Below the pieces are notes generated by a model. That model did no database searches. It saw only the letters and a list, made by a program, of their open reading frames with translations, and was not told the DNA's origin. The position numbers were made by a program, and so were the translations under genes. From Sedimentibacter hydroxybenzoicus DSM 7310 (GTDB lineage Bacteria > Bacillota > Clostridia > Tissierellales > Sedimentibacteraceae), in assembly GCF_013403245.1 (NCBI RefSeq), contig NZ_JACBNQ010000029.1, forward strand, positions 1 through 38,324: DNA of 38,324 bases, in the 5' to 3' direction. This document shows positions 1 to 38,324 of the stretch, piece by piece; position 1 is the first letter of the stretch; every line of letters begins with the position of its first letter.

Positions 1-67
1 GTAATTCTTTGCGATTTTCTAGGTGCTTTTGGTCTCTTTCTTTTGACCTTGTTTTTCATAGACTACT

Positions 68-322
68 TTACACTATCAAAACTTTCATTTTTACCGGTCT
101 TACCGGAGCCCTGAAGCTTGAAGTTTTCACATCTTCTATCTTAATGCTTAATTCCTTTGCAAGAATCTTTTCTACAGTTTTTCTGCATGTGCGCCCCTGA
201 CATAAACCCATTCCTGCACGAGTAAATTTTTTCACTTCATCAACAGTAGTTGCGCCATCTTCTATGGCTTTTAAAATTTCTTCTTCTGTTATTTCCTCGC
301 ATCTGCAAATTATTTTACTCAT
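68..322 (-). CDS. BFD-type [2Fe-2S] small protein
   Basis: 84-residue protein with the Cys pattern of bacterioferritin-associated-ferredoxin (BFD) domains: CRCEE near the N-terminus and CQGRTC about 35 residues later, which would hold one [2Fe-2S] cluster. The C-terminal tail (FRAPVRPVKMKVLIV) resembles that of the small subunits of three-component amino-acid dehydrogenases (HcnA/OoxA-like), which pass electrons from a DAO-family flavoprotein. A DAO-family enzyme lies three genes upstream in the same operon, which fits. It is the last complete gene on this side. The remaining 67 bases to the window edge carry no convincing start, so I cannot say whether the expected NAD/FAD subunit follows. 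Family call good, partner inferred. Confidence 0.85.
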   Translation of the reverse strand: MSKIICRCEEITEEEILKAIEDGATTVDEVKKFTRAGMGLCQGRTCRKTVEKILAKELSIKIEDVKTSSFRAPVRPVKMKVLIV

Positions 323-344
323 CGAGCCACTTCCTTATTGATAA

Positions 345-1079
345 TTATTTATCTCTGCTGCTATACTTGTGCCAATATGTCAATACATCCTCCATAAGAT
401 TATCCATATGCTCTGCCATTAATCTCTCCGCTTCATTCTCATTATTGTTTTTTATAGCGTTGTAAATTTTCTCGTGGGAGGAAGTGTAAGGAGAATTAAT
501 CTGTCTTCTTAAATTTTCGAAAAGCTTTGATTGCTGTTTAAACGTGGCAATTATATTGTACATTGCTTCTAAAATTGAATTTCCCGATGCTTTTGCTATT
601 GTTCTGTGAAATTCAAGGTCCTCGTCTGCTATACTGTCACCACTTTTTGCTCTTTCATTCTGCCTCTCTACAATTTTTTTTAATTTATTTAAATCCTCCT
701 TAGATATATATCTGGTTGCAAGCCTCGTAGTTTCCCTTTCAATGGCTTTTCTCGCCTGAATAACCATAATAAAGTTTTCTAAGACCTCTGTAGATATTAT
801 CTTATCTAATTTTTCCTGATGATAATTAATAATATTGATTGTTTCGGCTTTTTTTAATGCAAGCTGACCTTCTGTCGTAATTATTCTTCCTTCGTTCTTA
901 TACTTTTCCAAAAAGTCGCTGCTTTCTAATTTAGATAAAATCCTGCCGACAGTTGCAGTGCTGACCTCAATATTTCTTTCTCTTAATATATTTTCAATAG
1001 CCCAGGTACCGATAGGTTTGTTTTCTTCTTCTATAATTTTCAATACTTCAATTTCTATCAAGTCAAGGATTTGCCTCAT
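345..1079 (-). CDS. FCD-domain transcriptional regulator with atypical winged helix
   Basis: 244 residues. The C-terminal two thirds (about 95-235) is an FCD ligand-binding domain of the FadR/GntR type, with the metal-binding pattern D-x2-FH (DLEFHRTIAKASGN), SSHEKIYNAI and AEHMDNL. The N-terminal 75 residues form a winged helix, but it does not look like the usual GntR one. It resembles the NrpR/RNase-R type winged helix (TWAIENILRERNIEVSTATV, then GRILSKLESSDFLEK). Such proteins normally sense an organic acid or amino acid and control the genes beside them. It sits inside the operon between the symporter and the BFD gene, 22 nt from the latter, so it probably regulates this operon. Start is ATG with AGAGGTG upstream. 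Confidence 0.8.
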   Translation of the reverse strand: MRQILDLIEIEVLKIIEEENKPIGTWAIENILRERNIEVSTATVGRILSKLESSDFLEKYKNEGRIITTEGQLALKKAETINIINYHQEKLDKIISTEVLENFIMVIQARKAIERETTRLATRYISKEDLNKLKKIVERQNERAKSGDSIADEDLEFHRTIAKASGNSILEAMYNIIATFKQQSKLFENLRRQINSPYTSSHEKIYNAIKNNNENEAERLMAEHMDNLMEDVLTYWHKYSSRDK

Positions 1080-1177
1080 AATTACACCTCTTTAGTGATT
1101 AATAATATGCCCTATTATCTCATAAGGAACGTGTTATTACAACAGCAAACCCCTAAACATTTCATATTTTTTACAAT

Positions 1178-2608
1178 TTATACAGCTTCTTCACTTTTCT
1201 TCTTAGTTGCCAATGAAACTACCACAAGCAATATGGATGCCACAGCAAGTGCTATCAGAACCTTGTTTGCCCCAAGTGCATTTATTTGACTTAATACGGC
1301 ACCTGCAACTATACTGACTCTTGCACCCCAAGGAGTAACCTTGCTGTTTTTCTTGCCTGCTTCATGTGCTTCTGGGCTTTCCTTCCACAACAAACCTATT
1401 ACAAGCAAAGGTACCAGTCCGGCACCTGCCATTGAGTATGCCTTTGCGAACAAATCTAAAATTGAGCTTGCATAAATTGCACCTAGTGCCGCAAATACTC
1501 CTATAATCGCCGTAAGCCATTTAGCATACTTAACCAATTGAGCATCTGTCGCATCCGGCTTGAAAGGTTTAATTAAGTCATTCGTAATTAATACGGAGGC
1601 AGAGTTTAAGTTTGAATCTGCTGAAGACATACCTGCCGCTAAAACGAGTGCAAATATCATACCTGCAATTGCCACAGGTACTTTATTCATCATAAACCAT
1701 GCCATTGCATCCCCGGGTGCCAGATCCTGATTAATAGTGTAAATAATCATACCGACAAATGCTGTCAGCATAACAGCTAATATTGCAATAATACCGCTGT
1801 AAAGCAATCCGTTTTTTGCTGTCTTAGGATTATTTGCAGAAAAACACCTCTGCCAGTAAATCTGAGCAACCAATATACCTATTGTGCCTGTTACTATCAT
1901 GTTAATTATCCTCATAGGATCAGAAATACCGAATTCCCACATTTCCGCTTTGCCCAATGCTTCTAATCTGATGCCTATTTCTCCGACTGAAAAGTTAACT
2001 TCTTTAAATGCATAAATGTAAAATATGGTACCGAATATCACTACGAGTACACCTTGTAATAAGTCAGTCCATACAACAGAGTATATACCGCCCAGCGTAG
2101 TATAAATAATAAACACCGTCGAGAATAAAAGTATAATCGGTAGCGGGTCAACTCCGGTAACAACACTGAATATGCTTCCTAACGCTTTACCCTGTCCGCC
2201 AACCCATGCAATCATAATTGATGATGCCAATACACCTGCCAATGCTCTTGTTGTTTTATCCTTGGTGATTAAGTCATCTAACAATTCAGGAAACGTGTTG
2301 TAAGTAAATTTACCTGCAAACCCGGCTATGAATAAAGCAAATATAATTTTTGAACCTTGTTCTCCAAGAATAAATGCCATCCATGATAACCCGACACTAT
2401 ATCCGTTGCCGGCATGACCTACAAAATTACCTACACCCATTATTGTTGCAAACTGTGTGAAGAAAATAAGGTACATCGGGAAAGACTTTCCACCGATAGC
2501 ATAGTTTGAAAAACTAAGTTCTGCCTGACCTTTAAATTTTAGAGATATCCACATGAATGCACCGCACATTACAAAAGTAATAATCCAAATAGCAATTCCT
2601 AAACTCAT
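1178..2608 (-). CDS. Sodium:solute symporter (SSS family)
   Basis: 476-residue integral membrane protein with about 13 hydrophobic segments and the SSS-family core: GGKSFPMYLIFFTQFATIMG near TM2, a GIYSVVWTDLLQG block in the middle, and AAGMSSADSNLNSAS, the conserved motif around the Na+/substrate site. This family takes up proline, pantothenate, sugars and similar solutes with Na+. The substrate cannot be read from sequence. Its operon (amino-acid flavoprotein, aspartate-pathway enzymes) suggests an amino acid or related compound. Good GGAGGA ribosome binding site. A hairpin lies between this gene and the upstream oxidoreductase. Confidence 0.88.
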   Translation of the reverse strand: MSLGIAIWIITFVMCGAFMWISLKFKGQAELSFSNYAIGGKSFPMYLIFFTQFATIMGVGNFVGHAGNGYSVGLSWMAFILGEQGSKIIFALFIAGFAGKFTYNTFPELLDDLITKDKTTRALAGVLASSIMIAWVGGQGKALGSIFSVVTGVDPLPIILLFSTVFIIYTTLGGIYSVVWTDLLQGVLVVIFGTIFYIYAFKEVNFSVGEIGIRLEALGKAEMWEFGISDPMRIINMIVTGTIGILVAQIYWQRCFSANNPKTAKNGLLYSGIIAILAVMLTAFVGMIIYTINQDLAPGDAMAWFMMNKVPVAIAGMIFALVLAAGMSSADSNLNSASVLITNDLIKPFKPDATDAQLVKYAKWLTAIIGVFAALGAIYASSILDLFAKAYSMAGAGLVPLLVIGLLWKESPEAHEAGKKNSKVTPWGARVSIVAGAVLSQINALGANKVLIALAVASILLVVVSLATKKKSEEAV

Positions 2609-2637
2609 AATATCCTCCTTTTTTTATTTGACAGGCT

Positions 2638-2659
2638 GCTGAAAAGGTTCTTTTTCAGC
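2638..2659 (-). other. Intergenic hairpin in operon
   Basis: Perfect 8-bp inverted repeat (GCTGAAAA / TTTTCAGC, 6-nt loop) between the oxidoreductase stop and the symporter ribosome binding site. No U-run follows directly on the minus strand, so it is more likely an mRNA processing or stability element, or a remnant of a dispersed repeat, than a strong terminator. Confidence 0.45.
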
Positions 2660-2669
2660 GACCTGAGAT

Positions 2670-3830
2670 TTAATTAAATCTCTCGAAACTGAGTTCATCT
2701 ACATCAATTGCAGCTTTTTCTCTGCAAATCATTTGGGAAATAAGTTTACCGGTTATAGGTGCCATTGCTATACCATCGCCTTCATGCCCTGAGGCAATGT
2801 AATAACCTTCATGTCCTTTCACTTCAGATATAATCGGTTTACCATCTTCACATGCCGGTCTGAAGCCGGCAAAGGTCCTTATAATATGTACATTTTTAAA
2901 TATGGGGAAAAAGTCCACTGCCTGATTTACTAAAATTTCAATTACTTCCGTATCGGTACCCTTATTATAATTGCCCTTTTCTCTTGTGCTTCCTATTAAA
3001 TAGTTTCCACTGCTTGCCTGCGAGCACGAAAGTCCGATACCAAGCTCCTTGTATCTTTCACTGTAGTTAACAAGCTCCGGATTTAATTTTGAAATTATAT
3101 AATCAGCACTCCATATATTTTCTTTTCCAAGCTGAGGAATACTTTCCGTAATAATAATCTGACCTTTTTTTGATGTTATGGGGATATCTATTCCTATTAG
3201 TTTTCCAACCTCTCCACTCCATGCCCCGGCTGCATTGATAATATTTTCGGTTTCAAACTCTAAATCGTTTTCCAGTTTTACAACCCAATAGCTTGATTTC
3301 TTTTTCAGCTCTGTTGCATAAGTTCTTTTATAAACGTCCATTCCGGCTTTTAATGTTTTAGATAAAAACGCTCTCATTACATATAGAGGATATACCTGCG
3401 AATCCTCTGTACCATGTGTGGAAGCAATAATGCCATCCTTAACATACGGATGATACCTTTTAACGTCTTTCTTATCCAACAGCTCAATATTAAGTCCATA
3501 ATTTTTTTGTTGCCTTACGTAGTTCTCCATAAAAGACATATGATCTTCGTTATCAATTAGGATCATTCCGCCTCTGCTGTGAAATCCTATATCATAATCC
3601 AAATCTTTTGATAAGCCCTTGTATAGATTTAAGCTTTCTATAGCAAGCTCCAGATTCTTGCCTGGTTTCTTTGACTGCAATAATATCATGTCATCGCAAG
3701 CACCGGATGAACCGTCTCCTATTTGATTCTTTTCTACTAAAGCAACCTTTTTATTTTTAAGCGATAAATAATAAGCACATGATAACCCTATAATCCCACC
3801 GCCTAATATAACTACGTCATACGTCTTCAT
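2670..3830 (-). CDS. FAD-dependent oxidoreductase, DAO family (D-amino-acid dehydrogenase-like)
   Basis: 386 residues with an N-terminal Rossmann FAD site (VVILGGGIIGLSCAYYLS, then an acidic residue after the second strand, ALVEK), a second FAD-contact block NAAGAWSGEVG near residue 200, and the C-terminal FAD signature GYYIASGHEGDGIAMAP. This is the architecture of glycine oxidase, sarcosine oxidase beta and D-amino-acid/D-hydroxyproline dehydrogenase beta subunits. These oxidise an amino acid to the imino acid. An anaerobe would not use oxygen, and the BFD protein at the end of the operon is the likely electron acceptor. It starts 13 nt after the aspartokinase stop, so the two are co-transcribed. 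The exact substrate is unknown. Confidence 0.83.
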   Translation of the reverse strand: MKTYDVVILGGGIIGLSCAYYLSLKNKKVALVEKNQIGDGSSGACDDMILLQSKKPGKNLELAIESLNLYKGLSKDLDYDIGFHSRGGMILIDNEDHMSFMENYVRQQKNYGLNIELLDKKDVKRYHPYVKDGIIASTHGTEDSQVYPLYVMRAFLSKTLKAGMDVYKRTYATELKKKSSYWVVKLENDLEFETENIINAAGAWSGEVGKLIGIDIPITSKKGQIIITESIPQLGKENIWSADYIISKLNPELVNYSERYKELGIGLSCSQASSGNYLIGSTREKGNYNKGTDTEVIEILVNQAVDFFPIFKNVHIIRTFAGFRPACEDGKPIISEVKGHEGYYIASGHEGDGIAMAPITGKLISQMICREKAAIDVDELSFERFN

Positions 3831-3843
3831 GCCGGTCCTCCAC

Positions 3844-4902
3844 TTAAATACTATAATCTAACAGTTGATTAAGCTGCTTCACTACGTAGGAATGCATCAA
3901 TTTGACTGCCTCTGAATATTGCTTGTTATCAATTACAAAAGTAATATACTTGTCATGAACTGACAGTCTGTATACATTAATTTTTCTCTCTGTTAATTTA
4001 TTTCTCAGCTCTTCTACAAATTCGGGATAATTTAAAAAATTACTTCCTATCAAGCTGATTTCACAAGCTTCCGCATTTTCAGTTCCACTCGCATAATTTA
4101 CATTTCTTATGCCCGCAATACCGGTTAAGTTCAAAATATCTCTGAACTCCTCTTTATCTGCACCTATCAAGGTGCCGGGATGGTCGCTGAATGTAGATTT
4201 AACGTATAATTTAATTTCAGGGTTAGTCATTGCCACCTCAACTGCTCTCGGGTGTATCACCTTAGCTCCCATATTAGCTAAATTACAGCAGTCCTCATAG
4301 CTTATTTCATCTAATAAAATCGCATCCTTGACTATTCTTGGATCTGCTGTCATAATACCTTCCACATCCGTAAAAATGTCAATTTCCTCCGCTGCCACAG
4401 AAACTCCTAAAGCGCAGGCAGTCGTATCGCTGCCTCCTCTTCCCAAGCTTGTTGTATCTCCTCTTTCTGATATACCTTGACCTCCGCCTACAACTACTGT
4501 GTATCCATCTCTTAATAATGAAATTATATTTTCATTTTCAATTCTTATTATTTTTGCATCCGTATAATTATCATCTGTTATTATACCTGCCTGAGCTCCT
4601 GTTAAATAAACCGATTTATATCCTCTTTTTTGCAGATTGGAGGTAATAACAGTACCTGATATATTTTCTCCGCAGCTGAAAATAACATCTAATTCTCTTT
4701 TACTTACCGAAGGGTATTCATTTTTCAGAAGATTTAAAAGCGTGTCAGTAGCATAGGGGTCACCATTCCTCCCCATCGCCGATACAACAACGATTAGTGA
4801 ATAGCCATTATTAATAGCATCATCAATTTTTTTATAGACGTATTTTCTTGAATCTTTAGTAGCTACAGATGTACCACCGAATTTTTGCACCAATATGCGC
4901 AT
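3844..4902 (-). CDS. Aspartokinase
   Basis: Catalyses ATP-dependent phosphorylation of L-aspartate, the first step to lysine, threonine and methionine. The N-terminal motif VQKFGGTSVA and the SAMGRNGDPYATD, GGGQGIS and GRGGSDTTA blocks are the kinase core; the last about 80 residues form tandem ACT domains (GIAGIRNVNYASG, then EISLIGSNFLNYPEF). At 352 residues it is shorter than most aspartokinases (about 400) and resembles the DapG-like class. I choose the ATG at 4902, 4 nt after GGAGGT, over an in-frame TTG at 4914 that lies inside the ribosome binding site. It begins 21 nt after asd ends, so the two are transcribed together. Unusually they share an operon with an amino-acid-oxidising flavoprotein. 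Confidence 0.9.
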   Translation of the reverse strand: MRILVQKFGGTSVATKDSRKYVYKKIDDAINNGYSLIVVVSAMGRNGDPYATDTLLNLLKNEYPSVSKRELDVIFSCGENISGTVITSNLQKRGYKSVYLTGAQAGIITDDNYTDAKIIRIENENIISLLRDGYTVVVGGGQGISERGDTTSLGRGGSDTTACALGVSVAAEEIDIFTDVEGIMTADPRIVKDAILLDEISYEDCCNLANMGAKVIHPRAVEVAMTNPEIKLYVKSTFSDHPGTLIGADKEEFRDILNLTGIAGIRNVNYASGTENAEACEISLIGSNFLNYPEFVEELRNKLTERKINVYRLSVHDKYITFVIDNKQYSEAVKLMHSYVVKQLNQLLDYSI

Positions 4903-4923
4903 AGATACCTCCAACGGTCTTCT

Positions 4924-5946
4924 TTACAAAGTTTTAACCAATAACTCAGCTATTTGAACAGCATTTGTCGCCGCACCTTTTCTTACCTGGTCTCCACAGC
5001 ACCATAGGTTTATTGAATTGTTTTTACTGAAATCCTTTCGTATTCTGCCCACATATATTAAATCCTGCCCTGCCGTATCTATCGGCATCGGATATAAGTT
5101 ATTTTTAGGATCATCCACCAACCTAACGCCTTGAGCTTTAGAAAGCAGCCCTCTTACTTCTTCAACACTTATAGGTTTCTCTGTCTCTAATGTTATGGAC
5201 TCAGAATGACTTCTGAATACAGGAACCCTTGCGCACGTACATGAAATTTCGATGTTGTTATCATGAAGTATTTTTCTGCCCTCATTGTACATTTTCATTT
5301 CTTCTTTTGTATAACCGTTCTCTTCAAAACTGTCTATGTGAGGTATTATATTAAATGCTATTTCATGTTGAAATACCCTGCTTGTTGTCTCTCTGTCGCT
5401 TAAAACATCCTCAGTTTGCCTTTTTAACTCATCTATACCGAGTACTCCTGCACCTGATACTGCCTGATAAGTAGAAACAACCATCCTCTTTATGCCTGCA
5501 TGCTTGTAAATTTCATTTACTGCCACTAACCCGATTATTGTAGAACAATTTGGATTGGCTATTATCCCTTTATGCAATTCGATATCATCCGGGTTAATCT
5601 CAGGTATTACTAAGGGTACATCATCATTTAATCTGAAAGCGCTGCTGTTATCTATTGCAACAGAACCGCTTGCTATAATATGCGGCATAAATTTTTTACT
5701 TATATCACCTTCAACAGCAACCATCGTAATATCTACATTTTCAAATGAGCTTTCAACAGCTTCTTCAACTATATATTTTTTTCCTTTAAAAACGTATTCC
5801 TTTCCTGCATCACTGATATGAGCCAACAATTTTAAATCTTCTATCTCAAAGTTTCTTTCTTCCATTACTTCAAGCATTTGTATTCCTACGGCACCCGTGG
5901 CACCAAGAATTGCTATTATCGGTTTTCTTATTTTTTTGTTCTCCAA
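4924..5946 (-). CDS. asd: Aspartate-semialdehyde dehydrogenase
   Basis: 340 residues. Reduces aspartyl phosphate to aspartate semialdehyde with NADPH. Visible are the nucleotide-binding start AILGATGAVGIQML, the SAFR and PEINPDDI blocks, the catalytic cysteine region IIANPNCSTI, the TYQAVSGAG motif and CARVPVFRSHSES. The start codon is TTG at 5946, seven bases after AGGAGG; no ATG is better placed. First gene of a six-gene minus-strand operon, with a consensus promoter about 45 nt upstream. Confidence 0.93.
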   Translation of the reverse strand: MENKKIRKPIIAILGATGAVGIQMLEVMEERNFEIEDLKLLAHISDAGKEYVFKGKKYIVEEAVESSFENVDITMVAVEGDISKKFMPHIIASGSVAIDNSSAFRLNDDVPLVIPEINPDDIELHKGIIANPNCSTIIGLVAVNEIYKHAGIKRMVVSTYQAVSGAGVLGIDELKRQTEDVLSDRETTSRVFQHEIAFNIIPHIDSFEENGYTKEEMKMYNEGRKILHDNNIEISCTCARVPVFRSHSESITLETEKPISVEEVRGLLSKAQGVRLVDDPKNNLYPMPIDTAGQDLIYVGRIRKDFSKNNSINLWCCGDQVRKGAATNAVQIAELLVKTL

Positions 5947-5963
5947 GACGAACCCTCCTACTC

Positions 5964-6015
5964 ATCAATTGATTAGTTATATACAAATTATATAATGAGG
6001 TATTCGATATGTCAA
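5964..6015 (-). promoter_or_regulatory. Promoter of the asd operon
   Basis: On the minus strand TTGACA (6010-6015) and TATAAT (5987-5992) are separated by exactly 17 nt, a perfect consensus promoter. Just downstream, near the expected start site, is the palindrome ATCAATTGAT (5964-5973), whose flank CTAATCAA repeats the half-site of the inverted repeat at 6058-6076. This makes it a plausible operator. Confidence 0.75.
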
Positions 6016-6057
6016 GCTAAAATATCGTTTTCTTTATATGTTATATTTTCGACATTG

Positions 6058-6076
6058 CTAATCACGACATGATTAG
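6058..6076. promoter_or_regulatory. Inverted repeat upstream of asd promoter
   Basis: Perfect 7-bp arms CTAATCA / TGATTAG with a 5-nt spacer, about 45 bp upstream of the -35 box. The half-site CTAATCA recurs at the start site of the same promoter. A candidate site for the FCD regulator encoded in this operon; that link is inference. Confidence 0.5.
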
Positions 6077-6160
6077 TTAATTTTCTACATAATACTAATG
6101 TTATGCTTTATATGGCTGAAAAAGAACTTACTCACCTAAGCGACAGTTGGTTTTCTTAAC

Positions 6161-6184
6161 AAAAAAAGGTGTTTAATAAACACC
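6161..6184 (-). terminator. Terminator of the aminotransferase gene
   Basis: Minus-strand hairpin with arms GGTGTTTA / TAAACACC followed by seven T residues (7 A on the plus strand at 6161-6167). It separates the aminotransferase transcript from the asd operon. Confidence 0.8.
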
Positions 6185-6215
6185 CCAGATTGATGATAAT
6201 CATTTTAACAAATAT

Positions 6216-6244
6216 GAGATTTTTCGCTATCGCTCAGTATGACG
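6216..6244 (-). repeat. Dispersed repeat, copy 1
   Basis: This 29-nt stretch, read on the minus strand, matches 25 of 29 positions of 10787-10815. Both copies contain CTGAGCGATA and end in ATCTC. It lies between the aminotransferase stop and its terminator. A short intergenic repeat of unknown role. Confidence 0.65.
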
Positions 6245-6260
6245 CAAATGTAGTTTTTTC

Positions 6261-7451
6261 TTATTTCAATTTTCTTAATCCCTCTTCCATTCTATCCATA
6301 CCTTCCCTTATGTTTTCTATGGAGTTGGAATAGGATATTCTTATACTGTCCTTAGCGAAAAATGCATCTCCCGTTACTACGGCTATTTTACTTTCACTCA
6401 ACAGGTAATCACACATATCCATTGGATTATTTATACTAAAGCCATTATAACTTTTTCCGTAAAATTTATTTACTTTTATCATTACATAAAAAGCGCCCTT
6501 TGGCATTACACAATTGATTACCTCTATTCTATTTAATCTTTCTACTATGAATTTTCTTCTTTTATCAAATTCTCTTCTCATTTCCTCAACAAATTTTTCA
6601 GAATTTGAAAGCGCTTCAATTGAAGCATATTGTGCAGGTGAATTAGGACTGGTGGTCGTGTGTCCCTGATAGTCACTCATGGCCTTAATAACGTGTGTTG
6701 GTCCTACGGCATAACCAATCCTCCATCCGGTCATGGCGTATGATTTAGATACACCGTTGACGGTTATTGTTTTCTCCTTTATTGACCGTGATATAGAAGC
6801 AGTACAGCAGTTTGATTCACCGTCATATATCAATTTTTCATATATTTCATCGGATATAATATAAAAGTTATTTACAACTGCCAGATTACCCAGTTTTTCC
6901 AATCTATCTCTTTTATAAACCGCACCTGTGGGATTGTTTGGAGAATTTATTAAAATTGCCTTTGTTTTATTCGTTATCTTGTCTTTAATTTTATCAACAT
7001 CTAAATCATATCCCGTATTTTCGTCCATTTCAATCAATACCGGTATACCGCCCGTTAGTTTAATCATTTCTATGTAGCTGATCCAGCAAGGGGTCGGAAC
7101 TATCACTTCATCTCCCGGATTGATTATTGCCATAAGTGCATTTGTAAGAGATTGCTTTGCTCCGGCTGAAACAATTACGTCCTTTATGGTATAATCCAAA
7201 TTGTAATCCTTTTTAAATTTTCTGCATATTTCTTCTCTTAGCTCAATCGAACCTGATGCGGGAGTATATTTTGTATATCCTAATCTATATGCTTCTTCCG
7301 CCTTTTTAATAATATTGTCCGGTGTATTGAAATCCGGTTCTCCAATATTAAATCCGATTACATTGATTCCTTGTTTTTTTAATTGCGCTATCTTCTCAGA
7401 CTGAGCCAATGTAACTGATGGTACCATTTCTTGAACTCTTTTACTTATCAT
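6261..7451 (-). CDS. PLP-dependent aminotransferase, class I (AspC-like)
   Basis: 396 residues with the fold-type I aminotransferase landmarks: NIGEPDFNTPDNI near the N-terminus, the PLP-contact blocks SAGAKQSL and NSPNNPTGAVYKRD, SDEIYEKL with the conserved Asp/Tyr pair, and the Schiff-base lysine in VNGVSKSYAMTGWRIGYA. This subgroup usually transfers the amino group between aspartate (or another amino acid) and 2-oxoglutarate, which fits with the aspartate-pathway operon downstream. I choose ATG at 7451, preceded by GAGGTG, over the in-frame ATG at 7463 that lies within that ribosome binding site. It has its own terminator, so it is a separate transcript. Substrate not proven. Confidence 0.88.
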   Translation of the reverse strand: MISKRVQEMVPSVTLAQSEKIAQLKKQGINVIGFNIGEPDFNTPDNIIKKAEEAYRLGYTKYTPASGSIELREEICRKFKKDYNLDYTIKDVIVSAGAKQSLTNALMAIINPGDEVIVPTPCWISYIEMIKLTGGIPVLIEMDENTGYDLDVDKIKDKITNKTKAILINSPNNPTGAVYKRDRLEKLGNLAVVNNFYIISDEIYEKLIYDGESNCCTASISRSIKEKTITVNGVSKSYAMTGWRIGYAVGPTHVIKAMSDYQGHTTTSPNSPAQYASIEALSNSEKFVEEMRREFDKRRKFIVERLNRIEVINCVMPKGAFYVMIKVNKFYGKSYNGFSINNPMDMCDYLLSESKIAVVTGDAFFAKDSIRISYSNSIENIREGMDRMEEGLRKLK

Positions 7452-7480
7452 GGCGCACCTCATATAAAATTTTTTTAATT

Positions 7481-7543
7481 ATATCATATCTGAGCCGAGT
7501 GCAGCGCAAGCTCGCTTGCATTGCCGAGGCGATGGTATGATAT
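7481..7543. repeat. 63-bp GC-rich palindromic element
   Basis: Imperfect palindrome centred at 7512: outer arms ATATCATA / TATGATAT (7481-7488, 7536-7543) and inner arms GCAAGC / GCTTGC (7506-7511, 7514-7519). It is much more GC-rich than its surroundings, has no ORF and lies just upstream of the aminotransferase start. Looks like a small REP/MITE-like insertion or a structured leader. Confidence 0.55.
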
Positions 7544-7626
7544 ATGTATTATATCATGCAGTATACCACAATAATATGAGAATACAATTTATTTTATTAA
7601 ATTTCGAATCAACATTAAACAATAAT

Positions 7627-7658
7627 AAAAAAGCTATGCTAATCCCTTAGCATAGCTT
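7627..7658 (-). terminator. Terminator of the feo operon
   Basis: Perfect 12-bp stem (AAGCTATGCTAA / TTAGCATAGCTT, 4-nt loop) followed on the minus strand by a T-run, about 75 nt after the feoB stop. Confidence 0.85.
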
Positions 7659-7730
7659 AAATTATTGAAAAATCCCGTGTATGTCACACAAAAATATTTA
7701 CTCCCTACGGTCGTATATTTTCAGCACCCT

Positions 7731-9956
7731 TTAAAATATTAAGCTTCCAACATTATATATTATAAATGAAACAACATATGCTGTAAGCATTTGTACTCCA
7801 ATTGCAGCACCTGTCATTTTCCATGTTTTCAGCTCTCTTTTCATTGCTCCAACAGCTGCAAAGCATGGCATACATAAAAGGTTAAATGCCATATATGCGT
7901 AAGCGGCAGCATCAGTTTTTATGTCATTCTTCATGGTTCTTAGAGCATTTTCGTCTCCGCCTTCCCATAAAACTGCTTCGGCATAAATATCAAATGCAGC
8001 TTCCTCATCATATACACCGTCCTCAAAGCCGAGTTCTTCTAATTCTTCCTCACTATATGCAGAGAAAAATTCTTCAAGATATTCAAGATTTACATCCTCA
8101 TCGTATAATTGTGCTAAAGTAACAACAACCATTTCCTTTGCAATCCAGCCTGTCACAACTCCTACGGTAGGTCTCCATTCTCCGAAGCCAAGGGGCTTGA
8201 ATACAGGAGCAACAACATTTCCTACAGAAGCTAAGAAGCTTTCATCCATTTCTGCCATAATGCTTTCGTCTTCATTGTTTGCAGCATTAACTCCATTAAA
8301 TGAATTTGCATTAAAATTGCTCAAAGCCCATATAATAATTGTCGATATGAAAATTATCGTTCCTGCTTTTACAGCAAAGCCTTTTACTTTTTCCCATCCG
8401 TGAATTCCAATACTCTTTAAGGTAGGAACTCTGTATTTAGGCAATTCCATAACAAAGTTGGATGCCTTTGATTTATATACAAATTTATTTAACAGAAGTG
8501 ATACGATTATAGCAACCACTATACTTAACATATAAAGAGAGTAGGTTATTAATGTCTTACTGCCATCCACAAAGAATGTTGACACAAACATTGCAAAAAT
8601 TGGAAGCTTAGCTCCGCATGGCATAAATCCAGTAAGAATTGTCGTAATAGTCCTGTCTTTTTCGGTATCAAGAGTCCTTGTAGCCATCGTAGCCGGAACA
8701 CTACAACCAAAACCCATCAATAAAGGGATAAATGAACGTCCCGATAAACCGAATTTACGGAAAATTCTATCCATAACAAACGCTATACGCGCCATGTATC
8801 CGCAGTCCTCAAGGAAGGATATAAGCATATACAGTACCAATACCAAAGGAATAAAACCAATGATAGCTCCCAATCCTTCGATTATTCCGTCCATAACCAG
8901 CGAATATACCCAAGGTGAAGTATTGGCAACTAAAGCATCAACTCCGCTTCCAATATATCCCCATAGGGTTTCTGCTACTCCTGCCAACCATATACCCGGA
9001 CTTAACAGACCTTCGACAAAGAAAAGATTTTCGCTGAAAGTTAACGCGAACATAATGTACATTATTATTGCAAATATAGGTATTGCCAGGAAACGATTCG
9101 TTAATATCTTATCTATTTTGTCAGAACCGGTTTCAATATGTGTTTTTGGTTTTTTTACAGATTCACTAACGAGATTTGTTATAAATTTATATCTTAAATC
9201 AGCAATCTTTGCTTCAGTATCTCCATCCGCATATTTTTCTGCTTCACCTAATATAGCTATTATTTCCGGTTTTTGATTATTCGTCAATTCACCGGTTACA
9301 ATATCATCATTTTCAACTACCTTAATTGCTTTCCAATAGTTAAGTGCATCTTTTTCAACTGCATCCCTTTTTGATACATTATAATCCGAAGTAAGCACTT
9401 CATATACGGCATCTATAGCTGTATTGATATTGCTGTCAAATATTTTTAATTCCTTTGGTACTGTTTTGTCATCGGCAACACGAACTGCCGCTTCCATTAA
9501 TTTGTCCAATCCCTTTCCTTTTCTTGCTACGATAGGAATTACAGGTATTCCGAATGCTTCCGACAGCTTTTCGAAATTAATAACAATACCGCTGTCTTCA
9601 ACTTCATCCATCATATTTACAGCTACTACCACCGGAATGCTTGTTTCAATTATCTGCAATGTAAGATAAAGATTTCTTTCGATATTAGTACCGTCAACTA
9701 TATTAATTACCGCATCAGGCCTATTCTTCACTATATAGTCCCTTGCTATAACTTCTTCGGCCGAATATGGTGAAAGCGAATACGTTCCAGGTAAATCTAA
9801 AATATTTATTTCCTTATTCTTTTTATAAGTTCCTTCTTTTTTATCAACAGTTACACCAGGCCAGTTTCCTACGTGCTGCTTTGCCCCGGTAAGCTCGTTA
9901 AACAGCGTCGTTTTTCCACTGTTAGGATTTCCGGCAAGAGCTATTGTATAATTCAT
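7731..9956 (-). CDS. feoB: Ferrous iron transport protein B
   Basis: 741 residues. Inner-membrane Fe2+ transporter with an N-terminal G domain: P-loop GNPNSGKTTLFNELTG, G3 DLPGTYSLSP, G4 NMMD. A helical spacer follows, then the permease with two Gate regions (PLLMGFGCSVPATMATRTL and GWIAKEMVVVTLAQ) and the conserved CGAKLPIF motif. The ATG at 9956 is preceded by AAGGAG and gives an N-terminus beginning right at the G-domain strand. About 60 acidic residue-rich positions (EDVNLEYLEEFFSAYSEEEL and onwards) lie in a loop after the second Gate. It ends a feoA-feoA-feoB operon. Regulation by iron through Fur is supported by the upstream boxes. Confidence 0.96.
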   Translation of the reverse strand: MNYTIALAGNPNSGKTTLFNELTGAKQHVGNWPGVTVDKKEGTYKKNKEINILDLPGTYSLSPYSAEEVIARDYIVKNRPDAVINIVDGTNIERNLYLTLQIIETSIPVVVAVNMMDEVEDSGIVINFEKLSEAFGIPVIPIVARKGKGLDKLMEAAVRVADDKTVPKELKIFDSNINTAIDAVYEVLTSDYNVSKRDAVEKDALNYWKAIKVVENDDIVTGELTNNQKPEIIAILGEAEKYADGDTEAKIADLRYKFITNLVSESVKKPKTHIETGSDKIDKILTNRFLAIPIFAIIMYIMFALTFSENLFFVEGLLSPGIWLAGVAETLWGYIGSGVDALVANTSPWVYSLVMDGIIEGLGAIIGFIPLVLVLYMLISFLEDCGYMARIAFVMDRIFRKFGLSGRSFIPLLMGFGCSVPATMATRTLDTEKDRTITTILTGFMPCGAKLPIFAMFVSTFFVDGSKTLITYSLYMLSIVVAIIVSLLLNKFVYKSKASNFVMELPKYRVPTLKSIGIHGWEKVKGFAVKAGTIIFISTIIIWALSNFNANSFNGVNAANNEDESIMAEMDESFLASVGNVVAPVFKPLGFGEWRPTVGVVTGWIAKEMVVVTLAQLYDEDVNLEYLEEFFSAYSEEELEELGFEDGVYDEEAAFDIYAEAVLWEGGDENALRTMKNDIKTDAAAYAYMAFNLLCMPCFAAVGAMKRELKTWKMTGAAIGVQMLTAYVVSFIIYNVGSLIF

Positions 9957-9972
9957 AAGTGTCTCCTTTATG

Positions 9973-10194
9973 TTATATTTCAATTTTTATATTTTTTGCT
10001 TCGTCTTTTCGCAGGCTTAATTCGTAACCTCTTATATTGACTTCAATAGGATCTCCAAGAGGTGCTACCTTAATTACCTTTATAGTAGTTCCGGGTGTTA
10101 CACCCATATCCATAAGACGCTTTCTCATAGGCCCCTTTTCACCGATGCTTTGAACTGTTCCTGTCTGACCTGTTTTCAAATCGTTTAATGTCAT
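9973..10194 (-). CDS. feoA: FeoA protein
   Basis: 73-residue SH3-like FeoA domain (MTLNDLKTGQTGTVQSIG, KRLMDMGVTPGTTIKVI, IEVNIRGYELSLRKDEA). It assists FeoB in ferrous iron uptake in the cytoplasm. It ends 16 nt before the feoB start and follows another feoA by 10 nt, so all three are one transcript. Ribosome binding site AGGAGG. Confidence 0.93.
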   Translation of the reverse strand: MTLNDLKTGQTGTVQSIGEKGPMRKRLMDMGVTPGTTIKVIKVAPLGDPIEVNIRGYELSLRKDEAKNIKIEI

Positions 10195-10204
10195 TTATAT
10201 CCTC

Positions 10205-10417
10205 CTATTTGACAATTATTAATGAAGCTAATCCTTTATTAATAGCAATTTTAACACCCTTAACCAATAAAATAAGTCCGTCCTGGTTTTCTCCTACGAC
10301 CTTAACCAGTTCGCCTTTAACCAGTCCCAAATCATAAAGACGTCTTTTAATTTCATCTTTTCCTCTATAGCATAAAACTTCTCTTGTATCTCCAACTGCA
10401 ACCATAGTAAGTGCCAT
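10205..10417 (-). CDS. feoA: FeoA-family protein (first of two)
   Basis: 70-residue FeoA-domain protein (KDEIKRRLYDLGLVKGELVK, VKGVKIAINKGLASLI), clearly diverged from the second copy that follows. Paired FeoA proteins in front of FeoB are common in clostridia, and the two may play different roles in activating FeoB. First gene of the operon, directly behind the Fur-bracketed promoter, with an AGGAGG ribosome binding site. Confidence 0.92.
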   Translation of the reverse strand: MALTMVAVGDTREVLCYRGKDEIKRRLYDLGLVKGELVKVVGENQDGLILLVKGVKIAINKGLASLIIVK

Positions 10418-10436
10418 ATAAACCTCCTGAACAAAA

Positions 10437-10517
10437 TGATAATGATTATCAATATCTCTAAGCTTAGTATAATTTATTGATTTTAATTTGTCAATAAGTA
10501 ATTGATAGTCATTATCA
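10437..10517 (-). promoter_or_regulatory. feo promoter with two Fur boxes
   Basis: Minus-strand promoter TTGACA (10489-10494), 17-nt spacer, TATACT (10466-10471). The downstream Fur box at 10437-10451 is TGATAATGATTATCA, an exact match to the 7-1-7 Fur consensus. The upstream box at 10503-10517, TGATAGTCATTATCA, has one mismatch. One box covers the region just after the start site and the other abuts the -35 box, so iron-loaded Fur should block the promoter from both sides. Confidence 0.9.
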
Positions 10518-10957
10518 ATAAAGTTTTTTTAAAGCTAATACTCGTATAATATTTTACAAATAGAACATATTTATAAGGATAACATAACGGATAGTTATAT
10601 GAGAAAAGCTGAGATTTCTCACTTACGCAGGAAATGATATGAACCGGTGGTCTTGAAATTTTTATTTGTGAATAGCAGACTATTTTATTAAATTTATATT
10701 ACAACGCAAATTTTTAATGCTTTTTTAAGAATTATATATTATAATCAATTTTGTATAATTAATTTTAAAACTATAAACTTCGTTTTCGTCATCCTGAGCG
10801 ATAACGAAGTATCTCACATGAGTTGAAGGGGGATGAGCCTTTAGGGAGGGGTAACTTGTGCAGAAATACCTTAAAGGAATGTCCGCGTCAGAATAATAAA
10901 TTTAAATAAATTTGCCGATAAGTATTACAGCAAAAGCAAAATATAGGAGATGAAAAA
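10518..10957. other. 440-bp intergenic region, repeat copy 2
   Basis: No ORF or known RNA is recognised here. Contents seen: a hairpin with arms TGAGAAA / TTTCTCA near 10600-10621; a hairpin with 8-bp arms ACTTCGTT / AACGAAGT (10777-10810); and, overlapping the latter, the 29-nt dispersed repeat copy at 10787-10815. The clpE promoter must be in here, but I see no clear consensus and no CtsR-type heptad repeat. Confidence 0.5.
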
Positions 10958-13279
10958 ATGTTGTGTTCAGTTTGTAAGAAAAACGTAGCTGTTATATATG
11001 TTAATAAAATTTTAGAAGGTAAAATGCAAACTATGGGCTTATGCATTCCTTGCGCAAAAAAACAAGGTATTGCACCTATGGATCAAATAATGAAGCAAAG
11101 CGGCATGAAACCGGAAGACTTTGAAAACATTAATAATCAGCTTGTAGAAATAATGGGAGATGTTGATATAGATAATTTATCGAAAAATATTGAATCCGAG
11201 GATTCCGAAGGCATGAAATCATTGATGAATTTTATGAATTCAGCTTTTTCAGGTTTATCTAATTCTTCTAATAAAGAATTCCAACCCACAGATGATGAAA
11301 GTGTAGATATTGATATGAAAAATACCGGAAGCAACTCCGGAACAAAGGTAAAAGAAAAAGTTAAGAGAAAGAAATTGAAATATCTCGATACTTACGGAAC
11401 TAATTTGACGGAACAGGCAAGGTTGGGTGAATTAGACAGAATTGTAGGCAGAGAAAGAGAAATTGACAGGGTCGTTCAAATATTAAACAGACGTTCAAAA
11501 AACAACCCTATTTTAATCGGTGAGCCGGGTGTCGGCAAGACGGCGATTGCCGAAGGACTTGCCGTAAGAATAGCGGAACATAATGTTCCCGTAAAGCTGT
11601 TCAATACTGAAATTTACTTGCTTGATTTAACCTCTGTTGTTGCGGGAACACAGTTCAGAGGTCAATTCGAAGCTCGTATGAAAGCAATAATTGATGAGGC
11701 AAAAAAAGCAGGAAATATTATTATTGTTATCGACGAGGTTCATAATATTGTTGGTGCAGGAGAAGCTGAGGGCGGAGCAATGAATGCTGCTAACATTTTA
11801 AAGCCGGCACTTGCAAGAGGTGAAGTACAGGTAATAGGCGCAACAACCTTGGATGAATACAGAAAGCATATAGAAAAGGACACGGCACTTGAAAGAAGAT
11901 TTCAGCCGGTGCTGGTAGATGAGCCGTCAATTGAAGACTCTATTGAAATAATCAAAGGCATCAAGGATTACTACGAAGATTATCATAATGTTAAAATATC
12001 TGATGAAGTAATTGAACAAGCCGTCTTAATGTCGGAAAGATATATTACCGACAGATTTCTTCCGGATAAGGCAATAGACGTTATAGACGAAGCCGGTTCA
12101 AGGGCTAACTTAAAAAACAGCGGTTTGGTTGAGCTTGAAGCTCTGAGAACCGAGTTAAGTGAAATAAAGGAAGAAAAAGAAACGGCGGCTGAAGACGATG
12201 ATTATGAACGAGCTGCTGAGCTTAAGGTTAAAGAATTAAAGGTTGAAGCGAAGATAAGGGAATTATCAAAGGAATGCGATAATGTACATCTGACCACAGA
12301 GGATGTGGCATTCGTAATTGAAGCATGGACAAAAATTCCTGTTCAAAAAATCAATCAAGCTGAAGCGGAAAAGTTAATTAACCTTGAAGAAAGCCTGCAT
12401 AAGCGCGTTATAGGCCAGCATCCTGCAGTTACTTCTCTGGCAAGAGCCATAAGGAGAAACCGCTCAGGCTTTAAGAAAAAGAAAAAGCCTTCTTCATTCA
12501 TATTTGTGGGACCTACAGGTGTGGGTAAGACAGAATTGGCAAGAACTCTTGCCTTCGAGCTGTTTGAAAACGAAGATGCTATGATTAGGTTAGACATGTC
12601 CGAGTACATGGAAAAGCATACTGTTTCTAAGCTGATTGGAGCACCTCCGGGATATGTGGGTTTTGACCAGGCGGGCTTCTTAACGGAGAAAATAAGAAGA
12701 AGACCTTACTCTGTTATATTGCTTGACGAAATAGAAAAAGCTCATGAGGATGTATTTAATATATTGCTGCAAATATTAGAGGACGGCAGATTAACCGATA
12801 ATCAGGGAAGAACCGTAAACTTTGAAAACACGGTAATCATCATGACCTCCAACGCCGGAACAAGCATTAAGGCAAATAAAATCGGTTTTGGAAATAAGGA
12901 ATATGAAGCAATGGAAGCAAAGGTTAAGGATGCTTTAAAGCAAGCCTTCAGACCTGAATTCTTAAATCGTATTGATGATATAATTGTGTTCAACGAATTA
13001 TCAAAGGATGAACTGAGACAAATAGTTGATTTAATGTTAAAGGAAGTTATAAAAGAAGGTAAGGAAAAGAAAATTGCCATTGATGTAACTGACGAAATGA
13101 AAGAATTCATACTTGAAAAAGGTTACAATACAAAGTACGGAGCAAGACCTTTAAGACGTGCCATCCAAAAATATGTTGAGGATGAAATATCTGAAGCTTT
13201 TTTGAGAGGGAATCTTAAAGAGGGCAGCTCGGTTACAGTTAAAATAAATGGAGAAAAAACAGAATTAATAATCACGTAA
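10958..13279 (+). CDS. clpE: ClpE-type AAA+ unfoldase (Clp protease ATP-binding subunit)
   Basis: 773 residues. Instead of the repeated N-domain of ClpC it begins with a zinc-finger (CSVCKKN ... CIPCAKK, residues 3-40), the hallmark of ClpE. Next come a linker and AAA module 1 (Walker A GEPGVGKT at about 188-195, VIDEVHNI). A UVR-type coiled segment ([16 protein letters not shown]) separates it from AAA module 2 (GPTGVGKT at about 518-525, [12 protein letters not shown]) and the C-terminal D2 small domain. An IGF loop (KIGFG) for docking to ClpP is present. It would unfold damaged proteins for ClpP. Its transcript ends at a strong hairpin. ClpC is the alternative name, but the zinc finger favours ClpE. 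Confidence 0.9.
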
Positions 13280-13284
13280 ATATA

Positions 13285-13315
13285 AAGGCAGAATTCATTA
13301 ATTGAATTCTGCCTT
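13285..13315. terminator. Bidirectional terminator between clpE and degV
   Basis: Perfect 13-bp stem (AAGGCAGAATTCA / TGAATTCTGCCTT) with a short loop, placed between two convergent genes only 45 bp apart. Confidence 0.8.
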
Positions 13316-13324
13316 AGTTATTTA

Positions 13325-14167
13325 TTATTTGTTCAAGAATCCTATTCCTAAAACACCGGGACCTGCATGTGTTCCTATTACAGCTCCTATCTCTTGCTCT
13401 ATAATATTCTTAATCTTATACTTTTCCTCGATTGTTTTTCTTAGTATCTGAAGCTGGTCATAGCTTTGTCCATGAAATAAAAGGACTGTTTTGTCTGATA
13501 AATCAAATTTATTCTTTTCAATCCATTCATCAAACCACTTGATTGTTTTATTTTTACCTCTTACCTTATCGATTACCGATACTGCGCCGTCCTTTATACC
13601 TATTATAGGTTTTATGTTTAACAACGAGCCTATAACCGCCTGACTTTTTGACAATCTACCGCCTTTCTCAAGGTATTTAAGAGTATCTACACCTGCTACA
13701 GCAACAATTTTATCCTTTACATTTTCTAATTCTTCAACTATTTCATCTATACTCTTATTTTGATTAACTAATTCAATTGCTTCTAATATTAAAGCAAAAG
13801 TCCCGAGACATACACTTTTAGAGTCTATGATACTGATATCGTCGCTCCCTATCATATCCTTTGCCATACGAGCAGAATCATATGTGCCGCTCAGCTCTGA
13901 AGCTAAAAATATTCCGAGAACCTGATCCCCTTCTAATAATATTTCACTGAATGCTTCTACAAAAGTACCGGGTGAAACCTGAGATGTTGTAGGAGATTTT
14001 TCAGCTTTAGTTAATTTATCAAAGAACATGGACGTAGTTAATTCCACCTTGTCTAAATATGATTCATCCCCAAAATTAACCGTTAGCGGAATCATTTTTA
14101 AATTGTGCTTTTCTATAATTTCCTGCGTAACATCTGCAGTACTGTCTATAACTATTCTGATACCCAT
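13325..14167 (-). CDS. DegV family fatty-acid-binding protein (FakB-like)
   Basis: 280 residues with the DegV fold: N-terminal IVIDSTADVTQEI, the PTTSQVSPGTF loop, ASELSGTYDSARMA, and the C-terminal GAVIGTHAGPGVLGIGF. DegV proteins bind a fatty acid and, as FakB, present it to the kinase FakA for phosphorylation and incorporation into membrane lipids. The gene follows a FabT-like regulator, and a near copy of that regulator's palindrome sits in front of it. This supports a role in fatty-acid use. FakA is not in the window. Confidence 0.9.
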   Translation of the reverse strand: MGIRIVIDSTADVTQEIIEKHNLKMIPLTVNFGDESYLDKVELTTSMFFDKLTKAEKSPTTSQVSPGTFVEAFSEILLEGDQVLGIFLASELSGTYDSARMAKDMIGSDDISIIDSKSVCLGTFALILEAIELVNQNKSIDEIVEELENVKDKIVAVAGVDTLKYLEKGGRLSKSQAVIGSLLNIKPIIGIKDGAVSVIDKVRGKNKTIKWFDEWIEKNKFDLSDKTVLLFHGQSYDQLQILRKTIEEKYKIKNIIEQEIGAVIGTHAGPGVLGIGFLNK

Positions 14168-14181
14168 AATAACCTCACTAT

Positions 14182-14218
14182 TTTCATTATCAAATTTTTT
14201 GATTCTTAAAGTATTATA
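14182..14218 (-). promoter_or_regulatory. degV upstream region with FabT-like site
   Basis: On the minus strand TTTGATAATGAAA (14182-14194) matches 12 of 13 positions of the perfect palindrome in front of the MarR gene. A TATAAT -10 (14213-14218) lies upstream of it, though no good -35 is seen. This suggests the MarR protein also represses degV. Confidence 0.55.
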
Positions 14219-14255
14219 TTGTAAAAATCTTAAGAAATTCCTAATAAGAAATTAA

Positions 14256-14708
14256 CTATTTATAACCAATATCATATTTTTGTTTAAAAAATACGTCAAT
14301 ATCTGTCAATATCTTGATTAATAATTCTTCTTCCTTAGTATCTAACTGCTGCAATGCACTGATAACCATATCCTTGTGGAAATCCTCGTGAGCACTATAA
14401 GCTGCTACACCCTTTTCTGTCAATTTAATTATAACCACACGCCTGTCTTCAATTGAACGTTTTCTTTCCACATATCCTTTTCTTATCAGATTATCCACAG
14501 CTGTAGTAAGTGTACCTGACGTAATTCTTAAATCTTTCGCAGTGTCAGACATGGTTCTTTCTCTGTTTATGCCGATGTTTTCTATTACATGCATCTCAGA
14601 AATAGATAAATCAGAAAATTCTCCAATCTTTAAACATTTTTCTTCAATATCCAGAATATTTGCAAATAGCCTGACAAGTATTTCATTAACAGCATCGTGA
14701 TTGTTCAT
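14256..14708 (-). CDS. MarR family regulator, FabT-like
   Basis: 150 residues with the MarR winged helix (MSDTAKDLRITSGTLTTAVD, NLIRKGYVERKRSIEDRRVV). It resembles streptococcal FabT along most of its length as I recall that protein: an N-terminal IEEKCLKIGEFSDLSISEMH block, GTLTTAVDNLIRKGYVER, and AHEDFHKDMV. FabT represses fatty-acid synthesis genes when bound to acyl-ACP. The gene has a consensus promoter overlapped by the palindrome TTTGATAATCAAA, much like known FabT sites, and the next gene is a DegV fatty-acid-binding protein. No fab genes are in the window, so FabT is a strong guess, not proof. Confidence 0.82.
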   Translation of the reverse strand: MNNHDAVNEILVRLFANILDIEEKCLKIGEFSDLSISEMHVIENIGINRERTMSDTAKDLRITSGTLTTAVDNLIRKGYVERKRSIEDRRVVIIKLTEKGVAAYSAHEDFHKDMVISALQQLDTKEEELLIKILTDIDVFFKQKYDIGYK

Positions 14709-14726
14709 AAAATCACCTTAATTTAT

Positions 14727-14767
14727 TTTGATAATCAAATTATATTTATTTTTAACAAGTTTGTCAA
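14727..14767 (-). promoter_or_regulatory. Promoter and palindromic operator of the MarR gene
   Basis: Minus-strand TTGACA (14762-14767), 17-nt spacer, TATAAT (14739-14744): full consensus. The perfect 6-1-6 palindrome TTTGATAATCAAA (14727-14739) begins at the last base of the -10 box, so its occupation would block transcription (autorepression). The -35 overlaps the stop codon of the upstream mpg gene. Confidence 0.82.
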
Positions 14768-15354
14768 CTGTTTTTTAACATGGTATAGCGCCATAAAAAA
14801 TCTCTTGCTTCTTCTGCATAGTCAATGTTTATTCTCTTGCTTTTTTCCACAATAAAGTCACTGAAGCCGTCATCTTCAACATAAATTTCATTGCCGATAA
14901 GATCGGTACCGTTGTGCTCTTTAGAAATGTTCAATGCCTTGCATAGCTTTCCGGGACCGTTAAGTAAATTCTTAATCTGATATTTTGATAATCCATTGTA
15001 AGTTTTTTTGTATCTGTTTAAACTCATCAATTCTATATTTTCAACCGGCTCAGCGCCTCTGATCAATACTGCGCTGCATGTACCTTCTTTTTCTGTTACA
15101 AAATTCATACAATAATACATGCCGTATATAAAATATACATAGGTAAACCCCGGTAGTCCAAACATTATTTTGGTGCGAGGTGTAATTTTATTTCCATAAG
15201 CGTGACTCGCCTTATCAATTTCAGCTACGTATGCTTCAGTTTCATTTATTCTGACCTTGATAATTTTATCATCATACCGTCTGACTATAATTTTACCTAT
15301 TAAATCCTGACCCACAATTCGTGCATCTCTGTCATAAAAATTTCTGTCTAACAT
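14764..15354 (-). CDS. DNA-3-methyladenine glycosylase (AAG/MPG family)
   Basis: 196 residues. Removes alkylated purines in base-excision repair. Recognised by LIGKIIVRR, the catalytic segment INETEAYVAEIDKASHAYGN (Glu as general base) with KITPRTKIMFG, YVYFIYGMYYCMNFVTEKEG, AVLIRGAEPVE and LLNGPGKLCKALNI. Length is typical of the bacterial family. It begins 10 nt after tatD on the same strand and is probably in its operon. Confidence 0.92.
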   Translation of the reverse strand: MLDRNFYDRDARIVGQDLIGKIIVRRYDDKIIKVRINETEAYVAEIDKASHAYGNKITPRTKIMFGLPGFTYVYFIYGMYYCMNFVTEKEGTCSAVLIRGAEPVENIELMSLNRYKKTYNGLSKYQIKNLLNGPGKLCKALNISKEHNGTDLIGNEIYVEDDGFSDFIVEKSKRINIDYAEEARDFLWRYTMLKNS

Positions 15355-15364
15355 TATATTGCTC

Positions 15365-16138
15365 CTATAAACAAAATAATTTTTTAAAATTTTGGTTGGT
15401 GCTTTCTATAATCACATCCAAGGATACATTTCTGATATTTGCAATCTCTTCTGCTACATATCTTACGAATTTCGGTTCATTTCTTTTTCCTCTGTATGGC
15501 TCAGGTGTTAAATATGGCGAATCTGTTTCAATAAGTAATTTGTCAAGAGGAATTTCTTTGGCAACCATTTTTGGAGTTTTAGCTTTTTTAAATGTAACAG
15601 GACCTGCCAGTGAAATATAGAAACCTAATTTAATGAATTCTTTTGCCATTTCAACACTTCCTGAATAGCAGTGCAAGACACCTCTTGTGTTTGACTTTGC
15701 TTCTTCCTTCATTATTTTAAAGAGATCCTCATGAGCATCTCTATCATGTACTATGTAGGGCATATCTAATTCATTTGCAAGCTTTATCTGTTCCCTGAAC
15801 CATTTTTTCTGGGTTTCTCTGTCTGAATTGTCGTAATAGTAGTCCAGACCTATTTCCCCGATAGCAATAACCTTTTTGTTTTTGGACAATTCTTTAAACA
15901 CATTCATTGTTTCGTCATTCATATATTTAGAATCATGAGGATGACATCCTACCGCAGCATATATAAACGAATATTCATCCGCTATCTTCACAGCTTTTTT
16001 TGATGTTGCCAAGTCAGCTCCCGGATTCAGAATCAATTCAATTCCATCATCCTTCAATTTATTGATTATTTCTGTTCTGTCACTATCAAATCTATCATCA
16101 TCAAGATGAGCATGACTGTCAATTAATTTATTTTCCAC
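15365..16138 (-). CDS. tatD: TatD family metal-dependent hydrolase (DNase)
   Basis: 257 residues of TatD type with the metal ligands in place: DSHAHLDDDRFD at the N-terminus, GEIGLDYYYDNSD, YIVHDRDAHED, HCYSG and ETDSPYLTPEPYRGKRNEP at the C-terminal end. These enzymes are 3'-5' exonucleases/deoxyribonucleases. The start is GTG at 16138, behind a GAAGGA-like site, and overlaps the end of the upstream membrane-protein gene by 11 nt, indicating coupled translation. Confidence 0.92.
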   Translation of the reverse strand: MENKLIDSHAHLDDDRFDSDRTEIINKLKDDGIELILNPGADLATSKKAVKIADEYSFIYAAVGCHPHDSKYMNDETMNVFKELSKNKKVIAIGEIGLDYYYDNSDRETQKKWFREQIKLANELDMPYIVHDRDAHEDLFKIMKEEAKSNTRGVLHCYSGSVEMAKEFIKLGFYISLAGPVTFKKAKTPKMVAKEIPLDKLLIETDSPYLTPEPYRGKRNEPKFVRYVAEEIANIRNVSLDVIIESTNQNFKKLFCL

Positions 16139-16676
16139 TTTTCTTTTCCTTCTTTTTTGTATTTCTGTATTCCTTTACTGTTTCTTTAAATACATTTAAT
16201 AATTCATCGTCTTTATTGATTATAATATCTGCCGATGCATCTCTCGACGTTATTGTATGTAGTATTTTTACAATTACCATACCCTTTTCATTGGGCTTAT
16301 GGTAATTAACGTTTTTTATGCTCTCCCACTTTATTAACCCGCCTCTTTTATGTATGCCTAAGGTTGATACAAAGGTTTTTTTTGTTAAGGGGATGTATAA
16401 ACCAATCATCAACAAGGGCAAGATTATCATTGTAAAAATTGATTCCATACCAAATTTTTCATCGGAATTTATCATTCCTACTATCATAAATGTTGTCATA
16501 GCCAAAATAAAAATTATTAATATGTTGCTGAATGTCTGTCTCTTTTTATCATCATCCTTCAATTGGAACAATATCTTCATATTTTGTTTCTTATAATTCA
16601 TATTATTTCTGAAATTTACAAATATAAAATATATTACTAAAATAAATAAAATGGGATAAATAATCTGTTGAGCCAT
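16128..16676 (-). CDS. Membrane protein of unknown function (DUF5673-like)
   Basis: 182 residues. One N-terminal transmembrane segment (IIYPILFILVIYFIFVNF), a short basic loop, two more segments at about 48-68 and 80-97, then a cytoplasmic domain of about 85 residues rich in charged residues and ending in a Lys-rich tail. The soluble part (LGIHKRGGLIKWESIKNV) resembles the PH-like/DUF5673 domain of small Firmicute membrane proteins. I cannot assign a function. It follows padR by 70 nt, and PadR regulators often control an adjacent membrane protein. Confidence 0.7.
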   Translation of the reverse strand: MAQQIIYPILFILVIYFIFVNFRNNMNYKKQNMKILFQLKDDDKKRQTFSNILIIFILAMTTFMIVGMINSDEKFGMESIFTMIILPLLMIGLYIPLTKKTFVSTLGIHKRGGLIKWESIKNVNYHKPNEKGMVIVKILHTITSRDASADIIINKDDELLNVFKETVKEYRNTKKKEKKSGK

Positions 16677-16746
16677 ATTTATATCCTTTCTCTTTTTGTT
16701 TTGTTAGTATTTTAGCATATTAATGTTAAATATTCAAGGAATATGG

Positions 16747-17094
16747 TCATATATTAATAGATCCAGCTTCCTTTCCTATAATCATGTCAACCTTTGAAAC
16801 AAACTCTGCCCACTCTTTCTTCTTAGCGTATAAATAAGCTTTTCCTTTTTTCGTAATTTTATAGTATTTTCTTACCCTGTTATTTTCCATCTTGTAGCTT
16901 TTTGAAAAAATCATTTCTTCTTCTTCAAGGTCGTGCAGTATAGGATAAAGAGTTCCTTCCTTAATCACAAAGGCTCCATATGATTTTGCTTCCAGTTCCT
17001 TAATAATTTCATATCCGTACTTGTTACCCGTGTCTATTATTGCTAAAATCAGCATTCTTGTATTGCCTCTCATTAAATTATTATCAATTTTCAT
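16747..17094 (-). CDS. PadR family transcriptional regulator
   Basis: 115 residues with the PadR winged helix: LMRGNTRMLILAIIDTGNKY, GYEIIKELEAKS, then the wing signature FVIKEGTLYPILHDLEEEEM and YYKITKKGKAYL. PadR repressors often answer small hydrophobic or toxic molecules and control efflux or membrane genes next to them. I choose ATG 17094, 5 nt after AGGAGGAAG, over an in-frame ATG at 17136 that lies inside the operator. It has a strong palindrome over its own promoter, so autorepression is likely. Confidence 0.9.
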   Translation of the reverse strand: MKIDNNLMRGNTRMLILAIIDTGNKYGYEIIKELEAKSYGAFVIKEGTLYPILHDLEEEEMIFSKSYKMENNRVRKYYKITKKGKAYLYAKKKEWAEFVSKVDMIIGKEAGSINI

Positions 17095-17130
17095 CACTTC
17101 CTCCTGATAGTAAAATAAACAATCCACCTT

Positions 17131-17182
17131 ATACATATGTTATCTATGTTTATATCTTACATAGATTATATATGTATGTCAA
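17131..17182 (-). promoter_or_regulatory. padR promoter within a 47-bp PadR-type operator
   Basis: Two 19-bp arms (17131-17149 and 17159-17177) pair at 17 of 19 positions around a 9-nt centre; the inner arms are TCTATGT / ACATAGA and the outer ATACATAT / ATATGTAT. ATGT/ACAT dyads are typical of PadR sites. TTGACA (17177-17182) and TAAGAT (17154-17159), 17 nt apart, place the -10 box in the centre of the dyad. Confidence 0.8.
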
Positions 17183-17281
17183 TACTTTTAGTTAAAATAA
17201 TATCAAGGAAATCGTATTTGTACTTTTGTAAATATGTTAAACCCATATTTAATGTTTAGTTTAAATGTTTTATTTTATGCT

Positions 17282-17328
17282 GTTGTATTCGATATGCAAC
17301 GTTTGTTATATTATTATCAAATAATATA
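17282..17328 (+). promoter_or_regulatory. Inverted repeats in front of hydC
   Basis: Two dyads lie 27-73 nt before the hydC start: GTTGTAT / ATGCAAC around TCGAT (17282-17300, one mismatch) and TATATTATT / AATAATATA with a 4-nt centre (17307-17328). A possible promoter TTGTAT, 18 nt, TATATT overlaps both. Neither matches the Rex consensus. The dyads are plain; their function is a guess. Confidence 0.45.
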
Positions 17329-17354
17329 GAATATCTTAAGAGAGGGAGGATGTT

Positions 17355-17831
17355 ATGTTATCAGCAATAAAAGAAAAGGTGGACAGCATATTAACTAATC
17401 ATAAATACGAAAAAAAAGAACTCATCACAATTATTCAGGAAATTCAAAAAGAGTACAATTATTTACCCGAAGATGCCTTGACTTACATGGCCGATTGTCT
17501 GGATATCAGTCATTCAAAAATCTATGGCGTTGCCACCTTCTATGAAAACTTCTCACTTGAAGCAAAAGGCAAAAATATTATTAAAATTTGCGACGGTACG
17601 GCTTGTCATGTGAGAAAATCAGTTCCTATTCTTAATGCAATCTATAAAGAGCTTGGATTATCTGACAAGAAAAAAACTACGGATGATTTATTGTTCACTG
17701 TTGAAACAGTTTCATGCTTAGGGGCATGCGGGTTAGCTCCTGTTATTACGATAAATGACCATGTTCATCCTAAAATGACGCCTGAATCTACTATTGAACT
17801 TTTAAAGGCAATGAAAAGGGAGGAAGAATAA
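17355..17831 (+). CDS. hydC: [FeFe] hydrogenase subunit HydC (NuoE-like, [2Fe-2S])
   Basis: 158 residues homologous to NuoE/HndA. The N-terminal helical half (IIQEIQKEYNYLPEDALTYM) is followed by a thioredoxin-like [2Fe-2S] domain with ligands in CDGTACHVRKS and CLGACGLAPV. In trimeric electron-bifurcating hydrogenases this subunit relays electrons between the flavin subunit and the rest. Its stop overlaps the hydB start (TAATG), so translation is coupled. GGGAGG ribosome binding site. Confidence 0.94.
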   Translation: MLSAIKEKVDSILTNHKYEKKELITIIQEIQKEYNYLPEDALTYMADCLDISHSKIYGVATFYENFSLEAKGKNIIKICDGTACHVRKSVPILNAIYKELGLSDKKKTTDDLLFTVETVSCLGACGLAPVITINDHVHPKMTPESTIELLKAMKREEE

Positions 17832-19714
17832 TGTTTGTAAAATCATATTACGATTTATCATCATATGCAGATACTTTTAAAAACTCCTTAGACAAGCAGA
17901 AGGTTAAAGTATTGATATGTGCCGGTACCGGCTGTGTTGCAAGCGGTTCCCTGAAATTGTATAACGAATTTGTAAGGTTGGTTAAAGAGAACGGAATTTT
18001 ATGCGATGTTGATTTACTGAAGGAAGAAGAAGGAATCAGCGTCAAAAAAAGCGGATGCCACGGCTTTTGCGAAGCAGGACCCTTAGTGCGGATTGAGCCC
18101 TACAACTATTTATACCTAAGGGTAAAATTAGAAGACTGTGAGGATATATTCAATAGCACCATCTTAAAAGGAGAACCGATTGAAAGGTTGATGTATAAAG
18201 ACAGCGACAAGATATATAAAACACAAGAGGAAATACCTTTTTATCAGAAACAAACGAGGTTGGTGTTGGAAAACTGTGGTCATATGGATGCTGAAAATAT
18301 TCAGGAATATATAGGCAGAGGCGGATATATGGCTCTTTCTAAAGTATTGAGCTCCAATGCTATGGAACCAAAAGAAGTATGTAAGCTGATACAGGATTCC
18401 GGACTTAAAGGAAGAGGCGGCGGAGGTTATCTTGCAGGAAAAAAGTGGAGTCAGGTTTTATCACAGGATAATCCCACCAAGTATGTGGTATGTAATGGCG
18501 ACGAAGGAGACCCGGGAGCTTTTATGGACAGAAGCATCATGGAAGGCGATCCTCACAAGATTATAGAAGGTATGATAATCGCCGGATACGCAACGGGAGC
18601 TCATTCAGGTTATATATACGTCAGAGCGGAATATCCTTTGGCAGTTGAGCGATTAAAAATAGCCATCAATCAGGCTGAAGGTGTTGGCTTGTTAGGAAAA
18701 AATATATTAAATTCAGGATTTGATTTTGACCTTCGAATCAATAAAGGAGCCGGTGCATTTGTTTGCGGAGAAGGAAGCGCACTTACAGCTTCTATCGAAG
18801 GCGAAAGAGGCATGCCGAGAGTAAAGCCGCCAAGAACTGTAGAACAAGGTCTGTTTGGATGCCCTACGGTTTTAAATAACGTAGAGACCTTTGCCAACGT
18901 TCCTTTGATTATAAACATAGGAGCTGACGAGTATAAAAAATACGGCACTAAAGACAGCCCCGGTACAAAAGCATTTGCACTTACCGGTAATGTTGTTAAC
19001 ACCGGTCTTATTGAAGTTCCAATGGGAACAACAATTCGACAAGTTATATTTGATATAGGAGGCGGCATCCCTGACGGCAAAAAATTTAAAGCAGTTCAAA
19101 TAGGCGGGCCATCCGGAGGGTGTTTAACTTTTGATGAAAAACATTTAGATATACCGCTCAGCTTTGACTCGTTAAAGAAAGTCGGAGCAATGATCGGTTC
19201 AGGCGGCATGGTTGTCATGAATGAAGATACATGCATGGTAGAAGTTGCAAGATTCTTTATGAACTTTACTCAAAGAGAATCCTGCGGTAAATGCATACCT
19301 TGCAGAGAAGGTACTAAGAGAATGCTTGAAATATTGGAAAAAATAATAAATGGAAGCGGTACTCTCGAAGATTTGTCATTATTAAAAGAAATTGCCGACA
19401 CTGTTAAAAATACATCCCTTTGCGGTTTGGGCAAGACTGCGGCCAATCCGATATTAAGCACATTAGAATATTTTTATGACGAATATCTTGCTCACGTTGT
19501 GGATAAAAAATGTCCGTCTAAGCAATGTACCGAATTGATGGTATTGAAAATTGATGAAGAATTATGCAAGGGCTGCTCAAAATGTGCAAGAAACTGCCCT
19601 GTTAATGCCATAACCGGAAAAGTAAAGGAACCTTACATTATAGACACCGCAAAATGTATTAAATGCGGCGCATGTATAGAAGCTTGTGCCTTTAAAGCAA
19701 TTAAGGAGGTATAG
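17831..19714 (+). CDS. hydB: [FeFe] hydrogenase flavin subunit HydB (NuoF-like)
   Basis: 627 residues. Domains in order: an N-terminal thioredoxin-like [2Fe-2S] domain (C30, C35, then SGCHGFCEAGP); the NAD-binding glycine loop GRGGGG at about 194-199; the FMN site GAGAFVCGEGSAL; a [4Fe-4S] site CGKCIPC (C485, C488, C491); and a C-terminal two-cluster ferredoxin (CKGCSKCARNCP from C579, then CIKCGACIEAC). This is the full layout of the NAD(H)-binding, bifurcating flavin subunit. It lies between hydC and hydA with overlap or near-overlap on both sides, giving a three-gene operon. Confidence 0.95.
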   Translation: MFVKSYYDLSSYADTFKNSLDKQKVKVLICAGTGCVASGSLKLYNEFVRLVKENGILCDVDLLKEEEGISVKKSGCHGFCEAGPLVRIEPYNYLYLRVKLEDCEDIFNSTILKGEPIERLMYKDSDKIYKTQEEIPFYQKQTRLVLENCGHMDAENIQEYIGRGGYMALSKVLSSNAMEPKEVCKLIQDSGLKGRGGGGYLAGKKWSQVLSQDNPTKYVVCNGDEGDPGAFMDRSIMEGDPHKIIEGMIIAGYATGAHSGYIYVRAEYPLAVERLKIAINQAEGVGLLGKNILNSGFDFDLRINKGAGAFVCGEGSALTASIEGERGMPRVKPPRTVEQGLFGCPTVLNNVETFANVPLIINIGADEYKKYGTKDSPGTKAFALTGNVVNTGLIEVPMGTTIRQVIFDIGGGIPDGKKFKAVQIGGPSGGCLTFDEKHLDIPLSFDSLKKVGAMIGSGGMVVMNEDTCMVEVARFFMNFTQRESCGKCIPCREGTKRMLEILEKIINGSGTLEDLSLLKEIADTVKNTSLCGLGKTAANPILSTLEYFYDEYLAHVVDKKCPSKQCTELMVLKIDEELCKGCSKCARNCPVNAITGKVKEPYIIDTAKCIKCGACIEACAFKAIKEV

Positions 19715-19716
19715 CA

Positions 19717-21408
19717 ATGAGCGGAATAATGATTATAGATGGAATGAAGGTACAATTTAATAACCAAAAGAATATTTTAAGTCTTATACGAGACTCCGGT
19801 ATTGACCTGCCTACATTTTGCTATCATTCAGAGCTAAGTATTTATGGTGCTTGCAGAATGTGCTCCGTAGAAACCTCCAAGGGAGAAATTATAGCAACCT
19901 GTTCCGAAAAACCCAGGGACGGATTGGAGATATATACAAATTCACCAAGAATCAGAAAATACAGAAAAATGATACTAGAGCTTTTATTAGCTAACCACGA
20001 TAAGGATTGCACCTCATGTGAGCGTACAGGTAAGTGTCAGCTTCAAAAATTAGCTAAACGATACGGATTAGGAGTTAACAGATTTACTCAGTTGGCTCAG
20101 GATAACGAAGTTGATGACTCAAGTCCAAGCATAATCAGAAATCCGAATAAATGCATTAAATGCGGTGACTGTGTCATGGTTTGCGAAGAAGTACAGGGTG
20201 TTGGCGCACTCGGTTTTGTTAACAGGGGCTCTGAGGTAATAATAAAGCCTGCATTCAACAAGTCCTTAGCTGAAACTAACTGCATAAATTGCGGTCAATG
20301 TCGTATGGTCTGCCCTACGGGAGCCATTATAATTAAAAACGAAACAGAAAAACTATGGGACGCGCTATATGACAAGAGTAAAAGAGTTATTGCACAAATT
20401 GCTCCTGCAGTCAGGGTTGCATTAGGTGAAGAATTCGGTAAAAAGCCCGGAGAGGTTACAACAGGAAAAATTGTAGCAATCTTAAAAAAGCTTGGAGTTG
20501 AAGAAGTTTTCGACACATCACTTTCAGCAGACTTAACAGTTGTCGAAGAAAGCAATGAATTTTTGAAAAGATATAACAAGGGTGAAAACCTGCCCCTATT
20601 TACTTCATGTTGCCCGGGATGGGTAAAATTTGCAGAAACCAGATACCCTGAGCTTAAGGAAAATATATCATCATGCAAATCTCCTCAGCAAATGTTTGGC
20701 ACAGTTTTAAGAGAGGCATACAAAGAAAAGGATGCGGAGGATTTAAGAGACACATATATTTTATCAATAATGCCGTGTACGGCTAAAAAAGCCGAGGCAG
20801 CAAGACCGGAGTTTTCTCACGACGGAGTCAGAGAGGTTGATCTGGTATTAACTACACAAGAATTATCTATTATGATAAAGGAAATAGGCATCAAATTTGA
20901 TGAGGTTGAAGAAGAGGCTATGGATATGCCTTTCGGAACCGGCTCTGGGGCAGGTGTTATATTCGGAACAACCGGTGGTGTAACTGAGGCAGTTTTACGA
21001 AGGGTATTGAAAAATAAATTTGATAAAGAAGACTGTAATATTATCTTCAATAGTGTGAGAGGTTTAGATTCCGTTAAAGAAGCAATTGTAAACATCGATG
21101 GAAATGAAATAAAAATCGCTGTCGTACACGGCTTGAAGCATGCGGATAATCTTATAAAGCAAATTAAAAGCGGCGAAAAAAAATATGATTTAATAGAAGT
21201 TATGGCTTGTAACGGCGGATGTGTCGCAGGAGGCGGTCAGCCGCAGCCTAAAATGATAACAAGAGAAACAAGAGCACTGAGGTCCAAGGGTCTGTATGAT
21301 ATAGATAAAACAAATCAGCTAAAGGATGCAGAAGATAACTATATCGTTAAAAATATTTATAACGGACTTTTAAAAAATAAAACACATATTTTGCATACTA
21401 ACCATTAA
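19717..21408 (+). CDS. hydA: [FeFe] hydrogenase catalytic subunit HydA
   Basis: 563 residues. N-terminal [2Fe-2S] domain (C35, C46, C49), the His-Cys3 [4Fe-4S] motif HDKDCTSCERTGKC, and two more [4Fe-4S] sets (CIKCGDCVMVCEE, CINCGQCRMVCP). The H-cluster domain has all three signatures: TSCCPGW (C298, with proton-transfer C299), MPCTAKKAE (C354) and MACNGGCVAGGGQP (C498 and C502). With HydB and HydC it should couple NADH and reduced ferredoxin to H2 formation, or run in reverse. The hydE, hydF and hydG maturases needed to build the H-cluster are not in this window. Confidence 0.96.
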   Translation: MSGIMIIDGMKVQFNNQKNILSLIRDSGIDLPTFCYHSELSIYGACRMCSVETSKGEIIATCSEKPRDGLEIYTNSPRIRKYRKMILELLLANHDKDCTSCERTGKCQLQKLAKRYGLGVNRFTQLAQDNEVDDSSPSIIRNPNKCIKCGDCVMVCEEVQGVGALGFVNRGSEVIIKPAFNKSLAETNCINCGQCRMVCPTGAIIIKNETEKLWDALYDKSKRVIAQIAPAVRVALGEEFGKKPGEVTTGKIVAILKKLGVEEVFDTSLSADLTVVEESNEFLKRYNKGENLPLFTSCCPGWVKFAETRYPELKENISSCKSPQQMFGTVLREAYKEKDAEDLRDTYILSIMPCTAKKAEAARPEFSHDGVREVDLVLTTQELSIMIKEIGIKFDEVEEEAMDMPFGTGSGAGVIFGTTGGVTEAVLRRVLKNKFDKEDCNIIFNSVRGLDSVKEAIVNIDGNEIKIAVVHGLKHADNLIKQIKSGEKKYDLIEVMACNGGCVAGGGQPQPKMITRETRALRSKGLYDIDKTNQLKDAEDNYIVKNIYNGLLKNKTHILHTNH

Positions 21409-21423
21409 CCTACCATAGTAGAG

Positions 21424-21523
21424 GAATGCATCAAATTTATTTGCTCGCTTTGCTCGCATAAATTTGGCATTCTGTACATTTGTCCTACCAGCCATTTTTC
21501 AGAAGAAAGACTCTGAAAAATGG
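21424..21523. repeat. Two palindromic elements after hydA
   Basis: The first (21424-21472) has stem GAATGC / GCATTC and CAAATTTAT / ATAAATTTG separated by a 2-nt bulge, with GCTCGC twice in the loop. The second (21492-21523) has a perfect 12-bp stem CCATTTTTCAGA / TCTGAAAAATGG and an 8-nt loop. Neither is followed by a T-run, so they are structural elements other than the terminator that follows. The GC-rich core resembles that of the 7481-7543 palindrome. Confidence 0.55.
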
Positions 21524-21538
21524 GGTTAGGGCATAAAT

Positions 21539-21580
21539 AAAAGAGAACTATCTCAACGGCAGAGAGATTAGTTCTCTTTT
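21539..21580. terminator. Bidirectional terminator between hydA and the XRE gene
   Basis: Stem AAAGAGAAC / GTTCTCTTT with an interrupted inner stem (CTC / GAG), followed by seven T residues on the plus strand and a shorter T-run on the minus. It serves hydA and the convergent regulator gene. Confidence 0.8.
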
Positions 21581-21586
21581 TTTATC

Positions 21587-22126
21587 TTAAAAGCTTGGAG
21601 GTACCATTGCCCATACTGACACCGATGGTACATTTCCTATATTTATATATTTATGAGGTATTGTACTGTCAAGATAAATGCTGTCACCTTCTTCAAGGTC
21701 ATAAATTTTATCTTCCGATAAAACTCTTAGGCTTCCCTTAATAACTACGCCGCACTCTTCTCCGTCATGACTTATATAATCACCTATATTGTTATCACCG
21801 GGTTCAATTTCTATCCATAACATTTCAATTTGATTTTTAAGATTTGGACATAAAAGCTCATAGATTCTACTGGCGTCTTTCATCAATATTTTTTTTCTTT
21901 CATTTTTTCTGACCACTTGATTGAAATCGTCATATTCGTCAAAAAAATAATTCATAGTAACATTTAATGCTTTTGAAATTTTCCACAACGATGCAACTGA
22001 CGGTCCAGTTAAATCTCTCTCAATCTGGCTTATTAAGCCCTTGCTTAGACCGGTCATAGTTGCTAACTGCTCGATACTTATCTTTTGTTTTAATCTTAAT
22101 GACCTGATCTTATCCCCTAACTGCAT
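21587..22126 (-). CDS. XRE-family regulator with C-terminal cupin
   Basis: 179 residues: an N-terminal helix-turn-helix (IRSLRLKQKISIEQLATMTG, LSKGLISQIERDLTGPSVAS) and a C-terminal cupin (SHDGEECGVVIKGSLRVL, YDLEEGDSIYLDSTIPHKYI) that would bind a small ligand or metal. Regulators of this layout (PuuR/SutR-like) generally control transport or catabolism of an amine, amino acid or sulfur compound. It follows the ABC transporter genes on the same strand, which it may regulate, but has its own promoter. Confidence 0.88.
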   Translation of the reverse strand: MQLGDKIRSLRLKQKISIEQLATMTGLSKGLISQIERDLTGPSVASLWKISKALNVTMNYFFDEYDDFNQVVRKNERKKILMKDASRIYELLCPNLKNQIEMLWIEIEPGDNNIGDYISHDGEECGVVIKGSLRVLSEDKIYDLEEGDSIYLDSTIPHKYINIGNVPSVSVWAMVPPSF

Positions 22127-22198
22127 ATCCTTCTCCTTTGTTCTTTACATATCTGTTCTATATTATAAAATATTTTCAACAAACTAATTATTAGGAAT

Positions 22199-22227
22199 AT
22201 TATACAACAAAGAAAACGATTCTTCAA
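22199..22227 (-). promoter_or_regulatory. Promoter of the cupin-XRE gene
   Basis: TTGAAG (22222-22227), 17-nt spacer, TATAAT (22199-22204) on the minus strand. The -35 overlaps the end of the permease gene. Confidence 0.6.
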
Positions 22228-23042
22228 TACTTTATTACAATTTTCTCCAACCATGATGCAAAAAAATACATAATTGCTGCAACGACTCCCAATACAAACA
22301 CACCCATCATAACTAAATCAAGCTTAAATGTCTGGCTTCCGTAAAGTATCAGGTAACCGATACCTGCCTTTGAAACTAAAAACTCACCTACTATAACACC
22401 GATCCATGACAGACCTATATTGACTCTGATAACGCTCAAAATGTTAGGAATATTTGAAGGTATCACGACCTTGTTTAATACCTGAAATTTATTGGCACCC
22501 ATAGTTTTTAAAAGTACTATTTTATCTTTTTCTACATTTATAAATCCCGTATATAATGTCATGGTCGTAACTATTACAGATATTGAAGCAGCAGTAGCCA
22601 CTATTCCCGAAAACCCCATACCTGCCCACAAAATAATAATAGGAGCCAGAGCAGTTTTAGGCAGACTGTTTAAAATAACAATGTATGGGTCCATTATACG
22701 GGCAAGTCTTCTAAACCACCATAATAAAATTGCTGTCAATAATCCCAATATTGTTCCTGCAAAGAAACCGGCTATTGTTTCCATGGTAGATATAGATAAG
22801 TGCTTTATTAAACTTCCGTCCTCTATAAACCTGACAATTAATTTGTATATTGCACCAGGGCTGCTTGTCAAAAATACATCTATATGTTTATATCTGGCAG
22901 CCCATTCCCATATAGCGATAAAAAAAACAAAAACCAATATTTGAGTAATTCTGATGAAATAATTTTCTCTCTTTATTGATTTTAAATAATCGGAATGTTC
23001 CTTAGAAATATTAAAATCTTTTTTTTTATTCTTTTCCCGCAT
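22224..23042 (-). CDS. ABC transporter permease (SsuC/TauC type)
   Basis: 272 residues with about six membrane spans and the BPD-transport EAA-like loop (LLKTMGANKFQVLNKVVIPS, NIPNILSVIRVNIGLSWIGV). Resembles permeases for sulfonates, taurine, nitrate or thiamine precursors. The start ATG at 23042 is preceded by GGAGGG and overlaps the ATPase gene by 17 nt. No substrate-binding protein gene accompanies this pair in the window, so the substrate is open. Confidence 0.9.
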   Translation of the reverse strand: MREKNKKKDFNISKEHSDYLKSIKRENYFIRITQILVFVFFIAIWEWAARYKHIDVFLTSSPGAIYKLIVRFIEDGSLIKHLSISTMETIAGFFAGTILGLLTAILLWWFRRLARIMDPYIVILNSLPKTALAPIIILWAGMGFSGIVATAASISVIVTTMTLYTGFINVEKDKIVLLKTMGANKFQVLNKVVIPSNIPNILSVIRVNIGLSWIGVIVGEFLVSKAGIGYLILYGSQTFKLDLVMMGVFVLGVVAAIMYFFASWLEKIVIKY

Positions 23043-23781
23043 CCAAATCCCTCCATATCTGTCTGAAATATTCTCCGAATTCTAAAGTATTTCTGCAATT
23101 CATAGGAGTTCTGTCATCCTGACACTCTTTAAACTCAATGATGTATTCTTTTTTAATTTTTGCAGGCCTCTCTGTAAATACAATAACTCTGTCAGAAATA
23201 CTTACCGCTTCGGGAATATCGTGAGTTACCAATACAGTAGATATTTTTTCTCTTCTTAATATCTGACCGACTTCATTTCCTACAGATAGACGAGTCTGAT
23301 AGTCTAATGCAGAAAACGGCTCATCTAAAAGCAATAAGTCCGGCTCTATGGCTAAAGTACGCACTAAAGCGGCACGTTGCCTCATACCGCCCGAAAGCTG
23401 GCTTGGGTAATGATTTCTGAAACTATAAAGTTCATATTTTTTCAGCATATCAATAACCTTTGCTTTGTTTTCTTCTGTAACCGCATTTTTTACTTCTAAT
23501 CCCAAAAGGCAGTTCTTAAAAATATTTCTCCATTCATAAAGCTGATCCTTTTGAAACATAAAACCTATACTGTTAGTATTAACTATAACCTCACCTTCTG
23601 AAGGCTTTTCAAGTTTGCCTATTAAATTTAAAACGGTTGATTTACCTGAGCCAGAAGGTCCTACTATAGATACAATCTCACCTTTTTTAACTTTCATGGA
23701 CAAATTATCAATTGCCTTTGTTTCGTGATTTATTGTATGAAATCTTTTAGAGATATTTTTCAATTCGCAAATATATTCCAT
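23026..23781 (-). CDS. ABC transporter ATP-binding protein (SsuB/TauB type)
   Basis: 251 residues with Walker A GPSGSGKST, the signature LSGGMRQRAAL, Walker B LLLLDEPFSALD and the H-loop VLVTHDIPEAV. Energises the permease encoded next. I choose ATG 23781 because GGAGGT lies 5-6 nt before it; the in-frame ATG 24 nt upstream has no such site. First gene of a two-gene transporter. Confidence 0.92.
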   Translation of the reverse strand: MEYICELKNISKRFHTINHETKAIDNLSMKVKKGEIVSIVGPSGSGKSTVLNLIGKLEKPSEGEVIVNTNSIGFMFQKDQLYEWRNIFKNCLLGLEVKNAVTEENKAKVIDMLKKYELYSFRNHYPSQLSGGMRQRAALVRTLAIEPDLLLLDEPFSALDYQTRLSVGNEVGQILRREKISTVLVTHDIPEAVSISDRVIVFTERPAKIKKEYIIEFKECQDDRTPMNCRNTLEFGEYFRQIWRDLDAGKE

Positions 23782-23965
23782 TATTACCTCCGACAGATGA
23801 TGCAAAAGCTATTTATATTATGTTATTCAAAATCAATAAATAAGTTAATGGAATATTAAATTTTTTGTCATTATGAACGCTAGAGAAAATTGTCTTATTA
23901 TTTTTAGTAAAATTAAATAATAAAATTTGCATAATATGAAAAACTATAAAAAAGGTGGTGATATT

Positions 23966-24100
23966 GTGATAATTGTTGATAAGCTGGTTAATAAATTGAA
24001 AATGAAAAATTCAACTAAGGAAAATCCGGGCAATGTTTATATACCAAATGAATTTGAAGTGGAAGAAAGAAAAAAAGACGTAGATGCAAATGAGAAGTAA
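23966..24100 (+). CDS. Small ORF, 44 residues, unknown function
   Basis: GTG start at 23966 behind AAAGGTGGTGA gives a 44-residue basic/acidic peptide (begins MIIVDKLVNKLKMKN, ends KKDVDANEK). The block VYIPNEFEV loosely recalls the N-terminal DUF3662 part of FHA-domain proteins, but it is too short to be one and could be a remnant. It stands alone on the plus strand in the 500-bp gap between the ABC transporter and gltX. A small hairpin (CTAGG / CCTAG) follows the stop. The remainder of the gap shows nothing firm. Confidence 0.4.
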   Translation: MIIVDKLVNKLKMKNSTKENPGNVYIPNEFEVEERKKDVDANEK

Positions 24101-24280
24101 GCAAAAAAATAGAACTAGGGTCACCTAGCTCAAACAATAATCAAACAAATATATAATAAATAGAGGGGGAATTTTTACATGTCATTATACATACAAAGTT
24201 CTATTCTTTTCAACAAGTTTATTGTTAATATTTTGTAATAATTTGTATAATCCAAACGACAGTAAAAGTTTCCCTCTTAT

Positions 24281-25921
24281 CTATTTTATAATATTTTCAA
24301 TTCTTCTTCTTACTTTTTCTTCACCCATAATTTGTTGAATCTCCCAAACGTCAGGTGATGAGCTTCTTCCAACTATTGCCAATCTGATAACCGAGCTTAC
24401 ATCTCCTACATGGCCTTTATACATATCCGGATTTTTCTTATAATCCTTAGGTTTAGCTGCATAGCCGTTCTCCTGTGATATTACCCTTATTTTGTCGAAC
24501 CACTGGCTTTGGTCATCATTGTGGTCATAAGTATGCAAATACAGCTTAAGCAATTTTTTTGCTTCTTCGTCATTTATATTTTCAGGATAGCTGTCAACTA
24601 TTTTAAAGTGTTCATCAAAGAAATAGCTTATAAAGTCAAATATCTGCTCACAGTACATCAAATCCTTACGAGGTTTATCCCCATCTCTTCCTACAGATAA
24701 CAATTTAATTACTGCTTCTTTATTACTTTCTAAAATTTCTGTAATTTCTACTTTATGTCCCTTTGACCAGTTCAACAGAAATTCATATATTTCATCTGCC
24801 GGTATTTTCAACAAAACATCCTTACTGATATTATTTAATTTATCCAGGTCAAACAATGCTCCCGAATTACTCATCTTATCCAGAGAGAATTTAAAATTAT
24901 CTATAGGACTATCAGGATTTTCTATTCTCCACTCCTCATAGTTGGAATTTAAAATTGTCAATAAATACTCCCTGACTGCTGCCGGGTGGTATCCCAAATC
25001 CATGTAGTATCCAAGACCTAGTTCAGGATCCTTTCTTTTTGAAAGCTTTCTTTTAGATCCGTTATCCATTTTCATCAGATGTGCGGTATGACAGTATACG
25101 GGATGCTGCCAACCGATGGCGTTAAATATTTCATAATGTATAGGGAGTGTAGAAAGCCATTCTTCCCCTCTTATAACGTGAGTAACTCTCATGAAATGGT
25201 CATCCACGACATGAGCAAAATGATACGTAGGTATGCCGTTATTTTTTAGAAGCACTGCATCCTGATAATTTTCATGGATTGAAAGTTTGCCTCTGATGGC
25301 ATCTTCAATTTCAAAGATGCCTTCTTCTGTTCCATTTGACTTAACCCTGATTACAAATTCATCGCCATTATTCAAATGTATTTGAACCTCTTCTATATCT
25401 AGCTCTCTGTCCCTAGCCCATTTCCCATAGTAGCCGGTATTTACATTTGCTTCATTTTGTTGGTTTCTTATTTCTTCCAACTCTTCTTCTGTGCAAAAGC
25501 ACGGATACGCTTTTCCCTGCTCCATCAAGTGTTTTGCAACACACTGATAAATTGGTCCACGATTACTCTGATAGTATGGACCATAGTTTCCTTTTTCTCC
25601 GTCTAATAATGCACCCTCATCAAAATTCAAGCCGAAATATTTCAAGGATGATATGATTATTTCAACAGATCCCTCAACCTTTCTCTTTTCGTCTGTATCC
25701 TCTATACGAAGCATGAATACGCCTCCGCTCTGACGCGCTAATCTCTCATCAACGAATGCTCCGTACAGATTACCTAAATGAATAAATCCTGTTGGACTCG
25801 GACCTAATCTCGTAACCTTTGCTCCTTCAGGCAGATTTCTTTCAGGGAACTCATTTTCATAATATGTAACAGTTTCTTTTATATTTGGAAATAACATTTC
25901 TGCAAGCTTCTTATAATCCAT
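24281..25921 (-). CDS. gltX: Glutamate--tRNA ligase
   Basis: 546 residues. Charges tRNA-Glu. Class I synthetase with the HIGH-type motif in LGPSPTGFIHLGNLYGAF (HLGN at 48-51) and the KMSKS-type motif KLSKRKD at about 290. The catalytic core also shows RIEDTDEKR and HVIRGEEWL. It is some 50-60 residues longer than the usual 485-residue enzyme, the extra length lying in the C-terminal anticodon-binding half. A tRNA-Glu gene lies just upstream on the same strand. AGGAGG-like site (CGGAGGT) before the ATG. Confidence 0.95.
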   Translation of the reverse strand: MDYKKLAEMLFPNIKETVTYYENEFPERNLPEGAKVTRLGPSPTGFIHLGNLYGAFVDERLARQSGGVFMLRIEDTDEKRKVEGSVEIIISSLKYFGLNFDEGALLDGEKGNYGPYYQSNRGPIYQCVAKHLMEQGKAYPCFCTEEELEEIRNQQNEANVNTGYYGKWARDRELDIEEVQIHLNNGDEFVIRVKSNGTEEGIFEIEDAIRGKLSIHENYQDAVLLKNNGIPTYHFAHVVDDHFMRVTHVIRGEEWLSTLPIHYEIFNAIGWQHPVYCHTAHLMKMDNGSKRKLSKRKDPELGLGYYMDLGYHPAAVREYLLTILNSNYEEWRIENPDSPIDNFKFSLDKMSNSGALFDLDKLNNISKDVLLKIPADEIYEFLLNWSKGHKVEITEILESNKEAVIKLLSVGRDGDKPRKDLMYCEQIFDFISYFFDEHFKIVDSYPENINDEEAKKLLKLYLHTYDHNDDQSQWFDKIRVISQENGYAAKPKDYKKNPDMYKGHVGDVSSVIRLAIVGRSSSPDVWEIQQIMGEEKVRRRIENIIK

Positions 25922-25949
25922 TTTAACCTCCGTTTGTATAAAAATTAAG

Positions 25950-26034
25950 GCAGATGACCCAAATTTTTAATTTGGTGTCAGTCGCTTATGCTGTATGCGA
26001 AATTTGGTGTCAGTCGCTTATATTGTAAGTGAAA
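25950..26034. repeat. Dispersed repeat (GATGACCCAAAT family), locus 1
   Basis: One full unit (25950 to about 26000) and a partial one (26001-26034). The unit contains GCAGATGACCCAAATTTT, then TTTGGTGTCAGTCGCTTAT, and closes with a short inverted pair around TGTAAGTGAAA. The second locus is 32718-32790. Each unit can fold into two hairpins. Confidence 0.75.
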
Positions 26035-26058
26035 TAAAAAGACGGTATCCCCGTCTTT
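26034..26058 (-). terminator. Terminator of tRNA-Glu
   Basis: Stem AAAGACGG / CCGTCTTT (26038-26045, 26051-26058) with a 5-nt loop and a T-run on the minus strand, directly after the tRNA 3' end. Confidence 0.8.
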
Positions 26059-26065
26059 AAAATTT

Positions 26066-26140
26066 TGGTAACCCATAGGGGAGTCGAACCCCTGATTCCA
26101 CCGTGAGAGGGTGGCGTCTTGACCACTTGACCAATGAGTC
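26066..26140 (-). tRNA. tRNA-Glu (anticodon CTC)
   Basis: 75 nt including an encoded CCA. Acceptor GACTCAT pairs with ATGGGTT (two G-U), D-stem GTC/GAC, anticodon stem CCACC/GGTGG with loop CTCTCAC (anticodon CTC), and T-arm AGGGG/CCCCT with TTCGACT loop. The discriminator is A. It has its own promoter and terminator and lies 145 nt upstream of gltX, the gene for its synthetase. Confidence 0.96.
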
Positions 26141-26151
26141 ATATCATAATA

Positions 26152-26180
26152 ATTATATAACTTTGACTTTAATTTGTCTA
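26152..26180 (-). promoter_or_regulatory. Promoter of tRNA-Glu
   Basis: TAGACA (26175-26180), 17-nt spacer, TATAAT (26152-26157) on the minus strand; the -10 ends 11 nt before the mature tRNA 5' end. Confidence 0.7.
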
Positions 26181-26220
26181 TACTAAATATTATATCCTGA
26201 ATATTTTTCTTAATAAGTTA

Positions 26221-26279
26221 TTGACATAAAGATTGATTCAAATTATAATTAATGCAAATGCGAATCATTTGCATTAATT
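26221..26279 (+). promoter_or_regulatory. znu operon promoter and Zur-type operator
   Basis: TTGACA (26221-26226), 17-nt spacer, TATAAT (26244-26249): full consensus. A perfect inverted repeat with 14-bp arms around 5 nt spans 26247-26279 (inner arms AATGCAAATG / CATTTGCATT), overlapping the -10 and the start site. Its position in front of znuA, with a Fur-family gene in the same operon, makes it the likely Zur site. The sequence is not identical to the Bacillus Zur consensus. Confidence 0.82.
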
Positions 26280-26328
26280 GTCGTATACTAAGAATCAAGT
26301 TGGAAAAATATTGGGAGGTAATTGAATA

Positions 26329-27303
26329 ATGAAGAAATTTTACAGCATGATGCTATCAATAATTTTAATTCTATCTCTGCTTGCAGGGTGTGGAACAGCT
26401 CAGGAGCCATCTGCTTCAGATGATGATAATAATCAGAATCAGGATAAAAAACTTTCAGTATATGCCAGTTTTTATCCTATGTACGATTTTGCCTCTAAAA
26501 TCGGAGGAGATAAAATTAACGCAGTAAACATGGTTCCGGACGGTACAGAACCTCACCATTGGGAGCCTACCGCCGCAGATATAGTGGGACTTCAAGAGTC
26601 GGCGGTATTTATATATAACGGAGCCGGCATGGAACATTGGGTTGAGGATGTCCTTGAATCTATACATAACGACAGCCTGATAATTGTGGAAGCTTCTGAA
26701 GGGCTATCCCTTCTGGAAGGTCATCATCATGACGATGAACATGATGAGGAAGAACACGAAGATGAAGAACATTCGCACGGTAATTTTGACCCACATGTAT
26801 GGCTTGATCCGATGAATGCAAAAATAGAAATGGAAAATATCAAAAATGCTTTTGTAAAAGCCGATCCTGAAAATAAGGATTATTATGAAGCAAACTATGC
26901 AAAGTACGCAGCTGAGCTTGATACTCTGGACAAGGAGTTCACAGATACACTTAATCCTCTTCCTAACAAGGATATTATAGTAACTCATCAGGCATTCGGT
27001 TATTTATGTTCTGCATACGGACTAAATCAGGTTCCCGTAGAGGGGCTGGCACCTGATTCCGAGCCCGACCCTGCAAGAGTTGCCGAAATAATAGAATTTG
27101 CCAAAGAACACAATGTAAGGGTAATATTTTTTGAAGAACTGGTAAATCCTAAGGTGGCTGAGGTTATAGCAAATAATATCGGTGCAAAGACAGATGTTCT
27201 TAATCCTATAGAAGCACTGAGCGACGAACAAAGAAACAACGGCGATGATTATTTTGCCGTTATGCGTCAAAATCTGGAGTCACTAAAGTCTGCATTAGAA
27301 TAA
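26329..27303 (+). CDS. znuA: Zinc ABC transporter substrate-binding lipoprotein
   Basis: 324 residues. Lipoprotein signal ending in SLLAGC (lipidated C21). Cluster A-I metal-binding fold: H in PDGTEPHHWEPT, a His/Asp/Glu-rich loop (HHHDDEHDEEEHEDEEHSHG) typical of zinc-specific members, then DPHVWLDP, VTHQAFGYL and FEELVNPK. It captures Zn2+ outside the membrane for the ZnuCB importer. First gene of a seven-gene run with gaps of at most 46 nt. Confidence 0.95.
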   Translation: MKKFYSMMLSIILILSLLAGCGTAQEPSASDDDNNQNQDKKLSVYASFYPMYDFASKIGGDKINAVNMVPDGTEPHHWEPTAADIVGLQESAVFIYNGAGMEHWVEDVLESIHNDSLIIVEASEGLSLLEGHHHDDEHDEEEHEDEEHSHGNFDPHVWLDPMNAKIEMENIKNAFVKADPENKDYYEANYAKYAAELDTLDKEFTDTLNPLPNKDIIVTHQAFGYLCSAYGLNQVPVEGLAPDSEPDPARVAEIIEFAKEHNVRVIFFEELVNPKVAEVIANNIGAKTDVLNPIEALSDEQRNNGDDYFAVMRQNLESLKSALE

Positions 27304-27315
27304 GGAGAAAGTATA

Positions 27316-27990
27316 ATGCCTAAGGTAATAGAAGCCGAAAACTTGAGTTTTAGCTACGGAAACGAGTCAATTTTTACAAAAATCGGCTTCTCTGTTTATA
27401 AGGGAGACTTTGTAGCTGTTATCGGTTCAAACGGAACCGGAAAAAGTACCCTGATGCGCATAATACTCGGTGAGCTTACACCCACAGGCGGGAGCATCAG
27501 AATTTTAAATCAAGATGTAGAAAAATTTGGAGACTGGCCGAAAATCGGTTATTTACCCCAGTCAGGACTGCAATCTGCCGACAGTTTTCCTGCCACAGCA
27601 GAAGAAATTGTAATGGCGAATCTTTTTTCTCAAATCGGGCTGCTTCGCTTTCCTAAAAAGAAACACCGGGATAAAGTGCATCAAGCACTGGAGCTCGTAG
27701 GAATGGATGCGTATTCTAAACGTATGATCAGTGAGCTTTCCGGCGGACAGCGTCAGCGTGTCATGCTTGCACGGGTATTGGTGAGCGATCCTGAAATAAT
27801 GATTCTGGATGAGCCTACCACGGGAGTGGATGCCGGAACAGTAAAGTCGCTCTATGAACTGCTGTCTTCTTTAAATCGCGAAACAGGAATAACGATAGTT
27901 ATGGTCACTCACGATATAGGCAGAGCATCCGGATATGTATCGCGCATTTTGAGCTTGGAAGAAGGCTCCCTCGAAGAAAGGAATGATTAA
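27316..27990 (+). CDS. znuC: Zinc ABC transporter ATP-binding protein
   Basis: 224 residues with Walker A GSNGTGKST, Q-loop YLPQSG, signature LSGGQRQRVMLARVL, Walker B IMILDEPTTGVD and the H-loop MVTHD. Couples ATP hydrolysis to zinc uptake. 12 nt after znuA, with AAGGAG before its ATG; its stop is adjacent to the znuB start. Confidence 0.94.
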   Translation: MPKVIEAENLSFSYGNESIFTKIGFSVYKGDFVAVIGSNGTGKSTLMRIILGELTPTGGSIRILNQDVEKFGDWPKIGYLPQSGLQSADSFPATAEEIVMANLFSQIGLLRFPKKKHRDKVHQALELVGMDAYSKRMISELSGGQRQRVMLARVLVSDPEIMILDEPTTGVDAGTVKSLYELLSSLNRETGITIVMVTHDIGRASGYVSRILSLEEGSLEERND

Positions 27991-27991
27991 T

Positions 27992-28819
27992 ATGACATCA
28001 ATTCTGGAATATGACTTTATGAGACGAGCATTTGTTGTGGGAATACTTCTTGCTTTCATTATTCCATGCGTAGGTATAATAGTAGTATTGAAACGTCTGT
28101 CCATGATTGGAGATGCACTTTCTCATACATCCCTGGCCGGTGTTGCAGCAGGTCTTGTAATGAGCATAAACCCCATACTGGGTTCTATAATTGCCTGCAT
28201 AATTGCAGCATTGGGAATAGAAATCATACGCAAGAAAATTCCCAAGTACGCCGAGATGTCCATAGCAATTATAATGTCGGCAGGCGTGGGACTTGCGGGT
28301 GTTTTATCGGGATTTGTGAAAAACTCGGCTAATTTCAACAGCTTCCTGTTTGGAAGTATCGTTGCCATAAGCAATTTTGAAATGCTGCTGGTTATACTCA
28401 TAAGCTGTACAGTTATGTTAATTTTTTTCTTTCTGTATAAAGAGCTTTTTTATATTGCCTTGGATGAACGTGCAGCTCGTCTGGCAGGAATTCCCGTAAA
28501 AACCGTAAACTTCGTTTTTACCATACTTACTGCCGTAACTGTGTCCGTTGCTGCCCGTACTGTTGGCGCTCTGATAGTATCATCCTTAATGGTAATTCCT
28601 GTTGCATGTGCCATGCAATTCGGAAAGAGCTACAAGCAAACCGTTATTTATTCTGTTTGTTTTGCTGTTTTTTTCATGGTTGCAGGATTATACATCTCAT
28701 ATTATCAACGTCTGAAGCCCGGAGGAACAATCGTCCTCATAGGTGTTATATGCCTTATATTGATATTAATCATTAAGAGTATCACTGCGAGTATTATGTT
28801 GACAAAAGACAAACCATGA
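27992..28819 (+). CDS. znuB: Zinc ABC transporter permease
   Basis: 275 residues, about eight membrane spans, ABC-3 family (RLSMIGDALSHTSLAGVA, RAARLAGIPVKTVNF, VGALIVSSLMVIPVACAM). I choose the ATG at 27992, 9 nt after AAAGGA, over the one at 27983 which touches that site. Forms the membrane channel of the ZnuABC importer. Confidence 0.93.
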   Translation: MTSILEYDFMRRAFVVGILLAFIIPCVGIIVVLKRLSMIGDALSHTSLAGVAAGLVMSINPILGSIIACIIAALGIEIIRKKIPKYAEMSIAIIMSAGVGLAGVLSGFVKNSANFNSFLFGSIVAISNFEMLLVILISCTVMLIFFFLYKELFYIALDERAARLAGIPVKTVNFVFTILTAVTVSVAARTVGALIVSSLMVIPVACAMQFGKSYKQTVIYSVCFAVFFMVAGLYISYYQRLKPGGTIVLIGVICLILILIIKSITASIMLTKDKP

Positions 28820-28865
28820 TTATATGATAAATGAAATTACAGAGTGTACAGAGGGAGTGATATAA

Positions 28866-29282
28866 TTGAACAATAAACGAGAAAAGCTGCTTGAAGGAAT
28901 AAAAAAAACCAAGACCCGGGAAGCCGTGCTGTCAGTTCTGGAGCATGCAGAAAAACCATTGAGTGCAATGGATATATGCATGGAGATCGAAAAAACCGGA
29001 GAAAACATATGGCTCTCGACAGTTTACCGTATATTGGAACTGTTTATTAAAAAAGATATAGTTAATAAAATTTCAGTCATGAACAACGAAATGGCTGTTT
29101 ATGAACTGAACCGTTTTATTCACAAGCATTATGCCGTATGTATGGATTGCCATAAAATTATTCCAATGAACAATTGTCCTATGGAAAAATTTGTTCCTAA
29201 GATTGAAGATAATGAATTTCATGTTATTGGTCATAATGTTGAAGTTTACGGTATATGCAGGGACTGTTACCGTAAAAAATAA
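28866..29282 (+). CDS. zur: Fur-family regulator, probable Zur
   Basis: 138 residues: an N-terminal winged helix (KKTKTREAVLSVLEHAEKPL, MDICMEIEK, NIWLSTVYRILELF) and a C-terminal dimer/metal domain with HKHYAVCMDCHK and a second CxxC (CRDC) forming the structural zinc site. Start is TTG with GAGGGAG upstream; the next ATG would cut the DNA-binding domain. Its place inside the znu operon suggests it senses zinc (Zur) rather than iron or peroxide. The 26247-26279 palindrome is the presumed target. Confidence 0.87.
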   Translation: MNNKREKLLEGIKKTKTREAVLSVLEHAEKPLSAMDICMEIEKTGENIWLSTVYRILELFIKKDIVNKISVMNNEMAVYELNRFIHKHYAVCMDCHKIIPMNNCPMEKFVPKIEDNEFHVIGHNVEVYGICRDCYRKK

Positions 29283-29318
29283 TACAGCCGATGAATCAAA
29301 TTACGAAGGGGACCAACT

Positions 29319-30251
29319 ATGACTGCAGAAATATATATAATTTCAGGTTTCTTAGGAGCCGGTAAAACCACCTTGATAAGGAAACTGATTGGCGAAGCTT
29401 TTCAAAATAGCAATGTTGCTCTTATCGAAAATGATTTTGGAGATATAAGCGTAGATGCTGCACTGATGAAGGACACCAACATAGAGATAAGAGAAATGAA
29501 CTCAGGATGTATCTGCTGCAGCATCTCCGGTGACTTTGTAAATTCTGTCAGAGATTTGTTAGAAAAATTTTGCCCTGATAAAATTATTATTGAACCTTCC
29601 GGGGTCGGAAAACTGTCTGATATATACAAGTACTGTCTGGATCGCAGAATCCGGGAATTAGCAAAAGTAAAAGCGAAAATTTCGGTTGTGGATGTAAGAT
29701 ACTGCAAGAAATATCTGGATAATTTCGGAGAGTTTTTTCAGGATCAAATAGAAAACGCAGACACTGTTCTTCTAAGCAGAACAAATGAGTATCCTGACAA
29801 AATTGAAGGGGCATCAGAATTGATAAATAATTTGAATACAAAAGCCCCTATATTGTCAAAGGCCTGGAATGATATACAATTTGACGAACTTATGCCTTCA
29901 TCCCGCAGACGTCCGGATTATAAAGCTCTTGGCGGATGCAGAGTATCTAAACATAAACATGAACATAAACATTCTGCCGATGAAATATTTGATACAATAA
30001 CTATACGAACAAAACGAACTTTTACCTATGAAGAGCTGACAAAATTTATTGAAGAAATATACATGCGGTATGGTGAAAAAATATTGCGCATAAAGGGTAT
30101 TTTGCGCAGCACAGACGGAAATTTAAATTTACAGTATGTTCCCGGTGACATGAACATAACAGCATGCAGCACTACCGGAGATATGCTGTGCATCATAGGA
30201 CACGGACTAAACCGTCAGGATATTATATCTGTGTTTAACGGTGGTCTGTAA
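29319..30251 (+). CDS. COG0523 (CobW/G3E) GTPase, probable zinc metallochaperone
   Basis: 310 residues. G3E P-loop GTPase: Walker A SGFLGAGKTTLI, ENDFGD switch, the metal-binding CxCC motif (SGCICCSISG) and Walker B IIIEPSGVG. A linker near residue 215 is His-rich (HKHEHKHS), and a CobW C-terminal domain follows. Members linked to Zur deliver Zn2+ to client enzymes when zinc is low (ZagA/ZNG1-like). The znu/zur context supports that. Its stop overlaps the next start (TAATG). Confidence 0.9.
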   Translation: MTAEIYIISGFLGAGKTTLIRKLIGEAFQNSNVALIENDFGDISVDAALMKDTNIEIREMNSGCICCSISGDFVNSVRDLLEKFCPDKIIIEPSGVGKLSDIYKYCLDRRIRELAKVKAKISVVDVRYCKKYLDNFGEFFQDQIENADTVLLSRTNEYPDKIEGASELINNLNTKAPILSKAWNDIQFDELMPSSRRRPDYKALGGCRVSKHKHEHKHSADEIFDTITIRTKRTFTYEELTKFIEEIYMRYGEKILRIKGILRSTDGNLNLQYVPGDMNITACSTTGDMLCIIGHGLNRQDIISVFNGGL

Positions 30252-31837
30252 TGAGCCTTGAAACTAAATTGCCCGTATATGTCGTAACAGGCTTTTTAGA
30301 TGCGGGAAAGACAACTTTCATAAACAATCTGTTGAACCGCGCGGATTGGAGTGATTCATATATATTAATTGTACGATTTGAAACCGGAGATGCGGAATTT
30401 TGCAGCACAAATGAAAACTTTACCTATCTTTCCTTTATGAAAAAGGAACTGGAACAGAATCCGGGCATGATTGAGGACAAACTCCTTGAGACTATAGTCC
30501 AAAACTCGTTTGATGAAATATGGATTGAATGGAACGGAACAGTTCCTTTTTCGAAGCTGCAGAACCTTCTTCTGAGTCCTTCTTTGAGAAATTTATTTAC
30601 AATACACAAGGTCATTAACGTTTCAAACGGAGAGCAAATAGAAAATATTCTCGGAAAAACCGGAGAAGCCTTGCCGGAGCAAATATCGAACAGCAATATA
30701 GCTGTTGTACGAAACGCCGACTCCTCTGAGTCTTTTAAAAGAATACGTAATATTATCAGAAATATAAATCCAGATGTCCACGTATGCAGGATTAAATCCT
30801 ATAAGAATATATACAAGCATCTGTTTAAGCGCGACGAACATTCCGGAACAATGTTTTTTCTGGCAATATTAGCAATATTATTTGCCCATCTTGTCATGAG
30901 ACCATTTTTAGAAATGATGGGTATTCCTGTGAATACCGTTATAAATATATTTTTAGGTATTATTCTTCAGGCGCTGCCATTTTTAATGATTGGCGTCTTG
31001 CTTTCATCCTTTATACAAATTTTTGTCCCTAAGGCAACCATAAGCCGGAGATTCCCAAAATCTCCGGGTCTCGGAATACTTACAGCGATAGTCGGAGGAT
31101 TCTTCCTTCCGGTGTGTGACTGTGCTTCCATTCCTATTTTCCGAAGCCTTGTGAGAAAAGGAGTTCCTGTTTCGGCTGCAGTAACATTCATGACTGTCAG
31201 TCCCATAATTAACCCTGTTGTTATATTATCTACCTATTATGCCTTCAGTGGCAATATGACAATTGTCTTGGGACGCATATGTCTTGGAATAATATCATCG
31301 GTAATTATAGGTTTTTCTTTCGAACTCATACCTCCTAAAAAAAATATTCTTAACGGAGGCGTGCTGGACGGATTGATGTGCAGCTGCGGCTGCTATGAGG
31401 ATGTTGAATCCGTCACTACTCTCAAGGGAAAGCTGCTATTATTTCTGCGCCATTCGCAGGCGGAATTCTTTGATGTTGGAAAATACCTGATTATAGGGAC
31501 ATTTATTTCTTCTCTTTTTCAGGCAGTAAGTATAAGTGTCTTTGTTTCGGCTCAGAGTGGTACAGCTCTGGCAATATCAATGATTATTATGATGATTATG
31601 GCATTTGTGCTTTCTCTTTGCTCATCCTCAGATGCAGTGGTAGCACGAAGCTTTGCTAATCAATTCCCTGCTGGGGCACTTATGGGATTTTTGGTTTTTG
31701 GTCCCATGATGGATATTAAAAATGTAATGATGCTGTCTTCGGGCTTTTCAAAAAGCTTTATTGGCAGATTTCTGTTTACGTCATTCGTAGTTTGTTTTTT
31801 AACCGTATTTTTGTTTGCAAATTGGGGAGGAATGTAA
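30251..31837 (+). CDS. Fusion: COG0523-like GTPase domain + COG0701 (DUF318) permease
   Basis: 528 residues. Residues 1 to about 190 resemble a COG0523 GTPase: P-loop VTGFLDAGKTTFIN is intact, but the CxCC motif is absent and the Walker B/EPSG block reads IWIEWNGTVPF, so metal binding and perhaps hydrolysis are altered. From about 200 it becomes a membrane protein of eight or so spans with COG0701 hallmarks: PVCDCASIPIFRSLVRKGVP in the first half and the matching LCSSSDAVVARSF in the second. It also has an inserted CSCGCYEDVE loop. COG0701 permeases are poorly characterised, some being arsenical exporters. Translationally coupled to the GTPase gene before it. There is no frameshift, so the fusion is real. 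Confidence 0.85.
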   Translation: MSLETKLPVYVVTGFLDAGKTTFINNLLNRADWSDSYILIVRFETGDAEFCSTNENFTYLSFMKKELEQNPGMIEDKLLETIVQNSFDEIWIEWNGTVPFSKLQNLLLSPSLRNLFTIHKVINVSNGEQIENILGKTGEALPEQISNSNIAVVRNADSSESFKRIRNIIRNINPDVHVCRIKSYKNIYKHLFKRDEHSGTMFFLAILAILFAHLVMRPFLEMMGIPVNTVINIFLGIILQALPFLMIGVLLSSFIQIFVPKATISRRFPKSPGLGILTAIVGGFFLPVCDCASIPIFRSLVRKGVPVSAAVTFMTVSPIINPVVILSTYYAFSGNMTIVLGRICLGIISSVIIGFSFELIPPKKNILNGGVLDGLMCSCGCYEDVESVTTLKGKLLLFLRHSQAEFFDVGKYLIIGTFISSLFQAVSISVFVSAQSGTALAISMIIMMIMAFVLSLCSSSDAVVARSFANQFPAGALMGFLVFGPMMDIKNVMMLSSGFSKSFIGRFLFTSFVVCFLTVFLFANWGGM

Positions 31838-31838
31838 T

Positions 31839-32717
31839 ATGCAGGCTAAAGCGTTTAATTTTCAGGTTTTTTTAGAAATATCGTGCAATATTGTCTTTGC
31901 ATTGATTATAATTTATCTGCTTAAAAGCGGCAATTACCTGTATTATGTTACTCCCAGAATGGAGCCTTACCTTATATTTTCGACAATAGTTTCAGCAATC
32001 TGGGCTTTAGCAGGAATTAAAAGGCTTTTTAAGCCTCAGCATCTGATACGGTCAGCACATTGCTTTGTGCTGATGATTCCGGTTGTGCTTTTGCTTCTGC
32101 CTCACAGTGCATTGGGAATTAACGATGTTTCAACCGGTTATGCAGGTGCAGGAGCATATATGAAAAACCCTACATCCGGAAATTCTTCGATACAATCAGA
32201 ATATTCTTCCGGTCAGTATTCCGACTTTACTAATGACCCTGTAGATTACAGCGGAAACACTACCTCCCCCTCGGCTCAGGAAGATTACAACTACTCATAT
32301 GACATCTCACCATCTCCCTATGAGCCGGATGTAAAAAGTGGATTGGATGAAGAAAATAAAAAAATAAACATAATCAACGATGAATTTTATCCATGGATAA
32401 CTGAAATATATGCCAATATGGATGGATACGAAGGATATGAAATTACCATGACAGGTTTTGTTTTTAAGGATCAGGAATATCTTAATGAAAATGAATTTGT
32501 TCCCGCAAGGCTTGCCATGGTATGCTGTGCCGCAGATCTTGCCCCTATCGGTATTTTGTGCCTATATGATAATTTATCGGAATTGGAATCGGGTCAGTGG
32601 GTTACAGTTACAGGAATACTTCACAAGGGTCAGTACAACGGACAGGATGAGCCTCAGATTACAGTAACCGGTATATCGCCTGCCGAAGAAGTGCTTGTCT
32701 ATATTTTCCCATATTAA
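31839..32717 (+). CDS. TIGR03943 / DUF1980 family protein (YcgQ-like)
   Basis: 292 residues. Two or three N-terminal membrane spans, a Ser/Tyr/Asn-rich low-complexity linker (about residues 105-170), then a beta-rich C-terminal domain with FVPARLAMVCCAADLAPIG, the double-Cys block of the family. Family members regularly accompany COG0701 permeases (for example B. subtilis ycgR-ycgQ), as here. ATG 31839 follows GGGAGGA, 6 nt from the stop of the permease fusion. Last gene of the zinc operon; molecular role unknown. Confidence 0.82.
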   Translation: MQAKAFNFQVFLEISCNIVFALIIIYLLKSGNYLYYVTPRMEPYLIFSTIVSAIWALAGIKRLFKPQHLIRSAHCFVLMIPVVLLLLPHSALGINDVSTGYAGAGAYMKNPTSGNSSIQSEYSSGQYSDFTNDPVDYSGNTTSPSAQEDYNYSYDISPSPYEPDVKSGLDEENKKINIINDEFYPWITEIYANMDGYEGYEITMTGFVFKDQEYLNENEFVPARLAMVCCAADLAPIGILCLYDNLSELESGQWVTVTGILHKGQYNGQDEPQITVTGISPAEEVLVYIFPY

Positions 32718-32790
32718 GCAGATGACCCAAATTTTATATTTGGTGTCAGTCGCTTATACTGTAAGTGAAAGCAGATGACCCAAATTTTTA
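32718..32790. repeat. Dispersed repeat (GATGACCCAAAT family), locus 2
   Basis: One full unit (32718-32770) nearly identical to 25950-26000, and the first 20 nt of a second (32771-32790). Internal hairpins may serve as the end of the zinc operon, for which I see no other terminator. The rest of the gap to 33095 has only a 76-codon open frame without ribosome binding site that I do not believe. Confidence 0.75.
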
Positions 32791-33095
32791 AGAGACTGAT
32801 ACTATATGAGTAATCCTGATATGATTGCTGTAACAGGAACAGTAATTATAATTCCTATACTCCCTGCCATAGAGCGTAAAATTTCAGTTGCCACTGCTTC
32901 GCTGTTAAATAAACAATACAACTATAAAAATAAGAATATATTTTATCCACATGTTAACATATTTTTTCATCAGTTCCTCCTCAAAAATAATAGGACCTGT
33001 ATATATATATTTATATATCTGAAGAAATATGTTTAATTATTTTGTAAGTTAAATTATTGCGAGAAACCCCTCTAACTATCACCCAAATCTTTTTA

Positions 33096-33431
33096 TTATT
33101 TACAGCAATGTCCCCCAACATCTCCCTCCATGCACATCACATAATCACCGTTATCTGTTTCCTCCTGCTTATAAAAACCGATTTTTTCAAATAATTTAAC
33201 TATACTCTTATCAATGCTTGCATAGGTTTTTTCCGCTCCCATGTTTACAGCTCTTCTTACAAGCATTCTGACAGCCAGCTCTCCATATGATTTTCCTCTG
33301 AATTCTTCTTTAATATTAACATTTTCAACAAAATATTTCCCATCGACAAATGCGAGCTTTCCCGTGCCTGCCAAAATGTCATCTTCGTATATTAACAAAC
33401 AATTATCTTCCACCCATTTAGTTGATACCAT
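33096..33431 (-). CDS. GNAT-type N-acetyltransferase
   Basis: 111 residues, a short GNAT domain: VENVNIKEEFRGKSYGELAV contains the acetyl-CoA loop motif (R-x-x-S/G-x-G), followed by LVRRAVNMGAEKTYASID and KLFEKIGFYKQEE, the usual C-terminal strand-helix. It ends in GGHCCK, which could bind metal. The start at 33431 follows GGAGGT by 4-5 nt. The substrate cannot be told. Confidence 0.82.
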   Translation of the reverse strand: MVSTKWVEDNCLLIYEDDILAGTGKLAFVDGKYFVENVNIKEEFRGKSYGELAVRMLVRRAVNMGAEKTYASIDKSIVKLFEKIGFYKQEETDNGDYVMCMEGDVGGHCCK

Positions 33432-33572
33432 ATCTACCTCCATGCAAATTAGTCATAATAAATTATATCACTCTGAAAATAAATTGTATATACAACAAAT
33501 TATATTTGACATTTTATTAACAATCTGATAATGTGTATACAGAAGTACTTCACATCCTCATGTCAGATTTTA

Positions 33573-33600
33573 TTGTATTAATTATATGTTTTGATATAAT
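33573..33600 (+). promoter_or_regulatory. Promoter of the small XRE gene
   Basis: TTGTAT (33573-33578), 16-nt spacer, TATAAT (33595-33600), 35 nt before the start codon. Confidence 0.55.
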
Positions 33601-33635
33601 ATAATAGTAGGTAAAATAAAAATTGAGGTGATATT

Positions 33636-33833
33636 ATGACATTAGGTGAAAAGTTAAGACAAATCAGAAAAGAAAAGGATTTAACAAAGCAAGAGCTGGG
33701 TATTGCCCTGAATGTTCCAAAAGAAAGAATAAAATTATATGAAACAAATGAAGAAAAGCCATCTGATTTTTATTTGGCAAGCTTTGCAAATTATTTTAAT
33801 ATTTCAAAGGATGACTTGGACCCATTTAAATAA
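33636..33833 (+). CDS. Small XRE helix-turn-helix protein
   Basis: 65 residues, almost entirely an HTH-XRE domain (LGEKLRQIRKEKDLTKQELG, IALNVPKERIKLYETNEEKP, LASFANYFNISKDDLDPF). GAGGTG ribosome binding site. Single-domain repressor-like proteins of this kind act as local regulators. It precedes the attenuator-like leader of the TM1266 gene on the same strand. Target unknown. Confidence 0.82.
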   Translation: MTLGEKLRQIRKEKDLTKQELGIALNVPKERIKLYETNEEKPSDFYLASFANYFNISKDDLDPFK

Positions 33834-33874
33834 TTCATAATTAAATATTAACTGAGCTTAAGGATTGTCTGAGA

Positions 33875-33939
33875 GCAAGGAAAATTCAACTTATATTACT
33901 ATGTCTTTTATTCCTTGCGCATGCAAGGAATTTTGTTTT
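33875..33939 (+). promoter_or_regulatory. Attenuator-like leader of the TM1266 gene
   Basis: Three segments can pair in two ways: GCAAGGAA (33875-33882), TTCCTTGC (33911-33918) and GCAAGGAA (33923-33930). The second with the third forms a 9-bp hairpin with a 4-nt loop followed by TTTTGTTTT, an intrinsic terminator, only 2 nt before the GGAGG of the next gene. The first with the second would form an antiterminator. No known riboswitch class is recognised. Confidence 0.55.
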
Positions 33940-33950
33940 GGGAGGATTTT

Positions 33951-34196
33951 ATGGAAAACAGAATAGGTGTAGTTGGAATCATTATCGAAGATTTGACTTT
34001 TATTGCGGAAGTCAACGAAATTTTACACCAATACGGTGAAATTATTGTGGGGCGAATGGGAATACCATACAAGGAAAAAAAGGTTAATGTAATATCACTT
34101 ATAGTTGACGGCACTACAGATGAAATTGGGGCTTTAACAGGCAAATTAGGAAAGTTAAAGGGATTAAGCGTAAAAAGCGCACTATCAAAAAAATAA
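33951..34196 (+). CDS. TM1266-type iron-only hydrogenase system regulator (putative)
   Basis: 81-residue ACT-like protein with the family core RIGVVGIIIEDLTFIAEVNE, YGEIIVGRMGIPYKEK, ISLIVDGTTDEIGALTGKLG and KGLSVKSALSKK. Members are usually encoded beside the [FeFe] hydrogenase maturases HydE/F/G and are called putative regulators; the ligand is unknown. Here it heads an ABC transporter operon instead, some 12.5 kb from hydCBA. ATG 33951 follows GGGAGG. Confidence 0.87.
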   Translation: MENRIGVVGIIIEDLTFIAEVNEILHQYGEIIVGRMGIPYKEKKVNVISLIVDGTTDEIGALTGKLGKLKGLSVKSALSKK

Positions 34197-34213
34197 GTGT
34201 TGGGAGATGTATT

Positions 34214-35185
34214 ATGAAAAAAATAAGTTTATTATTGATGTTAATCACAGTATTATTAGCTGCCGGCTGCAGCAATCAGGAGCCGGTAAATACAGAACCG
34301 GTAAATGTAACAATCGCCGGTCTGAAGGGACCTACATCCATAGGCATGATTAAAATGATCGATGAGAAGGCATTAAACACGGATAAATACAATGTTAACT
34401 ATGTGACTGAAAGCGCACCTGATGCCCTAACCGGAAAAATCATCAACGGCGAAATACAAATTTCTTCAGTTCCCATTAATTTGGCTCCCATCTTATACAA
34501 CAAGACGGGAGGAAAGGTTCAGTTAATGGCAGTAAACACCATAGGCAATTTGTACATCGTAGGAACTGACGATATAGAATCAATCGGTGAATTGGAAGGA
34601 AAAATACTCGGCATGAGCGCCAAGGGTTCTACTCCTGATTTTGCAATGAACTATCTGTTGAATCAAAATAACATAAGTGATAAAGTAGAATTAAATTATG
34701 CAATGGATCATGCTACCATGTCTCAATCGGTAATCGCGGAAGATACAAGGGTTGCACTTCTCCCGCAGCCCTTTGTTACACAGACCATGATTAAAAACAG
34801 CAATGTAAAGATTTTAGTTGATTTAAACGAAGCATGGAAAGCTGCAACGGACAATACAAGTCAGCTATATACCGGTGCTGTGATTGTAAACAAGGACTTC
34901 GCCGAAAATAACAAAGACTTTATAGAAGAGTTCTTAAAGCAATATGAAGCGTCAGTAAATTGGGTTTTAGAAAATCAAAAGGATGCTTCCTTATTAGTGG
35001 AAAAAAATGAAATTATGCCGAGTGCAGCAGTTGTTGAAAAAGCAATACCTTATTGCGGAATCGTATATGAACCGGCACATAATGTTAAAGACGGACTGAA
35101 TGAATTTTACAAAATCTTATTTGATTCTAATCCTGCTTCCGTTGGAGGTAAGCTGCCTGATGAAGGGTTCTATTTTACAGAGTAA
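34214..35185 (+). CDS. ABC transporter substrate-binding lipoprotein (NitT/TauT type)
   Basis: 323 residues. Lipoprotein signal ending LLAAGC (lipidated C19), then a type-II periplasmic binding fold (TIAGLKGPTSIGMIKMIDEK, LEGKILGMSAKGSTPDFAMN, ALLPQPFVTQTMI) like the binding proteins for nitrate, taurine, sulfonates and thiamine precursors. It begins 17 nt after the TM1266-type gene, so it shares its transcript and leader. The ligand cannot be read from the sequence. Confidence 0.9.
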   Translation: MKKISLLLMLITVLLAAGCSNQEPVNTEPVNVTIAGLKGPTSIGMIKMIDEKALNTDKYNVNYVTESAPDALTGKIINGEIQISSVPINLAPILYNKTGGKVQLMAVNTIGNLYIVGTDDIESIGELEGKILGMSAKGSTPDFAMNYLLNQNNISDKVELNYAMDHATMSQSVIAEDTRVALLPQPFVTQTMIKNSNVKILVDLNEAWKAATDNTSQLYTGAVIVNKDFAENNKDFIEEFLKQYEASVNWVLENQKDASLLVEKNEIMPSAAVVEKAIPYCGIVYEPAHNVKDGLNEFYKILFDSNPASVGGKLPDEGFYFTE

Positions 35186-35906
35186 ATATAATAAAATACT
35201 TATAGCATTATTTTGGATTTTTGTGTGGGAGATATTTAGCTTGATTATAGATCAGGAGATTTACCTCCCTTCTCCTATTACGACATTTTATGCTCTGATT
35301 GATATGTTAAAAACAACCGATACTTACATAACTATTTTATACAGCACTTATAGAACTGTTGCAGGTTTTTTGATTTCCTGTGGTGCGGGAATCGTACTCG
35401 GATATTTTTGCGGAATCAATAAGCTTGTCTATGATTTATTCAATCCCCTTATAGGAATTATAAGAACAATTCCTGTTATGTCAATAATTATAATCGCAAT
35501 AATGTGGTTTAAGGATACTAATGTACCAATATTTGTTGCATTTCTCATGTGCTTTCCCATCATCTGGACAAATACAATAAGCGGTATTAAATCCACGGAT
35601 GTTAAACTTTTGCAGATGTGTAAGGTTTATAATATTAATAGGCTCAGAATTATAAAATCTGTTTATTTCTACTCCTCCATTCCTTATATTAAGGCAGGAA
35701 TGATTTCTGCATTAGGCTTGGGATGGAAGGTAACTTCTGCTGCAGAGGTTTTAAGCCTGCCTAAATATTCCATAGGAAGATTTTTATATGATTCAAAGGT
35801 TTATCTTGAAATACCGGATTTATTTGCATGGACTTTCATAATAATTATGCTCAGCATACTGTTTGAAAAATTATTAAAAATATTTTTACGAGGTCTTTAT
35901 GATTGA
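35160..35906 (+). CDS. ABC transporter permease (NitT/TauT type)
   Basis: 248 residues, about six spans, with the EAA-like loop LLQMCKVYNINRLRIIKSVY and the typical PLIGIIRTIPVMSIIIIAIM and GLGWKVTSAAEVL blocks. I start it at ATG 35160, 10 nt after GGAGGT; this overlaps the end of the binding-protein gene by 26 nt. The longer frame has no site. Confidence 0.88.
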   Translation: MKGSILQSKYNKILIALFWIFVWEIFSLIIDQEIYLPSPITTFYALIDMLKTTDTYITILYSTYRTVAGFLISCGAGIVLGYFCGINKLVYDLFNPLIGIIRTIPVMSIIIIAIMWFKDTNVPIFVAFLMCFPIIWTNTISGIKSTDVKLLQMCKVYNINRLRIIKSVYFYSSIPYIKAGMISALGLGWKVTSAAEVLSLPKYSIGRFLYDSKVYLEIPDLFAWTFIIIMLSILFEKLLKIFLRGLYD

Positions 35907-36570
35907 ATTTATAAACGTTTCTAAAAAATTTAATGATTTAAAGGTTTTAAATAATTTTAATATCAGATTTGAAAAGGATAAAATCACCTGCTTGTTCGGA
36001 CCTTCGGGAGTAGGTAAGACTACTATTGCCAACATAGCCGCCAATTTAACAGAAATCGATAACGGAGAGGTCAAAGTAACTGAGAATGCAGTGTATTCGT
36101 TTGTATTCCAGGAGCCGCGATTGCTTGAATGGTACAGTGTGTATGATAACATTGATTTTGTGTTAAAAAATGTTTATAATTCTGATAAAAGGGTAAATAT
36201 TATCAAGGATTATATTGATATGGTTGAGTTGAAAGATTTTGAAAGCTACAAACCTAAGGAATTAAGCGGCGGTATGGCTCAAAGAGTGTCTCTGGCAAGA
36301 GCATTTGCTTATCCATCAAATGTATTGATTTTAGATGAACCGTTTAAGGGTCTCGATATGAAATTAAAACGTGAAATGATTTCACTGTTTAAAAAGCTTT
36401 GGAACGAAAGTAAAAGAACAGTTTTATTCATTACTCACGATGTGGATGAAGCGGTAACATTATCAGATTTTATTTATATTTTAAATGAAAAGCCTGCAAA
36501 AATCATTGACTATATTAATATATTAGAATATAATGATGTATCCGAGGTGAAATATCGCCTTGACATTTAG
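35899..36570 (+). CDS. ABC transporter ATP-binding protein (NitT/TauT type)
   Basis: 223 residues with Walker A GPSGVGKTT, signature LSGGMAQRVSLARAF, Walker B VLILDEPFKGLD and H-loop FITHDVDEAV. Overlaps the permease gene by 8 nt. Completes a three-gene importer. The promoter of the next operon lies across its last codons and the following bases. Confidence 0.92.
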   Translation: MIEFINVSKKFNDLKVLNNFNIRFEKDKITCLFGPSGVGKTTIANIAANLTEIDNGEVKVTENAVYSFVFQEPRLLEWYSVYDNIDFVLKNVYNSDKRVNIIKDYIDMVELKDFESYKPKELSGGMAQRVSLARAFAYPSNVLILDEPFKGLDMKLKREMISLFKKLWNESKRTVLFITHDVDEAVTLSDFIYILNEKPAKIIDYINILEYNDVSEVKYRLDI

Positions 36571-36621
36571 CAAAATTATACTACAATTATAGAAAATTAG
36601 TTTAGTGTTACACTAAACTAA
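36560..36621 (+). promoter_or_regulatory. Promoter and inverted repeat of the selenoprotein genes
   Basis: TTGACA (36560-36565), 16-nt spacer, TACAAT (36582-36587). A perfect 11-bp inverted repeat (TTAGTTTAGTG / CACTAAACTAA, 3-nt centre) lies at 36597-36621, at or just after the start site. It could be an operator or a 5' hairpin; no T-run follows, so it is not a terminator. Confidence 0.65.
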
Positions 36622-36639
36622 ACGGAAAGGAGAATTTTT

Positions 36640-36915
36640 ATGGACTTTAAATTAACTGACAGCGCAAAAGAAAAGTTATCAGAATTAAAATCAAATCAAC
36701 AACCTATTAAATTAGCTATAACCGGCTATTCCTGATGCGGTGCCGAATTAGGCATTGTTTCGGAGAAACAATCAGAAAATGATTTAGTTTACAGCATTGA
36801 AGGATTCGATTTAATTGTTTCTGAGGATTTAACGGGTGCAATTAGCGGAGCTGAAATTGATTATAGAAACGGAGTTTTCAAAAAGGGATTTGAAGTTGTT
36901 CCAAAATTTAAATAA
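36640..36915 (+). CDS. HesB/IscA-like selenoprotein (first of tandem pair)
   Basis: 91 residues if the in-frame TGA at 36733-36735 is read as selenocysteine (codon 32); otherwise two fragments. N-terminal MDFKLTDSAKEKLSELK and the block GYSUCGAELGIVSE match the A-type Fe-S carrier fold, Sec taking the place of the first ligand Cys in IscA (the G-C-S/A-G-x-x-Y-G motif). The C-terminal CGCG ligands of IscA are missing; the protein ends GFEVVPKFK. The frame after TGA keeps normal coding character to a TAA. A UGA-proximal hairpin (36754-36772) fits a bacterial SECIS. GGAGA-type site before the ATG. A pseudogene is the alternative, argued against by the paralog with the same TGA. Confidence 0.85.
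36754..36772 (+). promoter_or_regulatory. Candidate bacterial SECIS element 1
   Basis: Perfect 8-bp stem ATTGTTTC / GAAACAAT with loop GGA, starting 18 nt after the TGA; 26 nt separate the TGA from the apical loop, which contains G as bacterial SECIS loops do. A second, weaker stem (CGGTGCC / GGCATTG with G-U pairs) could form closer to the TGA. Confidence 0.75.
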
Positions 36916-36926
36916 AGGAGGAACAA

Positions 36927-37199
36927 ATGAATTTTAAGATAACTGATAAAGCAAAAGAAAAATTGGTAATGATGAAGGAACATAATGTACCTATTATGTT
37001 AACTGCATACAGAGTCGGGTGAGCCGGCAAGTCATACGGAATTGCTTCGTTGGAGCAAACAGACAACGATAATATTTACGATGTTGATGGCATTGAAATT
37101 ATCGTACCCAAGGACTTCGAAAGGGAATTAAAAGGTGTTAAAATAAACTACGGCGGTTTATTATTAAAAGATTTCATAGTAACACCATTTTATAAATAA
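36927..37199 (+). CDS. HesB/IscA-like selenoprotein (second of tandem pair)
   Basis: 90 residues with TGA at 37020-37022 read as selenocysteine, again codon 32. N-terminus MNFKITDKAKEKLVMMKE parallels the first copy, and the Sec block RVGUAGKSYGIASLE is even closer to IscA. The copies share most of their pattern but differ enough (for example the residue after Sec is A rather than C) to be old paralogs. Lacks the C-terminal CGCG; ends FIVTPFYK. It starts 11 nt after the first gene with AAAGGAGG, so the two are co-transcribed. A SECIS-like hairpin lies at 37042-37058. Possibly an Fe-S or selenium-carrying protein; function unknown. Confidence 0.85.
37042..37058 (+). promoter_or_regulatory. Candidate bacterial SECIS element 2
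   Basis: 7-bp stem TTGCTTC / GGAGCAA with loop GTT; 26 nt lie between the TGA and the loop, exactly as in element 1. Compared with element 1 a T-A pair is replaced by C-G on both sides of the stem, a compensatory change. Confidence 0.75.
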
Positions 37200-37204
37200 T
37201 CAGA

Positions 37205-37489
37205 ATGTACAAATTATGGGCTAAAAAAATAAAAACTAACAATATAGTCAGTTCAATAGTCGTAAAAAATAAGGAAGAAATATCTCTTGATTCAAAAAGA
37301 GATAAAGCTTTCAAGGAAATATGCGCTAAATTAGATATTAGTGTACCCTTATGGCTTAAAAAGCATGACTTGGAATTTTCTCAATTTAAATATGTTACCT
37401 TCTATCCTCATGATTTCGTGGATGAAGTAGATTTTGACAAACTTGAAATTGAGTTAATTGATGACGGATTGGATAAACACAAAAATTAA
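37205..37489 (+). CDS. Conserved small protein of unknown function
   Basis: 94 residues beginning MYKLWAKKIKTNNIVSSIVV, with conserved-looking DKAFKEICAKLDISVPLWLK and VTFYPHDFVDEVDFDKLEIE. I recall similar small clostridial proteins (MYKLWAK... PLWL/IWL ... F-x-D/E-x-x-F-D-x-L-E-I), all uncharacterised. It starts 5 nt after the second selenoprotein gene without a good ribosome binding site, suggesting coupled translation and a shared function. Confidence 0.7.
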   Translation: MYKLWAKKIKTNNIVSSIVVKNKEEISLDSKRDKAFKEICAKLDISVPLWLKKHDLEFSQFKYVTFYPHDFVDEVDFDKLEIELIDDGLDKHKN

Positions 37490-37490
37490 C

Positions 37491-37507
37491 GGAGGGCTAT
37501 GCCCTCC
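37491..37507. terminator. Terminator hairpin between convergent genes
   Basis: Perfect stem GGAGGGC / GCCCTCC with loop TAT right after the small-protein stop. The T-run is weak on the plus strand and better on the minus (TTAATTTTT), so it may serve both sides. Confidence 0.65.
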
Positions 37508-37570
37508 ATTACCTTTTACCGGTTAAACGACAACGAAGCAGTCGATTATTTTCAGCAATCTGCGTTTAAG

Positions 37571-37849
37571 CTAAAATCTGTTGTTGTATAATACTACCAA
37601 CAACAAGAAGAACCACAACAATGTATCCATTTCAATGTCGCAATCACTTTGGCAAACTATAAGAACTAAAAGAAGGAAGAAAAATAAAAGAGATGAATTA
37701 TCTCCGGTTCCTAATACCCTGTCATGTACGCACGGTTGCCTTAGCGGTCTTCTTTCTCCGCCTCTTCCGCCTATTCTGTCACAACCTTTATCACATTGAA
37801 TATTTAATTCTTCTACAGCTTCAATATTTTCAGGTTTACAATTATCCAT
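37571..37849 (-). CDS. Small protein with two hydrophobic FFLLL segments
   Basis: 92 residues from the ATG at 37849 (AGGAGGG 5 nt before it). The N-terminal half is polar with Cys (MDNCKPENIEAVEELNIQCD) and a Gly/Arg-rich stretch. The second half has two near-identical hydrophobic stretches, SSLLFFFLLLVLIV and TLLWFFLLLVVLY, separated by a short Cys/Asp linker. Such duplicated segments recall small clostridial sporulation or coat-associated proteins, but I cannot identify the family. Probably membrane-attached. Confidence 0.6.
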   Translation of the reverse strand: MDNCKPENIEAVEELNIQCDKGCDRIGGRGGERRPLRQPCVHDRVLGTGDNSSLLFFFLLLVLIVCQSDCDIEMDTLLWFFLLLVVLYNNRF

Positions 37850-37904
37850 AATACCCTCCTTAACAATAACATTTTTAGTTATTATATTCACCTTGATTGT
37901 AAGT

Positions 37905-37926
37905 GTTAAATATTTCGTTATTTAAC
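37905..37926. promoter_or_regulatory. Inverted repeat between divergent genes
   Basis: GTTAAATA / TATTTAAC around TTTCGT, in the 164-bp gap between the divergent small membrane protein and the DUF378 gene. A possible operator; no -35/-10 pair for either gene is clear. Confidence 0.35.
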
Positions 37927-38013
37927 GTCTTTAAAGTATTTTTAAAGTTATGCATAATATAGAAATTTCTTGAAACAATATCTTTATATTAAATTTCAAG
38001 GAGGATATGACTT

Positions 38014-38211
38014 ATGGATAAATTTGCATTAATATTAGTCATAATAGGAGCTATAAACTGGGGTTTAATAGCATTATTCAGTTTTGACCTTGTTGCTGCC
38101 ATATTTGGCGGACAATTAGCGATATTCAGCCGTTTAGTTTATGGACTTGTAGGTTTAGCAGGCTTGTACTGCATAACATTATTGTTCGACGAACGCGAAA
38201 GAGTAGATTAG
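38014..38211 (+). CDS. DUF378 family membrane protein
   Basis: 65 residues with two membrane spans: FALILVIIGAINWGLIALF contains the family signature G-A-x-N-W-G-L, and LVYGLVGLAGLYCITLLF is the second. Ends in a charged DERERVD tail. Widespread in Firmicutes, function unknown. AAGGAGG before the ATG. Confidence 0.9.
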   Translation: MDKFALILVIIGAINWGLIALFSFDLVAAIFGGQLAIFSRLVYGLVGLAGLYCITLLFDERERVD

Positions 38212-38227
38212 TAGATTAATAGAAAAA

Positions 38228-38323
38228 GACAATCCAAATTTGGATTGTCAGACTGCTGACAAAGTCAGCAGCAAGTAACAAAAATTACGAAAACTTAACA
38301 GAGAAACAGTTGGAAAACCAACA
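38228..38323. repeat. Cluster of three hairpins at the window edge
   Basis: Three perfect inverted repeats in 96 bp: GACAATCCAAA / TTTGGATTGTC (38228-38249), CTGCTGAC / GTCAGCAG with loop AAA (38253-38271), and GTTGG / CCAAC with loop AAAA (38310-38323). The first has a T-run only on the minus strand, so it may terminate a gene beyond the window. The others look like part of a dispersed intergenic element. Confidence 0.6.
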
Positions 38324-38324
38324 G

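Follow-up and report, generated by a model that had tools for sequence, protein, structure and literature searches.

The genome of Sedimentibacter hydroxybenzoicus DSM 7310 (3.8 Mb, 71 contigs) harbors two adjacent small genes, here called A and B, each of which contains one in-frame TGA that, judged by comparison with related sequences, is almost certainly decoded as selenocysteine (Sec). They are situated on the 38,324-nt contig NZ_JACBNQ010000029.1, which was analyzed over its full length and is referred to as the window. The family of HesB-like selenoproteins is known; what is new is a divergent, duplicated pair without C-terminal cysteines. The best explanation, to which we give a fair degree of confidence, is that A and B are paralogous selenoproteins with HesB/IscA fold, which would use a selenol for redox reactions or for metal/Fe-S handling and belong to a thiol-stress regulon; the biochemical role named in this explanation is, taken by itself, a tentative assignment. 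The following features of the window are used below.

33948..36570, plus strand: upstream ABC operon, whole, from profile searches and relatives' loci
33948-34196, plus strand: TM1266-like regulator, first gene of this operon
34214-35185, plus strand: SsuA/SaoX-like substrate-binding lipoprotein of this operon
35148-35906, plus strand: permease of this operon
35899-36570, plus strand: ATPase, last gene of this operon
36560..36587, plus strand: predicted sigma-70-like promoter TTGACA-16-TACAAT (11/12 match), which overlaps the ABC ATPase gene at its 3' end
36597..36621, no strand: perfect 12+1+12 palindrome TTAGTTTAGTGTTACACTAAACTAA, likely operator, just 3' of the predicted promoter
36624..36632, plus strand: AG-rich ribosome-binding site of A, GGAAAGGAG, judged by eye
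36640..36915, plus strand: gene A, Sec-containing HesB-like protein of 91 aa (ATG 36640, TAA 36913-36915)
36733..36735, plus strand: TGA in the frame of A (codon 32), assigned to Sec from frame and alignment
Around codon 32 of A, plus strand: motif GYS-U32-C33-GAELG, from the translation
36755..36771, plus strand: SECIS-type hairpin of A, TTGTTTC-GGA-GAAACAA, from conservation and the bacterial SECIS model
36915..36921, plus strand: AG-rich ribosome-binding site of B, AAGGAGG, judged by eye
36927..37199, plus strand: gene B, Sec-containing HesB-like protein of 90 aa (ATG 36927, TAA 37197-37199)
37020..37022, plus strand: TGA in the frame of B (codon 32), assigned to Sec from frame and alignment
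Around codon 32 of B, plus strand: motif RVG-U32-AGKSYG, from the translation, with no Cys and no second Sec
37042..37058, plus strand: SECIS-type hairpin of B, TTGCTTC-GTT-GGAGCAA, from conservation and the bacterial SECIS model
37205..37489, plus strand: conserved 94-aa ORF 3' of B, from relatives' loci
37487..37511, no strand: terminator-like hairpin closing the unit of A, B and this ORF, from a sequence scan

The sequence-only reading of this DNA had proposed two adjacent frames that are each interrupted by a single TGA at codon 32 and otherwise run to a normal TAA, which is confirmed by the coordinates and translations given above. The motif quoted for both, RVG-U-AGKSYG, is correct for B but not for A, which reads GYS-U-C-GAELG. 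It had also been expected that plain gene calling misses both genes, and neither of them is contained in the table-11 ORF list of the window (at least 80 aa). TGA serves as ordinary stop codon here, ending 3 of the 31 long ORFs of the window, hence, the genetic code is not reassigned.

The machinery for Sec insertion, the presence of which had been suggested as a check, was found in the genome. The profile matches of selD (401.5 bits, cut-off 125), selA (616.6 bits, cut-off 267.9) and selB (386.5 bits, cut-off 242.25) are all above the curated cut-offs, a tRNA-Sec with the anticodon TCA scores 63.7 bits at a gathering score of 47, and all four are organized in one cluster. The selD gene, assigned by its profile match to L018:4937-5980 on contig C67, encodes itself a selenoprotein, in which the frame AAGUAAKIG with an in-frame TGA is situated 5' of the called TTG start.

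Across the genus, copies that carry a single TGA at this same codon are found repeatedly. An alignment of 17 A and 17 B genes from Sedimentibacter and its family shows TGA at this codon in 32 of 34 rows, while the two others have TGC and TTA, respectively; the corresponding protein alignment comprises 33 rows. The family search listed 50 matches, 16 of which are outside the DNA alignment. Three of these were examined later, two being TGA copies with hairpin (G020, G021) and one a decayed copy (G008); G022:C338 was recovered via its operator, G001 was included in the tree as outside relative, G000:C12 was scanned with profiles, G023:C425 and G009:C32 matched none of the motifs searched for, and the remaining ones are weak. 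The two rows without TGA are also the only ones with a broken hairpin pair. In the first case (G006), B has TGC for Cys and a broken hairpin; no match to the SelB profile was obtained in this 97% complete genome, and its single sub-threshold tRNA-Sec match is a tRNA-Ser within a tRNA cluster. The exchange of U for C at residue 32, which had been named as a check, thus exists naturally in a genome without detected selB or tRNA-Sec. In the second case (G012), B has TTA for Leu and one broken pair, and the genome retains SelB, tRNA-Sec and a TGA-bearing A. SelB was matched in 23 of 27 family genomes; it was not detected in G010, G014 and G023, where it has probably been missed through incomplete assemblies, because tRNA-Sec is present there, and G004 has SelB and no tRNA-Sec match at 1e-7. 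Stop codons scattered elsewhere in the homologs, an observation that had been named as contradicting Sec, were encountered solely in the decayed A copy of G008 (G008:C37, L041), a genome with SelB, in which TAA occupies the Sec codon and the N-terminal part is scrambled. Moreover, pN/pS values of 0.21-0.36 before and after the hairpin (7 A and 7 B rows) indicate purifying selection on both sides of the TGA.

The TGA is followed by a conserved hairpin. Seven pairs, with G-U allowed, are possible in all 32 TGA rows, in the form TTGTTTC-GGN-GAAACAA or a variant thereof, starting 19 nt after the TGA and with a loop of 3 nt located 26 nt after it, in which the first base is G in 32/32 rows and the second G in 30 and T (U) in 2. 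A bacterial SECIS model with rules for loop, stem, spacing and energy has been given in PMC13188914, and the hairpin agrees with its loop, stem and spacing rules. The Ser codon within the hairpin is TCG in 32/32 TGA rows, a codon accounting for only 8.2% of the Ser codons in 18 window genes. Furthermore, synonymous divergence, calculated from 7 of the 17 A and 7 of the 17 B rows, drops two- to fourfold at the hairpin, namely to 0.175 in A compared with 0.571 before and 0.692 after it, and to 0.301 in B compared with 0.787 before and 0.718 after it. The hairpin of the window B differs from the common form by one U-A to C-G exchange, involving both sides, and by one U-A to U-G exchange. Covariation is sparse: two helix positions with both sides changed were seen, each in one sequence, one of them being the window B; this makes 2 of 238 cells against a mean of 0.2 in shuffles that leave kinship in, and further pair types do not exceed the shuffles, since 52 of 500 reach the count. 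In the 20 HesB-like relatives examined, inspection by eye revealed a hairpin at the corresponding position, formed by different base pairs, a feature that A and B share with the HesB-like selenoproteins of TIGR01911/NF038090.

The energetic picture is more mixed. Taken alone, the hairpin has -3.6 kcal/mol in most rows including the window A and -5.5 kcal/mol in the window B, with a range of -3.6 to -6.3 kcal/mol. When the whole 54-nt region is folded, the minimum-energy structure contains the hairpin in 22 of 32 TGA rows, not including the window A and B, where other folds win, and this region is at or below the -7.5 kcal/mol of the model in 23 of 32 TGA rows; the values of the window A (-16.1 kcal/mol) and B (-11.0 kcal/mol) both come from folds competing with the hairpin. 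Rfam searches at gathering and E-value thresholds returned no SECIS family at A/B, and a partial SECIS_5 match (E 7.4) across the A-B junction was taken as noise. Hence, the hairpin was judged by conservation, and its case is made by the fact that its sequence is conserved and is lost together with the TGA. A longer hairpin with the TGA in its base has a better energy in several A rows, among them the window A, and in some B rows. It was rejected as main element, as its loop in the window A is about 12 nt from the TGA, short of the 16 of the model, and many B rows cannot form it; this longer structure may compete with or add to the conserved hairpin.

Two other readings of the TGA codons have to be weighed. 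Genes recently broken by TGA, be it as pseudogenes or through sequencing errors, would show a stop at codon 32 in both frames as seen here, and G008 does carry a decayed copy, but the same codon is affected in 32/34 rows from many assemblies, the protein after the TGA is under purifying selection, the hairpin is conserved, and the Sec machinery is present in the genome, making such decay of A and B practically negligible as an explanation. A read-through with another residue, or a regulated truncation, could be argued from the weak energy of the hairpin and from the comparative nature of the evidence for the TGA decoding. We regard this as very improbable, given the fit of the hairpin to the loop, stem and spacing of bacterial SECIS elements, its damage exclusively where the TGA is lost, and the replacement of TGA by a Cys codon in a species without detected SelB and tRNA-Sec.

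With regard to the protein family, the suggested PF01521 search placed A above the gathering score (33.5 bits vs. 26.3) and B just below it (23.3, i.e., 3 bits under). The AlphaFold2 models have a mean pLDDT of 82.7 (A) and 88.4 (B), and their best structure matches are IscA and SufA (A to IscA 1r94 with TMq 0.72, B to 1s98 with TMq 0.75), so that an IscA-type fold is highly likely for both as far as can be predicted. In profile alignments residue 32 falls on the Cys of the GCSG motif, i.e., Sec occupies the position of the first ligand Cys of IscA as the sequence-only reading had stated. In this predicted fold and first ligand position A and B resemble IscA/SufA/ErpA (PF01521), but they have Sec instead of the first Cys and lack the two C-terminal Cys ligands; both chains stop short of these positions. 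The claimed loss of the C-terminal CGCG ligands applies to 33/33 aligned A/B proteins. Within the same alignment, A proteins have only U32 and C33 as Cys/Sec residues, with one row (G026) having U-S, and B proteins have only U32, its Cys form C32, while its Leu form has one Cys at position 64. The proposed likeness to A-type carriers stands for the predicted fold, whereas a classical three-ligand carrier is unlikely without the C-terminal cysteines. A and B also match the structure of DsrR from Allochromatium vinosum (2k4z), which has an IscA-type fold with no known Fe-S ligands and acts as regulator in sulfur oxidation; unlike A and B, it carries no Sec.

The NCBIfam models for HesB-like selenoproteins were less informative. 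TIGR01911 (HesB_rel_seleno) gave 29.1 for A against a cut-off of 66.35 and no match for B, and NF038090 (IscA_HesB_Se) gave 44.3 for A and 41.3 for B against 85. Five UGA relatives tested are also under the cut-offs of both models, hence, little weight can be placed on these scores, and their use as a sign of distance was dropped. A further HesB-like protein of the window genome, encoded separately on contig C12, contains Cys and exceeds the TIGR01911 cut-off. Matches at 1e-6 were obtained in 34 of 391 class genomes, counting the window genome, and almost all of them have a single TGA. Among the 29 class loci examined, 25 have the UxGP motif and 25 have C-terminal Cys; L078, L082, L086 and L088 have neither, so that the lack of C-terminal Cys is not unique to the pair. 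L082, from another family of the order, resembles A with its UCGA motif and no C-terminal Cys. L086 and L088 (G372, G246), with ULSM instead of UxGP and no C-terminal Cys, represent another divergent UGA branch.

The phylogenetic tree comprised 54 rows, 21 of them outside relatives, and was calculated from few columns, leaving many forks open. A 99/99 branch separates the relatives from A plus B, and B forms a single group (99/99) nested inside A, which suggests a single duplication in the A lineage as the origin of B. Matches to B at E 0.01 occur in 25 of 27 family genomes with Cys paralogs counted in, and the complete pair was detected in 13 of the 25 genomes of the genus. Of 13 related named loci, five bear the name Sedimentibacter, S. 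saalensis DSM 13558 being one of them, and the rest have broader names. The other 12 genomes of the genus yielded one gene of the pair or neither, several of these assemblies being incomplete; an obligate A-B dimer is therefore doubtful, and each protein can probably act without its partner unless incomplete assemblies hide it.

The neighborhood of the pair is stable, with the ABC operon as conserved neighbor. Genes of this operon, which encodes a TM1266-like regulator and a NitT/TauT-type ABC importer, are found directly 5' of the pair or of one member in 16 of 20 relatives' loci, two of which are cut by a contig end, in the order TM1266-like regulator, substrate-binding protein, permease, ATPase and then the pair. 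The 94-aa ORF is nearby in 11 of the 20 loci with 62-80% identity and gave no match in Pfam and NCBIfam searches; in G002 it is located apart from A behind acetolactate-synthase-like genes. Two further genes are conserved 3' of the pair in the genus, a small protein (37571-37891, minus strand) containing a pair of similar hydrophobic segments (SSLLFFFLLL, DTLLWFFLLL), and a DUF378 protein (38014-38211, plus strand; 87-91% identical). Mere membership of the pair in the ABC operon has become less plausible, because 26 of 27 family genomes have the substrate-binding protein, whether the pair is present or absent, and A is away from the ABC genes in G020, G021 and G026, a second copy in G020 being near them. 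The earlier description of the pair as its own operon agrees with the promoter predicted for it, but it has to be qualified by the position directly 3' of a conserved operon and by the third small gene that often follows.

The promoter-like site and the palindrome are both situated between the ATPase gene, the end of which is overlapped, and A. Promoter-like sites are frequent in the scanned DNA (35 found vs. 24.6 expected), and the palindrome was also called terminator-like on the minus strand. Allowing up to 2 mismatches, its 17-bp core recurs once in the window genome, the same number as for the reversed control, and the window palindrome was rejected as the operator of the genus, since its sequence differs and it is nearly alone in its genome. 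At the same place 5' of A, most relatives have TGTGAC-N3-GTCACTGA or a near form. The strict operator TGTRAYNNNRTCACTGA was found at 23 sites in 17 of 27 genomes compared with one for the reversed pattern. Fifteen of these sites are at A/B loci and the other eight near genes for thioredoxin (2), 4Fe-4S (5) and HesB-like (1) proteins: the operator precedes thioredoxin in G002 and G021 and a small 4Fe-4S protein gene in G002, and it is near a membrane 4Fe-4S protein gene in G021, G025, G003 and G009, the assignment in G003 and G009 being weak with 142-150 nt to a divergent gene. The HesB-like case, G022:C338 (L171), is a third UGA gene with UGGP motif and C-terminal Cys that has the same operator before it.

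In G002 and G025, A and a Crp/Fnr-like gene are arranged back to back, as are thioredoxin and such a gene in G020, where a related site is found between the two. This regulator occurs in 18 of 27 genomes; 14 have both operator and regulator, three only the operator, four only the regulator and six neither (Fisher p 0.039, kinship ignored), which links the operator loosely to the Crp/Fnr regulator in these sequence comparisons. In G021:C148 (L185), the Crp/Fnr gene is beside an ArsR-family regulator and an ArsP_1 permease. The search for the genus operator and the Crp/Fnr gene in the window genome returned neither, hence, the regulon argument is based on the sister species, in which the pair more probably than otherwise belongs to a redox regulon.

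Taken together, the following sequence of events can be envisaged. Sec32 would be inserted at the TGA via the hairpin and the products of the selD-selA-selB-tRNA-Sec cluster, and the pair would be transcribed from its own predicted promoter under the predicted operator. The selenol of Sec32, at the first Fe-S ligand position, would then do the work without the two C-terminal cysteines. In A, a selenylsulfide might form between Sec32 and the neighboring Cys33. Since B has no Cys, it cannot alone be a three-ligand carrier and may act together with A, as a mixed dimer that provides Se, S and Se, or together with thioredoxin. As proposed for the sister species, the pair would be under redox control in a thiol-stress regulon together with thioredoxin and 4Fe-4S proteins. 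The operator that the pair and thioredoxin have in common hints at thioredoxin as the reductant or a partner, and at a function during oxidative, sulfide, nitrosative or metal stress. A redox protein is slightly favored over a metal/metalloid trap or an Fe-S handling protein, because a second ligand is missing in B and because the operator is also found at thioredoxin in two genomes. A more specific version is rather improbable, namely a mixed IscA-type dimer, in which Sec32-Cys33 of A and Sec32 of B, as the only selenol/thiol ligands, would replace the three-cysteine site of A-type carriers. Switched on by a Crp/Fnr-type thiol-stress regulon along with thioredoxin and ferredoxin-like proteins, this dimer would use its selenolates to hold an Fe-S cluster or else a soft, toxic metal or metalloid.

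The function could alternatively be that of a true A-type Fe-S carrier, whose dimer would bind [2Fe-2S] or Fe via both Sec32 residues plus either Cys33 of A or outside ligands. The PF01521 match, the predicted IscA fold, Sec32 at the first ligand position and the operator common to 4Fe-4S protein genes in sister species are in line with this; yet the two C-terminal cysteines are missing from all 33 aligned A/B proteins, B has no Cys, and DsrR exemplifies the fold without known Fe-S ligands, so that we consider such a carrier unlikely. Less probable still is that the pair forms the cytoplasmic half of a Sec-assisted organometallic uptake and processing system together with the upstream ABC operon, similar to the SAO operon of Haft and Gwadz (2023) as described in PMC13188914. 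As in SAO, selenoprotein genes are located beside an ABC importer, whose permease and ATPase have SaoP (97.9 bits) and SaoA (150.7 bits) as best NCBIfam matches. ABC genes are directly 5' in the 16 of 20 loci mentioned above (only part of them in the two contig-end cases), and ArsR and ArsP_1 genes accompany the Crp/Fnr gene in G021. However, no Sao protein tested reaches its cut-off (295 for SaoP, 360 for SaoA, and 300 for SaoX with 19.4 for the substrate-binding protein), the ABC genes here have no in-frame TGA, and the SAO members listed in the passages of PMC13188914 on this system do not include a HesB pair. Moreover, the substrate-binding protein exists regardless of the pair in 26/27 family genomes and, counting the window genome, in 96 of the 391 genomes from the class (about a quarter), A is apart from the ABC genes in three genomes (with the second G020 copy near them), and a promoter of its own is predicted for the pair. 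A selenol-based pair for redox reactions or metal/Fe-S handling under thiol-stress control remains our preferred explanation.

HesB-like proteins are indeed a recognized selenoprotein family, as had been stated before (PMC1794560, PMC13188914, PMC11097638). They have been on record since at least 2006 (PMC1794560), where Sec-to-Cys events with remnant SECIS elements were also recorded in this family. As late as 2024, what they do was described as unclear, and a disruption mutant of the M. maripaludis homolog was reported to be unimpaired in nitrogen fixation (PMC11097638). Like these proteins, A and B are small, single-domain proteins of HesB fold with Sec at the first ligand position. In contrast to the UxGP motif of HesB-like selenoproteins, given in a 2026 catalogue (PMC13188914), A has UCGA and most B have U[AS]G without P (UAGK in the window), and the pair further differs by the missing C-terminal Cys, the head-to-tail duplication and the 99/99 branch that sets it apart. 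The tandem pair had been regarded as undescribed, and no report of it or of Sedimentibacter members was found in the open-licence literature.

Both genes are invisible in a plain ORF list. They might be useful for understanding the family. This lineage reduces the problem of the HesB-like selenoproteins to one protein with Sec and no Cys and one with a Sec-Cys pair, and a sister species in which Sec machinery was not detected provides a natural form with Cys. Furthermore, the operator in the sister species names thioredoxin, 4Fe-4S proteins and Crp/Fnr as candidate partners. Hence, the question has become testable in a genus with at least one culture-collection strain.
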